A stretch of 64,000 nucleotides of DNA, taken from positions 62,001 through 126,000 of the forward strand of contig NTJZ01000003.1 in assembly GCA_002457215.1 (NCBI GenBank), in the 5' to 3' direction. Positions 1 through 64,000 of the stretch are shown in pieces. Each line of letters starts with the position of its first letter. Position 1 is the stretch's first letter. The translations under genes were made by a program, and so were the position numbers. The DNA is from OM182 bacterium MED-G28 (lineage in GTDB: Bacteria > Pseudomonadota > Gammaproteobacteria > Pseudomonadales > Pseudohongiellaceae). The notes beneath the pieces are model-generated. The model was not told the origin of the DNA and did no database searches. It saw only the letters and a list, made by a program, of their open reading frames with translations.

Positions 1-367
1 GGCCTCGAAAGAAGCTAGTCACAGAAATTTCTGACATTATGTGCAAACTGTTTGCACTAAACACGCAGTCATGAAAACCACAATTCCAGATTGGCTCATT
101 CACATCGAGAGCAATAGCTTCAGGAAAGTTTGCTAAGCCTCGAGCTGTAATCCTTTGATTAGTAAGGCTTATATTGGAGGGAATGTCGGAACAGTTCCAA
201 TTAAGTGCTGGGAACTGGTCTACAAAAAATTCCCCATGTTGTCCTGTTCCGCTGCCGATTTCTAGTACTGAGTGAACTTCGGTCAAATGGGGCCGCAAGA
301 TTTCAAGAATTGGAAGCTTATTGTTTTCGCTGGCCTGGCTGAATGGGAGCGTACTACTTAATTGCAC
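1..367 (-). CDS. DUF938-family SAM-dependent methyltransferase (C-terminus cut by window edge)
   Basis: Translating the minus strand gives a protein that opens with LPFSQASENNKLPILEIL and then LEIGSGTGQHGEFF, the SAM-binding glycine loop of class I methyltransferases in the arrangement seen in DUF938 proteins. A GTG at 365-367 is the likely start, because an in-frame TGA lies just two codons upstream. It begins 8 bases after the stop of yaaA, so the two are probably co-transcribed. The 3' part lies outside the window. The substrate of DUF938 proteins is unknown to me; the family call is firm, the function is not. Confidence 0.8.
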   Translation of the reverse strand, partial: MQLSSTLPFSQASENNKLPILEILRPHLTEVHSVLEIGSGTGQHGEFFVDQFPALNWNCSDIPSNISLTNQRITARGLANFPEAIALDVNEPIWNCGFHDCVFSANSLHIMSEISVTSFFRG

Positions 368-374
368 GAGTCAA

Positions 375-1157
375 CTACGCCGCTCGTTTGCGCTTAAAGA
401 CTAACTTCGTGTCACTCGATTCTTCCTTGCTGAACCTATAGCCATCAATATTGAATTCTTTAAGCTTGCTTGGTGAATTAATTCTCTCTTTTATTATGAA
501 AGCAGCCATTTCACCTCTGGCTTTTTTTGCAAAGAAACTTAGAACACGAAATTCACCTCTAGCCCAGTCTTTAAATTGCGGAGTAATTATTTCCGCATCG
601 AGATTTTGGGATTGCACTGAGCTAAAGTACTCATTACTGGCGAGATTGATTAACACTTTCCGTTTATAGGCTTGACTATCAAGCTCATTATCAAGGGCTT
701 TAGTGATCTTTGATCCCCAAAATTCATAAAGGTTTTTAGAGCCGTTTACACCAAACTGCCGCCCCATTTCCAAGCGATAGGCTTGCATCAGATCCAGCGG
801 GCGCAGCAACCCATAAAGCCCAGATAGAATGCGCAGGTGCTTTTGGGCAAAATTTAAATCAGCCGCACCGAACTCTTCTGCTTTAAGCCCAAGGTATACG
901 TCACCTTTGAAAGCGTAGATAGCTTGCCTGGCATTTTTTAAATTAAAAGGTCGCTCCCAATTCTCATAACGGTGAAAATTTTCTTGTGCCAAGGCATCAC
1001 TAATATTCATTAGTGAAGACAAGTCTGCCGGCTTGAGGGTTCGTAACTTACCAATAAGCTGCTCGGCCTCATTTAAGAAAGTTGGCTCAGTATGTTTTTT
1101 GGTTTTAACTGGACTTGAATAATCCAAAGATTTAGCAGGGGAAACAATGGTTAACAT
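375..1157 (-). CDS. yaaA: Peroxide stress protein YaaA (UPF0246/DUF328)
   Basis: The 260-residue product begins MLTIVSPAKSLDY, the conserved opening of YaaA, and has the family's internal LSGLYGLLRPLD and NLASNEYF segments and a basic C-terminus. Full length for the family (about 255-260 residues). In E. coli YaaA is induced by OxyR and limits DNA and protein damage during hydrogen peroxide stress by lowering free intracellular iron; it is cytoplasmic and binds DNA in structural studies. Here it sits 5' of the DUF938 methyltransferase on the same strand. No OxyR site was recognised in the short upstream gap. Confidence 0.93.
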   Translation of the reverse strand: MLTIVSPAKSLDYSSPVKTKKHTEPTFLNEAEQLIGKLRTLKPADLSSLMNISDALAQENFHRYENWERPFNLKNARQAIYAFKGDVYLGLKAEEFGAADLNFAQKHLRILSGLYGLLRPLDLMQAYRLEMGRQFGVNGSKNLYEFWGSKITKALDNELDSQAYKRKVLINLASNEYFSSVQSQNLDAEIITPQFKDWARGEFRVLSFFAKKARGEMAAFIIKERINSPSKLKEFNIDGYRFSKEESSDTKLVFKRKRAA

Positions 1158-1195
1158 GCAGGGACACTTCTCTGATAATCAATTATTATAAAAAA

Positions 1196-1699
1196 TTATT
1201 TCTGTGGATCAAAATCTAGCCACCACTCCAAGGGTGTAATGCCGTCTTCAGGGTCATAGACATTGCCATAGTACCAAACAGTGTCAGGATTATCGCCACA
1301 GGCATCATTAAAGAGCTTTTCAATAGTTTGAAATCCAATTGAAACGTGAATACTGTAAACTAGCGCTCTTTCGGTTTGTAAATCTAGACTTCCACCGAGT
1401 TTTTCCAAATTTGAAGTCAGGTTTTGTTCCATTTCCAGTTTTTCTGTCGCGTCAAATACCCGAATACATAAATTTCCGCTCCGCGATATGATTTCGTACT
1501 CAGCGGTCTCGGGGTTTAAGACCTTCAAGGTATCGCCAGCAGCTAGGCTGCGCGTTAGTAGGGGGGACTTCATCAATCGAACGAGGTCTGGGTTATCCAG
1601 TAGAATTTCGACCTCCAGGCTTTCGAAGACTGGCTCGCCAGAACTACCGAGACCAGCCAAAAAGGGCAATTCTGTTTTTTGCGAGTTTTGCAACGACAA
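1196..1699 (-). CDS. Uncharacterised small acidic protein (DUF4265-like)
   Basis: A 167-residue soluble acidic protein without signal peptide or membrane segment. The middle has a GDTLKVL ... RSGNLCIRV pattern that resembles the GD-x-V / SGH-x-T-x-RV core of DUF4265 proteins, and the C-terminus is Trp- and Asp-rich (WWLDFDP). The only in-frame start near the 5' end is TTG at 1699, so the true start is uncertain. It lies 38 bases upstream of yaaA on the same strand and diverges from the membrane protein at 1777. I do not know its function; the DUF4265 resemblance is from memory and weak. Confidence 0.6.
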   Translation of the reverse strand: MSLQNSQKTELPFLAGLGSSGEPVFESLEVEILLDNPDLVRLMKSPLLTRSLAAGDTLKVLNPETAEYEIISRSGNLCIRVFDATEKLEMEQNLTSNLEKLGGSLDLQTERALVYSIHVSIGFQTIEKLFNDACGDNPDTVWYYGNVYDPEDGITPLEWWLDFDPQK

Positions 1700-1776
1700 A
1701 CCTGATTAGTCTATGAGCCTTGGTAAAGGTTAAGCTTGGGCCAGACTCGAAAGAACCGGCTAATTTGAGAAACGTT

Positions 1777-2139
1777 ATGATAGAGCGCCTCCAGCGAATT
1801 GCTACTATTTTGCATCGATTTCGGGCGCTGATTACCTTTCTGGGGATCACTAGCTTTGGCGTTTTTTCCTTAAGCATGTTTAACAACCCTTGGATTGACG
1901 GCAATGTTTGGCTAATCCCCAGTTTATTATTGCTCTGTTGGTCCCTGGCTTTGTTTAGTTTGTTGAGCCTGTTTCAACGGATACCAGATAAAGTTGATAA
2001 GACTTCACCTTGGCGTAAGAGACTCTCTAACTCATTTCGGCGCGGCGCTTACGGGCTCGCTGGTGCTGCATTTGTAGCACTAAGCAGTGCGCTTCTAATG
2101 TTGACTTATCAGCTCCTGCGGGCCTGGTCTATGGGATAA
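1777..2139 (+). CDS. Small integral membrane protein of unknown function
   Basis: About 120 residues starting from ATG 1777; a longer reading from TTG 1720 adds 19 residues but has no better ribosome-binding site. Three hydrophobic segments are visible (FRALITFLGITSFGVFSL, then NVWLIPSLLLLCWSLALFSLLS, then a C-terminal AGAAFVALSSALLMLTY), separated by a basic loop with KRLSNSFRR. It ends 7 bases before the TRAP small subunit gene and so may be read with it, but it is not a known TRAP component. No family recognised. Confidence 0.6.
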   Translation: MIERLQRIATILHRFRALITFLGITSFGVFSLSMFNNPWIDGNVWLIPSLLLLCWSLALFSLLSLFQRIPDKVDKTSPWRKRLSNSFRRGAYGLAGAAFVALSSALLMLTYQLLRAWSMG

Positions 2140-2146
2140 TCAAGAA

Positions 2147-2647
2147 ATGCTAGATCGTGTTATTAAAATTATTGATTACTGGACCGAAAGGCTGGGGCGG
2201 CTGGGGTCTTGGATGGCTCTTGTAATGGTAATAGTAATGGTAGCCATCGTATTGCTGCGTTATGCGTTTCAGGTTGGCTCGATCGCCCTGCAAGAATCAG
2301 TTATGTATATCAATGCGATTATTTTTACTGTTGGTGTGGCCTACACTTTGAAAGAACAAGGCCATGTTCGGGTAGATGTTTTTTACAATCGACTCAGTAA
2401 CAAAGGCCAAGCAATGGTGGATATGTTTGGGTGTATTGTCTTCTTAATGCTTACATCTGGCTTTATTATCTGGTCCAGCTATGACTATGTTGGTGTCTCT
2501 TGGCGCATCCGAGAAGGTTCAGCTGAGTCCAGCGGTTTACCCTTTGTCTATCTTTTAAAATCAACCATTCTTGCCATACCAAGTTTGATAGCAATTCAAG
2601 GTATCGCCGAATTTTTAAAATCGTTTAAAAAATTCAGAAAAGGTTAG
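2147..2647 (+). CDS. dctQ: TRAP transporter small permease (DctQ family)
   Basis: The 166-residue protein has four predicted membrane helices and the DctQ signatures LQESVMYINAIIFTVGVAYTL and KEQGHVRVDV. DctQ is the small inner-membrane subunit of tripartite ATP-independent periplasmic transporters; with DctM it imports a carboxylate-type solute using the sodium gradient. The stop is two bases before the GTG start of dctM, implying translational coupling. The binding protein is encoded convergently just downstream of dctM rather than in the same transcript. Confidence 0.93.
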   Translation: MLDRVIKIIDYWTERLGRLGSWMALVMVIVMVAIVLLRYAFQVGSIALQESVMYINAIIFTVGVAYTLKEQGHVRVDVFYNRLSNKGQAMVDMFGCIVFLMLTSGFIIWSSYDYVGVSWRIREGSAESSGLPFVYLLKSTILAIPSLIAIQGIAEFLKSFKKFRKG

Positions 2648-2649
2648 CT

Positions 2650-4029
2650 GTGTTAGAACTGTTGCCACTTCTTCTCTTCGCCATAATCTGTGCGTTTCTT
2701 ATGGTTGGCTACCCCGTCGCGTTAACTTTGTCAGGTGTGTCACTGCTGTTTGCAGCCATCGGCGCATTCGCAGGTGTATTCGATTCAGCGTTTATCGCGC
2801 TAATACCGAATCGGATATTTGGAATATTGGTAAACCCAAACCTATTTGCAGTACCCCTGTTTGTGTTTATGGGTTCGATGTTAGAAAAATCACGTATCGC
2901 AGAAGATTTACTTAAGAACATGGAATTGGTTTTCGGCAGGCTTCCGGGGGGCCTAGGAATTGCAGTTATTCTTGTAGGCATGTTGCTGGCAGCCAGCACC
3001 GGTATTGTTGGTGCGACTGTCGTGACAATGGGGATTCTGTCTTTACCCACCATGCTCAACGCAGGTTATCGCCCTTCTCTGGCTTGCGGGACTCTATGTG
3101 CCACCGGAACTTTGGGTCAAATTATACCGCCTTCAATCTGCCTGGTGCTGCTGGGCGAAGTAATCTCCAACGCTTATCAGCAATCGCAATTAAATGCTGG
3201 TGTTTTTGCACCAGATTTCGTTTCCATTGGAGATCTGTTTGCAGGGGCAATAATTCCAGGTTTTTTACTAGTATTTTCTTATGGCTTGTATGTATTTGTA
3301 GTTGCAATAGTAAGACCAGATGACGCGCCATCTGTTAAAGAAGTTGCCGCAGACATTTCAGCCTTCGAATTGCTAAAGGCATTGTTTAAAGGACTATTAC
3401 CACCAGTGCTTTTAATGGTGGCCGTGCTCGGATCTATTCTGTTAGGAATAGCGACCCCAACAGAAGCAGCCAGTGTTGGCGCATTAGGGGCAATGCTATT
3501 GGCACTGAGTAGAGGGAAGCTGAGACTTAATATTGTTCATGAAGTAGCACTTGAGACCACGCGCATTACCTCTATGGTTTACCTAATCCTTGTTGGGGCA
3601 ACTATTTTCTCATCGGTATTCCGTGGTTTTGGTGGCGAAGAATTGATTGAAAGCCTGTTGTTTGGCCTGCCTGGAGGGGTCGTGACAGCAACTGTTATTG
3701 TAATGCTACTTATTTTCTTATTGGGCTTTATTTTAGATTTCATTGAAATTACATTTATGGTCGTGCCCTTGGTAGGCCCCGTGCTTTTAACCATGGGACT
3801 GGATCCGATTTGGCTTGGGGTAATGATTGCAATTAATCTGCAAACTTCATTTCTTACCCCGCCTTTTGGCTTTTCATTGTTTTATTTACGAAGCGTTGCG
3901 CCAGAATCTGTGGCGACCAGTGATATTTATAAAGGTGTGCTTCCTTTTGTTGCGATTCAGTTACTATTGCTTTTGGTATTGGCGTTTCAACCAGGGCTTG
4001 TGACATGGCTGCCTTCGATTCTGAACTAA
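2650..4029 (+). CDS. dctM: TRAP transporter large permease (DctM family)
   Basis: A 459-residue polytopic protein with the DctM landmarks: PLFVFMGSMLE, a GIVGATVVTMGILSLP stretch, GTLGQIIPPSI, ATPTEAASVGA and FILDFIEITFMVVPL followed by LQTSFLTPPFG. These match the sodium-dependent DctM membrane domain family (roughly 12 helices). The start is GTG at 2650, two bases after the dctQ stop. The two large subunit repeats each carry the re-entrant loop prolines typical of the elevator-type transporters. Length is slightly above the usual 425-430, through a longer central loop near residues 175-195. Confidence 0.95.
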   Translation: MLELLPLLLFAIICAFLMVGYPVALTLSGVSLLFAAIGAFAGVFDSAFIALIPNRIFGILVNPNLFAVPLFVFMGSMLEKSRIAEDLLKNMELVFGRLPGGLGIAVILVGMLLAASTGIVGATVVTMGILSLPTMLNAGYRPSLACGTLCATGTLGQIIPPSICLVLLGEVISNAYQQSQLNAGVFAPDFVSIGDLFAGAIIPGFLLVFSYGLYVFVVAIVRPDDAPSVKEVAADISAFELLKALFKGLLPPVLLMVAVLGSILLGIATPTEAASVGALGAMLLALSRGKLRLNIVHEVALETTRITSMVYLILVGATIFSSVFRGFGGEELIESLLFGLPGGVVTATVIVMLLIFLLGFILDFIEITFMVVPLVGPVLLTMGLDPIWLGVMIAINLQTSFLTPPFGFSLFYLRSVAPESVATSDIYKGVLPFVAIQLLLLLVLAFQPGLVTWLPSILN

Positions 4030-4050
4030 TACCAAAGGAACTTAAGCCGT

Positions 4051-5184
4051 TCAGTTGCTCGATAGCTTGCGCGCTTCGATAAATGCTTCTTCGGCAATAC
4101 TGTTGTAATTCATCACGCCTTCTTTGAAGGTTTTCCATGAAGCGTAGACTTCTGCAGTAGCCTCGTCGGCTTGTGCCATTTCTTCTACGACTTCATCAGA
4201 AATGGTCCTGAGCTCAATTAGAACATCGTCCGGCAGGCGTCTGAGTTGTACCCCATGATCTTCAACCAAAACCCTAAGAGCCTCATTGTTTTTCGCGGTT
4301 AGCTCGTCCAATAGCAATTGGTTCATCATCTCTGTTCCAGTGATCAAGATAGCCTGGAGATCTTCCGGCAATGCTTCAAACCGTTCTTTATTGAAAATTG
4401 CTTCGAGAGTAGAGCCAGGCTCATGCCACCCAGGGTAGTAATAGTAGTCAGCTACGGTGTGATAGCCTGCAGCGAGGTCGTTATAAGGGCTAACAAATTC
4501 GGTTGCATCCAGAGCGCCAGTTTGCAGTGCGGTAAATACTTCGCTGACCTGCATGGTTACTGGCACACCACCAGCTCTCCTAAAAACCTCGCCGCCAAGG
4601 CTAGGGATTCTCATTTTTAGTCCCTGCAGGTCTTCAAGCGAGTTTATTTCTTTGTTGAACCAGCCAAACATCTGTACGCCCGAATTACCACCACGTGCTG
4701 GAATTAAATTGAAAGGCGCATAGAGCTCTTTCCATAGCTCATTGCCTCCACCATACCGTAGCCAAGCGTCTTGTTCATAACTTGTTAAACCAAAAGGAAT
4801 TGAAGAGAAGAAAGGAGTGCCAGGTATCTTTCCTTGCCAGTAATAAGCGCCTGAATGACCAATTTCGGCAACACCTTGGGATACGGCATCAAAAACTTCT
4901 AAACCACCTACTAATTCGTTGGCGCCATAGACACGAATTTTCATGCGCCCGTTACTCATAGTTTCCACTATGTCTGCAAAATATTCAGGCGAAGTACCAA
5001 GGGCAGGTAAATTTTTAGGCCAGGAAGTAATCATCTTCCACTCATAAACGGTTTGTTCAGTTGTTACTTGGGCATCGGGGCTGCCAACCGGTTCTTGATC
5101 ACTGCAACTCGCGAAGATTATTAGACAAACTGATACAAAATGCCGGCTATTTTTTTTAAAAAATCTAGTTGTTATTATGTTCAT
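4051..5184 (-). CDS. dctP: TRAP transporter solute-binding lipoprotein (DctP, TakP-like)
   Basis: 377 residues. A basic N-terminus and hydrophobic run end at Cys27 (IFASC), a plausible though imperfect lipobox, so the protein may be tethered to the membrane. The mature part begins WKMITSWPKN and contains LKMRIPSLGGEVFRRAGGVPV, WHEPGSTLEAIFN and GALDATEFV, as in the TakP/mannitol-chloroaromatic branch that binds 2-oxoacids and similar monocarboxylates. The Arg in the KMRIPS motif is the usual carboxylate-binding residue. It is encoded tail to tail with dctM, 21 bases apart, and its 5' end faces uvrD. Substrate inferred from family only. Confidence 0.92.
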   Translation of the reverse strand: MNIITTRFFKKNSRHFVSVCLIIFASCSDQEPVGSPDAQVTTEQTVYEWKMITSWPKNLPALGTSPEYFADIVETMSNGRMKIRVYGANELVGGLEVFDAVSQGVAEIGHSGAYYWQGKIPGTPFFSSIPFGLTSYEQDAWLRYGGGNELWKELYAPFNLIPARGGNSGVQMFGWFNKEINSLEDLQGLKMRIPSLGGEVFRRAGGVPVTMQVSEVFTALQTGALDATEFVSPYNDLAAGYHTVADYYYYPGWHEPGSTLEAIFNKERFEALPEDLQAILITGTEMMNQLLLDELTAKNNEALRVLVEDHGVQLRRLPDDVLIELRTISDEVVEEMAQADEATAEVYASWKTFKEGVMNYNSIAEEAFIEARKLSSN

Positions 5185-5208
5185 TTCTGGCTCTTCTAAC
5201 CAATAAAT

Positions 5209-7422
5209 TTATCCAAGGACTTCCAGCTTGGCATAAGACAGCACTAACCATTTGCTGCCTACTGCGTCGAAGTTTACTTGCACTCTAGCATTAGAGCCTT
5301 GGCCTTCGTAGTTTAATATGACCCCTTCACCGAATTTCCCATGGGCTACACGCTGACCTAATGATATATCTGTGTTTGGCACTTCAATGTCGGTTTTGAT
5401 ACCTATACTCAAGCCGGCCTTGTGGCGCTGACTACCTAAACGACTTATTGTGGTCTTTAGCCGAATCTCTTCAATAAGCCCTTTCGGCACCTCTTTTATA
5501 AAGCGAGAAGGTCTGCATAAAGCAACGTCACCATGGAGCCGTCTCGACTCGGCGTGGCTAAAATATAATTTACTTTTTGCGCGAGTAATACCCACATAGC
5601 AAAGACGTCGCTCTTCCTCCAAACCCGCTAAATTTTCCATAGACATCTTGTGAGGAAAAAGACCTTCTTCCATTCCAGCAAGAAAAACTAGCTGAAATTC
5701 TAGTCCTTTGGCGGAGTGTAACGTCATTAATTGCACAGCGTCATCAGATTCATCCGCTTGAGTGTCACCTGCGTCCAGGGACGCCTGATCAAGAAAAGCT
5801 GTTAAAAATACTTTTGAAGTTAGATCCAGGCCCTCACCCTCTTCGACTTCGATATCTGCATCATCAAAGTTTCCACAAGCGTTAACCAATTCTTCTAAGT
5901 TTTCAATGCGACTTCTTGCTTTCTCCCCGCCTTCTTTTTCATGATGCTGCACAAGGCCGCTTTGGGTAATTACCTGTTCAGCTTTTTCATGAAGCTCCAT
6001 AGTGGCACATTCTGCGTCAATCTTATCGATTAACTCCATAAAAGCGAGAACGGCATTTGCAGCGCGAGATGTTAAAATTGACTCATTGATACATTTTTCG
6101 CATGCCTGCCATAGGGAGCAACTTTGTTCTCTTGCGACGGCCCGAACAGTATCGATAGTCCTTCCGCCAATTCCTCTGGTTGGTACATTGATGACGCGCT
6201 CCACTGCCGTGTCATCATCTCTATTGATTAGTAATCTTAAATACGAAAGTGCGTTCTTAATTTCAAGACGCTCGTAGAATCGGTGGCCACCATAAATTCG
6301 ATAAGGCATTCCCACCCGCAGTAATGCATCTTCCAGTTCTCTGGACTGAGCATTCGAGCGGTAGAGGACAGCAGATTCAGCACGGCGATTGCCATGATTA
6401 AACCAATCTTGTAGGCGGTCTACAATGAAACGTGCTTCATCCTGTTCATTAAAGGCTTCGTATAAACTAATGGGCTCGCCTTCAGCGCCATCTGTCCACA
6501 AATGCTTACCTAGCCTGCCTTGGTTATTAGCAATTAGATTGTTGGCGGCATTAAGAATGGTCGAGGTTGATCGATAGTTTTGTTCAAGGCGGATAGTGTC
6601 GGTATCTGGAAAGTCTACATTAAACTTCTGAATATTTTCTATTTTAGCGCCGCGCCAGCCATAAATAGACTGGTCATCATCACCAACTACCATCAGCTGG
6701 TTTTTGCTTCCCGCAAGCACCCTAAGCCAAGCGTATTGAATTGAATTAGTGTCTTGAAACTCATCAACTAAAATGAATTGAAAGCGATTCTGGTAATGGG
6801 CCAGGATTTGGGGTTTTTTAAGCCAAAGTTCATGAGCTCGCAGGAGAATCTCGCCGAAGTCGATCATGCCGCCACGTTCGCAGGCAGCCTCGTATGCTTT
6901 ATATACCTCCAACATGGTTTTGGTGTAATCATCCTCGAAGTGCTCGATATTGATAGCCCGCAGGCCTTCGTCTTTTTGGCTATTGATGTACCACTGACAT
7001 TGTTTTGCATGCCACTTTTCTTCATCAATTCGTAGTGATCGGATTATTCGTTTAATTAACCGTAATTGATCATCAGCATCAAGAATATGGAAATCTTCAA
7101 TGAGGCCTGCTTCCTGCCAGTGAGAACGCAAGAGTCGATGGGCTAGGCCATGAAACGTCCCCACCCACATTCCGCTATAAGAGTGGCCCAATAGCTCTTC
7201 GATTCTCCCTCGCATTTCCCTTGCTGCTTTGTTAGTAAAAGTGACCGCGAGCACTGCAAAAGGAGAAACATGCTCCGCCTCAATTAACCAGGCAATGCGA
7301 TGGACTAACACTCTCGTTTTGCCACTTCCAGCGCCAGCCAGCACTAGAAGATTTTTCGCCGGGCTCGCAACAGCATTGCGCTGTTCGTCGTTAAGAGAGT
7401 CAAGAATGTGTGATACGTCCAT
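5209..7422 (-). CDS. uvrD: DNA helicase II, UvrD/Rep superfamily 1
   Basis: 737 residues, the usual UvrD length. The opening LNDEQRNAVASP is the Q-motif, followed by Walker A AGAGSGKT at residues 29-36, motif II VDEFQDTN, motif III GDDDQSIYGWRGA, motif IV LEQNYRS, motif V TLHSAKGLEF and motif VI YVGITRAK. The C-terminal part includes the tail that in UvrD contacts repair partners. It unwinds DNA 3'-5' in nucleotide excision and mismatch repair. UvrD rather than Rep is favoured by the GIGGRTI region and the C-terminal GQRVAHGKFGEGV segment. The stop is 24 bases upstream of the dctP start on the same strand. Confidence 0.95.
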   Translation of the reverse strand: MDVSHILDSLNDEQRNAVASPAKNLLVLAGAGSGKTRVLVHRIAWLIEAEHVSPFAVLAVTFTNKAAREMRGRIEELLGHSYSGMWVGTFHGLAHRLLRSHWQEAGLIEDFHILDADDQLRLIKRIIRSLRIDEEKWHAKQCQWYINSQKDEGLRAINIEHFEDDYTKTMLEVYKAYEAACERGGMIDFGEILLRAHELWLKKPQILAHYQNRFQFILVDEFQDTNSIQYAWLRVLAGSKNQLMVVGDDDQSIYGWRGAKIENIQKFNVDFPDTDTIRLEQNYRSTSTILNAANNLIANNQGRLGKHLWTDGAEGEPISLYEAFNEQDEARFIVDRLQDWFNHGNRRAESAVLYRSNAQSRELEDALLRVGMPYRIYGGHRFYERLEIKNALSYLRLLINRDDDTAVERVINVPTRGIGGRTIDTVRAVAREQSCSLWQACEKCINESILTSRAANAVLAFMELIDKIDAECATMELHEKAEQVITQSGLVQHHEKEGGEKARSRIENLEELVNACGNFDDADIEVEEGEGLDLTSKVFLTAFLDQASLDAGDTQADESDDAVQLMTLHSAKGLEFQLVFLAGMEEGLFPHKMSMENLAGLEEERRLCYVGITRAKSKLYFSHAESRRLHGDVALCRPSRFIKEVPKGLIEEIRLKTTISRLGSQRHKAGLSIGIKTDIEVPNTDISLGQRVAHGKFGEGVILNYEGQGSNARVQVNFDAVGSKWLVLSYAKLEVLG

Positions 7423-7504
7423 GGCGGCCTATTCTATTAAAAATACGGATCTGGTGCTTGAGTTTAGTTGGATTCGACCCTTAGAGAATGGGCTGTTTAT
7501 TTGC

Positions 7505-7510
7505 TAGAAT
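7505..7510 (+). promoter_or_regulatory. Candidate extended -10 promoter for glutaryl-CoA dehydrogenase gene
   Basis: TAGAAT preceded by TGC gives an extended -10 element (TGnTAGAAT) about 80 bases before the ATG at 7593. The -35 region is poor (TTAGAG at 18 bases). This is sequence inspection only. Confidence 0.4.
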
Positions 7511-7592
7511 GACGCGCCCTCTTATGCAGGCAAGGCATTAAGAGTGATGTGCATAGCAACGACCAGAATTTGGATGTATTTAGGAGACACTT

Positions 7593-8786
7593 ATGTCTGT
7601 CAGAGCGGACGATGTGCCATTTAATTGGCAAGATCCTTTTCTTTTAGAAGAGCAGTTGAGCGAAGAAGAGCGCATGGTGAGAGATACTGCTAAGCAGTAT
7701 GCTCAAAATAAGTTGTTACCACGTGTTCGTGAAGCTTATCGCAATGAGCAAACAGATCCAGCAATTTTTAGAGAGATGGGTGAATTGGGTTTACTCGGAC
7801 CCATGATTGAAGGCTATGGTTGTGCAGGCATGAACTATGTTTGTTATGGGCTAATTGCCCGAGAAATTGAAGCCATTGATTCCGGCTACCGCTCAATGAT
7901 GTCGGTACAGTCCAGCCTGGTTATGCATCCAATTAACACATTTGGAACTGAGGAGCAGAAACAAAAATACTTACCCAAGCTTGCATCTGGTGAGCTCATT
8001 GGGTGTTTTGGGCTTACAGAGCCTGATCATGGTTCAGATCCCGGTAGCATGAACACACGCGCTAAATCCGTTGACGGAGGCTACAGCGTTTCAGGCGCAA
8101 AGAATTGGATCAGTAATTCGCCGATCTCTGATGTTTTCATAGTTTGGGCAAAGAACGACGATGGTGTCATTTGTGGTTTTATTCTCGAAAAAGGAATGGA
8201 AGGGCTAAGTGCGCCGAAAATTGAAGGTAAATTAGCGCTACGGGCATCGATTACTGGTGAAATTGTAATGGATGATGTATTTGTTCCGGAAGCCAACAGA
8301 CTGCCCCTAGCAAAAGGCCTTAACGGACCGTTCAGTTGTCTAAACTCGGCTCGCCTTGGCATAGCCTGGGGTTCGCTTGGTGCCGCAGAAACTTGTTGGC
8401 ATACTGCATTGCAATATACGCTCGATCGTAAACAGTTTGGCCGACCACTTGCGGCAAATCAGCTCATCCAGAAAAAACTGGCTCAAATGCAAACGGATAT
8501 TTCTCTTGGGTTGCAGGGCTGCTTGCAAGCCTCTCGTCTGAAAGATGAGGGCAAACTTGCACCAGCGCTGATTTCTCTACTTAAACGTAATTCTTGCTTA
8601 AAGGCTCTAGACGCAGCCAGGGAGTCAAGAGATATGCTGGGGGGTAACGGGATTTCAGATGAGTTTCCGATTATGCGACATTCGCAGAATCTTGAAGTGG
8701 TGAATACCTATGAAGGCACTCAGGATATCCATGCATTGATACTTGGACGAACCCAAACAGGGATTCAAGCATTTACAGGCGGGTAA
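7593..8786 (+). CDS. gcdH: Glutaryl-CoA dehydrogenase (acyl-CoA dehydrogenase family)
   Basis: 397 residues, typical of GcdH. It oxidises and decarboxylates glutaryl-CoA to crotonyl-CoA with FAD, in lysine, tryptophan and related catabolism. Visible features are [15 protein letters not shown] (FAD/substrate motif of acyl-CoA dehydrogenases in the GcdH form), NWISNSP, a flavin-binding DRKQFGRPL segment and the C-terminal [16 protein letters not shown] containing the catalytic base Glu. The start ATG is preceded by TAGGAGAC, a strong ribosome-binding site. The gene stands alone, converging on ubiA; no CoA-transferase or lysR regulator is adjacent. Confidence 0.95.
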
Positions 8787-8897
8787 CCCGACAGGAAGCA
8801 GGTTTTACCGAGAGACTCTCAGCTCGTCACTCAAAACCAAGCAAGACTATCGCTGAAACCTTTTGTGATTAATCTAGTACCGCTCAGAAATTCTTAA

Positions 8898-9830
8898 TTA
8901 ACTCCAGTTGTTAATTCGCAAGTAATTTAGAAAGGTCCCGGTAAAAATAACAGCACCAACCCAGTTATTATTGATAAAAGCCTTGAAGCAAGGTCCTGGC
9001 AATCGATGACGAATCAGATATTGTTGGTAAATTAGCAATAAAGATGCCACGCCCAATGATGCATAAAATACGGTTCCCATTTGAAACTGCCTGGCGGCCA
9101 GCCACAATGTAATGATGAACATACCTTGTAGCACGCCAATAATTAAGCGGTCTGCGTCACCAAATAATATAGCAGTAGACTTAACTCCTATTTTTACATC
9201 AAATTCTCGATCTACCATTGCGTATTGTGTGTCATAGGCAATCGTCCATAAGACATTTGCAATAAACAATAAGTAAGCAGCTTGTGGGATTTCGTTTGTT
9301 TTCGCGGTAAATGCCATAAGAATGCCCCAAGAGAATGCCAAACCCAAAACCAGTTGTGGCAAATTCGAATAGCGTTTCATAAATGGATAAATCGCGATAA
9401 GTGCGACTGCTCCAAATGATAGCAGCACAGTTTTCCAATTAGTTAGAAGTACTAATAAAAAGCCTATCGCGGATAACACAAAAAAACATAAAAATGCGTC
9501 TTGGCGCTTTAGCACTCCTCTAGGAAGAGGCCGTTGCTTAGTTCTTAGTACTTGTCCATCAATATTGTAATCGGCAAAGTCATTGACACAACACCCAGCA
9601 GAACGCATTACTGCTGTCCCAAGCACAAAGATTATTAAGAGAGAAAAACTTGGAAATTCTTCTGATGCGATCCACAGCGCAGTAATTGTCGGCCATAGTA
9701 ATAGATATATGCCAACCGGCCGATTCAGTCTAGTCAGATCTATAAGTGCTGGAAGCTTCTCATAGAACTCAGGAAATTGAGCTCGGAAACGCTTAATAAA
9801 CTTTGACCATATTGGCCTAAAAGATTTCAT
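8898..9830 (-). CDS. ubiA: 4-hydroxybenzoate octaprenyltransferase
   Basis: 310 residues with about eight membrane helices. The two Asp-rich prenyl-diphosphate/Mg2+ sites are visible: NDFADYNIDGQV and, in the second half, DTQYAMVDREFD. The sequence around LTRLNRPVGIYLLLWPT is characteristic of UbiA. It attaches the polyprenyl tail to 4-hydroxybenzoate in ubiquinone synthesis in the inner membrane. No ubiC is next to it. It is transcribed towards gcdH. Confidence 0.95.
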   Translation of the reverse strand: MKSFRPIWSKFIKRFRAQFPEFYEKLPALIDLTRLNRPVGIYLLLWPTITALWIASEEFPSFSLLIIFVLGTAVMRSAGCCVNDFADYNIDGQVLRTKQRPLPRGVLKRQDAFLCFFVLSAIGFLLVLLTNWKTVLLSFGAVALIAIYPFMKRYSNLPQLVLGLAFSWGILMAFTAKTNEIPQAAYLLFIANVLWTIAYDTQYAMVDREFDVKIGVKSTAILFGDADRLIIGVLQGMFIITLWLAARQFQMGTVFYASLGVASLLLIYQQYLIRHRLPGPCFKAFINNNWVGAVIFTGTFLNYLRINNWS

Positions 9831-10046
9831 GATTGCTACTACAGGGAAGCCACTATCCGGTTTTAATCTGTAGCATAAAAGATTTTGGGATAAGTAGAAA
9901 TCCTAAATTGAATTTTCCCTTTCCAATAAAGTCGAGCTGCGATACTTCCTTAACTAAGAAAATCAGATGACACTGTATCTATCGCAATCCCAATATCGAT
10001 AATTTGCTTTACTATCTCATTCCTTCCTGTGGGCATAAATCAAACC

Positions 10047-10069
10047 GCCTGCAGATAAAAATCGCAGGC
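10047..10069 (-). terminator. Weak hairpin downstream of recG
   Basis: GCCTGC and GCAGGC form a six-base-pair stem over an 11-base loop, 47 bases after the recG stop. Only a short, interrupted T-run follows on the minus strand, so termination is possible but unproven. The rest of the roughly 285-base gap between ubiA and recG shows no convincing gene. Confidence 0.35.
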
Positions 10070-10115
10070 TGGCCATTTTGGGAATTTATTTAGGGTTTCG
10101 ATGGCGTTAGATGCC

Positions 10116-12203
10116 TTATACATTCGCATAATGTTCTCGCTCCCCCAGCCACCGCGATATAAGGGGTTCCACTATTTCCTCATGGTTTTGTAGAATAGTT
10201 TCTGACGCGTCTTTGACGATATCCAGCAAAGGTGCGTCCCGTGCTATGTCCGCGACGCGAAAGCTCATTAGCCCTGTCTGCTGCGTTCCGAGCACTTGGC
10301 CTGGCCCTCTAAGCTCCAAATCTTTTTCTGCAATATAAAACCCATCGGTGCTATCCCGCATAACGGACAGTCTCTGTTTGCCCACATTGGACAGCGGAGT
10401 TTGATATAAGAGAATGCAGTGACTTTGAATACTGCCGCGTCCAATGCGACCTCGTAATTGATGTAGCTGCGCCAGCCCCAATCGTTCCGGGTTTTCGATT
10501 ACCATTAAGCTCGCATTTGGTACATCGACGCCCACTTCAATGACGGTTGTTGCTACCAATAATTGAATTTCACCAAGCTTAAATTTGGCCATTACTGCCA
10601 TTTTCTCTTTCGGCTTCATTCTTCCATGTATAAGACCAACGCTAATGAGAGGCAACAAGCGGTGCAACTTTTCTGTAGTAGCTTCCGCAGCTTCACATTG
10701 AAGCGCATCAGATTCCTCAATAAGGGTGCACACCCAGTAGGCTTGATTCCCTTTCCCGCACGCCATTTTTATCCGCTGAATAACCTCTTCACGCTTAGTG
10801 CTTGAAATAATCGCGGTGTTCACTGGTGTCCGTCCAGGCGGCAACTCATTAATTACTGAACTATCAAGGTCGGCGTAGGCGCTCATTGCCAAAGTACGAG
10901 GTATCGGTGTTGCAGTCATCACTAACTGATGCGGATTAACCGCACCAGCGGCAGCTTTGTCTCGAAGCGCTAGGCGTTGATGAACACCAAAGCGATGTTG
11001 TTCATCAATAATGATTAGCCCTAACTTCTTGTAGATTACTTCATCTTGAAACAAAGCGTGTGTTCCTATAAGTAGCTGACACTCACCATTCGTCAATTCA
11101 AGTAACTGCTGTGTTCTAGATGCGCCTTTGGTTTTTCCGCTTAACCAGCCAACATTAATTCCTAATGGAGTGAACCACTGTCCAAAATTAGTTAAGTGCT
11201 GCTCAGCAAGAATTTCTGTGGGAGCCATTAAGGCAACTTGATAACCACAACTGATTGCATGAAGAGCTGTTAGAGCAGCGACTACGGTTTTACCCGACCC
11301 AACATCTCCTTGTAGTAAGCGTAACATTGGACAGGTGCCATTTAGGTCATCTGAAATCTCTCGGTAGGTCTTTTGTTGAGCATTAGTCAGCGTAAAGGGC
11401 AAACTTTTGAGAAAGGTGGATAACAACCCATCTTCGGCTTTTAGCATAGGCGCTTTTTGTTCATCGGATACGTTCCGAAATCGCCGCATACATAGGCGGT
11501 GTGCCAGTAACTCCTCAAATGCTAAACGTTTCTGGCCGGAATTAGTCTCTGAGCTAGTCCAGCTTAGAGGCGCCCCGATTGGTGGCTTATGCAGAAATTT
11601 GACTGCATCAGTAAGATTATCTAGTGCCAGATTTTTAACTATAGCAGTTGGTAAATAATCTTGAACAGCAGGGGAATGTTCCATCAAAGACAAGGCTTGA
11701 TAAATCACGTTTCGTAACCTGGCTTGCTGCAACCCTTCTGTGGTTGGGTAAACTGGAGTCAATGATTCTGCAACAGGAATGGAATTAAAATCTGGCATAA
11801 TTTTATATTCCGGGTGATAGATCTCCAGCCCGGACCTGCCGCGCCTTGCCTCCCCATAACAGCGAATCAATTGGCCGGGGGCGAGAGATTTTTTCTGTGC
11901 CGCACTAAAATGAAAAAACCGCAGGCTGATAAAGCCAGTTTTGTCTTGCAATATGCATTGCAGGCTTCTGCGACGTCCAAATTGAATGTTATTGGAAAGG
12001 ACTTCGCCTTGAAGCTGTACATGATCACCTACTTCAATATTTTCGATTTGATGAACGCGAGTTCGATCCTCATAACGAAAAGGCAGATGGAACAAAAGAT
12101 CTTGAACATTGTAGATACCTATCTGATTAAACTTTTTTTCTAGAGCGGGACCAACTCCTTTTAATTGTGTTATAGGAATTTTGTCCAGAGAAGGATCGGT
12201 CAT
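10116..12203 (-). CDS. recG: ATP-dependent DNA helicase RecG
   Basis: 695 residues, full length. The N-terminal wedge/OB part carries FHLPFRYEDRT, followed by Walker A GDVGSGKT, motif II DEQHRFG, MTATPIPRTLAM, LIHGRMKPKEK, VGVDVPNA and QLRGRIGRG. RecG remodels stalled replication forks and Holliday junctions. It follows ridA and spoT on the same strand with a 160-base gap, the classic spoT-recG neighbourhood; the gap allows a separate promoter. Confidence 0.96.
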   Translation of the reverse strand: MTDPSLDKIPITQLKGVGPALEKKFNQIGIYNVQDLLFHLPFRYEDRTRVHQIENIEVGDHVQLQGEVLSNNIQFGRRRSLQCILQDKTGFISLRFFHFSAAQKKSLAPGQLIRCYGEARRGRSGLEIYHPEYKIMPDFNSIPVAESLTPVYPTTEGLQQARLRNVIYQALSLMEHSPAVQDYLPTAIVKNLALDNLTDAVKFLHKPPIGAPLSWTSSETNSGQKRLAFEELLAHRLCMRRFRNVSDEQKAPMLKAEDGLLSTFLKSLPFTLTNAQQKTYREISDDLNGTCPMLRLLQGDVGSGKTVVAALTALHAISCGYQVALMAPTEILAEQHLTNFGQWFTPLGINVGWLSGKTKGASRTQQLLELTNGECQLLIGTHALFQDEVIYKKLGLIIIDEQHRFGVHQRLALRDKAAAGAVNPHQLVMTATPIPRTLAMSAYADLDSSVINELPPGRTPVNTAIISSTKREEVIQRIKMACGKGNQAYWVCTLIEESDALQCEAAEATTEKLHRLLPLISVGLIHGRMKPKEKMAVMAKFKLGEIQLLVATTVIEVGVDVPNASLMVIENPERLGLAQLHQLRGRIGRGSIQSHCILLYQTPLSNVGKQRLSVMRDSTDGFYIAEKDLELRGPGQVLGTQQTGLMSFRVADIARDAPLLDIVKDASETILQNHEEIVEPLISRWLGEREHYANV

Positions 12204-12363
12204 AGTCAGAGTAGCAGTGAAGGAGGTCTGAAAACGAAAAGGCCTACAGCAGAGTATATGGGCTTTTATTAAGCTCCGCTAGAAATGAAAATATTTAAAA
12301 GGAGATACTTCTCTCACCCGAGACTAGTTTAAAGAATAAGCACAAAAGAATTGAATAGACAAT

Positions 12364-12747
12364 CTAGGTTGACAAGATCGCCTCTACCTCGATGGCCGCG
12401 CCTTTCGGCAACGCGCTTACTTCAATTGTTGCTCGTGCAGGATACGGTTTGTTGAAGTGCGCAGCCATTATTTCATTTACAACACCAAACTCATTTAAGT
12501 CAGTAAGAAAAATTGTAAGCTTCACAATATCGTTTAGTGATCCGCCAGCTGCTTCTGCAACCGCACTTAAATTTTTAAAAACTTGCTCGGACTGTTCACT
12601 AATGCTGCTATCGACTAGCTCCATAGAGGATGGGTCTAGAGGAATTTGACCAGAGATAAACACTAAAGAACCACTCTTAATAGCCTGTGAGTACGGCCCA
12701 ATTGCAGCCGGAGCATTAGATGTTTGAATGGCTTTTTTCTCTTTCAT
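12364..12747 (-). CDS. ridA: 2-iminobutanoate/2-iminopropanoate deaminase RidA (YjgF/YER057c/UK114)
   Basis: 127 residues. The signature segments GPYSQAIKSGSLVFISGQIP, a central VVKLTIFLTDL and the C-terminal ARATIEVSALPKGAAIEVEAI, which includes the substrate-binding Arg, are all present. RidA hydrolyses reactive imines released by PLP enzymes such as threonine dehydratase. Its ATG overlaps the spoT stop by one base (TAATG), so it is translationally coupled to spoT, as in Pseudomonas. Confidence 0.95.
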   Translation of the reverse strand: MKEKKAIQTSNAPAAIGPYSQAIKSGSLVFISGQIPLDPSSMELVDSSISEQSEQVFKNLSAVAEAAGGSLNDIVKLTIFLTDLNEFGVVNEIMAAHFNKPYPARATIEVSALPKGAAIEVEAILST

Positions 12748-14927
12748 TAATGGGCTCCTAAAGCACTCTTTATAGTCTTTTTTACTTTGCGACTTTTAAC
12801 TCGAGTAACACGGCTAACAGGTTTGATAAGTCGCACACGCTTCATTACTCTCGCTAGATGCACACGATTTTTTACGTTTAACGACAAATTAACAATACTA
12901 AAGCGAGCATCTCGTTCGAGCGTGCTTATTTTCTCAATATTTGCTTCTGCCCCTGTGATGGTTGTGGCCAGTGTTGCAATGATGCCTCGCTGATTCTCTA
13001 ATTCGACTTGAAGTTCGACAGAAAACTCTCCCTCAACTTCTGTATCCCAAGTCACTTCAAGGCATTTCTCTGGATTGTCTCGGATGTCTGAGATGTTATT
13101 ACAATCGTCAGTATGAATTACCATGCCACGCCCGGAACTAATGTGGCCAACAATAGGGTCGCCAGGAATGGGATGGCAGCATTTCGCGTAATTCATGACC
13201 ATGCCTTCAGAGCCTCGAATAGCCAGAGTGTCCTGGGTTCCCGAGTCGGTTTGTTCGTCAGAAGAAGAGACATTGCCATGTGCAGCGAGCCTTTGAGCGA
13301 TCATGTAAGACATGCGATTGCCTAGCCCAATTTCTTCCAGTAATTGTTCTACTGATTTCAAATTGGTTTGCTGTAAAACTGCGTCGATATTTTCTTTTGG
13401 AACCGAAGCGATCTGGGCTCCGAGCCCAGCCAAAGCCTTATTGAGTAATCTTCTTCCCAATGCCACAGATTCGGATTGTTTTTGATTCTTCAGATAATGG
13501 CGGATATTACTTCGAGCTTTGCCGGTTACTACGAAACTTAGCCAGGCAGGATTCGGCTGAGTACCCGGCGCAGTAATAATCTCCACGGTTTGGCCACTTT
13601 GTAAAGGTTCGCTTAATGGAGCGAGACGACGACTTATACGACAGGCAACACAAGAATTACCAACGTCTGTGTGAATAGCATAAGCAAAATCTACGGCGGT
13701 TGAACCAGCTGGTAATTCAAAAATTTGTCCCTTAGGCGTGAACAAATAGATTTCATCCGGAAACAAATCAATCTTTACGTTTTCAATAAACTCTAGTGAG
13801 TTGCCTGCATGTTTTTGCATTTCCAATAAGCCATTCACCCATTCCCTTGCGCGTATATGTGCGTTACTCGGCAGATCATCACTGGACTTATAGAGCCAAT
13901 GGGAGGAGATGCCATTGTTTGCCATCGCTTCCATCTCTTCGGTGCGAATTTGGATTTCAATGGGTACACCATGCATTCCGAAAAGGGTTGTATGCAACGA
14001 TTGATAGCCGTTCGCTTTAGGGATTGCGATATAGTCTTTAAAGCGTCCGGGAACCGGTTTGTACAAGCTGTGAACAGCGCCTAACACTCGATAGCACGTG
14101 TCAACACGATCAACAATAATTCGAAAAGCATAAACATCCATTATCTCGGAAAAAGATTTACGCTTGCTGCGCATTTTTTCATAAATGCTATAAAGATGTT
14201 TCTCGCGGCCGGTTGTCCAGCCAGGTAGTTCCTCGCGTTCAAGACACGCTTCTAATGATGTCTGAATCTGACTAACTATCTCCTTACGATTTCCACGGAT
14301 GCGCTTAACTGCCGCACTAATTCGATTAGCCCGCATAGGATACAAAGCACTAAACCCCAATTCTTCAAACTCCACCCTGACATTATTCATACCTAAACGG
14401 TTTGCAATTGGCGCATATATGTCGAGGGTTTCTCGTGCGATACGACGACGCTTATCTGGTGCCAACACATCCAAAGTACGCATGTTATGTAGCCGATCAG
14501 CAATTTTCACCAAAATCACTCGCAGATCTTTAGCCATAGCCATGGCCATTTTCTGGAAATTTTCCGCTTGCGCCTCTGCTCGCGAACTAAAAGTGATTTT
14601 ATTAAGCTTGCTTACACCATCGACTAGGTCAGCAACTGTGTTGCCAAATTGAGATTTAATGGCTGTCTTAGTGATTCCGGTATCTTCAATCACGTCATGT
14701 AGCATGGCTGCCATCAAGCTCTGATGGTCCATATGCATTTCACTAAGAATTGAGGCAACAGCTAGAGGGTGAGTAACATAAGGATCGCCGCTTCGACGAA
14801 ATTGTCCGTCATGGGCCTGCTGGGCATAAAAATAAGCACGGCGGACGCTGTTTACTTGATCATTCCCAAGATAGTTAGAAAGACCATCGGCAAGGGAGTC
14901 AATGTTGTCTATAGTAGCAACGTGCAA
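12747..14927 (-). CDS. spoT: Bifunctional (p)ppGpp synthase/hydrolase SpoT
   Basis: 726 residues. The HD hydrolase domain is intact (FRRSGDPYVTHPLAVA; HD at residues 77-78 in MLHDVIEDT). The synthetase domain has the RFKDYIAIPKANGYQSLHT stretch; the RFKD form is that of bifunctional enzymes rather than the EXDD of RelA. A TGS domain (IYLFTPKGQIFELPAG) and a C-terminal ACT domain (about residues 645-715) follow. It balances alarmone levels during starvation. Downstream of rpoZ by 17 bases and coupled to ridA. Confidence 0.96.
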   Translation of the reverse strand: MHVATIDNIDSLADGLSNYLGNDQVNSVRRAYFYAQQAHDGQFRRSGDPYVTHPLAVASILSEMHMDHQSLMAAMLHDVIEDTGITKTAIKSQFGNTVADLVDGVSKLNKITFSSRAEAQAENFQKMAMAMAKDLRVILVKIADRLHNMRTLDVLAPDKRRRIARETLDIYAPIANRLGMNNVRVEFEELGFSALYPMRANRISAAVKRIRGNRKEIVSQIQTSLEACLEREELPGWTTGREKHLYSIYEKMRSKRKSFSEIMDVYAFRIIVDRVDTCYRVLGAVHSLYKPVPGRFKDYIAIPKANGYQSLHTTLFGMHGVPIEIQIRTEEMEAMANNGISSHWLYKSSDDLPSNAHIRAREWVNGLLEMQKHAGNSLEFIENVKIDLFPDEIYLFTPKGQIFELPAGSTAVDFAYAIHTDVGNSCVACRISRRLAPLSEPLQSGQTVEIITAPGTQPNPAWLSFVVTGKARSNIRHYLKNQKQSESVALGRRLLNKALAGLGAQIASVPKENIDAVLQQTNLKSVEQLLEEIGLGNRMSYMIAQRLAAHGNVSSSDEQTDSGTQDTLAIRGSEGMVMNYAKCCHPIPGDPIVGHISSGRGMVIHTDDCNNISDIRDNPEKCLEVTWDTEVEGEFSVELQVELENQRGIIATLATTITGAEANIEKISTLERDARFSIVNLSLNVKNRVHLARVMKRVRLIKPVSRVTRVKSRKVKKTIKSALGAH

Positions 14928-14944
14928 GACTCGAATCCTTAAGG

Positions 14945-15292
14945 TTAGCTTTCAGATGGAGGCAGTTCGTCCTTTTCGCCAGCAGAATCTTCAGCAGTAG
15001 CCTTTTCAATTTCAGCCTTTTTGTCAACCGCGGCGACAGCAGCAGCAGCTTCTTCCAACTCTTCTTCGACGTCATCCAGCTCAACGCTTGGCTTTTCTAC
15101 AAGAATAGCCGCGTTAACAAAACCATCAGCGATTTCTCGAAGGGCAATGACAGTTGGCTTGTCATTATCTACTGATACCAAGGGATCCTTACCTTCAATT
15201 TGAAGCTGACGGGCTCGTTTGCTAGAAACCATAACTAACTCAAATCGGTTGTCTACTTTGTCTAAACAATCTTCTACCGTAATTCTTGCCAT
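14945..15292 (-). CDS. rpoZ: RNA polymerase omega subunit with long acidic tail
   Basis: 115 residues beginning [20 protein letters not shown], the invariant omega N-terminus, with RARQLQ and the [13 protein letters not shown] segment. Omega helps fold the beta-prime subunit and, with SpoT products, forms a ppGpp site on RNA polymerase. The protein is longer than the 91-residue E. coli omega because of a low-complexity Ala/Glu/Lys C-terminus from about residue 78. It lies directly upstream of spoT, the usual order. Confidence 0.95.
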
Positions 15293-15498
15293 ATCCGAAC
15301 CTTAAAAACACCATTGGGTAATTGTTAACTAGTATAAGTTTGGGCGAAATAATCGCAAAAATAATGACTACTTGAATTGAGCTCGCTCGCTTGCAACCTT
15401 ACTAGCCCCTCTTGGTTCCTACCTCGAAGGACCCGGGATTCTACAGAATTCCTTTCAAAATTGCATCACTTCCAGGCGTAAGCGAGCGAAGGTTCTGG

Positions 15499-16116
15499 TT
15501 AGCCTTTTACTAGGCTGCTAAGTAGTTCGCTCAAATTTCTTTGCTGAGAAGTGACTACCAGTCGCTGGGACCTAATTATTGCGCGAATATCTTGAAGTGC
15601 CGCCTGAAAATCATCATTTACCACGACGAAGTTAGCCTCGGCAACGTGCTCCATCACACCTTGGGCTTGCTGCATGCGGTTATCGATGGTTTCGCTATCG
15701 TCTTGGGCTCTTTCTGTTAATCGCTCCGTTAAAGCTTCTATGGACGGGGGTAAAATGAAAATTGAACAAGTGTCAGGATAGAGCTTGCGAATTTGTTGTG
15801 CGCCTTGCCAATCGATTTCTAGGATGACATCGAGCCCTTTATTTAGTTGTTCACTAACCCAAAGCTTGGATGTGCCATAATGATAACCATAGACCTCTGC
15901 CGATTCCAAAAAATCGCCTTCCGATAGCCTCGTTGTGAATTCTGATTTTTCGATGAAATGGTAATTAACGCCATTTTCTTCACCTACTCTAGCAGGCCGC
16001 GTCGTATGCGAAATTGATACGCATAGTTTTTTATCTTGGCTTACTAGTGCGTGAACAAGCGTAGTTTTCCCAGCTCCGGAAGGCGCGGTTATTATGAATA
16101 GTTTTCCTAAATTCAT
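15499..16116 (-). CDS. gmk: Guanylate kinase
   Basis: 205 residues. The P-loop APSGAGKTT sits near the N-terminus, followed by SISHTTRPARVGEENGVNYHF (GMP-binding region) and LEIDWQGAQQIR. It phosphorylates GMP to GDP. It follows yicC by 12 bases on the same strand; a 206-base gap separates it from rpoZ, leaving room for an rpoZ promoter. Confidence 0.97.
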   Translation of the reverse strand: MNLGKLFIITAPSGAGKTTLVHALVSQDKKLCVSISHTTRPARVGEENGVNYHFIEKSEFTTRLSEGDFLESAEVYGYHYGTSKLWVSEQLNKGLDVILEIDWQGAQQIRKLYPDTCSIFILPPSIEALTERLTERAQDDSETIDNRMQQAQGVMEHVAEANFVVVNDDFQAALQDIRAIIRSQRLVVTSQQRNLSELLSSLVKG

Positions 16117-16128
16117 ATTTTTATAAAT

Positions 16129-16995
16129 TTATTCTATGTTCTGAATCTGTTCACGCATTTGCTCTATCAGCACTTTCAGCTCGACAGCACCAAGGGTTGT
16201 ATCTACAACAATTGATTTTGAAGAAAGAGTATTTGCTTCTCTATTTAGCTCCTGCATCAGAAAGTCGAGACGACGGCCTTTTTGCCCAGCAGATGCAACA
16301 ACCCTTTCAACTTCGCTTAGGTGAGAGTCGAGCCGATCCAGCTCTTCGTCGACGTCAGCTTTTTGTGCAAGTATCGCTACCTCCTGCTCTAGGCGCGTCG
16401 GTTCTAGCTCTGCTTTAAGATCAGCCAGTCGGCCTAATAAGTTTTTTCGTTGACCATTTATGATTTCAGGCATTTTTTCTCGGATACTTGAAACTATTGC
16501 TCGTATCGACTCGATTCTCTGGATTACAAATCCTTTAAGTGCATCCCCTTCTCTTTGGCGCGAGCTAATTAACTCGTCTAGAGCTATTTTAAAAAGAGCT
16601 AGTGCTTCAGCGGTGATTATTTCACTATCGAAATTTTGATCTACAATGACTCCAGGCCAGCGTAAGATCTCTGCAGAACTGAGTTGTGATTCAGTGCTGG
16701 CCAGTTTTTGAATTTCAGCATTCGCCTGAACCAGCATCTCGATGAGTCCCTTGTTTATTTGTAAATCTGTTTGACCAGCTTCGGCTGATTGAAATCGCAA
16801 TTGGCACTCAACTTTGCCGCGATTCAATTTTTTGCGGATAGCTTCCCGAACTGAATTTTCTAATCCGCGGAGAGATTCCGGAAGCCTGACACTGGTTTCT
16901 AAATATCGATGATTTACGGAACGTATTTCCCAAGCAAGGGAGCCCCATTCCTTATCTATTTGCTGCCTGGAGAAAGCAGTCATACTGAAAGTCAT
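16129..16995 (-). CDS. yicC: YicC/YloC-family endoribonuclease
   Basis: 288 residues. The family start SMTAFSRQQ, the WEIRSVNHRYLETSVRLP motif and the C-terminal GRRLDFLMQELNREANTLSSKS are all seen; these define the YicC N domain and DUF1732. E. coli YicC is an endoribonuclease involved in small RNA (RyhB) turnover. The gene is divergent from rph and directly precedes gmk. Confidence 0.94.
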   Translation of the reverse strand: MTFSMTAFSRQQIDKEWGSLAWEIRSVNHRYLETSVRLPESLRGLENSVREAIRKKLNRGKVECQLRFQSAEAGQTDLQINKGLIEMLVQANAEIQKLASTESQLSSAEILRWPGVIVDQNFDSEIITAEALALFKIALDELISSRQREGDALKGFVIQRIESIRAIVSSIREKMPEIINGQRKNLLGRLADLKAELEPTRLEQEVAILAQKADVDEELDRLDSHLSEVERVVASAGQKGRRLDFLMQELNREANTLSSKSIVVDTTLGAVELKVLIEQMREQIQNIE

Positions 16996-17141
16996 AATTT
17001 GTAGCTCAAATTCGAAGAGCCTTCATTCTAACTTATTACGTGCCTAAACACAGTTACCAATCTAAATCCTGCTGCGCTCGCAACCGTAACTCTTTTCAAG
17101 GATAATCCGCATCATCTTTTTTTGTGGAATCTAATAAGCTG

Positions 17142-17876
17142 ATGTCAGAGCCTTCTCGCCCAAGTAATCGCAGCGCCAATGATTTGCGGACCGTTAACAT
17201 AACCCGGAGCTATACCAAGCACGCGGAAGGTTCGGTATTAGTAGAATTCGGAGCGACCAAGGTCCTCTGTAACGCCAGCGTTGAGACGTCTGTTCCTCGA
17301 TTTTTAAAAGGTACGGGACGGGGGTGGGTAACTGCAGAGTATGGCATGCTGCCTCGCTCCACCAACACTCGGATGGATAGAGAAGCGGCCCGTGGAAAGC
17401 AAACTGGCCGTAGTTTGGAAATTCAGCGCCTAATTGGACGCTCTCTGCGAGCTGCTGTTGATTTAAAAGCCCTCGGAGAACATACGATCAAAGTCGATTG
17501 TGATGTAATTCAGGCTGATGGTGGAACACGCACGGCGTCAATAACGGGTGGCTGTGTTGCCTTGCATGATGCGATAAGTTATATGCTGTCGAAGAGCATG
17601 GTTATGGAATCTCCATTTAAGCAAATGATCGCCTCGATATCTGTAGGAGTTCGGCAGGGCAAAGCGATACTCGACCTAGACTATATTGAAGATTCTTCCG
17701 CTGAAACTGACATGAATGTTGTTATGACAGAATCTGGTGGGTTCATTGAGATTCAAGGTACTGGTGAAGACGGCGATTTTTCTTATAGCCAATTGCAGGA
17801 AATGATAGGTCTCGCAGATGCAGGAATTCAAATACTAATTGGTAAGCAGCACGTAGCATTAACTACTGCAGTTTAA
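17142..17876 (+). CDS. rph: Ribonuclease PH
   Basis: 244 residues from ATG 17142; an in-frame GTG at 17124 would add six residues but the ATG matches the family N-terminus ([11 protein letters not shown]). Signature segments are [37 protein letters not shown], the phosphate-binding [19 protein letters not shown]-type region, and [18 protein letters not shown]. The enzyme trims tRNA 3' ends phosphorolytically. Divergent from yicC; pyrE follows 17 bases later, as in E. coli and Pseudomonas. Confidence 0.95.
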
Positions 17877-17893
17877 TTTCATTAGGAAATGTG

Positions 17894-18541
17894 ATGCAAG
17901 ATTTCCAATCAGAGTTTTTAGAATTTGTTATTAAAGATAAGATTCTGCGATTCGGCGAATTTACTTTAAAGTCTGGGAGAGTGAGCCCCTATTTTTTTAA
18001 TGCTGGGCTTTTCAATACTGGTCGCAAGTTAGCGTTCTTAGCTAAGTGCTATGCCGCCGCAATCGCTAATTCCAATCAACAATTTGATGTCTTGTTTGGG
18101 CCTGCTTACAAAGGAATTCCCTTAGCTGCAGCTACATCGATAGCCCTTGCTGATAATCATGGGGAAGACAAACCTTTTTGTTTTAATCGAAAGGAAGTAA
18201 AAGGTCATGGTGAGGGCGGCCTTATCGTCGGCGCGGAACTTTCAGGTAGAGTTTTGATTATTGATGATGTCATCACGGCCGGAACCGCAATCAAAGAGGC
18301 TATGGAAATTTTACATGCCAATGGGGCCGAGCTAAGTGGGGTAGCAGTAGCAATGGATCGACAGGAAAAAGGAACTGGAGAGCTTTCGGCTATACAAGAA
18401 ATTGAAGAAAACCATCAGATCAAAGTTGTAAATATAATTAACCTACAAAATATTATCGATTTTCTCGAAGCAGCGAGTGATAATTTACTGCAACAACATT
18501 TAGTCGCAGTTACAAAGTATCGACAAGAATTTGGAATTTGA
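17894..18541 (+). CDS. pyrE: Orotate phosphoribosyltransferase
   Basis: 215 residues from ATG 17894, preceded by AGGAAAT at a good distance; GTG at 17891 is one codon upstream. Motifs: [39 protein letters not shown] and the PRPP loop [13 protein letters not shown]. It makes orotidine monophosphate in pyrimidine synthesis. It lies in an rph-pyrE pair, converging on slmA. Confidence 0.96.
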
Positions 18542-18545
18542 AGGT

Positions 18546-18592
18546 AAGTCTGTGTATTTAGGTCTGAGTGGTAAAAGATTCCCAGACTTTTT
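18546..18592 (+). terminator. Possible terminator between pyrE and slmA
   Basis: AAGTCTG at 18546-18552 can pair with CAGACTT at 18583-18589, followed by a T-run; a nearer GTCTG offers an alternative 5' arm. The loop is long, so this is only a moderate candidate for ending the rph-pyrE transcript. Confidence 0.4.
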
Positions 18593-18617
18593 GAAATAAT
18601 TAAGAGTTGTCAGAATA

Positions 18618-19241
18618 TCAAACAATAGTTGAAGAAGTCGTTGCCGTAAAAGGTGCTAGTAGATCTTTACTTAGGAACTCCCATTGAGTGTCCCAATTTT
18701 CTAGCGGCGATTGTTTAAATTCACTACGTACGAATTGCACTAGCCTGCCTTCCGCAGAAGCTAACAATAAATTCGCTAGGGCTGCAGGCGAAGTGGTTGG
18801 TTTTAAGTTTTCGCGAATCTGCGCTTCTCGCAATACCTGCTTTAATTGCGCCTCGATCCGGCTATAGAACTGCGCGATTCGTTCCCGCAGGCGTTCAGTC
18901 TCCCCCGTTAATGCGTCGCCGGTAAGCAAGCGAGTCATACCAGGGTTTTTGTCAGAAAAGGTTAGCAACAATGCTAGAATTTTTTGGCAACGAATTTCTG
19001 CCCCTGACTCTTCAATTAAGATACGAGAAATCCGCTGGAAAAGTGTCTCTTCGATAAATTTTATTAAGCCCTCAAACATTCTTGCTTTGCTCGGGAAATG
19101 TCTATAGAGCGCAGCCTCCGATACACCAACCTCTTTCGCGAGTGCCGCAGTCGTAATACGCCCGCCGGGACAAGTTTCTAGCATGCGAGCCAAAGCCTGG
19201 AGGATTTGGTCTTTACGTGATTTTTTGCCGCTAGTTTCCAT
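18618..19241 (-). CDS. slmA: Nucleoid occlusion factor SlmA (TetR family)
   Basis: 207 residues. The N-terminal helix-turn-helix reads [24 protein letters not shown], and the following [17 protein letters not shown] matches SlmA. SlmA binds specific chromosomal sites and blocks FtsZ ring assembly over the nucleoid. Its location beside argB/coaBC and pyrE matches the gammaproteobacterial neighbourhood, which supports SlmA over a generic TetR regulator. Confidence 0.92.
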
Positions 19242-19305
19242 CGAGAGTAGTATCCATTTTTTCTGTTTGTGGTTAGGTTTTACGCTTTTACATTATTGCT
19301 GATTT

Positions 19306-21433
<2,128 letters not shown>

Positions 21434-21660
21434 GGGAACCGCTGAAAGATCTGGTTTCTTAGTGGGAGAGCTAGACTAGCAGCAAGCTTAGATTGAATCA
21501 ATTTGCAGACAAATTAGGGCACTTTCTGTGCAAGAGACTGCTTTTAATAGCGATCACATAAAGAAAGTGACTTGTAAAAGAGCACCTTTTGTCGATTAAA
21601 TTCATACCTAAAAGCGAGAGAATCAGTGCATTTATTTAACGTTACCAGCGAACTTAGGAT

Positions 21661-22086
21661 ACTTTAAAGCAATTAACAAACTTAACTGAAGCGATCATTT
21701 ACAGTTCTTTACGTGTAAGTAAGCGCTCACATTAGCTGCTAAAGTAAAGAACTAGGTAAATTCTCGTTTTTGTTATTACGATCTTGATGTTTGCAGAGTG
21801 AACTTTCTTAATTCTAAGCACGCGGCTTTAGGGTTTGAAGAATTATTTAAATGCGCGATTGATAATGTTGCTGTCTGCTCCGAGAAGGTTTAATCGCTAT
21901 ATTATCCTAAATGGGGTGGCAATAATCTTCGTTAGCAGCCACCTTTCTAGCCGGTTGGAACCGAGCCAGATACGGTTATTACTAACAGATTCTAACTAGT
22001 ATTAGCTTTGATTAATGTGTTTGCTGGGTCATATAGTTATTGGCACGAACGAATCAGATTTACTGTTTGATCGCGCTCTTGTGTAA
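21661..22086 (+). pseudogene. radC: Decayed radC (JAMM/MPN-domain protein) remnant
   Basis: Between coaBC and rpmB, where radC lies in E. coli and many relatives, no intact gene exists, but RadC-like residues appear in shifted frames. From 21801 the frame reads NFLNSKHAALGFEELF then KCAIDNVAVCSEKV before a stop at 21891, matching the RadC stretch LDSQHR...LF.GT...V.PREV. One frame over, from about 21919, it reads VAIIFVSSHLSSRLEPSQIR, matching AAVILAHNHPSGxxEPSxAD with the JAMM metal ligands partly lost. From 22024, LGHIVIGTNESDLLFDRALV ends at a stop at 22084-22086, matching LDHLIVG...SFAERG. Upstream of 21801 the same frame contains further stops. Several stops and at least one frameshift mean it cannot make RadC. 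The comparison is from memory of RadC sequences; 21661 is an approximate left end. Confidence 0.8.
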
Positions 22087-22164
22087 GCGCTTGGACAAGG
22101 CGTAAATAGCGGGATGGGAGTGGAATGATCCAGCATGTTTTGAAGTGAGCATTTTGATAGTACC

Positions 22165-22193
22165 TTGCTTTTTGAGGGGTGTTTTGGTATAAA
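22165..22193 (+). promoter_or_regulatory. Sigma-70-type promoter for rpmB-rpmG
   Basis: TTGCTT at 22165-22170 and TATAAA at 22188-22193 are separated by exactly 17 bases, a near-consensus sigma-70 promoter about 80 bases before the rpmB ATG. It gives the ribosomal protein genes their own transcription start downstream of the dead radC. Confidence 0.7.
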
Positions 22194-22271
22194 ACGCAGC
22201 TCTTTTTTGCCCGGGATAGATTTCGTTAATTGCTCCCAGGTTTAAGCAATTCGAAAGTACGAGGCAGGAAA

Positions 22272-22508
22272 ATGTCTAGGGTTTGTATGGTAACCGGCAA
22301 AAAGCCTGTTACAGGAAATAATGTTTCACACGCGAACAATAGGACGCGTCGTAGATTTTCGCCAAATATTCATTCTCATCGTTTTTGGGTGGAATCCGAG
22401 AAACGCTTTGTAAAATTGCGCCTATCCACAAAGGGGATGCGTATCATCGACAAATTAGGGATTGACGCTGTGCTAGCAGATATCCGGGCTAAAGGCGCTC
22501 AAGTCTAA
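22272..22508 (+). CDS. rpmB: 50S ribosomal protein L28
   Basis: 78 residues from ATG 22272: [23 protein letters not shown] is the invariant L28 N-terminus, followed by RTRRRF and [17 protein letters not shown] longer open frame back to 22230 is not supported by the family. AGGCAGGAAA provides the ribosome-binding site. Co-transcribed with rpmG 20 bases downstream. Confidence 0.98.
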
Positions 22509-22528
22509 GAGATAGTAGGTAGCAAGCA

Positions 22529-22684
22529 ATGAGAGATAAAATTAAATTGGTATCGAGCGCTGGCACAGGCCATTACTACACCACAGACAAAAATAAGCGC
22601 ACCACGCCAGACAAAATGGAAATCAAGAAATACGACCCAGTAGTTCGTAAGCATGTTGTCTACAAAGAATCCAAGATTAAATAG
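22529..22684 (+). CDS. rpmG: 50S ribosomal protein L33
   Basis: A 51-residue gene: [20 protein letters not shown], then [16 protein letters not shown] and [14 protein letters not shown], the normal L33 sequence. This is the Cys-free form of L33, which does not bind zinc. It follows rpmB as in most bacteria and ends just before a strong terminator. Confidence 0.97.
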
Positions 22685-22702
22685 TTTGAAGTAATTCAAT
22701 AA

Positions 22703-22735
22703 AAAAGCCGGTATTTCTAAGATACCGGCTTTTTT
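22703..22735. terminator. Rho-independent terminator after rpmG (bidirectional)
   Basis: AAAAAGCCGGTAT, a seven-base loop and ATACCGGCTTTTT form a long stem with A-run and T-run on either side, so it can end rpmBG on the plus strand and the RAYT-like gene on the minus strand. Confidence 0.9.
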
Positions 22736-22762
22736 ATTGTGTAGCGTTTTTAGAGGGACTAT

Positions 22763-23731
22763 TTATTTGCCTTTGCTCAAGCGTCTGGTGAGCTTTTCGG
22801 CAATGGCTAATACTTCTGGATCTTCCTCAAACTCATTTTTAAGCTTTCCTACCGTAGTAGAAACTGTTCCATAACGTTTTAACTTAAACAGTTTTGCAAT
22901 CGACTGCAGAGTAACCGCCGACAATTCCTGACAAAGGTACATCGCGACCCAGCGAGGGACATTCTTAGAGCCCGGGCCACGGGCAGCTTTGTAAATACTA
23001 GCTTCGGAAACTTTAAACTGCTTCGCTACTGCTGAAATAATTTGTTTGCATGATGGTCTCCACTTAGCATTCGCACCACGAGATACCCCTCGCACTGCAG
23101 TCGCAGATTTTTTTCGTTGCGCGCTTTTCTTGAATTTGGTATCGCCCATGACCGAGGAAAGATTTTTCTTTCCATAAAAATGCGCTAATTCATCATCAAC
23201 TCCAGCAGCGATATATTTTTTGTACGTCGCGCCCCGCTTAGCATGAGCAACCCTAAGCTGCTTAAGTGTATCGTTACGGTTAAACCAGCTTGCGGGCTGC
23301 GCTTTCCGAGTAAAGTATGTATAGCTACTATAAGGATAGTGATTCAAATCCGAGGATTTAACTTTTGAATGAATGTAACGAGAAAGTGGCAACAAATACT
23401 TTTCAGGCTGGACTAAAACGGCCTTATACCTACCCCTAAACAATGAGCCTTCACTTCGCTTCATTCGCTGGTATTGTTGAGTATACAAACCATCAACCTG
23501 GCGCATGAAGCGTGATAAGTTTGCTTCAGGAGTTTTAACTACTAAGTGATACTGATCTCGCAGCAAACAAAACGCATGAACTTCAACGTTTAGTCTAGAG
23601 CAGGTTTCACCTAAGCCTTCAAGAAAGGCATCGTAATATTTAGCTGAAGGAAATACACGCCTATTATCCAAGCTGTAATTAGAAACGTGATAAACGGCAT
23701 CTGGGAATTCAATTCGAAGAGGTCTGGCCAT
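22763..23731 (-). CDS. RAYT-like Y1 transposase-family protein with altered HUH motif and DnaA-like C-terminal domain
   Basis: 322 residues. The start MARPLRIEFPDAVYHV is that of REP-associated tyrosine transposases (TnpA_REP). In place of the usual N-H-x-H of the HUH site it has D-Q-Y-H at residues 59-62, so the first metal His is Gln. The Tyr region LYTQQYQR (83-87) and SLFRGRYKAVLV remain. Residues 225-300 (PSCKQIISAVAKQFKVSE ... PRWVAMYLCQEL ... YGTVSTTVGKL) resemble the DnaA domain IV helix-turn-helix, as in a subset of RAYTs. Loss of a metal ligand suggests DNA binding without cleavage, or a domesticated role. No clear flanking REP hairpins or insertion-sequence ends were seen. Confidence 0.85.
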   Translation of the reverse strand: MARPLRIEFPDAVYHVSNYSLDNRRVFPSAKYYDAFLEGLGETCSRLNVEVHAFCLLRDQYHLVVKTPEANLSRFMRQVDGLYTQQYQRMKRSEGSLFRGRYKAVLVQPEKYLLPLSRYIHSKVKSSDLNHYPYSSYTYFTRKAQPASWFNRNDTLKQLRVAHAKRGATYKKYIAAGVDDELAHFYGKKNLSSVMGDTKFKKSAQRKKSATAVRGVSRGANAKWRPSCKQIISAVAKQFKVSEASIYKAARGPGSKNVPRWVAMYLCQELSAVTLQSIAKLFKLKRYGTVSTTVGKLKNEFEEDPEVLAIAEKLTRRLSKGK

Positions 23732-23966
23732 CTTTTTTCTCTATTAATTTTTAGTGTATAGAATTATAGCTGACACTATATAAGTGCTATAAGTATAACT
23801 AACGCAATTAGGGGGGCACGTCAACTCAATTAAGGTTGATGGTTTTTAAATTATTTTAAACCGAAAGTTAGAGAGTGAATTCAAAAATTGTGTCACTGCG
23901 AATGCAATTAGTTTTAATGATTATTTGGTGACTAATTAAAGGACGTTTGACCCCTTTTAATAAATA

Positions 23967-24929
23967 TTATGAAGGCGATTTTGCAATAATCACAACTCTC
24001 TTTGGTGCTGGCAACCCCTCGATTGTTTTCGAAGTGTCGACTATATCAATAGCGTCTTTAAGTGACTCAAATGGCATCCATTCAGTTTTACGTTGTTCTT
24101 TGGTTGTTGTAATTGATTTGTTAATTATTCTTACATTTTTAAAGCCACATCGAGTCAACCAATTTTCTAATGTACCAATGCTGGGAATAAACCATATATT
24201 CGACATGCGAGCATATTTTTTCTGGGGAGTGAGTGAATAACCGGCAGGACCGTCAACATACAGAGTTTCAAGCACCAGCTCGCCACCAGGCTTCAGGCAT
24301 TGTTTGCACTGTTGCAGGTGATCAATAGGCGAGCGACGGTGATATATAATGCCCATCGAAAAAACAACATCGAACCCATGCAGAGACCGAGGAAATTGCT
24401 CTAATCCACAGGGAAGTGCATAAATCGGCAAATTGGGCGCGAAATGCTTTAAAGCCCAGAACTGAGCAACATAGGCTAGGTGAGGGTCTATTCCGATCAC
24501 AAATTCAGGCTTTTGGTCCAACATGCGAAACCCGTAGTAAGCATTTCCGCAGCCTATATCCAGAATCTTTTTACCTTCCAAGGAAGGCAGCGCTTCTGTA
24601 AGCCGGGCCCATTTCAGGTTTGAAAGCCATTCTGAATCAATGGGGATTCCGCACACATTGAAAGGGCCTTTGCGCCATGGAATCATTTCTTGCAGCAAAG
24701 ATTTAATTACAGCATGTTTTTCGGGGTCTAAATCGTTATTGGCTCCAAACTTGACGATATCGCCAAGCTGAACAGAAGTAATATTTACCGCTGGAAATTT
24801 TCCTAGTAGTTCTCGCCACCTTGGAAAATCCCCGTATTTTAGTTGATCGAGATAATCCGTTTCAGTGAAGCCTGTTAGCGGCTCTAATTTGGTTTCGGTG
24901 ATTAGGTCCTTGAGGGCGCTGTAGTCCAT
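23967..24929 (-). CDS. cmoB: tRNA U34 carboxymethyltransferase
   Basis: 320 residues, full length. Recognisable segments are WRKGPFNVCGIPIDSEWLS, the SAM-like loop LDIGCGNAYYGFRM, GIDPHLAYVAQFWA and FSMGIIYHRRSPIDHL. CmoB transfers a carboxymethyl group from carboxy-SAM to 5-hydroxyuridine at position 34 of tRNA to give cmo5U. It sits 9 bases after cmoA, which makes its cofactor. Confidence 0.97.
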   Translation of the reverse strand: MDYSALKDLITETKLEPLTGFTETDYLDQLKYGDFPRWRELLGKFPAVNITSVQLGDIVKFGANNDLDPEKHAVIKSLLQEMIPWRKGPFNVCGIPIDSEWLSNLKWARLTEALPSLEGKKILDIGCGNAYYGFRMLDQKPEFVIGIDPHLAYVAQFWALKHFAPNLPIYALPCGLEQFPRSLHGFDVVFSMGIIYHRRSPIDHLQQCKQCLKPGGELVLETLYVDGPAGYSLTPQKKYARMSNIWFIPSIGTLENWLTRCGFKNVRIINKSITTTKEQRKTEWMPFESLKDAIDIVDTSKTIEGLPAPKRVVIIAKSPS

Positions 24930-24938
24930 AAATAGTGA

Positions 24939-25679
24939 TTACTTTATTGCGATCATTGAAGCGAAATTTAAACTCTGAAACCAAACTTCAAACGAGCTAA
25001 AACCTGTTTGTAAAATTCGCGCTCTATGCGAGTCGAGAGTTTCAGGAATGAGGACATTTTCTAAAGCGGATCTTTTTTGGCTAATTTCTAACTTGCTGTA
25101 ACCCATATTCTCTTTGAATTGATGATATAGCTCTATAATCAACTCGTTGAGATGATTATCTGGCGAAATAATTTTTTCTGATATGATAAGAACTCCCCCG
25201 CTATTCATGCCCTTGAAAACTTTCTCGATTAGTGCCGCTCTGTCTGCAAGTGGGACGAACTGCAGTGTAAAATTTAGAATTACCACAGAGGCATTTTCTA
25301 TTTGCGCTACCTGAATGTTTTCGCAGCGACTTTCAATGCAGTAATGTGCTCCTTCGAATTTCTGTTGCTTAGTAACCAATCTTTCTAGCATGGCAATAGA
25401 GTTATCAATAGCGATTATTGAACACCCTTGATCTTTCAATCGCTCGAATACTGAGAAGGTTGCTCCTCCCAAGCTGCAACCAAGATCGTAAATGATTGAA
25501 TCCTTCCGATAGTAACGCTCTGCTAATACTCCGATCATGGCGATGATGGTGCTATAGCCCGGCACTGATCTGTTAATCATATCTTCGAAGACGCCAGCAA
25601 CTTTTTCATCAAAAATGAAATCTCCCGGCAGCATGTTTTTCGCAAAGATGTGGTCTTTAGCTTGGGGTTTCTTTGTCAT
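24939..25679 (-). CDS. cmoA: Carboxy-S-adenosyl-L-methionine synthase
   Basis: 246 residues. Early DHIFAKNMLPGDFIFDEKVAG-type sequence, the SAM loop YDLGCSLGGATFSV, and NFTLQFVPLADR are CmoA hallmarks. It makes carboxy-SAM from SAM and prephenate for CmoB. First gene of the cmoA-cmoB pair; its 5' end faces the methyltransferase gene at 25842 across a 160-base AT-rich gap that may hold divergent promoters. Confidence 0.96.
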   Translation of the reverse strand: MTKKPQAKDHIFAKNMLPGDFIFDEKVAGVFEDMINRSVPGYSTIIAMIGVLAERYYRKDSIIYDLGCSLGGATFSVFERLKDQGCSIIAIDNSIAMLERLVTKQQKFEGAHYCIESRCENIQVAQIENASVVILNFTLQFVPLADRAALIEKVFKGMNSGGVLIISEKIISPDNHLNELIIELYHQFKENMGYSKLEISQKRSALENVLIPETLDSHRARILQTGFSSFEVWFQSLNFASMIAIK

Positions 25680-25841
25680 GTAGAGTAAAAAATAAGAAGT
25701 TAATCATGGTGTTTACATAAATGTTGCTTTATGTGCAGTAACTGAAAGATATTTCTCCTAAAGATATTGTGCACTGAAAAAGATTCACTTATTTTACGCA
25801 TTGCTTTAGCTGCAGTCTTTCTGCTTATTATCCGGTAATCT

Positions 25842-26411
25842 ATGCCACATTCAATCGCCAGCGCTTCAGAGCTATTGGTTAAAAATTTGCCTCTGATTAA
25901 AAACTCGATCAGAGGTAATGGTGTACTTGATTTAGCCTGCGGCAAAGGTAGAAACGGTCTATATTTACTTCAAAATAGCATCCCAGTGATGTTTGTAGAC
26001 AAGGATGAAGTAGCAATAGAAAGCGTTGCCCAGTCTATTAAATGCTTAAAACAAGAGAATTTAAATAATAAAAATTCCATGGCAGGTGCGAAATGTTGGA
26101 AATTGGACTTAGAGCGGGTTGAAGCAAGCCCGTTACGGGGTCATTGCTTTGATATAGTGCTCGTGTTCAATTACTTACATCGTCCATTAATGCCCGAAAT
26201 AAAACAAATAATTCCTAAAGCGGGGCTTATTTTTTACGAGACATTCACAGTGCAACAGCCGAAATACGGGAGACCAACCAATCCAGATTACCTTCTTAGG
26301 AAGAACGAACTTCTGGAAGTATTTAATGATTGGGAAGTAATTAATTATTTTGAAGGCTTAAAAAGCTCTCCTGATAGAGCGATTGCGAGCCTCATCGCAA
26401 GGAAAAAATAA
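25842..26411 (+). CDS. Small class I SAM-dependent methyltransferase (TehB-like)
   Basis: 189 residues. The SAM-binding loop VLDLACGKGRNGLYLL is clear, followed by an acidic FVDKDEVAIE (motif II) and LVFNYLHRPLMPEI (motif IV region). A C-terminal ETFTVQQPKYGRPTNPDYLLRKNEL is typical of the small TehB/UbiE-like group whose substrates are mostly unknown. It is followed 6 bases later by the YgjP-like gene, suggesting an operon. Confidence 0.85.
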   Translation: MPHSIASASELLVKNLPLIKNSIRGNGVLDLACGKGRNGLYLLQNSIPVMFVDKDEVAIESVAQSIKCLKQENLNNKNSMAGAKCWKLDLERVEASPLRGHCFDIVLVFNYLHRPLMPEIKQIIPKAGLIFYETFTVQQPKYGRPTNPDYLLRKNELLEVFNDWEVINYFEGLKSSPDRAIASLIARKK

Positions 26412-26417
26412 GCCAAA

Positions 26418-27152
26418 ATGGCAAGATCAAAGGTTGTCCCTTTAAATATTGGCGTTGGAACGACGAAAATTAGCGAGCCGCTTCAATGCGAAGTGTTGCG
26501 GAGCAAGCGCAAAACCCTGGCTCTCTACATCAAAAAGCAAAAAGTAGTGGTACGTTGTCCAATTCGAGCCTCTACAGCTGAAGTTAACGAATTCATTGGA
26601 AATAATCATGATTGGATTCAGGAACGCTTGCACGAAGAAAGACTCTTGGAACAGGAAATTCTCAGAATTGAGAAAGGTGCCACAATCTTCTATCGCGCCC
26701 GGGAACTTACAATTGTATTTAAAGAAGGACGTAAAAAGCGAATACTGGTTAATGGTGATAAGTTCATTATTCAAGGGCATAAGCTCAATGCCGCTAAGGC
26801 AAAAATTCAAGTGGAAGAATATCTAATTGACAAAGCCAGTGAGTACATTTTGCCTCGAGCCAGAGGCTTGGCCCAAGTTATCGGAGTTGACCAGAAAATC
26901 ACTGAAATAAAACTAAGAAAAACGAAATCAAAGTGGGGCCACTGCACTTCTCAAGGAATTATTCAGTACAATTGGTTAATTATGCTAGCTCCTTATAGCA
27001 TCATCGACTACATGATTACCCATGAAGTCTGTCATTTGATTCACATGGATCACTCACGACGATTCTGGAACTTAGTTGAATCTATTTGTCCAAATTATGA
27101 GGACTACATCCAGTGGTTAAAAGACCACGAGCATCGATTCTGGTTTGATTAA
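26418..27152 (+). CDS. YgjP-like/DUF45 metallopeptidase-family protein
   Basis: 244 residues. The C-terminal zinc motif HEVCHLIHMDHSRRFW (starting near residue 202) and the KSKWGHCTSQGIIQYNWLIMLAP segment define the YgjP/SprT-like family (DUF45). The N-terminal half is a beta-rich, basic region. The family is predicted to be zinc-dependent proteases; a physiological substrate is not known. Converges on trmB with only three bases between stop codons. Confidence 0.88.
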   Translation: MARSKVVPLNIGVGTTKISEPLQCEVLRSKRKTLALYIKKQKVVVRCPIRASTAEVNEFIGNNHDWIQERLHEERLLEQEILRIEKGATIFYRARELTIVFKEGRKKRILVNGDKFIIQGHKLNAAKAKIQVEEYLIDKASEYILPRARGLAQVIGVDQKITEIKLRKTKSKWGHCTSQGIIQYNWLIMLAPYSIIDYMITHEVCHLIHMDHSRRFWNLVESICPNYEDYIQWLKDHEHRFWFD

Positions 27153-27155
27153 GCA

Positions 27156-27866
27156 CTAAGCGACAGATTTACGATATAAAAGATCCCATACCCCATGCCC
27201 GAGGCGTTCGCCTCGGGCTTCAAACTTTGTCCGTGGTCTTTCAGGGCTTTGCGAATAATTTCCCGCTCCATTTTGGTTTTGTAAGCTAGCGTTAGCTTCA
27301 AGGACTTCCATCATATGCTCCGCATAGGGCTGCCAGTCAGTCGCCAAATGAAGAAGCCCATCTGGTTGCAATTTGGTGGACAGCTTTTCAATAAACTCAG
27401 GTTGGACCAAGCGCCGTTTATTGTGACGTTTCTTAGGCCAGGGGTCTGGGAAAAGCATAAGAATACGTTCGATGGTGCTATCAGGTATGTTTTCGTCGAT
27501 TACCTCTTTCGCGTCTTGGCAAATCAATTTCAAATTTTTTATCCCCAGGTTTTCTATTTCATGAAGTACTTTGCCGATGCCAGGTCTGTGAACTTCTATA
27601 CCGAGAAAATTTTTTTCGGGCGCTTGCTGCGCCATAGTTAACAAAGAAGACCCCATTCCAAAGCCGATTTCCAAGCTCACGGGGGCAATCTGTGGAAATA
27701 GAGAATTAAGATCTAAGGGCTGAGGTAAAAATTCAACAACATAGTCAGCCCAATAGGATGTAATAGCTTTGCGCTGAGACTCTGTCAGCCGCCCAGAGCG
27801 AATAACGTAGCTACGAACGGGGCGGCGATATTTGTTGTCGGAAGAATTCGAAGCCATCAGGCTCAC
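27156..27866 (-). CDS. trmB: tRNA (guanine-N7-)-methyltransferase
   Basis: 236 residues. Signature segments are LEIGFGMGSSLLTMAQ, FLGIEVHRPGIG, and ILMLFPDPWPKKRHNKRRLVQ, the last being the catalytic/tRNA-binding PDPWPKxRHxKRR motif. It methylates G46 in tRNA. M4 is an alternative start (MASNSSDN). The 3' end nearly abuts the YgjP-like gene. Confidence 0.97.
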   Translation of the reverse strand: MSLMASNSSDNKYRRPVRSYVIRSGRLTESQRKAITSYWADYVVEFLPQPLDLNSLFPQIAPVSLEIGFGMGSSLLTMAQQAPEKNFLGIEVHRPGIGKVLHEIENLGIKNLKLICQDAKEVIDENIPDSTIERILMLFPDPWPKKRHNKRRLVQPEFIEKLSTKLQPDGLLHLATDWQPYAEHMMEVLEANASLQNQNGAGNYSQSPERPRTKFEARGERLGHGVWDLLYRKSVA

Positions 27867-27955
27867 CGTGGATATCTTTAGAGTTTTTTAACTATTCTAG
27901 AAAATGTTTCATCACTTGCGGATTATCTTTACTGATGACAGCCATGGGAAAGACC

Positions 27956-28339
27956 TTAAGGGTTAACTTTTAGCTTAAAGGCACAGCGTAACAAGCTTGC
28001 CCAAGCAGCGAGAAAGAATACTCCACCTATTGGCGTTATAGCCCCCAACCAACGAAACTCAGATAGCACAAGTGTATATAGGCTCCCGGAGAAGAAGAGT
28101 ATACCTAGCAAAAAAAGAAAGCCGCTTAGTCTGAGTAATTTTTCTTTGGGGAATTGAATTGCCAGCGCTGCTGTTCCGATTAGCGCGAGTGAGTGATACA
28201 TATGGTATTCGACTCCAGTTTGAAATGTGTCCAGCGAGTCTTCAGTTAACATTTGTTCCAGACCATGGGCACCAAAAGCGCCGAGACTGACAGCGATAAA
28301 TCCGTTTGCGGCGGCAAGTATTAGTAAGAGTTTCGGCAT
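27956..28339 (-). CDS. ygdD: DUF423 inner-membrane protein (YgdD-like)
   Basis: 127 residues from ATG 28339 (MPKLLLILAAANGFIAVSLGAFGAHGLEQML), which is the DUF423 N-terminus; upstream in-frame ATG 28363 and TTG 28369 would overlap the T-run of the rpoH terminator. Four hydrophobic helices are predicted. YHMYHSLALIG and LFFLGILFFSGSLYTL are family landmarks. Function unknown. It lies downstream of rpoH but behind a strong terminator. Confidence 0.85.
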   Translation of the reverse strand: MPKLLLILAAANGFIAVSLGAFGAHGLEQMLTEDSLDTFQTGVEYHMYHSLALIGTAALAIQFPKEKLLRLSGFLFLLGILFFSGSLYTLVLSEFRWLGAITPIGGVFFLAAWASLLRCAFKLKVNP

Positions 28340-28367
28340 AACTAGGCATTGTAGGTAATTCATTGAC

Positions 28368-28398
28368 AAAAAAAAGCCGCGACCTTTGCGCGGCTTTT
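28368..28398 (-). terminator. Rho-independent terminator after rpoH
   Basis: On the minus strand AAAAGCCGCG, a seven-base loop and CGCGGCTTTTTTTT form a GC-rich stem ending in a long T-run, 18 bases after the rpoH stop. Confidence 0.88.
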
Positions 28399-28415
28399 GT
28401 ATTCTTAATTCACTC

Positions 28416-29276
28416 TCATGCTGTCATGTGAGCCTTAATCTTGTTCATTGCATTCTTTTCTAATTGACGAATGCGTTCAGCCGACACTCCGTATTTTCCA
28501 GCCAGATCGTGCAGAGTTGATTTTTCATCCCCTAACCATCGGCTTTTAAGAATATCTTGGCTACGCTCATCAAGCGTATTCATTGCTAAACTTAAGCTAT
28601 GATTAGTAACCTTCTCCCACTGAGCATCTTCTATATTAGCTGATATATCAGAACCTTGGTCTTCCAGATAGTAAGCTGGAGCGCGATAAATTGCCTCATC
28701 ATCACTGTCTAGTTCGGCATCGAAAGAAGTGTCGTAAGAACTCATACGTCCCTCCATCTGCCGAACTACTTTGGCATCTACACCTAGATCTTCGGCAACC
28801 GCTTCTGCTTCAGCATTGTTTAACCAACCAAGGCGCTTCTTAGAGCTACGCAAATTAAAGAAAAGTTTCCTTTGAGCTTTGGTAGTTGCAATTTTTACTA
28901 TGCGCCAGTTGCGTAAAATATACTCGTGCATCTCTGCTTTAATCCAGTGGACTGCAAAAGATACAAGACGCACACCGACTTCTGGATTAAAGCGCTTAAC
29001 AGCCTTCATCAACCCAACATTACCTTCCTGAATCAGGTCAGCTTGAGAGAGTCCATAGCCGGAGTAAGTTTTGGCCATGTGCACAACAAAGCGCAAGTGA
29101 GCCATTACTAATTGGCGAGCAGCATCGACATCATCATCGTAGTAGTACTGTTTAGCAAGCTCTCTTTCCAGCTCAGGAGTCAGCATAGCAATGCTGTTAA
29201 CAGACGAAATGTACGCTGTTAAATCGCGACCCGGAGTGGTTGGACCTATAGCTTGTAAATTCTTTCCAGTGCTCAT
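28416..29276 (-). CDS. rpoH: RNA polymerase sigma-32 (heat-shock) factor
   Basis: 286 residues. Region 2 reads [28 protein letters not shown] in the sequence (conserved core [12 protein letters not shown]), the RpoH box QRKLFFNLR is present, and region 4 ends with [17 protein letters not shown]. It directs heat-shock transcription. Immediately downstream of ftsYEX on the same strand, the standard gammaproteobacterial arrangement, and terminated by the hairpin at 28368-28398. Confidence 0.97.
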
Positions 29277-29578
29277 ATCTTTGTCTATAGCTGCTTTAGC
29301 TAAACCTCGATTTTTTTAACGCTTTACCAGTTTGATGCATTTTATAAGGCCCATTTTAGCACTTTGTTGCTAATTTCGCCATTTATCGGTCAATGCTTAT
29401 GCCCGGATTTAGTGGGCTATGGGAATCTTTCCCGGAGCTCTGAGTATGGCGCGAGTGCCTGCAGAAATCTTTTCTCTCCGCTGCCCTATAGATTGGGGCA
29501 CCAAATTCGCTTTTCAAGTCGAAATATTAACGTGGGAAGCGCATTTTCCAGTATTGAGAAAAATTGTAAAGCCCCAGA
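29277..29578. other. Intergenic region between ftsX and rpoH (rpoH promoter/leader)
   Basis: About 300 bases without a convincing gene. A TATAAA on the minus strand (29341-29346) could be a -10 element for rpoH, but no good -35 was seen. The rpoH mRNA leader, which in E. coli acts as an RNA thermometer together with early coding sequence, would lie here. No ftsX terminator was recognised. Confidence 0.4.
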
Positions 29579-30532
29579 TCACGTAATTATCGCATTAACA
29601 TATCGATATGCGGAGATGATAGCTGCAAGCCAGCCAATTGATGCACCGCTGAAAGCTAGTGTAATTAGCATGGCAGGGGCGAGCAATGGCAAGGTAAAAC
29701 TACTGTCGTAAAGACTAAAGATTTCATTCAAGGGATCACGGAAGCTCAGGAATATCAATGCCTGCAGCAGGCTGGCAAGAAGTCCACCCAGCAAACCATA
29801 GAATAACCCTGTGTAGAGAAAAGGCCTGGCTATATAGCTGTGGGTACCACCAAACAGTTTTATGATTTTAATTTCGTCTCTGCGGTTTTCAATATGCGAG
29901 CGCACTGTATTTCCGATGATAAAACAAAGGCTCAGCAGGACTATAAGCCCCAAAACCCGGGCCGCAAGTCCGATTAGTTCGGAAATTGCGGCGAGCCTTC
30001 TTAACCACAAACTATCAACTTGAACCAGTTCAACTTCTGGCATTTGATCTAGACTCGCCGCTAGCTGGTCTAGGCCCGCCAGCCCAGCAAGATTAGGGGT
30101 AATTACAATACTCGCTGGCAATGGATTAGCGTCGAAGTCCGCCACAATTTGAGAAAACCCAGCGGCATCGCTGAAGCTTAGTAAAGCCTCTTCATTTGAT
30201 ATGAAATCCACGCTATCTATGACACTACTAGTTAGTAAGTTATTACTAACTTGTAATGCTTGGGTGTCACTTGTGTCTCTAGTAAGGTACAAAACGATGC
30301 GCGCATTATTTTGAAACTCACCTAGTAGTGCTGTGATGTTAGTGTTGAAGGCAAAAAGCAGAGAAGGCAGAAGCAATGCGGCTGCGATTACAATTACGGT
30401 CATCGTACTTGAAAGGGGTGAGAAAAACATGCGAGTTAAGCTTTTTAGGGCATCTTTTCGATGACTTCGCAACAGCTTTATGAAGTTTGATGGATTTTCG
30501 TGACGTCTTTTGCTCGAAGCCTTGTCGCTCAA
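29579..30532 (-). CDS. ftsX: Cell division ABC transporter permease FtsX
   Basis: 317 residues. Four membrane helices flank a periplasmic loop: TVIVIAAALLLPSLLFAF near residue 50, then three C-terminal ones. A basic cytoplasmic N-terminus, FDANPLPASIVITP in the periplasmic part and NRRDEIKIIKLFGGTHSYIARPFLY before TM3 are typical. With FtsE it controls septal peptidoglycan hydrolases through EnvC. The start overlaps the ftsE stop (ATGA). Confidence 0.95.
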   Translation of the reverse strand: MSDKASSKRRHENPSNFIKLLRSHRKDALKSLTRMFFSPLSSTMTVIVIAAALLLPSLLFAFNTNITALLGEFQNNARIVLYLTRDTSDTQALQVSNNLLTSSVIDSVDFISNEEALLSFSDAAGFSQIVADFDANPLPASIVITPNLAGLAGLDQLAASLDQMPEVELVQVDSLWLRRLAAISELIGLAARVLGLIVLLSLCFIIGNTVRSHIENRRDEIKIIKLFGGTHSYIARPFLYTGLFYGLLGGLLASLLQALIFLSFRDPLNEIFSLYDSSFTLPLLAPAMLITLAFSGASIGWLAAIISAYRYVNAIIT

Positions 30533-31206
30533 GATAGTTCTCCAAGTCCTGTGTCGTCTATCAGTGTGCCCCCTTTTAGAATCAGCGTCCTGTACTCCAT
30601 GCGATTAATTAGAGAGATATCATGGCTGGCAATCAGAAGGCTTACACCTACATTTTTAAATTGCTCGAAAACCTCCATAGTCTCCATAGAAAGCTCCGGG
30701 TCTAAATTCCCCGTTGGCTCATCCGCCAGGATAATGCTTGGTCTGTTAACTACAGCTCGGGCTATCCCAACTCTTTGCTGTTCTCCGCCAGAAAGTGCAG
30801 CTGGGAATTGTTTCTCCTTGCTGAGTAAGCCCACCTTGTCCAAAGCAGCACGTACGCGCCGCAGCGCATCTCTTCTACTGAAGCCGCTGATGTCGAGGGG
30901 TAGAGCGACATTATCTGCGACACTGCGATCATTCAGTAATTGATGATCCTGAAATACCATGCCAATACGTCGGCGGAAAGAGGGTATTTCACGTCTAGGA
31001 ATGTGATTTAGGTCCGTGCCATTCACAACCACATTTCCAGAGGAACATTTTTCTGTTGCCAAGATCAACTTTAACAAGGTGCTTTTGCCTGCACCAGAGT
31101 GACCCGTGACGAAAGCCATTTGTCCTTTTGCAATTTCGAAAGATACGCCCGCCAAAGCGTATTGCCCAGAGATATACTGCTTAGAGACTTTATCAAAGCT
31201 AATCAC
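30529..31206 (-). CDS. ftsE: Cell division ATP-binding protein FtsE
   Basis: 225 residues. Walker A GHSGAGKST, Q-loop VFQDHQLL, signature LSGGEQQRVGIARA, Walker B ILADEPTGNLD and the H-loop ASHD are complete, so it should hydrolyse ATP. Partner of FtsX in the divisome. It lies 27 bases after ftsY and overlaps ftsX by four bases. Confidence 0.97.
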   Translation of the reverse strand: MISFDKVSKQYISGQYALAGVSFEIAKGQMAFVTGHSGAGKSTLLKLILATEKCSSGNVVVNGTDLNHIPRREIPSFRRRIGMVFQDHQLLNDRSVADNVALPLDISGFSRRDALRRVRAALDKVGLLSKEKQFPAALSGGEQQRVGIARAVVNRPSIILADEPTGNLDPELSMETMEVFEQFKNVGVSLLIASHDISLINRMEYRTLILKGGTLIDDTGLGELS

Positions 31207-31233
31207 AGTCAGATTTGATCTTGGTGCACACTG

Positions 31234-32232
31234 CTATTCAGAAAAAAGTGCAGAAATAAATTGTGTCGCATCAAAGGGCTTTAAATCATCCACCTGCTCA
31301 CCGATGCCTATGAATCGAATCGGCAACTGCATTTTTTTTGCAATGGCAAACACAACTCCACCCTTTGCGGTGCCATCAAGTTTAGTAAGAACTAGGCCAG
31401 TTAAATTAGTCGCAGCATGAAAGCTTTCTGCCTGACTTAAAGCGTTCTGGCCAGTCGTTGCATCCAATACAAGTAAAATTTCGTCAGGCAATCGTTCATC
31501 TTGTTTTTTCAGAACACGTACAATCTTTTCAAGCTCATTCATTAAGTTGTCTTTTGTGTGGAGCCTTCCCGCAGTATCCGCAATTAGCACATCAATCCGC
31601 CGTGCTTTAGCAGATTGGAATGCATCGAATATGACCGATGCACTGTCGGCTCCAGAAGACTGAGCGATAACTGGAACGTTATTATGCTCTCCCCATGCTT
31701 GCAATTGTTCCACCGCTGCAGCCCTAAAAGTGTCTCCAGCAGCCAGCATCACATTTAAACCTTGGCTTTGAAATATTTTGGTAAGCTTACCAATGGTAGT
31801 AGTTTTTCCAACGCCGTTAACTCCGACTGTCAGAATCACAAAGGGTTTAGTTGCGAGATCAACTTCTAATGGCAAAGAACTAGGTTTCAATATTGCAGCA
31901 AGTTCTTCCTGAAGTGCAATCATTAATATCGCAGGGTCTGCAAGTTGTTTACGGGCAAGCTTTAGTTTTAGATTGCCAATAATTTGATTGCTTGCATCAA
32001 TACCAATATCTGCAGATAGAAGTTGAGTTTCTATTTCATCAAATAGATTGGCATCGATCACTTTTTCTCCAAGCACCAGCGTACCTAGCCCATTACCCAA
32101 CTTGACCCTGGTTCTTGCAAGACCCTGTTTTAGTCGACCCAAAAGCCCAGTCTCAGCGGGTTTCTCCGGCATCGGGCGTGCTTCGGCCCTGCTCACATCT
32201 TTTTCTTTTTTGCTTAATCCAAACATAGACAT
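31234..32232 (-). CDS. ftsY: Signal recognition particle receptor FtsY
   Basis: 332 residues. The NG GTPase core is complete: GVNGVGKTTTIGKL, DTFRAAAVEQLQ, DTAGR, and TKLDGTAKGG. The acidic A domain is short, about 30 residues, compared with about 200 in E. coli. It receives SRP-ribosome complexes at the inner membrane. First gene of ftsY-ftsE-ftsX, divergent from rsmD. Confidence 0.96.
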   Translation of the reverse strand: MSMFGLSKKEKDVSRAEARPMPEKPAETGLLGRLKQGLARTRVKLGNGLGTLVLGEKVIDANLFDEIETQLLSADIGIDASNQIIGNLKLKLARKQLADPAILMIALQEELAAILKPSSLPLEVDLATKPFVILTVGVNGVGKTTTIGKLTKIFQSQGLNVMLAAGDTFRAAAVEQLQAWGEHNNVPVIAQSSGADSASVIFDAFQSAKARRIDVLIADTAGRLHTKDNLMNELEKIVRVLKKQDERLPDEILLVLDATTGQNALSQAESFHAATNLTGLVLTKLDGTAKGGVVFAIAKKMQLPIRFIGIGEQVDDLKPFDATQFISALFSE

Positions 32233-32395
32233 TTTTTAACTACTACTGAAGTTACAGCTAACCTTTTAGGGGGCTATGCTAACACCTACTTATGTTATGC
32301 GATAACAGATAGCAACGGGTAGCATAAGTTCCAAGCTGTTTAAAGAGGAATTGTTTCTTTGATTCAAGAGATAGATTGTGCTTGGATTGCGAGCA

Positions 32396-32965
32396 ATGAA
32401 AAAATCTGCCAATTCAGTTCGAATAATTTCAGGCCACTTACGCCGGCGCAAGTTCTCATTTCCTGCAAATGAAGCAATTCGCCCCACGGGAGACCGAGTT
32501 AGAGAGACCTTATTTAACTGGTTGCAAAATGAAGTCCTAAATTCAAGCTGTTTGGATTTATTTGCTGGGAGTGGCGTCTTGGGGCTGGAGGCATTATCGC
32601 GCGGGGCGAGTAAAGTTTTTTTCGTCGAAAGAGATCGAGGAATTGCTAAGGCCTTAGAAGAAAATCTGGGATTGCTAAACCTGCCCCAAGGTATAGTTTG
32701 CCATGCGAACGCGCTGGATTGGATAGCAACGGCAAAAGCAATGCCACCTTTCAATATCGTATTTCTTGATCCGCCTTTCACGGAAGAACTACTGGCTTCG
32801 AGTTGTGCTGCGCTTGAGGAATCGAAATTGCTTGCCAAAGGCTGCTGCGTGTATATGGAATCCTCTATTACGATTTCTAAAATACAAATTCCTAAAAACT
32901 GGATTCGGGCAAAAGAAAAGAAAGCAGGCAATGTTTACTTCTATCTTTTTATCAGAAGGGATTGA
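32396..32965 (+). CDS. rsmD: 16S rRNA (guanine966-N2)-methyltransferase
   Basis: 189 residues from ATG 32396; GTG 32378 is a weaker alternative. Features: VRIISGHLRRRKF, RPTGDRVRETLFNWL, SAM loop LDLFAGSGVLGLEALSRGA, and catalytic FLDPPF. It methylates G966 of 16S rRNA. Divergent from ftsY, as in most gammaproteobacteria. Confidence 0.95.
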   Translation: MKKSANSVRIISGHLRRRKFSFPANEAIRPTGDRVRETLFNWLQNEVLNSSCLDLFAGSGVLGLEALSRGASKVFFVERDRGIAKALEENLGLLNLPQGIVCHANALDWIATAKAMPPFNIVFLDPPFTEELLASSCAALEESKLLAKGCCVYMESSITISKIQIPKNWIRAKEKKAGNVYFYLFIRRD

Positions 32966-32972
32966 ACAAAGA

Positions 32973-33965
32973 ATGACACATGGCGTAGTGTTAAATAAAT
33001 TTCACCCTGCATGGTGGCTTCCCGGAGGGCATTCTCAGACACTTTATAGAAAATATTCTCCATCTGATGTAGTAAAGCAATCAAGAGAAAGAATCGAATT
33101 GGACGATGGAGATTTTATTGACTTGGACTGGTCAGCCGATGCACCAAACAGATATGAGGCAAGTTATATTACCGTTTTTATTCTCCATGGCCTGTGTGGT
33201 TGCTCAAAGTCGTCCTATGTATTGTCGTTACAACGGCTTCTGTCAAAAAACAATATTTCGTCTGTAGCGATGAATTTCAGGGGGTGCAGTGGCGAAATAA
33301 ATAGAAAGGCAAAGGCTTACCATTCGGGCGAATCAGCAGACGTGAACGAGGTATTTTCAAAACTGTGTGAAAAGTATTTCGATAAAAGATTCGTATGTAT
33401 TGGCTATTCCCTGGGGGCAAACGTATTATTAAAATGGTTAGGGGAGATTCAAAGGCATCATAAAGTAGTCAAAGCGGCTGCAATCTCTACTCCTTTTTCA
33501 TTGAGCGAATGCTCTAAAGAAACGCTTTCGGGAATGAGCCAATTATACGGGAAATACTTCGTTCGACGCCTGGTCAATGATTTGAAAACTAAAATGGAAT
33601 TGTTCCGAAAAAGAAAGCAAGTTGAGGAGCTATCCTTGCTTGAAAATCTTGGTGATTTTTCACGCGTACGCACTATTTGGGAATTTGACGAACTGGTGAC
33701 AGCTCCACTCAATGGATTTAACAACGCCCTAGATTATTATGAAAAATGTAGCAGCCTGAACTTTTTGTCTAGTATAAAAACACAGACCTTGTTAATTCAA
33801 AGCAAAGATGACCCGTTGATTCCGTTCAAATCTGTTCCCCGCCCTGAATCATTAAACAGCAATATTCAACTGCAGCTTAATAGCGCAGGAGGCCATGTAG
33901 GCTTTATCGCTGGATACCGAGAGAGGTGGCTTGAAACCCAATTGTTAAACTATTTGGTCAGCTGA
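32973..33965 (+). CDS. YheT-family alpha/beta hydrolase
   Basis: 330 residues from ATG 32973. PAWWLPGGHSQTLYRKY is the YheT signature. The nucleophile elbow GYSLGAN (Ser146), the oxyanion-region HGLCGCSKSSYV, Asp in SKDDPLIP and His in GGHVGF give a full catalytic triad. Predicted serine esterase of unknown substrate. The start lies 7 bases after the rsmD stop, so it is likely co-transcribed. An open frame extends upstream inside rsmD but is not part of the protein. Confidence 0.9.
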   Translation: MTHGVVLNKFHPAWWLPGGHSQTLYRKYSPSDVVKQSRERIELDDGDFIDLDWSADAPNRYEASYITVFILHGLCGCSKSSYVLSLQRLLSKNNISSVAMNFRGCSGEINRKAKAYHSGESADVNEVFSKLCEKYFDKRFVCIGYSLGANVLLKWLGEIQRHHKVVKAAAISTPFSLSECSKETLSGMSQLYGKYFVRRLVNDLKTKMELFRKRKQVEELSLLENLGDFSRVRTIWEFDELVTAPLNGFNNALDYYEKCSSLNFLSSIKTQTLLIQSKDDPLIPFKSVPRPESLNSNIQLQLNSAGGHVGFIAGYRERWLETQLLNYLVS

Positions 33966-34021
33966 TTGAGCAAGCTATATCAATTCGTTATTATGCGTTT
34001 CAAACTAGAGAAACGAATTGA

Positions 34022-34501
34022 ATGAAAAGTATCAAAATTGCTATATACCCGGGGACTTTCAACCCTATTACTAATGGGCACACCGATCTTGTTCAGAGGG
34101 CCGCAGGTCTCTTTGACAAAATTATTGTGGCCGTAGGAACTAACACACAAAAAGGCAATACACTGCCAACGGACCAACGAGTTGAATTAGCAAAAGAAGT
34201 ATTAGCTGGTTTGGAGAATGTTGAAGTCACATCATTTGAAGGCTTATTAACGGAGTTTGTTAGTCAACGAGGAGCAAACATAATTCTTCGTGGATTAAGA
34301 ACTGTCGCCGACTTTGAATATGAGTTCCAACTAGTAGCAATGAACAGAGTGCTAGACCCTTCTATTGAAACTGTGTTCCTAGCTCCTGCTGAACACCTCT
34401 CTTATATCTCTTCTACTTTGGTTAGAGAAATTGCATTGCTTGGAGGTGACATCTCTAATTTTGTTCATCCGGCTGTGGCTAAGGCGATAAATGCTAAATA
34501 A
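34022..34501 (+). CDS. coaD: Phosphopantetheine adenylyltransferase
   Basis: 159 residues. [12 protein letters not shown] contains the nucleotidyltransferase (T/H)xGH motif, [14 protein letters not shown] and the C-terminal [11 protein letters not shown] are the other CoaD landmarks. It makes dephospho-CoA, the fourth step of CoA synthesis. Converges on mutM with 7 bases between stops, the familiar coaD-mutM neighbourhood. Confidence 0.97.
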
Positions 34502-34508
34502 AAATTTC

Positions 34509-35324
34509 TTAATTTTGACACTGGGTGCAATAGACCGTGCTTCGCTGGCCGAGTCGAATTTCCTTTAACCCGTTGCCACAGCGTATACAATTTTCGCCTC
34601 CTCTTCCGTATACATTAAGAGATTGTTTAAAATAACCTGGTTCACCGCTACTATTGGTGAAGTCTCGTAATGTTGTCCCGCCGACCGCAATTGCCTCTCT
34701 CAAGATTTTTTTGATGCTCGGTACAAGCTTGTCATACTTAGCCTTGGAAATTTTCCCAGCGGGACGTTTTGGATTAATACCTGCCAGAAACAAAGATTCA
34801 TTCGCATAAATGTTGCCTACACCAACTACAATCTTGCTATCCATAATAAATGTTTTGATAGCGATAGACCTGCCACGACTCGCTTTAAATAAATAGTCAC
34901 TTTCGAATTCATCATGGAGGGGTTCAGTCCCTAGATTCTTGAGAAGAGGATGTGAATCAATGTCAGAAGCTTCCCAGAGAACACAACCAAAGCGACGAGG
35001 GTCGGTAAAGCGTAATGCTTTCCCGTTCTCCAACACCACATCTACATGATCATGTTTTTCTGCGATTAAATCTTTATTGACAATACGGAGACGGCCACTC
35101 ATCCCCAAGTGAATTATCAGAGTGCCGTTGTCGCTGGCCAACAGTAGGTATTTCCCCCGGCGCTTTACTGTGAAGATTATTTTTCCAACAAGATCTCGAT
35201 TGAGATTATTCGGTACTTCCCATCGCAATTTTTTTTGACGGACAATAATTTCTTTTACCCTCCTATTTTCAATGTGGGGAGAGATACCTCGTTTTGTCGT
35301 TTCTACTTCGGGTAATTCTGGCAC
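34509..35324 (-). CDS. mutM: Formamidopyrimidine-DNA glycosylase
   Basis: 271 residues. The N-terminal PELPEVETTKRG carries the catalytic Pro and Glu, VGVGNIYANESLF is the helix-two-turns-helix, and the C-terminal zinc finger has Cys pairs CIRCG and CTQCQ. It excises 8-oxoguanine and formamidopyrimidines. The encoded ORF is complete with no sign of decay. Confidence 0.97.
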   Translation of the reverse strand: MPELPEVETTKRGISPHIENRRVKEIIVRQKKLRWEVPNNLNRDLVGKIIFTVKRRGKYLLLASDNGTLIIHLGMSGRLRIVNKDLIAEKHDHVDVVLENGKALRFTDPRRFGCVLWEASDIDSHPLLKNLGTEPLHDEFESDYLFKASRGRSIAIKTFIMDSKIVVGVGNIYANESLFLAGINPKRPAGKISKAKYDKLVPSIKKILREAIAVGGTTLRDFTNSSGEPGYFKQSLNVYGRGGENCIRCGNGLKEIRLGQRSTVYCTQCQN

Positions 35325-35470
35325 TTAGGTTCCAGGTAGGACCAATAAGATTATTGGTCGTTGCTAGTCAAAGAGAGGTCAGCAGTTATAATCTTTCCTC
35401 TGCGAGAATGAAAGTATCAGCAGTAAACACATCGAGTTAAGTGATAGCAGTGATGGGAACAGCAAGAGAC

Positions 35471-37468
35471 ATGACAATCTTGGGCGTAGATGCAGGGGGT
35501 ACTTTCACTGACTTCGTTTGCATTGACGCGGGAGCAGAAGCGTCATTTAGGATCTATAAAACTCTATCAACTCCAGAGGCCCCAGAACGTGCAATTCTAG
35601 CTGGAATTCGAGGGTTGGGGCTGACAGGGAAGCTTGATAGTGGCGACCTTCATGTCATACACGGCAGCACCGTGGCCACCAATGCAGTTCTAGAGGGCAA
35701 AGTCGCAAAGACCGTATTTATAACCAATCATGGCTTCAAAGATATGTTGCGCCTTGCCCGACAAGCGCGCCCTGCATTGTACGCTTTGGAATTTGAACCC
35801 ATTCAACCACCGGTGCCGCCCGAGTTTTGTTTGGAAACCGGTGGCCGAATAGCTGCCGACGGAATGATAGTCGATACATTAACTGAAGAAGACGTGTCCC
35901 GACTATTGGCAGAAATCGCAAACCTGCAACCACAAGCGGTAGCAATTAACCTTCTCTTCTCATTTATGGATGATGCCTTTGAACGAAAACTTGAAGCAGC
36001 TATAAAGAATTCTGATTTAGCAGTTTTTATCAGTCGGTCATCTGCTGTCTTGCCAGTTTATAAGGAATACGAGCGGGGAATAGCGACTTGGTTGAACGCT
36101 TCACTGGCACCAATTGTAAGTAGATATTTGAGCATACTGAGAGACCAATTGAGGGGATGTTCATTACAAATTATGCAATCCAGTGGAGAAACAATCGCTG
36201 CAGATAAGGCCTCAGATTTAGCTGTTAATCTCTTACTGTCAGGCCCTGCTGGTGGTTTAACTGCAATTCAATTTTTAGGCCGACAGATTGGAAACGAGAA
36301 ATTAATCAGCTTTGACATGGGAGGCACGTCTACTGATGTCGCTCTTATTGACGGAAAAATCAACACGACGATCGAAGGACAAATAGAACGCTACCCAATT
36401 GGTGTCCCCATGGTGGACATGCACACGATTGGTGCAGGAGGAGGTTCGATTGCTTTTGTGGATAGTGGCGGGATGCTAAAAGTTGGGCCCCATTCCGCTG
36501 GGGCGGACCCTGGCCCTGCTTGTTACGCGAAAGGTGGTGAGGTCGCCACAGTTACAGATGCAAATTTAGTGTTGGGCCGATTGCTAGTGAGCTCCGCACT
36601 GGCAGGAAGTCTCACTCTCAGTTTAGCGAAGTCTAAGTCTGCAATTAAGGCATTGGGCGAAGTATTGGGCATGTGCATTGAAGAAACTGCATTGGGTATT
36701 ATCACAATTGCTAATGAGCATATGGCGAAAGCTATTCGACTCATTTCTGTCAACCGAGGGTATGACCCGTCAGAATTTGTCCTTGCGAGTTTTGGTGGAG
36801 CGGGTGGTTTGCACGTCTGCTCAATCGCTGAAGCTATGCAAATGAAGCAAGCGATAGTGCCAGTTTATGCAGGGGTATTGTCAGCCTTAGGAATGACGGT
36901 TGCAGACCGCGGACGGCAATTCACTAGGACCGTAGCCTTATATGCAGAGGATGGAGTGGCTAAGAACCTTGAAGAACAGTTTCTTGAGTTGGCGGAACTG
37001 GGGCGCTGTGAATTAGTAAATGAAGGATTATCACGTTCGAAACTGCAGGTGAAATATTCTGCTGATTGTCGCTACCGTGGACAATCATATACGTTAAATA
37101 TCCCATGGAGCAATTTGCAAACTTGTTGCACCGCCTTCGCGGTGCTTCATAAACAACGCTACGGTTATGATTTGAGCGCAGGCATTGAAATAGTCAATAT
37201 TCGCGTAAACGTTATTGCTGCCACTAAATCGCTTTCGCTTCCGCTACATTGCTCAAAGGGAGAATACGACAAGTGTGAATCCATTAAGGTCTATGGTTCT
37301 TCAGAGCCTGCGAAAGTTTTTAACCGGGATCAATTGCAGACAGGTACAGAGTTTGAGGGCCCCGCGGTGGTCAGTGAGTATGCAGCAACGATTTTTGTCG
37401 CCCCAGGTTGGACTGCGCGGGTAGATCAGTACGGTAATTTGTTGCTCTCAAACAAAGCGATTGAATGA
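35471..37468 (+). CDS. hyuA: HyuA-type hydantoinase/5-oxoprolinase subunit (N-methylhydantoinase A family)
   Basis: About 665 residues from ATG 35471; GTG 35441 or ATG 35453 are alternatives. GVDAGGTFTDFV is the actin-like phosphate loop, HGSTVATNAVLE, SFDMGGTSTDVALI and HTIGAGGGSIAFVD are family signatures. HyuA normally works with HyuB as an ATP-dependent amidohydrolase on hydantoins or 5-oxoproline. No hyuB follows within the window; the next gene starts 232 bases later and is unrelated. Confidence 0.88.
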   Translation: MTILGVDAGGTFTDFVCIDAGAEASFRIYKTLSTPEAPERAILAGIRGLGLTGKLDSGDLHVIHGSTVATNAVLEGKVAKTVFITNHGFKDMLRLARQARPALYALEFEPIQPPVPPEFCLETGGRIAADGMIVDTLTEEDVSRLLAEIANLQPQAVAINLLFSFMDDAFERKLEAAIKNSDLAVFISRSSAVLPVYKEYERGIATWLNASLAPIVSRYLSILRDQLRGCSLQIMQSSGETIAADKASDLAVNLLLSGPAGGLTAIQFLGRQIGNEKLISFDMGGTSTDVALIDGKINTTIEGQIERYPIGVPMVDMHTIGAGGGSIAFVDSGGMLKVGPHSAGADPGPACYAKGGEVATVTDANLVLGRLLVSSALAGSLTLSLAKSKSAIKALGEVLGMCIEETALGIITIANEHMAKAIRLISVNRGYDPSEFVLASFGGAGGLHVCSIAEAMQMKQAIVPVYAGVLSALGMTVADRGRQFTRTVALYAEDGVAKNLEEQFLELAELGRCELVNEGLSRSKLQVKYSADCRYRGQSYTLNIPWSNLQTCCTAFAVLHKQRYGYDLSAGIEIVNIRVNVIAATKSLSLPLHCSKGEYDKCESIKVYGSSEPAKVFNRDQLQTGTEFEGPAVVSEYAATIFVAPGWTARVDQYGNLLLSNKAIE

Positions 37469-37536
37469 AAAAAGCCCATTGTGTCGATTTTTACTGCTAA
37501 TGCCTTAAGGAAATGCTTTAAATAGGCTTGTGGATG

Positions 37537-37566
37537 TTTACACGTGAAATTCACTGGTGATATAAC
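37537..37566 (+). promoter_or_regulatory. Candidate sigma-70 promoter of the envelope gene cluster
   Basis: TTTACA at 37537-37542 and TATAAC at 37561-37566 are 18 bases apart, about 135 bases before the likely ATG at 37701. It would drive the long plus-strand cluster that follows. Confidence 0.45.
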
Positions 37567-37700
37567 ATCATCGCCCTTTGACCCTTGGATTTTACTTATC
37601 GTGGGGGAAAAGGATTACATTTCCTAACGCCGGTGCAAGTATTCAGGAACGAATCTCGTCACAAATTAGGAAAATCCATCACGGGTTCAAGCTAAATATC

Positions 37701-39086
37701 ATGCGCAGAATTTCATTCAAATTAAGCCTTCGCCTCTGTGCTGTGCTCGTCAGCATCAGCGCCCAAGAGCTTTATAGCCAAGTAGAAGATGCCCCATCTT
37801 CTTCTGCAGAAGAGCCAGCGCCAGCTAACTTGCACTACATTGAAGTTCCGGTCCCTATCGAGTCGGGTATAGACCCTCAATTTCCGGAGTTACCGCCAAA
37901 AGTTGAAGAGTTCGACCCGGAAGATGATCCTGATTTTATCGAGCGAATGAATAGTATTCGCGAATACTCGGCAAACGTGGATTCTTTGGAAGGGTTTGGG
38001 GGGGTGTGGGACAGCGGTTTAACCGAGCAACTTGCCTCCATTGGGGGTCTCGAACAACAACAAGGAAATCATATAGGGGCGATCGAAGCATTTGATCGTG
38101 CGGTTCATATCAATCGCATTTCTAATGGTCTTTACACGCTTGATCAAATTCCAATGGTTGAGGAAATGGTCGAGAGCTATTTGGCGCTTGGAGACTGGGA
38201 AAACACAGATCTCTACAACAATTATTTATTTTTTGTGCAACAGAAGGCTTACGGAACAAATGATCCTCGCATTATCCCAGTGCTTGACCGTTTAGCGTCA
38301 TGGAACATGCAAGCTTTTAATATTGGCTACGGCGCTGCCTTGGGAGTGCGCTTAAGCAGCGCCCAAATGCTCTTTAGTACTGCGGTACGCATGGTAGAGG
38401 TTCATTTCGGCAGGGATGATGAGCGTTTCACCCGCTACCTTCGAAATCTCGCTATCTCTGCGTATCAGGTCTCGCGGTATCCTCATTACACAATGGAAGT
38501 TGATCGCCCCGAATATAGAAACGACCAGGAAGTGTTGCGACAAAAATTAAACGAGCGCAAGTCCATCTTCCCACAAGGCTATAATATCGGTGTAGTTGCC
38601 TTGCAAAATATCGTAAGTTACCAATCCACTAAGCCTTACAATACATACGAAATAGCCGAAGCGATTACTCACTTAGCTGACTGGTTCTTGATGTTCGATC
38701 GGCGCCGAACGGCAGATGACTTTTATCTGCAGGCATGGGAATTGTTAGCTTCTGAAGAAAATGGCGACGAGCTAATTAAGAAGCTATTTGGCCAGGTAGT
38801 GGTGCTGCCGACTTTTATAGAAGATCCCCGCAATTTGAAGATGAGCTCTGGCGATGCTAAGAGTCGGAATACTTTAAGCCATGCTTACGCGGATATTTCT
38901 CTTGATGTTACTGAGGCTGGCAGCCCCAGAAATATAGAAATCCTATCTGAAGAAACAGAAGAAAACGCATATAGGCTTTCCCAATTACGCCGGGAGATCC
39001 GGGCTTCGACGTTTCGACCGATGCTGGTCGAAGGCAAACTGGAACGTACTGATGGACAGTTGTTTCGCTACCGGTATTGGTACTAA
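37701..39086 (+). CDS. Secreted repeat protein with TonB-like C-terminal domain
   Basis: 461 residues from ATG 37701, where a signal peptide begins (MRRISFKLSLRLCAVLVSIS); an in-frame opening at 37578 adds residues with no signal character. After a Pro/Glu-rich linker, residues 105-380 are helical with TPR-like units (for example GGLEQQQGNHIGAIEAFDRA). Residues 390-461, with DVTEAGSPRNIEILSE and LRREIRASTFRPML, follow the pattern of the TonB C-terminal domain (hydrophobic strand, xG, I-x-I, fRP). I infer a periplasmic protein that could contact outer-membrane partners. First gene of the envelope cluster. There is no TonB transmembrane/Pro-rich anchor, so it is not a classical TonB. Confidence 0.75.
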   Translation: MRRISFKLSLRLCAVLVSISAQELYSQVEDAPSSSAEEPAPANLHYIEVPVPIESGIDPQFPELPPKVEEFDPEDDPDFIERMNSIREYSANVDSLEGFGGVWDSGLTEQLASIGGLEQQQGNHIGAIEAFDRAVHINRISNGLYTLDQIPMVEEMVESYLALGDWENTDLYNNYLFFVQQKAYGTNDPRIIPVLDRLASWNMQAFNIGYGAALGVRLSSAQMLFSTAVRMVEVHFGRDDERFTRYLRNLAISAYQVSRYPHYTMEVDRPEYRNDQEVLRQKLNERKSIFPQGYNIGVVALQNIVSYQSTKPYNTYEIAEAITHLADWFLMFDRRRTADDFYLQAWELLASEENGDELIKKLFGQVVVLPTFIEDPRNLKMSSGDAKSRNTLSHAYADISLDVTEAGSPRNIEILSEETEENAYRLSQLRREIRASTFRPMLVEGKLERTDGQLFRYRYWY

Positions 39087-39306
39087 TTTTCAGTAGTAAG
39101 ATGTAGCATCCAATGACTGGCTGTTCTATTGTTGAGTAAAGGTAAAAGGGGACTGTATTACAATTAAGCTATGCATTTTCAGTGAGTTATAAATTTCAAT
39201 TATTTGTTTTGAGATGTGTCCATAAATCACAAATGTCGAGAAAAAGTAGCTAAAATCACGAAAAATGGAGCGCAATTTAGAGTTGCTTCAAATTCAAGTT
39301 ATATCT

Positions 39307-40506
39307 ATGAAAAAGTTTTATATGATAATACCCAAGATAGTTTTGCTAAGCGGAATCAGCTTAAGCTTTCTGGCATGTCAAAGCTCGAGTCAGAGCTCAT
39401 CCTCTGCGAGTATGCCGTCGATGCCCTCTTCTTCGAGCCCGAGCTCACGAAGCTCACAATCGATGCCATCATCAAGTAGCTCTAGCTCTAGCTCACAATC
39501 ATCGCAGTCAATGCCATCTTCGAGCAGTAGCAGCCGCTCTCAAGCGAACCCATCGCCTTCCGGCAGCTCTTCCCAGCGCTCGCAGGGAGCCCAAAGCAGC
39601 TCTCAAGCGCAAGCCAATAGGGATAACCCGATGCCGCAGACTTCATCGAATTTTCCACAAACAAGTGGGCAAGGTTCGGCGAATAGTCAATCTAGGGGTC
39701 AAGGTGCGCGTGATAGCTCTGTGCCTTCAAGCGATTCTGCAAGTCAGGCTTCCGGTGGGGGGCAGCAATCAGCACAGCAAAGTCAACAGGGCCAAGATAG
39801 TCCGGCAGGACAGCAAGGCCGGAGAAGCGCTCCAATCTCTGGCTCTGGCAATGCCAGTGGCGACATTTCTGATCAGGGTGCAGGTGCTCAATCTGGATTT
39901 CCCCGCAAAGAGCAGCCTGGTGATAATAATGGCAATAGAGACATTTCTACTGGAGACCTAAATTCAGGTCAAGGTGGGAATTCTGGTTCAAACGGCGGGC
40001 TTTTAGGGAACCCTAGTGGGGATTATAGCTTAGATACGCTGCCAAATAATGTTTTAAGTGGAAATAGCTCCATGCGAACTCAGAACACTGGACCAATGAC
40101 CTCTGTTGAAAGAGCAAAAGTATTGGACGAAAGACTGCGTCGAGGCTATGAGACCTTTGATGGCTTCATTCTCAGTGAAAGAGAACAAGCCCAGAATGAA
40201 AGTAATGCTGCAGGCAGCGCGCAGCCGGGAGGAGAAGCCGGTGGCGGTAATACTTCTGCGCAACCACAAACTCTCCCTGAAGCTGGAGCCCCCTCGGGCG
40301 TTGCTGTATCGCGCCCTTCTTCCTCTCCACCGCCACCGACTGAAACTTTTCCACCACCGGAAGATATTCCCAGTGGGAGAGATGATGATGTGGTTGCTCG
40401 ACAGCTAAGAGAGGCGGCAATGAGTGAGCCTGACCTGGAATTGCGTGAGGCGCTTTGGGATGAGTACAGAAACTATACAGGTATTGGTGAAGGTGAAGAG
40501 CAATGA
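39307..40506 (+). CDS. Serine-rich low-complexity lipoprotein
   Basis: 399 residues from ATG 39307. A signal sequence ends at Cys24 (SFLAC), a plausible lipobox. Residues 25-110 are almost entirely Ser, Gln, Met and Pro, with a repeated SQSMPSSSSS unit; 110-240 are Gly/Ser/Gln/Asp-rich. The last 120 residues are ordinary, with a Pro-rich stretch and an acidic helix ending NYTGIGEGEEQ. It looks like a flexible, surface-exposed or spacer-type lipoprotein. No known family. Its stop overlaps the next start (ATGA), so the two are translationally coupled. Confidence 0.75.
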   Translation: MKKFYMIIPKIVLLSGISLSFLACQSSSQSSSSASMPSMPSSSSPSSRSSQSMPSSSSSSSSSQSSQSMPSSSSSSRSQANPSPSGSSSQRSQGAQSSSQAQANRDNPMPQTSSNFPQTSGQGSANSQSRGQGARDSSVPSSDSASQASGGGQQSAQQSQQGQDSPAGQQGRRSAPISGSGNASGDISDQGAGAQSGFPRKEQPGDNNGNRDISTGDLNSGQGGNSGSNGGLLGNPSGDYSLDTLPNNVLSGNSSMRTQNTGPMTSVERAKVLDERLRRGYETFDGFILSEREQAQNESNAAGSAQPGGEAGGGNTSAQPQTLPEAGAPSGVAVSRPSSSPPPPTETFPPPEDIPSGRDDDVVARQLREAAMSEPDLELREALWDEYRNYTGIGEGEEQ

Positions 40507-41687
40507 GATTCCTTGCTAAAAATGCAATTGGCTTGCTAGCGGTCGCTGTTTTTTTGAGCGCCTGTGCAACGCATACTGTCAAAACAACTTCTTACACACC
40601 GGTTGTTCGAGACAGCCAGGGCGTGCCTGAGGATTTGCTGTTGGATGTTGGTGTGGCAATGTTTGATCCGGGGCTGGATGAGTTGGATGGTGATCAGGAA
40701 GAACTTACCAATCATCAGGTAAGAGTCGCGGAATCACGTTATGCGCCTTATTTATTAGCAGAGACGCTGCAGCGCTCTGCAAATTGGGGCATTGTCCGCC
40801 TAATGCCTAATCACTCCAGTCCAATGGATGTTTACATTACGGGCACTATTTTGGAATCAAATGGCGAATCAATGAGAATGCGGGTGCACGTTGCAGACTC
40901 AACGGGCAAAGATTGGTACACCAAAGTTTATGATCAAGAAATTAGCCAGTTCAGTTACGACCCATCTCAGCGTCAGCAGAGCGACCCTTTTCAGATTTTG
41001 TACAACAATATAGCCAATGATTTGTTGGTCTGGAAAAAAAATAATATTACTGACGAAGAGGTAGTTGAGATCCGAACAATTTCTGAAATATTGTTTGCGC
41101 GACGTTTCTCGCCAGATGTATTTGACCCCTACTTAACAACCAGTCGTAATGGGATTTATCAGATTAACTCGTTGCCTGCGGATTCTGACCCAGTGCTGGA
41201 AAGAATTCGAGATATTCGTGAACGAGACTTTATGTTTATTGATACGATTCAAGATTATTACGCAACATATGTTCGGCAGATGCGCCTGCCTTACGATTCG
41301 TGGCGTGAGCAGAGTTATCACGAAACGATAACACTACGAGAATTAGAGGCATCTGCTAAGCGTCGATTTATTGCTGGTGCTGTCGCTGTTGTTGGTGGCT
41401 TGGCTGCCGCAACTCAAGGCAGTAACTATGCAACACAAGCTGGCGGGGCGTTTGGAGTCGGGGCTGGCGCTTATTTGATTAGAAGTGGATTCGATAAACG
41501 AGCTGAAGCAAGAATTCATATGGAAGCGCTTGAAGAACTCGGCCAGTCTCTTGAAAATGAAGTGGCACCTCAAGTTATAAACTTAGACGACCGTACAATT
41601 ACTCTCACTGGGTCAGTGGAAGAGCAGTATGAGCAATGGCGTGAAATCTTGGCAGATCTTTATGCGGCGGAAGTAGGACAACTGTAA
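40503..41687 (+). CDS. Lipoprotein of unknown function with a Gly/Ala-rich segment
   Basis: 394 residues. Lipobox FLSAC gives Cys21 as the acylated residue. The first 170 residues have a beta-rich pattern, and the region near 280-325 is Gly/Ala-rich (GAVAVVGGLAAATQGSN, GAFGVGAGAYLIRSGF), resembling glycine-zipper segments of envelope lipoproteins. A conserved family could not be assigned. Coupled to the serine-rich lipoprotein gene by a four-base overlap. Confidence 0.78.
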   Translation: MRFLAKNAIGLLAVAVFLSACATHTVKTTSYTPVVRDSQGVPEDLLLDVGVAMFDPGLDELDGDQEELTNHQVRVAESRYAPYLLAETLQRSANWGIVRLMPNHSSPMDVYITGTILESNGESMRMRVHVADSTGKDWYTKVYDQEISQFSYDPSQRQQSDPFQILYNNIANDLLVWKKNNITDEEVVEIRTISEILFARRFSPDVFDPYLTTSRNGIYQINSLPADSDPVLERIRDIRERDFMFIDTIQDYYATYVRQMRLPYDSWREQSYHETITLRELEASAKRRFIAGAVAVVGGLAAATQGSNYATQAGGAFGVGAGAYLIRSGFDKRAEARIHMEALEELGQSLENEVAPQVINLDDRTITLTGSVEEQYEQWREILADLYAAEVGQL

Positions 41688-41729
41688 GCGGGCGTCAATA
41701 ACTGGTCTGTTCCATCTTCAAAAATAGAT

Positions 41730-43262
41730 ATGTCAGAGAAAGATGTCGAAAAGAACAAGCAAGAGTCGCAGCAATCTGGATTTACTGAGAACCAGATTTA
41801 TGTCAATTCCTCTGCAGCGTTAGAGTCTAAAAGTCCCCCTATTTGGATTTGGGTTAGTGTGGCAGGTTTACTGCTTGCTGCCCTGCTTGTTATTTTCGTA
41901 TTGCCAGCTCTCGTCACTGAATATGAATTACCCTTAGAGCTCAGAGTTGATGTCACAGAGTTTCAGCCATTGCCAGCAGAGACGGTGCCAACGATTTCTC
42001 CTTTCGAAGAAGCACAACTTTCGCGACAAAGGAAAGAAGCACAAGACGTCCTGGCAGAACTCTTGACCCAGCAAGAAGTTCTGGAGCTTATCGACGTAGA
42101 GCAATGGGCACAGGACGAATATACCGCCGCGTTGGAAGTTGCAAGTATTGGAGATGAATATTACCGAACTCAAGATTTTCAATTAGCAACTGAATCTTAT
42201 ACCCAAGGGCGAGACGATTTAGTTGAGATACAAGCTATGGTTCCCGTGGTGCTGAATCAAAACTTGGTAGATGCTCAGAGCGCCCTTGATGCGCAGGACT
42301 CGTTCGTGGCTCAAAACAAGTTTTTACTAGCGCTTCTCTTAGACCCCGACAGTGAGGTTGCGCAAATTGGCCTAGAAAGGGCACGCGTGCTAGACGAAGT
42401 ATCTGGACTATTAGCGGAGGCAGATAGCTTGTTAGAGGATAATGAGTTAGAGGCGGCGCAAGTTATTTATCGACAAATAGTCAGTTTAGATAGTTATAGT
42501 CAGGATGCTCAGCAGAGAATTTCTGAAGTTGCAGGTTTAATTTTACAGCGGGAGTTTTCTTTCATAATGTCATCAGGCTATGCCTTTTTGGAAAGTGATA
42601 ACCCGGATCAAGCCATTGCAGAATTTGAGCGAGCCGCGAGTTTGGGAATCAATCAAGAACAAGCACGTGCAGCAATAGCACAAACTGAGAATGAAATAGC
42701 GAATGTAGAAATTTCAGTAATCCAATTAAGAATCACAGAAGCTGAAAGCCAAGAGCAATGGCATACGGCAGTGGCTGAGTATGACAATGCTTTGGTAATA
42801 GATGCAAACCTCGTGTTTGCAATTAATGGCCGTGATTATGCCAGTAAGCGGGCGCAACTCGATGATCTGTTGGTTAGTGCTATCGAAACTCCTGATAGAT
42901 TCTATGAGCAAGATGTTTTCCAACAAACCTTAGACGTTTACTACACAGGGAGAGCAATCGAAAATCCTGGTGCTCGAATATCCGAACAACTCCAGAAGTT
43001 GCAGCTACTATTAGAGACTTCGCAGGTGCCTCTTGATATACAAATGGTTTCTGACAACCTGACAGATGTGACTATTTTGAGAATCGGAAATCTAGGATTG
43101 TTTGAACAAACCGTTGTATCTTTAAAGCCGGGCAGATACGTTGCTGTAGGAAAACGTATAGGCTATAGGGAAGTTCGCGAAGAATTTGTAGTTGGATTTA
43201 ATCAAACGCCAGATTCAGTTCTTGTTCAATGTGTTGAACGTGTAGTTGCTACAAATAGGTGA
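41730..43262 (+). CDS. Single-pass membrane protein with TPR-like repeats and PEGA-like end
   Basis: 510 residues. A cytoplasmic, hydrophilic N-terminus of about 37 residues is followed by one membrane helix (IWIWVSVAGLLLAALLVIFVL, about residues 38-60). The remaining 450 residues are probably periplasmic and helical with TPR features (for example IGDEYYRTQDFQLATESYTQ, ALDAQDSFVAQNKFLLALLLDPD). The C-terminal 60 residues form a beta-rich PEGA-like module (ending GKRIGYREVREEFVV). Function unknown; likely a scaffold for partner binding. Next gene follows at once. Confidence 0.75.
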   Translation: MSEKDVEKNKQESQQSGFTENQIYVNSSAALESKSPPIWIWVSVAGLLLAALLVIFVLPALVTEYELPLELRVDVTEFQPLPAETVPTISPFEEAQLSRQRKEAQDVLAELLTQQEVLELIDVEQWAQDEYTAALEVASIGDEYYRTQDFQLATESYTQGRDDLVEIQAMVPVVLNQNLVDAQSALDAQDSFVAQNKFLLALLLDPDSEVAQIGLERARVLDEVSGLLAEADSLLEDNELEAAQVIYRQIVSLDSYSQDAQQRISEVAGLILQREFSFIMSSGYAFLESDNPDQAIAEFERAASLGINQEQARAAIAQTENEIANVEISVIQLRITEAESQEQWHTAVAEYDNALVIDANLVFAINGRDYASKRAQLDDLLVSAIETPDRFYEQDVFQQTLDVYYTGRAIENPGARISEQLQKLQLLLETSQVPLDIQMVSDNLTDVTILRIGNLGLFEQTVVSLKPGRYVAVGKRIGYREVREEFVVGFNQTPDSVLVQCVERVVATNR

Positions 43263-43269
43263 TGCGAAA

Positions 43270-45339
43270 GTGGACGATATCGAAATTAATGAGAATAGTG
43301 GGCCAACCAGCCCGATAATTCCGATTGACTTTACGCCTCATGATGAAAAAGGGCCGCGAGTCACATTTAAACCTAAGCCAGTACACTTTGTCGTTGGTGT
43401 ATTTTTTTTGTTATCAGGCATTGCGGGCTGGTTTGTTCTAACTGCGAGATCTGTATTTGTGGAAGTTAATCCAATTACTGCGCAAATAGAAATTAGTGGC
43501 GGGTTGAGAGTTCGTTTAGGGCAAAGGTACCTTATCAGGACTGGGTCTTACGAAATAAAACTCACCAACGAAGGCTATCATGAAACAAATACTCAACTCT
43601 TAGTTACTAATGAGCAGTCACAAACTGTTCCCTTTGAAATGCGAAGACTTCCGGGTATTGTTTCAATTGCGACTATGGAATTAAATGGTGCCCGAGTACA
43701 AATTGATGGCGTAGATATTGGGGTTACTCCTTTAGTCGACATTCCTATTGAGCCTGGTCAGCATCAGATGACCATTTCTATGGACCGATATCTTGATTAT
43801 GGCGAAACCATTGATATCGAAGGAAGAGAAGTCGAGCAACGTTATCAGTCCAGTCTGGAACCGGCCTGGGCAGTGGTTAGTTTATCAACGACCCCGCCTG
43901 GGGCAGATGTCTTTCTAGATGGTGTTGTGATTGGGACTACCCCAGTTAATTCCGAGATTATTCAGGGTCGTCGAGACCTTACTTTCAAGCTAGCAGGCCA
44001 CAAAGCCTGGCAGGAAGATTTTGATGTCATCGCCGGCGAAGACTTCACGGTACCTCAGGTTGAACTAGAGCCGGCGGATGGATTGGTATTTATCCGCAGC
44101 AACCCCTCTGCAGCCGCTGTAACCATCGGTGGAGAATACAAGGGCCTCACTCCGTTGGAGGTAGCCTTGCCTCCTGGCCAAAATCATGACCTGACATTTT
44201 TGAAGAATGGTTATCGATCCGTTAGAACCTCAATTCGTACCGAACCAAACCAAGAAAGAGAACTAAGCATTGATCTAGATCCAGAGTTGACCAATGTTAG
44301 TGTGATTGCCCATCCCGAAGATGCAGAGCTTTACGTTAACGGCGAATTTAGAGGCTTGGCCAATCAAACTATTGCGTTAATGGCAGCGAGTCAAAAGATC
44401 GAAATTCGTAAAGAAGGCTTCGTACCTTACGCTAGCGAGTTTATCTCTAGGCCAGGTTTAGACCAGGCGATTAGGGTTACTTTGAAATCTTTAGAGCAGG
44501 CCCGACTGGACCAAATTCAACCGGTGATTACTACTGCAACGGGGCAACAACTAAAGCTTTTTTATCCTGGCGCATTTACCATGGGAGCTTCGCGCCGAGA
44601 AGCTGGGCGTCGCCCCAATGAGAATTTGCGTGATATAGAGCTAGAGCGTCCTTTTTATATTAGTTTCCGTGAAGTAAGAAATACGGAGTATCGTCAGTTT
44701 GATCCAGAGCATTCGTCCGGCACTGTCTCAGGTGTTACTTTGAATAATGAAGAACAACCAGTTGTGCAAATCAGTTGGTCCCAGGCAGCCCGTTATTGTA
44801 ATTGGCTTAGTGAACAGGAAAGCCTGCCGCTCTTTTATGAAATAGAAGGAGAAGATGTAGTTGGATTTAACTCCAACACAACCGGCTATAGGTTGCCTAC
44901 TGAAGCAGAATGGGCATGGACTGCTCGAACTGATGGCAGTGGTAATCAACTAAAATATTCTTGGGGTGATGAGCTTCCGCCTCCAGAAAATGCTGGTAAC
45001 TTTGCTGATATTACAGCCCAAAACTATTTAGGCGAAATCATGTTTAACTACAATGACAATTATTTTGCCTCAGCGCCAGTTGGATCATTCACTCCAAATC
45101 AGTACGCAATTTTTGATATGGCAGGAAACGTATCGGAGTGGGTGCATGACTTTTATGGTGCAGTTGGTTCGATAGGTATTGAAATTGATCCTCTTGGGCC
45201 AGAGTTGGGACAGTTTCATACTATTCGTGGTTCCAGCTGGGCGCACGGTGCGGTTACGGAAATGCGTTTGTCTTTTCGAGATTTTGGGGAAGAGCCGCGC
45301 GATGATGTAGGTTTCCGAGTAGCGCGCTATTTGGAGTGA
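43270..45339 (+). CDS. Membrane-anchored PEGA-repeat protein with SUMF/FGE-sulfatase-type domain
   Basis: About 689 residues from GTG 43270, preceded by AGGTGA; an in-frame TTG at 43246 overlaps the previous gene and has no ribosome-binding site. One membrane helix (about 38-60) precedes four or five PEGA-like repeats to about residue 405 (for example GADVFLDGVVIGTTPV, AELYVNGEFRGLANQ). From about 430 to the end is a SUMF-type domain: FYISFREVRNTEY, QISWSQAARYCNWL, GYRLPTEAEWAW, FDMAGNVSEWVHD, TIRGSSWAHG. The catalytic Cys pair of true formylglycine-generating enzymes is absent, so I infer a structural or ligand-binding role in the periplasm. Confidence 0.8.
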   Translation: MDDIEINENSGPTSPIIPIDFTPHDEKGPRVTFKPKPVHFVVGVFFLLSGIAGWFVLTARSVFVEVNPITAQIEISGGLRVRLGQRYLIRTGSYEIKLTNEGYHETNTQLLVTNEQSQTVPFEMRRLPGIVSIATMELNGARVQIDGVDIGVTPLVDIPIEPGQHQMTISMDRYLDYGETIDIEGREVEQRYQSSLEPAWAVVSLSTTPPGADVFLDGVVIGTTPVNSEIIQGRRDLTFKLAGHKAWQEDFDVIAGEDFTVPQVELEPADGLVFIRSNPSAAAVTIGGEYKGLTPLEVALPPGQNHDLTFLKNGYRSVRTSIRTEPNQERELSIDLDPELTNVSVIAHPEDAELYVNGEFRGLANQTIALMAASQKIEIRKEGFVPYASEFISRPGLDQAIRVTLKSLEQARLDQIQPVITTATGQQLKLFYPGAFTMGASRREAGRRPNENLRDIELERPFYISFREVRNTEYRQFDPEHSSGTVSGVTLNNEEQPVVQISWSQAARYCNWLSEQESLPLFYEIEGEDVVGFNSNTTGYRLPTEAEWAWTARTDGSGNQLKYSWGDELPPPENAGNFADITAQNYLGEIMFNYNDNYFASAPVGSFTPNQYAIFDMAGNVSEWVHDFYGAVGSIGIEIDPLGPELGQFHTIRGSSWAHGAVTEMRLSFRDFGEEPRDDVGFRVARYLE

Positions 45340-45342
45340 CCT

Positions 45343-45651
45343 ATGAGCCCACTAGCTAAAGAGAGCTATTACGTGAAAAAAACAATTCTGCTATTTGCTG
45401 GACTGCTTTCCTTAAGTGCCGCGGCTCAGGACAGTCAATCGGCTGATACAGAACAGGAAGCTCAAACTGAACAGCAGGTTATTGATCCAGAATTAACCCT
45501 CGAAGAATTGAACGTCGCTGAAAATGATGAATTGATCCTGGGGGCAGACGAAGGAGGCGAGGAAAGCGAAGAAGAAAACTCAAACTCTCGTTTCATCCCA
45601 ACTGAGCAAATATCCCAGGACTTGGGTGTTTCATTTCCGGTTGATATCTAA
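45343..45651 (+). CDS. Small secreted acidic protein
   Basis: 102 residues (92 if GTG 45373 is used). A signal peptide ends around SLSAAAQD; the mature part is strongly acidic and low in complexity. GGAG stands 6 bases before ATG 45343. No family recognised. It lies 3 bases after the PEGA/SUMF gene, so it belongs to the same transcript and may be an accessory factor. Confidence 0.65.
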   Translation: MSPLAKESYYVKKTILLFAGLLSLSAAAQDSQSADTEQEAQTEQQVIDPELTLEELNVAENDELILGADEGGEESEEENSNSRFIPTEQISQDLGVSFPVDI

Positions 45652-45684
45652 AACCTGATTGCTCGAGTAAAAAAGGAAAAGTTT

Positions 45685-46497
45685 ATGAAGCAAGGCTCAT
45701 TGTATGAAGCGCTCTTCCAAATCGGTACTTTGATTTTCGTGATTATCATTGTGCATGCCACCTATGTGACGGTGATCAGGCCCAATGCAGAGCTAATTCA
45801 AGAACAGCAACAATTAATGCAGGAACAAAATCCAGACATAGTACCGGAGCGTTCCGTATTCATAATTATTCGTGATTATGAACAAGAGTTTTGCATAATT
45901 TTCTTTCTTTGGGCCGTTACTATCATCGGCATGAAGACTCAACACACCTTGCGACAACGAGCTCTACTTGAAAGGACGCTGGTGAAACTGCAAGATGGCA
46001 TGAGTATCTTGCCAGAGGATTCTCGCAACTACGCCAGACCAGTTCAGGCGCTTGCGCCCAAAGAAAAGGAATTTCTGCTGCCGCGTGCTTTGTTGGCAGG
46101 GTTACATCGATTTCAAAGTACACAAAACATTCACGCTGTTTCCTCAATCATTAAGGATACATGTGAAACTGAAGCAGACCGAATGGAAACTGAACTTTCT
46201 ATTGTCCGCTATATTGCTTGGGCAATTCCTTCAATCGGATTCTTGGGCACTGTTCGAGGTATTGGCACTGCTTTGGGGCAGGCTTATCAGGCCGTTGCAG
46301 GGGATATTGCGGGAGTAACCCAAAGCTTAGGAGTTGCCTTTAATTCCACATTCGTAGCTCTTGTCGTAAGTATTTTCCTAATGTTTCTTCTGCATCAATT
46401 GCAATTGCAACAGGATAGATTGGTGCTCGACTGTCAAAACTATTGTGATGAACGATTGATTCGCCATATGCAAGTTCCAGAAAAGGCGAATAGCTAA
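45685..46497 (+). CDS. MotA/TolQ/ExbB-family proton channel protein
   Basis: 270 residues. Membrane segments lie at about 10-31, 69-84, 173-195 and 215-237. The hallmark region runs AIPSIGFLGTVRGIGTALGQA, then GVTQSLGVAFNSTFVALVVS; the G-x-x-GTV and the Thr/Ser of the final helix are the typical channel residues of ExbB, TolQ and MotA. Such proteins use the proton gradient to power a partner. No exbD, tolR or motB follows; instead two VWA proteins have ExbD/MotB-like helices. AAAAGGAAAAG precedes the ATG. Confidence 0.88.
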   Translation: MKQGSLYEALFQIGTLIFVIIIVHATYVTVIRPNAELIQEQQQLMQEQNPDIVPERSVFIIIRDYEQEFCIIFFLWAVTIIGMKTQHTLRQRALLERTLVKLQDGMSILPEDSRNYARPVQALAPKEKEFLLPRALLAGLHRFQSTQNIHAVSSIIKDTCETEADRMETELSIVRYIAWAIPSIGFLGTVRGIGTALGQAYQAVAGDIAGVTQSLGVAFNSTFVALVVSIFLMFLLHQLQLQQDRLVLDCQNYCDERLIRHMQVPEKANS

Positions 46498-46515
46498 AAT
46501 GGTTGCAAGCAATAC

Positions 46516-47874
46516 ATGTCATTAAAAGTAATAGAGCTAAATGACCGCGAGATTAGGGTCGGTGATGAGAGTGGCATCATCTTAGAGAGCCCCGGATTTG
46601 CATTGGCAGCAGATGACAAGCTCGAGGTGGGGGAATCTGCGGAACGACAAGCACGATTGCGACCAACCAACAGCTTTAGCAAGTATTGGCGCGACCTGAG
46701 CCTGGAGCCCATTTCCCACAGCAAAAAAGTTAGACACTATGCTGATCTGGCATATGCTCAATTAATGCACCTGGCCGATGTCGGCGAGATTGATGCAGAT
46801 GTTATTTTTGCAGTGCCAGGTAACTTTACTCGACCACAGTTAGCCATTCTACTAGGCCTTGCACAGCAGTGTCCTTTTACGCCGATCGGTGTTGTTGATT
46901 CTGCGTTAGCAGCGGCATTGGTATCCTCCAAAAGAGAACAAATTGTCTATGCTGATATCCAATTGCATCAGGTAGTAATTTCGAAACTGAAACTTGTTGA
47001 TGAGCATCTTAGTACCGATGGTGTTATTCAGATTCCTGGAGTTGGCAGTCAGAACTTTATGAATTTAATGATGCAAATTGCAACGGACATGTTTATTCAG
47101 CAGTGTCGTTTTAACCCTCAACATAACGCTGCATCTGAGCAACAGCTCTATAATGAGCTACCTTCGTGGTTATTGCAGGACGAGAAAGAGAAAACACTCT
47201 TACTGGAGCTTAAAAGTGAAAGCGCTATACATACTGCTAAACTTCCAAGAGAAAGCTTAATAAGGAATCTCAATGAATATTATAAAAAGATCAATGAACA
47301 GATTAATTCATTAGCTGATAGCAGCAATGTTGACATCTTACTCAGTCAGGCCATCGCAGACCTTCCTGGCTTTTTAGCGTCTACCGATACTACGGGAAAT
47401 GTCGTTGTAGTTAAAAATCATTTAGTTAATGAAGCTTGTCATCAGAACCAAGCTCATATCGTTACTGCGGAGGGAGGCATTCACCTCGTTAGCAGACTGC
47501 CGTTAGCAAAATTAGCTCAAATTAAACTAACGAAGCAAAAAGAAAAAATAAATAGCGATAGAGGCGATAACCCAACTCATGCACTTTATTCTAATCGCGC
47601 TATTGCAATTGATAAGCTTGAAATTAAGAACAAGCCAGTACCGAATGGAAAGTCGATGGACACAAATACGCTAGTCATGGACATAGAAAATTTACCGGAG
47701 TCTCTAGGTCGAATTGAGCTGCGCGAGGAGGGTGTTTACCTCAATAGTGGGGTGCAAAAAGTATTTTTGAACGATAATCCAGTAACAGGTGAACAATTAC
47801 TGAAGCTGGGCGACTGTATCCAATTTGAAAGCAATGGTGACGAAATAAATCTGATTCAGGTTAACGATGGCTAG
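46516..47874 (+). CDS. Degenerate Hsp70/actin-fold protein with FHA-like C-terminus
   Basis: 452 residues, cytoplasmic, with no signal or membrane segment. VIFAVPGNFTRPQ (residues 97-109) and GVVDSALAAALVSS resemble the Hsp70-family core, but the usual D-x-G of phosphate loop 2 is replaced by ADIQLHQ, so nucleotide hydrolysis may be lost. A region near 390-452 (GRIELREEGVYLNSG, FLNDNPVTGEQLLKLGD) has the FHA-type beta pattern, a possible phosphothreonine or assembly module. The product probably docks on the inner face of the proton-channel complex. Its stop overlaps the next start by 8 bases. Confidence 0.7.
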   Translation: MSLKVIELNDREIRVGDESGIILESPGFALAADDKLEVGESAERQARLRPTNSFSKYWRDLSLEPISHSKKVRHYADLAYAQLMHLADVGEIDADVIFAVPGNFTRPQLAILLGLAQQCPFTPIGVVDSALAAALVSSKREQIVYADIQLHQVVISKLKLVDEHLSTDGVIQIPGVGSQNFMNLMMQIATDMFIQQCRFNPQHNAASEQQLYNELPSWLLQDEKEKTLLLELKSESAIHTAKLPRESLIRNLNEYYKKINEQINSLADSSNVDILLSQAIADLPGFLASTDTTGNVVVVKNHLVNEACHQNQAHIVTAEGGIHLVSRLPLAKLAQIKLTKQKEKINSDRGDNPTHALYSNRAIAIDKLEIKNKPVPNGKSMDTNTLVMDIENLPESLGRIELREEGVYLNSGVQKVFLNDNPVTGEQLLKLGDCIQFESNGDEINLIQVNDG

Positions 47875-48970
47875 CAACAGTAAATCAAATAGACGCAAAG
47901 TTAATCCATTAAGCTTAGCCTTTCTTGACGTCATGTTTTGTGGCTTTGGTGCTGTGATTCTTATTTTTCTAATCTTGGATCATGCTAGCTCCGTCTCTCC
48001 AGAAGCAACCAGCCCAGATCTGACTGCAGAAATAAATTTGTTGGAAGAAGAAATTCTGGAAGGTCAGCTTGGTTTGGTTCGGGTTCGCAATATTCTTTCT
48101 GATGTCGATTTTGAGGTAGTCGCGGCGGAAGGTCTTGCTCGCCAGATCATGGAGCAAATAGACACGTTCTTACAGGAACTCGCTGCACTTGAAAACAATA
48201 GTATGGCCAGCGTCGAAGACGTGGCGCAACTTCGTTCAGATATAGAGACTCTGGAAAATGAATTATTGCGATTGCAGGCAAGCGCCTTCGAACAGGAAGG
48301 CAATAGTGTTCGTCAATTTCTAGGGGATGGGAATCGTCAGTATCTCTCTGGCTTATTTCTCGGAGGCCAGAGAATTCTTGTGCTCATAGACAGCTCGGCC
48401 AGTATGCTGGATAGCACGATCGTAAATATCATTCGCACACGCAATATGGATGACGAGCGCAAGCGTAATTCGCCAAAATGGCAACGTGTTGTCAATACTG
48501 TGGACTGGGTGAGTACCCAGTTACCCATCACCAGCCAATATCAAATGTGGAATTTCAACACTGAATACGAAGCCGCGCTGCCTGGTACAGAAGATAGGTG
48601 GTTAGAGGTTGCGGATCGAGACCAACTTAATCAGGTAATTGATAACGTAAAAGGTATAGTGCCGAACAATGGCACAAATATGGCCCAGGTATTTCGAGCA
48701 GTAGCCAATATGTCCCCTAGGCCAGATAATATTTTTCTAATTACCGACGGCTTACCTACCCTCGATGATCGGGGCGCCAGAGGTTCTCTGATAACCCCCG
48801 CAGATCGGGCGGAATTATTTGAGGAAGCAGTTGAAGAATTACCTCAGTCGATTCCGGTCAATGTAATATTGATGCCCTTGGAAGGGGATCCAAGTGCTGC
48901 GGCTATTTATTGGCAGTTGGCGCAATATACGAAAGGCTCTTTTTTGACGCCTTCAAAAGATTGGCCTTAG
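47867..48970 (+). CDS. Membrane-anchored VWA-domain protein 1 (ExbD/MotB-like helix)
   Basis: 367 residues. A single N-terminal helix begins SLAFLDVMFCGFGAVILIFL; Asp21 sits at its entrance, as Asp25 of ExbD and Asp32 of MotB do. A Glu/Leu-rich coiled coil covers about 50-140. The VWA domain from about 168 has a full MIDAS: D175-S-S177-A-S179, Thr270 (GTN) and Asp294 (ITDG). It is therefore likely to bind a divalent metal and a protein ligand in the periplasm. It overlaps the previous gene by eight bases. I infer it partners with the proton channel at 45685. Confidence 0.85.
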   Translation: MASNSKSNRRKVNPLSLAFLDVMFCGFGAVILIFLILDHASSVSPEATSPDLTAEINLLEEEILEGQLGLVRVRNILSDVDFEVVAAEGLARQIMEQIDTFLQELAALENNSMASVEDVAQLRSDIETLENELLRLQASAFEQEGNSVRQFLGDGNRQYLSGLFLGGQRILVLIDSSASMLDSTIVNIIRTRNMDDERKRNSPKWQRVVNTVDWVSTQLPITSQYQMWNFNTEYEAALPGTEDRWLEVADRDQLNQVIDNVKGIVPNNGTNMAQVFRAVANMSPRPDNIFLITDGLPTLDDRGARGSLITPADRAELFEEAVEELPQSIPVNVILMPLEGDPSAAAIYWQLAQYTKGSFLTPSKDWP

Positions 48971-49050
48971 GTGGAAGGGCGATAAGCGCCGGCAGCAATG
49001 GGCTGAATAATGTTTGTAAATTGACTCAACGATTGCGTTAAAAAATAAAT

Positions 49051-50061
49051 ATGGCAAATCGCAAGAACAGAGAAACCGACTCCTTTACAGTCTCATTCTT
49101 AGATGTCGCATCCTGTGGGTTTGGAGCGATGATTATTCTTTTAATGATCACCAAGTCTTCGGCACCAACAACCTTGGAGTCTGTAGAAAATATTATGCCA
49201 GCGGGCGTGGTTGCTGAACTGCAGGAGCAACTGTTTGATATTAGAGGAGAAACTACGATCTTAAACCGTGAGCTCAATGCCAAGCATGAGCAACTCTCTG
49301 CAATGGAGGATCGGATAGCCAGGTTGCGCCGTGACTTGAACGACATTGAGGGTCAATTCACTACAACTAAAGAGTTGTCTGATGAAACCACTGATGAATT
49401 TGGCCGCCTGGTTCTGGCCCAACAATCTCTCACTCAAGAAATGCAACGTTTGCTCGCTAACACGCGAGCCCCCGAGAACAATGCTATCGGCGGTGTTCCC
49501 GTCGACAGCGAGTACATAATTTTTGTAATCGATACCTCTGGCAGCATGTTTCAAAACCCAAGTTGGGACAAAATGCTTGGTGTCATTAGAGATACCTTGG
49601 ATGTATATCCTGAAGTAAAAGGAATCCAGGTAATGAATGACATGGGTGACTACATGTTCGAATCTTACCGCGGAGACTGGATCCCAGATACCCCAGGTAG
49701 GCGCAGTCAGATTATTCAGACTTTAAGGTCTTGGAACCCTTACAGCAACAGCAGCCCTGTAGAAGGTGTGACACGGGCCATAGACACGTTTTATGAATAT
49801 GATAAAAACATAAGTATTTATGTGCTCGGAGATGATTTTCAGCCGGGCGGATCGATCCAAAATGTTCTTCAAACCATTGATCGCATTAATGTTGAAGATG
49901 AGAATGGTGATCGCTTGGTAAGAATTCATGGGATAGGCTTTCCTGTCATTTTCGCGGGCCCTAGACGATTTCAGCAAAGTGTTTACCGATATTCCACTCT
50001 AATGCGGGAGATGACGCAGCGAAATGGTGGTACATTTGTAGGGTTGAACGATTATCAGTGA
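49051..50061 (+). CDS. Membrane-anchored VWA-domain protein 2 (ExbD/MotB-like helix)
   Basis: 336 residues. Like its neighbour, it has an N-terminal helix starting VSFLDVASCGFGAMIIL with Asp18, a coiled coil (about 52-135) and a VWA domain with DTSGS at 161-165. The two helices share FLDVxxCGFGAxI, suggesting an ancient duplication or a shared binding site on the channel subunit. The third MIDAS Thr is not obvious (NSSPVEG), so metal binding could differ. Starts 80 bases after gene 1 ends. Confidence 0.85.
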   Translation: MANRKNRETDSFTVSFLDVASCGFGAMIILLMITKSSAPTTLESVENIMPAGVVAELQEQLFDIRGETTILNRELNAKHEQLSAMEDRIARLRRDLNDIEGQFTTTKELSDETTDEFGRLVLAQQSLTQEMQRLLANTRAPENNAIGGVPVDSEYIIFVIDTSGSMFQNPSWDKMLGVIRDTLDVYPEVKGIQVMNDMGDYMFESYRGDWIPDTPGRRSQIIQTLRSWNPYSNSSPVEGVTRAIDTFYEYDKNISIYVLGDDFQPGGSIQNVLQTIDRINVEDENGDRLVRIHGIGFPVIFAGPRRFQQSVYRYSTLMREMTQRNGGTFVGLNDYQ

Positions 50062-50108
50062 TTTGGCGTATTAGAATTATACGGTATAAGAATTTCAAGG
50101 AAATGGCG

Positions 50109-50735
50109 ATGAATCAGCCGAACATGACAATACAAGCGCTCCCATACAGGTTTGGCGCTGCGTTACTACTCCTGCTAGTTTCCGCTTGTGGCGCTAGCAA
50201 TGTTGTCATAGAAGGCAACTTCCCCACTCCGAACGTAAACAAAATGCCTTTGTCCGTAGCGGTTATTTATGAAGACGCTCTGCGGGAATTCGCATATATG
50301 GAGTACAGCGAAACTGGGCGCGAAGAAATAAATATAGAGAGCGGTCAATCTCATATTCGATTGTTCGACGCTGTGCTTCCCGCGATGTTTGATCGGGTCG
50401 TTAACGTGGATACTATGGAAGACGCCGTCGAACAAAAAGTTGACGCAGTGTTTGCTCCCGTAATTGAGGAATTTCAACTAGCACTGCCAGCAAAGACCAA
50501 GCTTGATGTGTATGAAGTCTGGATAAAATACAATATGCGCTTGGTTACGACCGAAGGTGACTATATTGCGGATTGGGTCTTAACATCTTATGGGAAGACA
50601 CCGACGGCAACTTTTCGCTCAGTACAGGACGGGATTAATGGAGCTACCGTTGTGGCATTACGAGACCTTGCTTCTAGTTTCTCATTGAGCTTTTCTCAAG
50701 TCCCGGAAGTGAGTGAATGGCTAAGAAACCTCTAG
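50109..50735 (+). CDS. Lipoprotein of unknown function
   Basis: 208 residues from ATG 50109 with AAGGAA at a good distance (upstream ATG 50103 is too close to it). The lipobox LVSAC makes Cys27 the acylated residue. The mature protein has an alternating alpha/beta pattern with DAVFAPVIEEFQLALPAKT, reminiscent of small outer-membrane assembly lipoproteins, but no family is recognised. It overlaps nothing; the next start lies inside its 3' end region. Confidence 0.75.
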   Translation: MNQPNMTIQALPYRFGAALLLLLVSACGASNVVIEGNFPTPNVNKMPLSVAVIYEDALREFAYMEYSETGREEINIESGQSHIRLFDAVLPAMFDRVVNVDTMEDAVEQKVDAVFAPVIEEFQLALPAKTKLDVYEVWIKYNMRLVTTEGDYIADWVLTSYGKTPTATFRSVQDGINGATVVALRDLASSFSLSFSQVPEVSEWLRNL

Positions 50736-50761
50736 ACCGGGGTACTCGAGAGGACATCAAT

Positions 50762-51436
50762 ATGAGCACTATAAAAAAAGCGCAAACTGCAAATGTCGGT
50801 GCCGCATTTTTCATTGCGAGTCTACTTGCTACATGCACTAGCACTACAGTTGATGAATTTCGCCAAGGCGAAACCGGAATTGAAACTGACGAATCTATTG
50901 TAATCTTAGGGCGTAGGCAGGCTAGCGACTACGAAACTGATTCAGGATTCGTTGAGTGTGTTGGTGATCGCATGCAGCGCGGCGAGAATGCGATAAGCGT
51001 AGTTCCTGAGCAGGAATTTATCGATTCGATGTTTCCTTGGTTCGAACCTCGTACGGCACCACTAAGAACACGCGATTTAGAGCAGCTCATGGCTGAAGAT
51101 GTAGTCGCAAACAAAATGAATGACTATGGAATTCGTTACATTGTATGGGTTGATGGTGTTACAGAAACCTCCGGCCGCACCGGTTCAATTTCTTGCACTG
51201 TTGGTCCGGCTGGTGGCGGATGCTTTGGATTTGGCACGTGGGAAGACGATGCTAATTTCAATGCGCGCGTATGGGATGTCGGTTCTCTGAAAAACGTTGG
51301 AACAATAAATGCTGATGCTACTGGGCAATCCTATCTGCCGGCACTTGTAATACCAATTCCATTGTTAGCCCGGGTTGAGGCAAATGCGTGTAGCCGTTTA
51401 GCAATTCAACTCAAAGATTTTGTAAATGGTAGTTAG
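50762..51436 (+). CDS. Cys-containing lipoprotein of unknown function
   Basis: 224 residues from ATG 50762, preceded by GAGGA; an in-frame ATG at 50717 would overlap the previous gene. The hydrophobic stretch ends LLATC, a loose lipobox (Cys25). Mature part contains several Cys (VECVGD, ISCTVGPAGGGCFGFG) and a segment YGIRYIVWVDGVTE. Function unknown; a secreted or lipid-anchored envelope protein, read with its neighbours. Confidence 0.72.
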   Translation: MSTIKKAQTANVGAAFFIASLLATCTSTTVDEFRQGETGIETDESIVILGRRQASDYETDSGFVECVGDRMQRGENAISVVPEQEFIDSMFPWFEPRTAPLRTRDLEQLMAEDVVANKMNDYGIRYIVWVDGVTETSGRTGSISCTVGPAGGGCFGFGTWEDDANFNARVWDVGSLKNVGTINADATGQSYLPALVIPIPLLARVEANACSRLAIQLKDFVNGS

Positions 51437-51511
51437 ATATGCAAACTGCATTAAAGAAAGATAATTGGCACTATCAAAAATATTGAGTCTTTCTGATATT
51501 TGGATTTACTG

Positions 51512-52990
51512 ATGACCAAAATACACCATAGCTTTCCCGTCGCGCTAATCGTATCGGTATTATTATTACCTTTTCTTGCTGGCTGTGCTGTCAATCCAGC
51601 TACTGGTGGAGCCAACTTAGTATTGATGACAGAAAATCGAGAAAAGGAAATAGGCCTGGAAGAACATGAAAAAGTAATGAGCTCCATGTCGCTTTTTGAT
51701 GATGAAGAACTCGTTGCCTATGTAAAAGAAATTGGTAATAAGATGGCCAGGGTTAGTCATCGCCCCGATCTTGAATATCATTTCCATGTGATAGATAGCC
51801 CGGAAATTAATGCGTTCGCATTACCTGGAGGTTATGTTTATGTGAATCGCGGCTTGTTAACTTACATGAACTCAGAGGCCGACCTAGCAGCAGTACTTGC
51901 CCATGAAATCGCCCATATTACTGCGCGGCATGCAGTTCAGCAGCAGGCTAGAGGCGCGCTCGCTCGCGGAGCCGCAGTCGCAGGCGGACTGGTCGCCGGT
52001 ATAGCAACCGGTAGCGGCTATGCGGCTTCACAAATCAGCGAGGTCGCCTCTATCTGGGCACAAACGGGGCTTAGCGGTTTTGGCCGGGAGCAAGAATTAG
52101 AGGCTGATAGTTTAGCAGCGGAATATTTAGTGAATGCAGGATACGATCCTGCAGCAATGATTGAAGTTATCACTGTTCTCAAAAATCAGGAAGACTTCAA
52201 CCGCCGTGTTACTGGTGGTGGCGGAAGTTACCACGGCTTGTTTGCGACGCACCCACGGAATGATCGACGTCTTCAGGAGGCTATTTCTGAAGTTGGCCAG
52301 TTAGAAGAAACTGGCGTAGCAAAAACCGACAATGATACTTTTAGAGAAGAGCTCGATGGGCTTATCGTTGGACAGAGCAATGCCTCCCAACGAACCGATC
52401 AGCGCAATCGCTATTATCAGGATTTATTAGGCTACACACTGGTGCTCCCCGATGGCTGGAATGTTGCAGAGACTACTACAACTGTGACTGCTAGCGGAGG
52501 CAATGTTGGCAGCTTGAAAATTGAAGCCCAACGCTTGCAGGAAAATATCGAACCACGTGTTTTTATTAGAGACAACATGGGTATTGAAAATTTGCAAGAA
52601 TCTGAGGTTCTCTCTCAATTTCGATTGCTAGGTCATACTGGTGTGGCAGTAAACCCGGATACTGAAAAAATGGAGCGAGTGGCGACTATTTACTTAGGGC
52701 CCCGAGCGTTTACATTTCGCGGAGAAATTGGTGAAGGTGCCGAGTCTGAGGCAACCGACGAAATGCTTTTGGCCGCAATTAGGTCTTTCCGATCAATACA
52801 GCAAGGAGAAGTTGTCGCTGGTAGTGAGTTGAAAATCAAGTACGTGCAGGCAAGCGAGTTTTTTGATTTTTCCGTAGTAGCTCAATCTAGCAAAATCCCT
52901 AATTTTCCCGAAGAAACACTTCGTCTTCTTAATGGCTATTATCCGACAGGGTCTCCAGAGGAAGGTACATGGATTAAGCTAGTTGATTAG
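51512..52990 (+). CDS. M48-family metalloprotease lipoprotein
   Basis: 492 residues from ATG 51512; TTG 51500 is upstream. Lipobox FLAGC (Cys25). The M48 zinc motif HEIAH lies at residues 131-135, with the third ligand Glu in QELEADSLAAEYL. The C-terminal 230 residues form an extra domain not seen in BepA or LoiP, with beta-rich VLPDGWNVAETTTTVTA and ending IKLVD. Comparable lipoproteins degrade misassembled outer-membrane proteins. Last gene of the cluster; a terminator was not recognised after it. Confidence 0.88.
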   Translation: MTKIHHSFPVALIVSVLLLPFLAGCAVNPATGGANLVLMTENREKEIGLEEHEKVMSSMSLFDDEELVAYVKEIGNKMARVSHRPDLEYHFHVIDSPEINAFALPGGYVYVNRGLLTYMNSEADLAAVLAHEIAHITARHAVQQQARGALARGAAVAGGLVAGIATGSGYAASQISEVASIWAQTGLSGFGREQELEADSLAAEYLVNAGYDPAAMIEVITVLKNQEDFNRRVTGGGGSYHGLFATHPRNDRRLQEAISEVGQLEETGVAKTDNDTFREELDGLIVGQSNASQRTDQRNRYYQDLLGYTLVLPDGWNVAETTTTVTASGGNVGSLKIEAQRLQENIEPRVFIRDNMGIENLQESEVLSQFRLLGHTGVAVNPDTEKMERVATIYLGPRAFTFRGEIGEGAESEATDEMLLAAIRSFRSIQQGEVVAGSELKIKYVQASEFFDFSVVAQSSKIPNFPEETLRLLNGYYPTGSPEEGTWIKLVD

Positions 52991-53321
52991 CGAAAGGTGG
53001 AGAACCCTGATGAAGGCTGGGAAACTCTATTTAAAACGTGGAAAGTATGAGTCCTAGGGAAATATGGCTTATCAAAGGTTGCCCCCATCTTCATGAAAAA
53101 GGTTTTAGAAGGGGCTAGGGGATTTATGAAAAAGGCATGTTATGCTTATGACTGAAGGATATGCAAAAAGTAACTTCAGGTCACACAACAGCCCTTGGAG
53201 TGCGGCGAGCTATAGCTGAGACAGGAAAATACTAACAAGCGCTTCTATAGATTCGGGACTGCTAAACTCAACAACTAATTGAGAAAACCAGAGACCATGG
53301 TAACAGTCTCTGGTTCTGGTT
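52991..53321. other. Intergenic region between the M48 gene and the LPS core locus
   Basis: About 330 bases with no convincing gene. A TATGCT-like -10 may lie near 53143. A perfect inverted repeat occupies its last 36 bases (separate entry). It probably holds the end of the envelope cluster transcript and the promoter of waaF. Confidence 0.4.
53286..53315 (+). repeat. Perfect 10-bp inverted repeat just before waaF
   Basis: AACCAGAGAC at 53286-53295 and GTCTCTGGTT at 53306-53315 pair perfectly around a 10-base spacer and end six bases before the waaF ATG. There is no T-run after it, so a terminator is unlikely; the RNA hairpin could modulate waaF translation, or the DNA could bind a dimeric regulator. 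Confidence 0.6.
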
Positions 53322-54365
53322 ATGGCTGGAAAAGCTAAACAAAATATTTTAGTGATTGGGCCATCATGGGTTGGAGACATGGTAATGTCCCAATCTCTTT
53401 ACATGTGCATAAAACAGAACAATCCAGACAACCGCATTACTGTGATGGCGCCAAGTTGGACACGCCCCTTATTGGATCGAATGCCTGAAGTCGATGCCAA
53501 GCTAAAGTTTGATTTAAAACACGGTGAACTCAATTTAGGTGCCAGGCGCAGCTTAGGAAAATCACTAAGAGATTCAAATTTTACCCAAGCAATAGTCTTG
53601 CCACTTTCTTTCAAATCAGCATTAGTGCCTTTTCACGCAAACATAAAAACCCGCACCGGTTGGCGAGGAGAATGGCGGAATATTTTGCTTAATGATTGCC
53701 GCCCAACTCAGGATGAGAATTTCCCATTAATGGTGCAACGCTTCGCAGCTCTCGCCAATCCAAGTTATTCGCTGCCACCTGAAAATATACCTAAACCTAA
53801 ACTTAGCACCCAACAATCAGATGTAAATTCTTCCTTGTCGAAATTTGAGCTGACGAAGGAACTAAAAATATTAGCGATTTCTCCTGGCGCAGAATTTGGA
53901 GAAGCAAAACAATGGCCATCAGAGTACTATGCAGAGCTGATGAATGCAGTTCTGCAACAGGGTTGGCAGGTTTGGATTTTTGGCTCTGTTAACGATGTGC
54001 TAATAGCTGAGTCCATACTGGCAGACATCGATAGTAATCTTTTGGATCGATGCAAAAATCTAGCAGGTAGGACTAGTTTGGCTGAAGCCATAGACTTGAT
54101 GTCACTTGCATCTGTAGTCGTATCAAATGACTCGGGACTAATGCATGTGGCGGCAGCATTGGAAAAACCAGTAGTCGGCATTTATGGACCTACGTCACCT
54201 GACTTTACGCCGCCTTTGGCAGATAAGTTAAAATTATTGGCAACGGACATAGAGTGCAGACCCTGTTTTAAGAGAAAATGCCCGTTTGGGCATCTGCGCT
54301 GCCTAACTGAGTTGAAACCTGCGCTCGCTATAGATGCAGTAAGACTTCTCACGGAAAGCAAGTAA
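53322..54365 (+). CDS. waaF: ADP-heptose:LPS heptosyltransferase II
   Basis: 347 residues of glycosyltransferase family 9. N-terminal LVIGPSWVGDMVMSQSLY, central ISPGAEFGEAKQWP, and SNDSGLMHVAAALEKPVVGIYGPTSP-type sequence are family signatures; the C-terminal CRPCFKRKCPFGHLRC is typical of WaaF. It adds the second heptose to LPS inner core. First of the plus-strand LPS genes; waaC follows 16 bases later. Confidence 0.95.
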   Translation: MAGKAKQNILVIGPSWVGDMVMSQSLYMCIKQNNPDNRITVMAPSWTRPLLDRMPEVDAKLKFDLKHGELNLGARRSLGKSLRDSNFTQAIVLPLSFKSALVPFHANIKTRTGWRGEWRNILLNDCRPTQDENFPLMVQRFAALANPSYSLPPENIPKPKLSTQQSDVNSSLSKFELTKELKILAISPGAEFGEAKQWPSEYYAELMNAVLQQGWQVWIFGSVNDVLIAESILADIDSNLLDRCKNLAGRTSLAEAIDLMSLASVVVSNDSGLMHVAAALEKPVVGIYGPTSPDFTPPLADKLKLLATDIECRPCFKRKCPFGHLRCLTELKPALAIDAVRLLTESK

Positions 54366-54381
54366 ATAGGAAGACCATTCA

Positions 54382-55443
54382 TTGCGAGTTCTGATTGTAA
54401 AAGTATCTTCGCTAGGGGATATTATCCATACGCTCCCAGCCGTAACTGACGCCAAGAGGGCCCATGCAAATCTTGCATTTGATTGGGTAGTTGAGGAAAG
54501 CTTTTCAGAAGTCCCTTCTTGGCATCCGGCGGTCGAAAAAGTCATACCAGTCGCAATGCGTCGTTGGCGACGCAATCTATTCCAGTCTTACTTAAATCAC
54601 GAATTTAGATCTTTTAAACGGGCGCTCCAAGACGTTCACTATGATCTCATAATCGATGCTCAGGGCTTAATCAAGAGTGGCTTCATCAGCAGATTGTCCC
54701 GCGGTTTAACAATTGGGCTTAGCAATAGAACTATCCGTGAACCCTTGGCTACACTTTTCTATAATAAAGTTTACTCAGTGCCTTGGACTGAGCATGCCGT
54801 AGATAGAGTGCGCGAACTCTTTTCTCGTGCTCTAAAGTATCGCTATGATAAAGATTCCATAGACTATGGGATCGATATAAAGCGAATTGATAGTAATGGG
54901 GAAACGACAAGCAAAAAACAGTTACTCTTTCTTCATGGGACCACATGGGCAACCAAACATTGGCCAGAAACTTATTGGCGCCATCTTGCGCATATTGCTA
55001 CAGAGGCCGGATATAAAGTACTAGTTCCCTGGGGAGATAATAGAGAGAAGCAACGAGCAGAGTTTATTGCTAAAGACAATGAGCGGATCAAAGTCCTGGA
55101 TAAGCAATCTCTCTCTAGCCTGGCACAACATATTAATAACTCCAGTGGCGTAATCGCTGTTGACACAGGCCTAGGACATTTAGCCGCAGCTTTAGCGAAA
55201 CCCACAGTATCCTTGTACGGTTCTACCAACCCTGGGCTTTCTGGAACATTTGGTGAGAATCAACTTCATCTAAATTCCAATTTCAATTGTGCCCCCTGTG
55301 TTAAAAAAGTATGTACTTACAGTGGTCCAGGAATTATGGATGAATTTTCGGACCAACAGTTTGCTGTAACACCACCTTGCTTCTCTGCGCATAAACCAGA
55401 ACAAGTTTGGCAGAGGTTCGAAAAGCTGATACAAAATCAATAA
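54382..55443 (+). CDS. waaC: ADP-heptose:LPS heptosyltransferase I
   Basis: 353 residues of GT9 with a TTG start (AGGAAG ahead). Begins LIVKVSSLGDIIHTLPAV, the WaaC opening, then VDWVVEES-like FDWVVEESF, IDAQGLIKSG, LHGTTWATKHWPETYW and AVDTGLGHLAAALAKP. It adds the first heptose to Kdo. Follows waaF as in Pseudomonas. Confidence 0.95.
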   Translation: MRVLIVKVSSLGDIIHTLPAVTDAKRAHANLAFDWVVEESFSEVPSWHPAVEKVIPVAMRRWRRNLFQSYLNHEFRSFKRALQDVHYDLIIDAQGLIKSGFISRLSRGLTIGLSNRTIREPLATLFYNKVYSVPWTEHAVDRVRELFSRALKYRYDKDSIDYGIDIKRIDSNGETTSKKQLLFLHGTTWATKHWPETYWRHLAHIATEAGYKVLVPWGDNREKQRAEFIAKDNERIKVLDKQSLSSLAQHINNSSGVIAVDTGLGHLAAALAKPTVSLYGSTNPGLSGTFGENQLHLNSNFNCAPCVKKVCTYSGPGIMDEFSDQQFAVTPPCFSAHKPEQVWQRFEKLIQNQ

Positions 55444-55505
55444 TTCTTACTCATCCGCAAGAATGCAATAACTTATGCGAAGCGGATAAAGGATCGGATT
55501 CTTAA

Positions 55506-56630
55506 ATGAAGTTTAGCTTTCTGATTTATTCCTACTTTCCCTTCGGAGGCCAACAGAGAGACTTTCTTCGAATCGCCAACGAATGTGTTAATCGCGGCCA
55601 CCAAGTTGACGTCTATGTCTTGCGCTGGCAGGGAGAAGTCCCAGAAAATTTGAATCTAATTAAGGTGCCAGTTAACGCGTGGACCCGCGTCAAGCTTTAC
55701 CAAAATTATACAAAATGGGTCGCTAAGGCCATTGCTGATGCAGAACCGTCAACAATTGTCGGCTTCAATAAAATGCCGTTGCTAGACATTTATTTTGCAG
55801 CAGACCCTTGTTTTGCGGAAAAAGCAAAAACCCAGCGGGGGTATTATTACAAACTAACCCCTCGTTACCGACACTTTTACAGCTACGAAAAAGCAATATT
55901 CGGCCCTAAAGAAACTACGCAGACGCTAATTTTATCTCCCCAACAACGAGAAGCATTCGAAAGGCACTATCCTGGTTGTGATGATCGGCTGCATAATTTG
56001 CCGCCAGGCATCGCAATTGATCGCAAAGTAGAGAGCCGGGAATTGGCCACACGTCAACAGTTTAGGAAAGAATTCAACATAGGTGATGATGACCTGTTGT
56101 TATTGCAGATCGGTTCGGGATTCAAGGTAAAAGGAGTTGATAGATCACTGGCAGCGATGGCTTCCTTGCCAGAGCACTTGTTAGAACGGACTAAATTTAT
56201 GCTAGTTGGTCAAGACAAAACTGCGACTGTAAGTCGACTTGCTCGTCGTTTAGGTCTGGCTAAGAAACTAACCATACTTCCCGGTCGTGATGATATTCCT
56301 CGTTTTTTGGCTGGTGCGGATCTGCTGGTTCACCCCGCCTACGTAGAAAGCGCTGGTTACGTTTTATTAGAATCTACTATCGCTGGGTTGCCCGTACTCA
56401 CTACTGCTAGTTGCGGATACTCTTTTCATATTGAAAAAGCGCAGTCCGGAAAAGTCTGCGCTAATCCATTTCAGCAGCTAGAACTAAATGAGAAATTAGC
56501 CTCTATGTTAGATTCCATAAAGGATGCCGATTGGTCCGAGAATGGGTTGAATTATGGCAAGCAAGCAGATCTGTATTCGATGCCACAGACCGCTGCAGAC
56601 TTAATCGAAGAATTTGCAGTAAAGAGTTGA
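55506..56630 (+). CDS. waaG: LPS core glucosyltransferase WaaG (GT4)
   Basis: 374 residues. FSYFPFGGQQRDF-like FPFGGQQRDFLRIA and GFNKMPLLDIYFAADPCF are WaaG-specific; the GT4 donor site HPAYVESAGYVLLESTIAGLPVL (E-x7-E) is complete. It transfers glucose (or a related sugar) to heptose II. Followed 7 bases later by waaP. Confidence 0.94.
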   Translation: MKFSFLIYSYFPFGGQQRDFLRIANECVNRGHQVDVYVLRWQGEVPENLNLIKVPVNAWTRVKLYQNYTKWVAKAIADAEPSTIVGFNKMPLLDIYFAADPCFAEKAKTQRGYYYKLTPRYRHFYSYEKAIFGPKETTQTLILSPQQREAFERHYPGCDDRLHNLPPGIAIDRKVESRELATRQQFRKEFNIGDDDLLLLQIGSGFKVKGVDRSLAAMASLPEHLLERTKFMLVGQDKTATVSRLARRLGLAKKLTILPGRDDIPRFLAGADLLVHPAYVESAGYVLLESTIAGLPVLTTASCGYSFHIEKAQSGKVCANPFQQLELNEKLASMLDSIKDADWSENGLNYGKQADLYSMPQTAADLIEEFAVKS

Positions 56631-56637
56631 TTAGCAC

Positions 56638-57423
56638 ATGTTCCATTTGAATAAAGAATTAGCAAAGAATTTTGGAGCATCTGATCCTTATGAAGCGCTT
56701 AAGGCGAAGGAAGGCAATATCTATCGTCAAGTCAAAGGACGCAAAACTTTTCAGTTTGTACTTAATGGCAAGAGCTATTTTGCGAAGCTCCATTCTGGTA
56801 TTGGTTGGAGAGAGATATTTAAGAATCTCACCCAGCTTAAATTCCCAATTATCGGTGCTAGGAATGAATGGGAGGCAGTCCATCGTCTGCAAGAACTCAA
56901 TATAGCCACCATGAACATAGTTGCTTATGGCGAACGCGGATGGAATCCTGCAAGCAGAGAGTCTTTTATAATTACTGAAGAGTTAAGTGAAACAATAAGT
57001 CTTGAAGATTATTGCAAAGATTGGAAATCATCGCCTCCTCCGGAGCGAACTCGACGCAAACTAATTGAGCAAGTTGCGTCTATTGCAAGTGCACTGCATA
57101 AGAATAATGTCTGTCATCGAGATTTTTATCTTTGCCACTTTTTATTGCATCCAGAATCTGAGCCTTTTCCAAAGTTGTCATTAATCGACTTGCATCGAGC
57201 GCTTATCAGTAAAAACCTTGCCAGGCGCTGGATTGTTAAAGACATTGCTGGATTGTTTTATTCAGCAAAGCAAATAGGCCTAAGTAATAGAGATTTATTG
57301 CGATTTATGCGGCACTACCACAGTAGAGATCTTCGAAGCGCAGTAACGGACCATAAAAAATTTTGGGTGGATGTTAAACAAAGAAGCGACGCAATGTTTA
57401 AGAAGTTGGGGCCAGCGGTATAA
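56638..57423 (+). CDS. waaP: LPS core heptose(I) kinase WaaP
   Basis: 261 residues, typical WaaP. The catalytic segment HRDFYLCHFLLH and LIDLHRA are diagnostic of the WaaP/RfaP kinase, and SYFAKLHSGIGWREIFKNL is the N-terminal lobe. It phosphorylates heptose I, which stabilises the outer membrane. Same transcript as waaG. Confidence 0.95.
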   Translation: MFHLNKELAKNFGASDPYEALKAKEGNIYRQVKGRKTFQFVLNGKSYFAKLHSGIGWREIFKNLTQLKFPIIGARNEWEAVHRLQELNIATMNIVAYGERGWNPASRESFIITEELSETISLEDYCKDWKSSPPPERTRRKLIEQVASIASALHKNNVCHRDFYLCHFLLHPESEPFPKLSLIDLHRALISKNLARRWIVKDIAGLFYSAKQIGLSNRDLLRFMRHYHSRDLRSAVTDHKKFWVDVKQRSDAMFKKLGPAV

Positions 57424-57480
57424 TTATATGAATTATTTGGCTAATTGATTAGAAAATAGCTTGGTAGATATCATTAGGCA

Positions 57481-58932
57481 ATGAACAAGTTTGATTGTGA
57501 ACATTTGATCGCAATGGGAAGGCACATCCCTACGCCTTTCTATGTCTCCGTAGCAGAAGAATCATCCGAAAAAGCAATAAAGATTGAAAAAATTCTTAGA
57601 ATCGTACCTGGCAAACGCTTAATTGGGCTATCAAATTGGCAGAATCAGTCTGTCATCGTGAAACTTTTCTTTGGTCCCGGTCGTTGGAGGCGAAATCTAT
57701 TAAGTGATCTTCGAGGCATTAATTTGTTAAAGCAGCGGCATATACCCACCCCGGATATAGTTCACCAAACCAATATGGTAGATGGACGCGGCGCAGTACT
57801 ATTAATTGATTACCTTGAACAGGGCAAGAACCTCAATCTCCTTATAGAAGAGACAAATAATTGCGCCGAAAAGCTATCTATTATAAAGATGGCAGTTGCC
57901 ACCATTGCTAAGTGTCATCGCACTGGGCTTTGGCAGGATGACATTCACCTCGACAACTTTATGCTCGTAGGCGAGAGCTTATACTTACTTGATGGTGGCG
58001 ACATTAGCGCAGTCGATAATGACATTGATCTGCAAATAGCGCTCGACAATCTGGCATTATTTTTTGCGCAATTCAGCGTGTCGATGGATAGACATATTCC
58101 CCAACTACTAGAATATTATCGGGAGCACAATGATAGTTTGCCTCAAATAGAAACTACCAGCATGACATCTCGAGTTATTTCACAGCGCAAACAACGTTTG
58201 AGCCAGTATGAGAGAAAGCTATTCCGTTCTACTACAGCAAATCGCAGTGTTCATACGGCTAACAAATTCGTGGTTTACAATCGCAATATACACTCCGAAG
58301 AGCTGAAGCAATTTATTGCCGATCCAGATACCTATATCAATAAAAATAATCTTTTAAAAGCGGGAAATGCATCAACAGTTGCATCTATCACTTTGGCGAG
58401 TAAACCTTATGTTTTGAAGCGCTACAATTTAAAGTCTCTATGGCATAGTATTAAATATTTGTTTAAACCAAGCAGAGCACACCATAGTTGGTTGAATGCT
58501 TCCGTTTTAGAAATGTTAGGAGTTGCGACTCCCCATCCATACCTTTTTTACGAGGAACGGATTTTTAGAATTTTTCGTCGCCGTGCTTTTTTCTTGAGTG
58601 AAAACTTGGATGCGCCAACATTGCTCGAACAAATGCAATCAAAAAGAGAACAGTCATTTCCAATTGAGAGGCTTGTGCTGGAATTTAAATATTTATTTGA
58701 CACTATGTGTACTTATCGTATTAGCCATGGCGACATGAAAGCAAGCAATTTTATCTTTGATAGTGACCGATTATATGTATTAGATCTTGATGCAATGAAG
58801 AGACATGTAAATGAAGAGGTATTTCTGCGGGCTATAAAAAAAGATCTAACTCGATTTATGAAAAATTGGCAAGGGACTGTTTTTGAAAGTAAGTTTAAGA
58901 AGCTAATTGATGATCTGGAATTCAACCCATAA
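57481..58932 (+). CDS. Double kinase-domain protein of LPS core biosynthesis
   Basis: 483 residues with two kinase-like lobes. The N-terminal half has LWQDDIHLDNFML and LDGGDI, the C-terminal half HGDMKASNFIF and LDLDAM, both resembling the HxD...N / D catalytic loops of WaaP/InaA-type LPS kinases. It matches the position of the large kinase-like gene after waaP in Pseudomonas LPS loci (PA5006-type). I infer core phosphorylation; which sugar is unknown. Starts 57 bases after waaP. Confidence 0.8.
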   Translation: MNKFDCEHLIAMGRHIPTPFYVSVAEESSEKAIKIEKILRIVPGKRLIGLSNWQNQSVIVKLFFGPGRWRRNLLSDLRGINLLKQRHIPTPDIVHQTNMVDGRGAVLLIDYLEQGKNLNLLIEETNNCAEKLSIIKMAVATIAKCHRTGLWQDDIHLDNFMLVGESLYLLDGGDISAVDNDIDLQIALDNLALFFAQFSVSMDRHIPQLLEYYREHNDSLPQIETTSMTSRVISQRKQRLSQYERKLFRSTTANRSVHTANKFVVYNRNIHSEELKQFIADPDTYINKNNLLKAGNASTVASITLASKPYVLKRYNLKSLWHSIKYLFKPSRAHHSWLNASVLEMLGVATPHPYLFYEERIFRIFRRRAFFLSENLDAPTLLEQMQSKREQSFPIERLVLEFKYLFDTMCTYRISHGDMKASNFIFDSDRLYVLDLDAMKRHVNEEVFLRAIKKDLTRFMKNWQGTVFESKFKKLIDDLEFNP

Positions 58933-58988
58933 CTAATGATTTTTTTTGTAGTAAATACTTAAATAATTGAAGAGCTAACGAACTAAGA

Positions 58989-60737
58989 ATGACAGTTGTT
59001 ACATTAGGCTTATCTGGAGCAATAGGCCATGACCCCGCAGCCGCGCTATTTATTAATGAGAAACTAATTGCGGCAGTGGAGGAAGAGCGCCTAGTCCGTC
59101 GTAAACATGCGAAAGGTGAATTGCCTTATCATGCTGCTCGGCAGTGCTTACAAATTGCAGGCTTGCGTGGTTCTGATGTTACCCATATAGCAATTCCTTA
59201 TGCTCCGATCTCGTTTTTTAGTAAAGCTCGTTGGCACTATGCTTATCGGCATTGGTATGCCCCAGATCGGAGTATTGATAGTTTATTCAATGGCAATAGG
59301 CGCTACCGTCGCTACTTAATCGATCTACGCATGTTGATGGAACAACTGCATATTTCAACATCTGAAACTCGGCTGGTGCCTATAGAGCATCAGCTAGCTC
59401 ATGCGAGCAGTTGTTATCACCTAAACGAAAGTAGTGAAAAAACTGCTATTTTTTGTGTGGATTCTAAAGGCGAATACTCTAATATTTTTCTTGGCTATGG
59501 ACACGAAGGTAAGATTGTAAAAATAAAAGAGTTCTATAATCCAGATTCCCTCTGTGGCATGTATGCGGCATTAACCGATTATCTTGGGTTCGAGATTCTT
59601 GACGGAGAATTTAAAGTTATGGGAATCGCTCCTTTCGGAGATCCTTATAAATATGACCTTTCTTCGCTCGCTCATTTCGATGGAAAGAATTTCAAAGTAA
59701 ATAATAAACTTATTAGCACAATTGGGTTGCGTCGCTACAAAGCGAAGTCAAAGGGGCACTACTTCAGTAAAAAGCTAGTAGAGATGTTAGGCCCACGCCG
59801 AGCTGGCAATTTGATGGAAGATCCTTATGTTCATTATGCTGCCGCGATTCAGAAACTATATGAAGATATTTCAGTAGGACTCATTACCTATTATCTGAAA
59901 GATGTATTGGAAGAAACTGGCCGATTGGCAGTAGCTGGAACTGGCTCAATGAACATTCGGCTCAATCGGCGCTTGAGCTCCTTACCCCTAGTAAAAGAAT
60001 ACACTGTGCATCCCGCTTGTTCTGATGCAGGAACGGCGATTGGTGCTGCCTCTTATTCGGTCCGAGCGCTTGGTAAGAAAATCGAGCCAGTCACGAATAT
60101 GTACCTGGGCCCGAGCTATGACAGCGATCAATGCATCGAAGCATGCCTATTGCATCGGGAGAAGCCTGAGTGGGAGGTTCTAGCATCTCCCTATGAGAAA
60201 GCAGCAGAGCTATTGGCAAACGGGCAATTACTAGCCTGGTTTCGGGGTAAGATGGAGTTTGGCCCTCGCGCTCTAGGAAACCGTAGTATTTTGGCTAACC
60301 CGAATCAAATAGGGATTATCGATGCAATTAATCACCAAGTGAAATTTCGTGAACACTGGAGACCTTTTTCACCTAGTATCATTGATTCATTTGCAAAAGA
60401 TTTTCTCCCTAAAGGTCAGCAAGATGAATACATGAGTGTGAGCTTGCCAGTAAGCTCTCATTGGCAAGAGCGTTACCCTGTCGTTGTTTATGAAGACGGA
60501 ACGACGAGGGCTCAAGTAGTGACAGAAAAGGCTAACGAAGATTTTTATCGTCTACTAGAAGCCTTTCAAGCTAGGACTGGACACGGCTTACTGATTAATG
60601 CCAGCTTGAATCGGCCAGGTGAAGCTTTAGTCTGTACCCCGGAAGATGCAGTTAATATGTTCATGGGAACTGATCTTAACTATATGATCATGGAGAACGT
60701 ATTAGTCACGAAGCGCGAGGAATCGGAGACCTGGTAA
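58989..60737 (+). CDS. Carbamoyltransferase (NodU/CmcH family) acting on LPS core
   Basis: 582 residues. N-terminal Kae1-like part with GLSGAIGHDPAAALF and IEHQLAHASSCYH (metal His residues), and a C-terminal YrdC-like part with LAWFRGKMEFGPRALGNRSI and RPGEALVCTPEDA. It resembles the carbamoyltransferase of Pseudomonas core (WapO) that adds a carbamoyl group to heptose II. Last plus-strand gene of the block; a hairpin follows. Confidence 0.9.
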   Translation: MTVVTLGLSGAIGHDPAAALFINEKLIAAVEEERLVRRKHAKGELPYHAARQCLQIAGLRGSDVTHIAIPYAPISFFSKARWHYAYRHWYAPDRSIDSLFNGNRRYRRYLIDLRMLMEQLHISTSETRLVPIEHQLAHASSCYHLNESSEKTAIFCVDSKGEYSNIFLGYGHEGKIVKIKEFYNPDSLCGMYAALTDYLGFEILDGEFKVMGIAPFGDPYKYDLSSLAHFDGKNFKVNNKLISTIGLRRYKAKSKGHYFSKKLVEMLGPRRAGNLMEDPYVHYAAAIQKLYEDISVGLITYYLKDVLEETGRLAVAGTGSMNIRLNRRLSSLPLVKEYTVHPACSDAGTAIGAASYSVRALGKKIEPVTNMYLGPSYDSDQCIEACLLHREKPEWEVLASPYEKAAELLANGQLLAWFRGKMEFGPRALGNRSILANPNQIGIIDAINHQVKFREHWRPFSPSIIDSFAKDFLPKGQQDEYMSVSLPVSSHWQERYPVVVYEDGTTRAQVVTEKANEDFYRLLEAFQARTGHGLLINASLNRPGEALVCTPEDAVNMFMGTDLNYMIMENVLVTKREESETW

Positions 60738-60749
60738 TGAGGAGCTTCT

Positions 60750-60770
60750 GTTAAGTAGCACTTAACTTTT
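60750..60770 (+). terminator. Hairpin terminator after carbamoyltransferase gene
   Basis: GTTAAGT and ACTTAAC form a perfect seven-base stem over a three-base loop followed by TTTT. It lies in the convergent gap and could also serve the minus-strand gene. Confidence 0.5.
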
Positions 60771-60780
60771 ATCTTAATGA

Positions 60781-62289
60781 TTAAGGCCTAATTTTTTTGT
60801 AAACCGCGAGTTGTCGGTTGTCTAGACTGGGGAAGGCGGTTTGGAATTCCAGCAAGTCTTTTACTCCTTCACGCGCTACCAGCTCTGTCATTTCATAATG
60901 CATTTCAATTACAATCAAATCACCAGGTCGAGCGCTAGTTATATCTGTTTCATTTAGGAACCTTCCAACTTGATCATAGTCTTCTACCCTACCGCTGTAA
61001 TAGGCTATTGTGTGATTGTTTGTTACTAAGCCGTTTGAGCTATTCGATTCTGTGTTGATCCAATCGATTGAGTTATACACAAATGCTTTCGATTCACCAA
61101 AGCTGATAAACGAGTCGAATGCACAATAGCCAAAAAATAAAATAAGTATCCGCATACCTATGTTTTTGAATGATGATTGACTGAATTGCTTAACAATATT
61201 GGCGAGCACTATGGGCACGAATAGAGCTAAGAGCAGACAGAATAGCATTGCGTAACGACTAGATGTATAGCGAGTTACCAGTATGAATATAAATACGATA
61301 AAAAAATTAGCTAATAAGAAAAATACTATTGGTACGCAGAGATTTCTTTCTAGATCTAGAAAACGTTTATAAGCGCCATAGGTCAGCAGCCAGAAGAATG
61401 GGCCGCCGATACCTGAAAATAACTTTGCTATCAGAATGGCTAAAATGCCAGTGATAAGGAACAAATTCAGGTAAGGTCCAGAATAAGAAGATGCATGTTC
61501 TCCGAACACTGCCGTACTCATTGCCGAATTATTGGCTTCACTTGGATTTAACGTGGTCTCTATAAAAGGTTCATAAACCGTAAGAAAATCTATAAGCATC
61601 CCTGCAAAACTAATCCCCATTAAAGCCAGCACTAAAAATGAAAACCCTAAGATACTAATTGACATTCCAATGGCTCTAGCAAAGTGGCGACGAGTGTTTG
61701 AAATCTCATGGCGTTTATCGAAGAGCAATGCGAATGGGATAACTATAAGATACACGACGGCTTCGGGGCGAAAACTGGTAGCAATTAAAAGACCTACTCC
61801 AAAGGCGATTAAGTTCCGATTCCTCTGTTGTTCGTAATAAAGCAGGAATTGCCAAAGTGCAAACAGGCACAATGCCCAATAGCCAACATCTCGAATAATA
61901 TCAAACCGAAACTCATTTAGTTGTGGGTAGAGCAATATACAAAATGCTGCGAGAACGGAGACGAGTGCAGTGCTATCGATAAGTCTTACAATACTGAGGA
62001 ACGAATATACCAATAGCGCATAGAACAGGGAATTAATAAGATAAGCTGAAGCAAAGAGGTCGAAGCCGAGTAAACTGATGGCAGCAATTGTTAAAGAGTA
62101 ACTTACCCAGGCATAATGTTGAATGGCAGCGGTGATTCCCTCATTGAGGGCTATGTCAGCGGTTCGAATATAAGCATAAGCGTCGTCGTTAGGCATGTTG
62201 CTAATGAATAGACTTATCAATGAGACCAAGAGGCTAGCGCCTACCGCTATTAAGCGGATATCTATTCGTTGCCAGTTGTAACTACTCAC
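60781..62289 (-). CDS. GT-C-type integral membrane glycosyltransferase (ArnT/PMT-like)
   Basis: 502 residues with about 11 hydrophobic segments. The first large loop has NDDAYAY, an acidic pair as in GT-C enzymes (PMT/ArnT/GT39), and TSFRPEAVVYL lies in a membrane stretch. GT-C enzymes use polyprenyl-phosphate sugars as donors in the periplasm. Target is inferred to be LPS from the neighbours. It follows the lpxL-like gene by 21 bases on the same strand. No PMT-family identity can be fixed by eye. Confidence 0.72.
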   Translation of the reverse strand: MSSYNWQRIDIRLIAVGASLLVSLISLFISNMPNDDAYAYIRTADIALNEGITAAIQHYAWVSYSLTIAAISLLGFDLFASAYLINSLFYALLVYSFLSIVRLIDSTALVSVLAAFCILLYPQLNEFRFDIIRDVGYWALCLFALWQFLLYYEQQRNRNLIAFGVGLLIATSFRPEAVVYLIVIPFALLFDKRHEISNTRRHFARAIGMSISILGFSFLVLALMGISFAGMLIDFLTVYEPFIETTLNPSEANNSAMSTAVFGEHASSYSGPYLNLFLITGILAILIAKLFSGIGGPFFWLLTYGAYKRFLDLERNLCVPIVFFLLANFFIVFIFILVTRYTSSRYAMLFCLLLALFVPIVLANIVKQFSQSSFKNIGMRILILFFGYCAFDSFISFGESKAFVYNSIDWINTESNSSNGLVTNNHTIAYYSGRVEDYDQVGRFLNETDITSARPGDLIVIEMHYEMTELVAREGVKDLLEFQTAFPSLDNRQLAVYKKIRP

Positions 62290-62310
62290 AATGATTTCTC
62301 ATCCAACATG

Positions 62311-63252
62311 TTAATAAGGCCGTGCTGATTTTCCCGCTTCTTGAGTTTTAAATCGTTTGTGTAACCATAAATATTGATCAGGCTTTTTTCTGATCGCTTC
62401 TTCTATTATTTTGTTAATGATTATCGCATCACGCTCCTTATCGCCGGTCGGATAATTCTTAAGCGCTGGAGAGAAGTCTAAATGATAACCTGAATTATCT
62501 GCATTACGATAATGACTATAAAACACAACTTCCGAATCATTAAAAGCTGCAAACCGGCTCGTAGCTGTTATCGTTGCTGCTTGGTTGCCGAAGAACGGAA
62601 CAAAAACTGAATGCTTGGCACCGTAATCCTGGTCTGGTGCATACCAGAGAATATGACCTTGCTTAAGACCGCGCATTGCACCGCGAATGTCCTTGCGATC
62701 GAGGACAGCCGGATGATGTCGAATCCGACCATTGTACATGGCAGCATCGAACAGTAGATTATTGTTAGGGCGGTAAGTGACATCCATTCTGCCGTTAAGG
62801 TTGAATAGAAAACCACCAAATTCAAGTGTCGTAAAATGCGCACATAGTAAGAGCACACCTTTTCTTTTTGCTACAGCAGTTTCTAAATTTTCCAGCCCCG
62901 ACACAGTTACTCGATCTCTGAATTCTTCTGGCTCCCTGTGCCAGGCGATGGCTATTTCAATTAGACCAATAGCATTGGAGATAAAGGTTTTTCGAACTAA
63001 CTGGTTCAGCGCTTTTTCATTCAACTCAGGGAAACACAAGCGTAGGTTCACTTCGCAAATGTGTTTACGTTCAAGTGCCAAGAAATAAGTAATAACTCCT
63101 AGTAACTGTCCGACTTTGATTTGGATAGCGAATGGCAATCGGGCAACAGCCCACATTAGACCCAGTCCCATCCAGGTAGGCCAATAGCGAGGAGCCAAAT
63201 ATTGGCTCATGGGTCGGTATTCTGGGTGCAGTTCAGGCTCAGACATCGCCAC
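62311..63252 (-). CDS. lpxL: Lipid A late acyltransferase (LpxL/HtrB-like)
   Basis: 313 residues. An N-terminal hydrophobic segment follows YWPTWMGLGLMWAVARLP. The acyltransferase H-x4-D/E motif is HFTTLE, with GVLLLCAHF before it, and YAPDQDYG and WLHKRFKT later are family features. It adds a secondary acyl chain to Kdo2-lipid IVA at the inner membrane. LpxL is favoured over LpxM from the HFTTLE and DQDYG form, but by eye this is not certain. Confidence 0.88.
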   Translation of the reverse strand: MAMSEPELHPEYRPMSQYLAPRYWPTWMGLGLMWAVARLPFAIQIKVGQLLGVITYFLALERKHICEVNLRLCFPELNEKALNQLVRKTFISNAIGLIEIAIAWHREPEEFRDRVTVSGLENLETAVAKRKGVLLLCAHFTTLEFGGFLFNLNGRMDVTYRPNNNLLFDAAMYNGRIRHHPAVLDRKDIRGAMRGLKQGHILWYAPDQDYGAKHSVFVPFFGNQAATITATSRFAAFNDSEVVFYSHYRNADNSGYHLDFSPALKNYPTGDKERDAIIINKIIEEAIRKKPDQYLWLHKRFKTQEAGKSARPY

Positions 63253-63464
63253 TTAGCTCTAAATCCATATTGTGCGAGTTCGAATTGTAGCAGATGCTCT
63301 TCTCAACCTCATTTTAGGGATGGTTGGTACAAAAAGGACAAAACACACGACTTATTTCCCACATTTTAAAAATTAATGCCTATATTTTCGATAAATATCC
63401 CACTTTCTAGAAAAAAAGGGGGATCTATTGATTAGCCAACACCTCTAAACAACTAGTATCGCTG

Positions 63465-63473
63465 TGGTATGAT
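63465..63473 (+). promoter_or_regulatory. Candidate extended -10 promoter of hldE
   Basis: TGGTATGAT gives an extended -10 element with TATGAT at 63468-63473, about 45 bases before the ATG. No good -35 is seen. It would serve a divergent arrangement with the lpxL-like gene. Confidence 0.4.
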
Positions 63474-63517
63474 CACCCCCCAAGATTCGAGCTGTTCGTC
63501 CTAATTGGAGAAAAAAG

Positions 63518-64000
63518 ATGAAGCTTGAGATGCCGGCCTTTCAAGAGGCGCGGCTATTAGTAATTGGCGATGTCATGCTAGACCGCTATTGGCACGGCGC
63601 TGCTTCCCGTGTCTCGCCCGAAGCGCCGGTGGCAGTGGTCAGGGTCGGGAATCGGGAAGACAGACCTGGTGGAGCAGGTAACGTTGCCTTGAACATTGCA
63701 GCCTTAGGGTCAGCTACCCGCTTGATAGGTATTGTCGGAGAAGACGAAACTGGGAGCGAATTACATTCCCGGTTGAGCGCCGCTGGGGTCTACTGCGACT
63801 TTATAAAATCGGATGATAAGCCAACGATTACCAAACTGCGGGTAATCAGCCAGCATCAACAGCTTATCCGACTCGACTTTGAACAACCTTTCGAGCCGGC
63901 GGATATACATGGATTGTTTGAAAAGGCGAAGGCCTTAATTGACGACACGCAGGTACTCGTTCTCTCAGACTATGACAAAGGCGCATTGCAGGAAATACAG
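63518..64000 (+). CDS. hldE: Bifunctional heptose-7-phosphate kinase/heptose-1-phosphate adenylyltransferase (N-terminal part, cut by window edge)
   Basis: ATG at 63518 with GGAG ahead. The first 161 residues read VIGDVMLDRYWHG, SPEAPVAVV, GGAGNVALNIAALG and VLSDYDKGAL, the ribokinase-type HldE1 domain. It phosphorylates D-glycero-manno-heptose-7-phosphate for ADP-heptose, the donor used by waaC and waaF. The rest, including the adenylyltransferase domain, lies beyond the window. Confidence 0.94.
   Translation, partial: MKLEMPAFQEARLLVIGDVMLDRYWHGAASRVSPEAPVAVVRVGNREDRPGGAGNVALNIAALGSATRLIGIVGEDETGSELHSRLSAAGVYCDFIKSDDKPTITKLRVISQHQQLIRLDFEQPFEPADIHGLFEKAKALIDDTQVLVLSDYDKGALQEIQ

Follow-up and report, generated by a model that had tools for sequence, protein, structure and literature searches.

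A conserved gene set around a MotA/TolQ/ExbB-type channel

The window (the whole 64,000-nucleotide stretch of OM182 bacterium MED-G28 DNA that we analysed) carries a gene for a MotA/TolQ/ExbB-type channel and genes for two VWA proteins, here called VWA1 and VWA2, and these are part of a larger conserved gene set that begins at position 39265 (Table 1). The neighbour counts in the table are out of 80 named loci, many of them truncated. Peptidase M48 is a frequent last neighbour whose membership in the set is less sure, with a hit in just 4 of 19 class loci. Scans for regulatory signals gave 14 promoter-like sites, fewer than in shuffled sequences (mean 22.9), and 18 terminator-like sites (mean in shuffles 13.2).

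Table 1. Genes and features of the locus, with positions in the window
Feature	Position	Strand	Description
Ser-rich putative lipoprotein	39265..40506	+	lipobox-like FLAC read from sequence; homologue in 63/80 named loci
Putative lipoprotein	40503..41687	+	Cys21 invariant in 12/12 aligned; homologue in 63/80 named loci
Single-span membrane protein	41730..43262	+	sub-threshold TPR matches; 67/80 named loci
PEGA/FGE protein	43246..45339	+	membrane-anchored PEGA repeats and FGE/SUMF1-fold domain; 71/80 named loci
Small putative secreted protein	45343..45651	+	signal-like N-terminus by eye; 56/80 named loci
MotA/TolQ/ExbB-type channel	45685..46497	+	270 aa; four hydropathy peaks; Pfam MotA_ExbB
Codon of channel Thr189	46249..46251	+	aligns with E. 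coli TolQ Thr145
Codon of channel Thr222	46348..46350	+	aligns with E. coli TolQ Thr178
Hsp70-like (actin-fold) protein	46516..47874	+	452 aa; weakly FHA-like C-terminus; 77/80 named loci
VWA1	47867..48970	+	367 aa; FLDVMFCGFGAVI; N-terminal Asp21 helix, coiled coil, VWA domain
VWA1 predicted transmembrane helix	47921..47977	+	residues 19-37, with Asp21; hydropathy
VWA1 MIDAS-like DSSAS	48389..48403	+	residues 175-179; alignment
VWA2	49051..50061	+	336 aa; FLDVASCGFGAMI; N-terminal Asp18 helix, coiled coil, VWA domain
VWA2 predicted transmembrane helix	49096..49152	+	residues 16-34, with Asp18; hydropathy
VWA2 MIDAS-like DTSGS	49531..49545	+	residues 161-165; alignment; D, S, S in 96/96
Putative lipoprotein	50058..50735	+	Pfam match none; 77/80 named loci
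Putative lipoprotein	50717..51436	+	NCBIfam match none; 76/80 named loci
Peptidase M48, putative lipoprotein	51500..52990	+	Pfam M48 1.7e-39; 75/80 named loci

The gene set is conserved in many gammaproteobacteria, Microbulbifer (L117, L124 and L126) among them. In 95 of 99 loci the channel and VWA1 are found together and run in the same direction, and the four exceptions comprise three loci cut at a contig end (L077, L100 and L132) and one in which the channel is on another contig of the same genome (L046); VWA1 is accompanied by VWA2 in 96 of 99 loci, and the remaining three are cut at a contig end. The preliminary description had named orthologous loci in which the VWA genes are never near the channel gene as evidence that would count against it, and what we found is the opposite. 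Of the 274 genomes of the class, profile searches found the channel and VWA1 in an identical set of 20, with all carriers above 340 bits in the class-wide channel search and the next match at 106; G087 and G213, two channels that had been excluded when the search profile was built, still reached 415.7 and 363 bits. Relatives of the channel and of VWA1 were not found on viral contigs.

The PEGA/FGE protein matches Pfam PEGA in five stretches (6e-47) and FGE (1.4e-39). The formylglycine-generating enzyme has a catalytic Cys pair close to its C-terminus; here, none of 84 sequences has a Cys at or after residue 658 (two are gapped in that region), and the domain, lacking such a C-terminal Cys, is likely non-catalytic. 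The second putative lipoprotein (Cys21) matched nothing over cut-off in Pfam and nothing at E<=1 in a PDB profile search. Between the channel and VWA1 sits the gene for an Hsp70-like protein, absent from the preliminary description. Its structural model (pLDDT 91.1) matches the DnaK nucleotide domain (6w6e_I, E 9.6e-16, TMt 0.73), which gives it the fold of the Hsp70 ATPase domain. Hsp70s have glycine-rich phosphate motifs; by eye alone, such a glycine motif was not seen at the phosphate site of this protein, where D-x-Q-L-H-Q stands in the expected place, and it is putatively degenerate.

The channel

The channel matches Pfam MotA_ExbB (PF01618) at E 9.2e-17 (61.4 bits; cut-off 22.9), which places it in that family, and a hydropathy scan gave its four peaks. 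In a tree it falls outside the TolQ/ExbB group and also apart from six MotA rows. A PDB profile search with it gave no match at E<=0.01. Its pore threonines, Thr189 and Thr222, are Thr in 96 of 96 aligned channels; in TolQ-TolR, according to the available text of PMC12215075, TolR Asp23 is near the TolQ counterparts of these residues.

VWA1 and VWA2 combine an Asp-bearing helix with a VWA domain

Both VWA proteins had been described as beginning with a helix of the form FLDVxxCGFGAxI that bears an Asp (Asp21 or Asp18), and our hydropathy scans and alignments agree. Both the motif and the helix Asp are invariant among relatives (Asp in 98 of 98 for VWA1, 95 of 95 for VWA2), and this invariance in the aligned sequences takes motif and Asp beyond chance. 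By hydropathy the Asp is the third residue of the best 19-mer in 97 of 98 VWA1 and 77 of 95 VWA2 sequences; in 30 ExbD/TolR proteins it is at position 8 in 19, at position 3 in eight and at position 6 or 2 in the rest. VWA1 and VWA2 have in common with ExbD, TolR and MotB a single N-terminal helix with an invariant Asp in its first part.

At the level of profiles this likeness, for which an HMM comparison had been proposed, was not significant, and we do not count the comparison in favour of the proposal. We compared the N-terminal 38 residues around the Asp with ExbD (30 rows) and with MotB (5 or 9 rows, the larger set being built from the 9 of 20 MotB proteins that a pattern anchored, some perhaps wrongly). 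ExbD gave probabilities of 2.5% for VWA1 and 1.7% for VWA2, and the Asp was not in register; MotB gave 20 and 2.3% (5 rows) or 2.7 and 0.4% (9 rows), with Asp on Asp each time. An unrelated helix from a TPR protein scored 3.2% against VWA1, and the positive control, ExbD against MotB, reached only 23%. Among 100 column-shuffled controls each, the observed score was attained by 3 and 4 (ExbD, helix columns), 5 and 10 (ExbD, all columns) and 6 and 30 (MotB, helix columns). Neither protein matched Pfam PF02472 (ExbD/TolR) at E<=1.

The coiled coil and the VWA domain that had been assigned to both proteins are borne out by several lines of evidence. VWA1 matches Pfam VWA_2 at E 4.9e-6 (27.6 bits, barely above the cut-off of 27.0); the window's VWA2 is under the Pfam VWA cut-off (E 0.14), but in its alignment of 57 sequences, 38 have a VWA_2 match at E<=0.1. 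An AlphaFold2 model of VWA2 has a helix at residues 51-135, consistent with a coiled coil, and a search of the PDB with this model found VWA domains, for example those of inter-alpha-inhibitor (4.5e-7) and BatB (1.2e-6). Ranked first in that search was chain I of a PDB entry that bears the title B19V capsid. PDB profile searches with VWA1 and VWA2 matched chains of coiled-coil type, and a VWA domain was absent among the matches. Because its N-terminal helix is poorly modelled (pLDDT 32-50), the AlphaFold2 model of VWA2 is uninformative on pore insertion. Against what we take to be the MIDAS pattern, VWA1 has D175 in 97 of 98 sequences, S177, S179 and D294 in all 98 and T270 in 90 of 98, and VWA2 has D161, S163, S165 and D261 in 96 of 96; the Thr position in VWA2 is apparently Ser, an uncertain assignment.

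A proposed motor with a paired VWA axle

If the channel is a proton channel of the usual kind, what is its partner in the pore? As had been noted before, exbD, tolR and motB are absent beside the channel, with no PF02472 match near the operon. The organism's genome holds four PF02472 (ExbD) matches, on contigs C1 and C4 (the window is on C19), and no MotB_plug match at E<=0.001. Across the carriers, 78 of 81 ExbD/TolR genes have another channel gene within 1.5 kb, and in 17 of the 20 genomes every one of them adjoins another channel gene. Because the VWA genes are linked to and co-occur with the channel gene, because the Asp and Thr residues are invariant and because in most carriers the ExbD/TolR proteins are paired elsewhere, VWA1 and VWA2 are most likely the channel's in-pore partners, which upholds the earlier proposal.

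The reading we favour, at a probability of roughly 0.7, is that of a proton-driven channel ring with VWA1 and VWA2 as its in-pore axle. The channel would assemble into an inner-membrane ring like those of TolQ and MotA, and the two VWA proteins would jointly replace the usual ExbD/TolR/MotB pair, with their N-terminal helices inside the pore and Asp21 and Asp18 beside the threonine ring (Thr189 and Thr222). Proton flow would turn or tilt both helices, the coiled coils would pass the motion to the two periplasmic VWA domains, and the MIDAS sites of these domains would grip a partner. An envelope protein of the operon would be the likeliest load: one of the lipoproteins, the TPR protein or, as our first guess, the PEGA/FGE protein. 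Since every locus whose sequence allows it has both VWA genes, we would expect one VWA1 and one VWA2 per ring (5:1:1); it is from this co-presence alone that we infer a heterodimer. Such a machine would probably pull on something in the cell envelope, and we can only guess at a cellular role in envelope maintenance or in the movement of a surface structure.

How well does this hold against other explanations? A variant of the same reading has one channel gene serving two homodimeric motors, in which five channel subunits hold either two VWA1 or two VWA2. Each of VWA1 and VWA2 does bring an Asp helix and a coiled coil of its own, and one kind of axle subunit is the rule in 5:2 motors. The available text of PMC9389320 refers to an axle that is dimeric. 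However, the co-presence of VWA1 and VWA2 would be unexpected if the second axle were dispensable, and the Myxococcus gliding motors AglR/AglQ/AglS are said, in the available text of PMC4488436, to combine one MotA/TolQ/ExbB-type protein with two different MotB/TolR/ExbD-type proteins; neither argument is decisive. We consider the homodimeric variant unlikely, though a serious contender. Less probable still is a regulatory or sensing ion channel, in which the VWA domains would sense an envelope ligand and gate the channel, with a cytoplasmic readout by the Hsp70-like protein. This would suit an Hsp70-like gene that adjoins the channel in 77 of 80 named loci, and a sibling lineage (II, below) that surrounds its channel with FHA, PP2C and trypsin-FHA genes; yet only 10 of 19 class loci yielded the Hsp70-like gene (missing, for example, from L043, L052 and L053), and to our knowledge the studied members of the MotA/TolQ/ExbB superfamily do mechanical work. 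That the channel instead pairs with an ordinary ExbD encoded elsewhere while the VWA proteins attach to the ring from outside, acting as TolA/TonB-like transducers, is quite improbable, because, although one ExbD gene in the window's own genome has no channel gene beside it (L184:6104-6523) and the available text of PMC12204202 describes another vWA family of that type with an SHLS motif and adjacent tolR-like genes, most carriers have no spare ExbD/TolR, a side-binding helix has no evident need of an invariant Asp, and the SHLS motif was not seen by eye in the VWA1 and VWA2 alignment rows that we read.

Relation to known systems

The pairing of channel and VWA proteins favoured here was already predicted in print in 2025, and what we add is the larger operon and two sibling lineages. 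The available text of that study (PMC12204202, Mol Biol Evol, June 2025, Fig. 4c,d; query Idiomarina) predicts paired "TPH-vWA" proteins inside a TolQ-like pentamer, with AlphaFold3 models that place their Asp in a Thr ring. TPH-vWA proteins, as described there, are Asp-helix VWA proteins of Proteobacteria, mostly in heterologous pairs, that neighbour a tolQ-like gene without tolR or exbD; the window likewise has a heterologous Asp-helix VWA pair beside a tolQ-like gene, with tolR and exbD absent there, a likeness drawn from the description of the Idiomarina proteins alone. The words PEGA, formylglycine, sulfatase and Hsp70 do not occur in the main text of that paper, and our searches of openly available texts did not find the wider operon.

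TolQ-TolR and ExbB-ExbD share with the window the channel family, the pore threonines and the placement of the Asp, but the periplasmic part here is a coiled coil and VWA domain rather than an ExbD/TolR domain, and the channel, with its four peaks, lies outside their tree group. MotA has four spans, which the four peaks resemble, and MotB has the Asp helix, but a VWA domain stands here in place of the peptidoglycan-binding domain and the channel is apart from the MotA rows. The Bacteroidota T9SS and gliding systems (GldK-GldL-GldM/PorKLM) also encode an FGE-fold (SME-fold) protein together with a proton-channel motor; the available text of PMC12635249 ascribes this fold to PorK and names the PorLM motor as what energises the PorKN ring. 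The FGE protein here differs in its membrane anchor and PEGA repeats, and its NCBIfam GldK score, 102.5 bits, is far under the cut-off of 350, so we rejected both its assignment to GldK and a T9SS membership of the locus. The available text of PMC4488436 also counts the VWA proteins CglB and CglD in the Myxococcus gliding machinery, but these, likened by description, are lipoproteins apart from the axle proteins. Finally, the channel has a weak ZorA match (E 6e-5); membership in Zorya was rejected, as none of five proteins scanned matched ZorB.

Sibling lineages and implications

Two sibling channel lineages were found, one with FHA/PP2C genes and the other with FGE genes. The window's lineage (I) combines the FGE/PEGA and Hsp70-like proteins with the proposed paired VWA axle; in lineage II the channel is surrounded by FHA, PP2C and trypsin-FHA genes and comes with a putative VWA axle; and lineage III has two single-helix proteins, the longer one with an Asp, plus an FGE protein. 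It is possible, though we hold this only tentatively and with more doubt than confidence, that these form a separate class of proton motors beside the flagellar stators and the Tol/Ton systems, comprising three or more lineages, in which lineage I would have a two-protein axle that is obligate, an FGE-fold protein would be the load as in the T9SS and FHA proteins would exert phospho-control. That FGE-fold proteins recur beside such motors, including that of the T9SS, suggests a shared way of transferring force to the outer envelope. If our favoured reading is true, proton rings are able to power a periplasmic tool of quite another sort, a pair of VWA domains with metal sites, and many gammaproteobacteria would carry such a machine. 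Direct tests of the proposal can start from the Asp and Thr residues, from the gene set and from the absence, in most carriers, of a spare ExbD.

The operon and its conservation

The window is part of contig C19 in a draft genome of 2.95 Mb. The preliminary description had reported a MotA/TolQ/ExbB-type channel gene followed by two genes for proteins that each have an N-terminal Asp helix, a coiled coil and a VWA domain (VWA1 and VWA2), with no exbD beside the channel, and both observations were borne out at the locus, the former by open reading frames and Pfam matches. Upstream, on the same strand and at tight spacing, are genes for two putative lipoproteins (the first Ser-rich), a TPR-like membrane protein, a membrane protein with PEGA repeats and an FGE fold, and a small protein that is putatively secreted; downstream come genes for two further putative lipoproteins and for an M48 peptidase (lipoboxes and signal sequences were assigned by eye).

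Coordinates of features in the window and at other loci
Feature	Position	Strand	Evidence
Channel	45685-46497	+	ORF + Pfam
Hsp70-like gene, between channel and VWA1	46516-47874	+	
VWA1	47867-48970	+	
VWA2	49051-50061	+	
Group III gene set (two single-helix proteins, one Asp/one Glu, and FGE-fold protein)	L191:3247-7901		
Group III gene set (same composition)	L193:6503-11547		
Stand-alone ExbD of the window's own genome	L184:6104-6523 (G000:C4:70116-70493)		

The genes of this operon are a conserved unit. Relatives of VWA1 are encoded in 20 of the 274 genomes of the class set, the window's own genome counted, and in at least 570 stretches of named genomes; the best 80 of these, titled Proteobacteria, Gammaproteobacteria or taxa within them (one is a MAG labelled Klebsiella pneumoniae), form our set of named loci. 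Among the matches listed, the closest named relative of VWA1, from a gammaproteobacterial MAG, has 98 % identity, and records of uncultured Pseudohongiella have 79-81 %. In the 80 named loci, which as closest relatives are biased to one group, VWA1 is present in 80, VWA2 in 79, the channel and the Hsp70-like gene in 77 each, the PEGA/FGE gene in 71, the TPR gene in 67, the small protein in 56, the first two lipoproteins in 63 each, the downstream lipoproteins in 77 and 76 and M48 in 75, and since many of these loci are short, absences from the flanks often reflect truncation. The 19 class loci are more diverse: 10 yielded the Hsp70-like gene, 5 and 4 the two downstream lipoproteins, and 4 an M48 match, and among those extending far enough the PEGA/FGE gene is present in 15/15 and the TPR gene in 12/12. 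When the two sets are pooled, 96/99 loci have both VWA1 and VWA2, the other three (L042, L050, L066) ending there, and 95/99 have channel and VWA1, always on one strand (95/95); of the remaining four, L077, L100 and L132 are truncated, and L046 (genome G213) has its channel on a different contig. In L045 the channel gene comes after VWA2, not before VWA1.

VWA proteins as probable channel partners

The preliminary description proposed that VWA1 and VWA2 take the place of ExbD, TolR or MotB, the usual in-pore partners of such channels, and we infer the same from the co-occurrence of VWA1 with the channel in 20 genomes and from the lack of a spare ExbD/TolR in 17 of these. A channel orthologue (more than 340 bits with a profile of 18 channels) is found among the 274 genomes in exactly the 20 with VWA1, the next match scoring 106 bits, with the reservations that the profile was drawn from VWA1-bearing loci, which brings some circularity, and that related genomes are not 274 independent trials; two channels outside the profile still score high (415.7 bits in G087 and 363 bits in G213). 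All 81 ExbD/TolR matches in the 20 genomes were placed, and 78 of them have another MotA/TolQ/ExbB match no more than 1.5 kb away. The remaining three belong to G153, to G183 (contig end) and to the window's own genome (G000:C4:70116), and this last counts against the VWA proteins as the channel's partners. The stand-alone ExbD of the own genome has no channel gene within 1.5 kb. A profile search of that genome gave no MotB_plug match. In L040 (G256) and L041 (G143) the contig that carries this channel also has, about 11 kb away, an ExbD/TolR match, which adjoins a channel gene of its own.

When the helix pattern was applied with the Asp position left free, Asp was kept in 98/98 VWA1 and 95/95 VWA2 proteins, two ORFs without the pattern being left out (L100, truncated; L075, with an ambiguous letter adjoining the Asp). 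In 97/98 VWA1 and 77/95 VWA2 proteins this Asp occupies position 3 of the 19-mer with the highest hydrophobicity, and the preceding 20 residues have a mean net charge of +3.7 and +1.8, respectively, which is consistent with an N-terminus in the cytoplasm. The Asp of 30 ExbD/TolR proteins is at position 8 (19 proteins), 3 (8), 6 (2) or 2 (1), and the net charge of the preceding 20 residues is -0.1. Channel residues Thr189 and Thr222, which align with E. coli TolQ Thr145 and Thr178, are Thr in 96/96 sequences; in TolQR, an excerpt of PMC12215075 places the threonines close to TolR Asp23. Comparison of the helix profile with ExbD and MotB, a check put forward in the preliminary description, gave no significant support; some 20 helix residues carry too little information, as the comparison of ExbD with MotB itself rose no higher than 23 %. 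Elsewhere in the channel, residues 64-70, before the second hydropathy peak, form a conserved D-x-E-x-E-x-C motif (Cys70 in 95/96, with one gap; Asp64 in 90/96).

The MIDAS-type residues are retained in VWA1 (D175 in 97/98, S177, S179 and D294 in 98/98, T270 in 90/98) and in VWA2 (D161, S163, S165, S232, S234 and D261, each in 96/96). In the VWA1 of L046, the locus whose channel is on another contig, Ala replaces the first MIDAS Asp. The VWA2 model has a mean pLDDT of 69, with 74-92 per ten-residue block in the VWA part and 56 in its last block; a PDB search with it gave 103 chains (E<=0.001) of various types, with many VWA domains among the best matches.

Other operon members

The C-terminal Cys of the FGE domain is absent in 84/84 sequences, two of these being gapped there, and for this reason the domain probably has a binding or structural role, as in PorK, which an excerpt of PMC12635249 presents as part of a ring said to be energised by the PorLM motor. 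The Hsp70-like protein folds like an Hsp70 ATPase domain (model pLDDT 91; sequence profile E 1.5e-4), and by eye its phosphate-binding glycines look lost. Its C-terminal part is weakly FHA-like (Rad53 FHA, E 0.14), with an FHA match at E<=0.1 in 2/55 relatives.

Sibling channel lineages

Nine weaker channel matches in the profile search fall into two groups beside that of the window (group I): group II (L185-L189) and group III (L190-L193). In group II an FHA gene adjoins the channel in L185-L188, PP2C is found in L185, L187 and L188, and a trypsin-FHA gene in L185, L187 and L189; L185 and L187 also encode one VWA protein with a related helix (SALDLFASALGAFIL or SALDLFASAMGAFIL), and the three stretches without it are short. 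The helix of this VWA protein is of the ALDLFASA type. In group III, L191 and L193 encode a short protein whose helix begins with Glu (VEIFGG), a position without an acid in L190, as well as a longer single-helix protein with Asp (ADILANxVAVILIL) and an FGE protein. In a 67-row tree one branch (support 100/98) separates groups I, II and III from 34 TolQ/ExbB-like and 6 MotA rows; its deep order is unsure because long branches were flagged.

Published precedent

An excerpt of PMC12204202 describes vWA genes, mostly heterologous pairs, that adjoin a tolQ-like gene without tolR or exbD; their products conserve an Asp in a "transpore helix", and AlphaFold3 models put this Asp in the Thr ring. The central idea of the preliminary description is thus already in print, and this kind of system has already been described, as a prediction. 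Going by that description, the predicted Idiomarina motors are like the system proposed here in having paired Asp-helix vWA proteins and a tolQ-like gene. To this our analysis adds the counts given above, the lack of a spare ExbD in most carriers, the other operon members and the sibling lineages.
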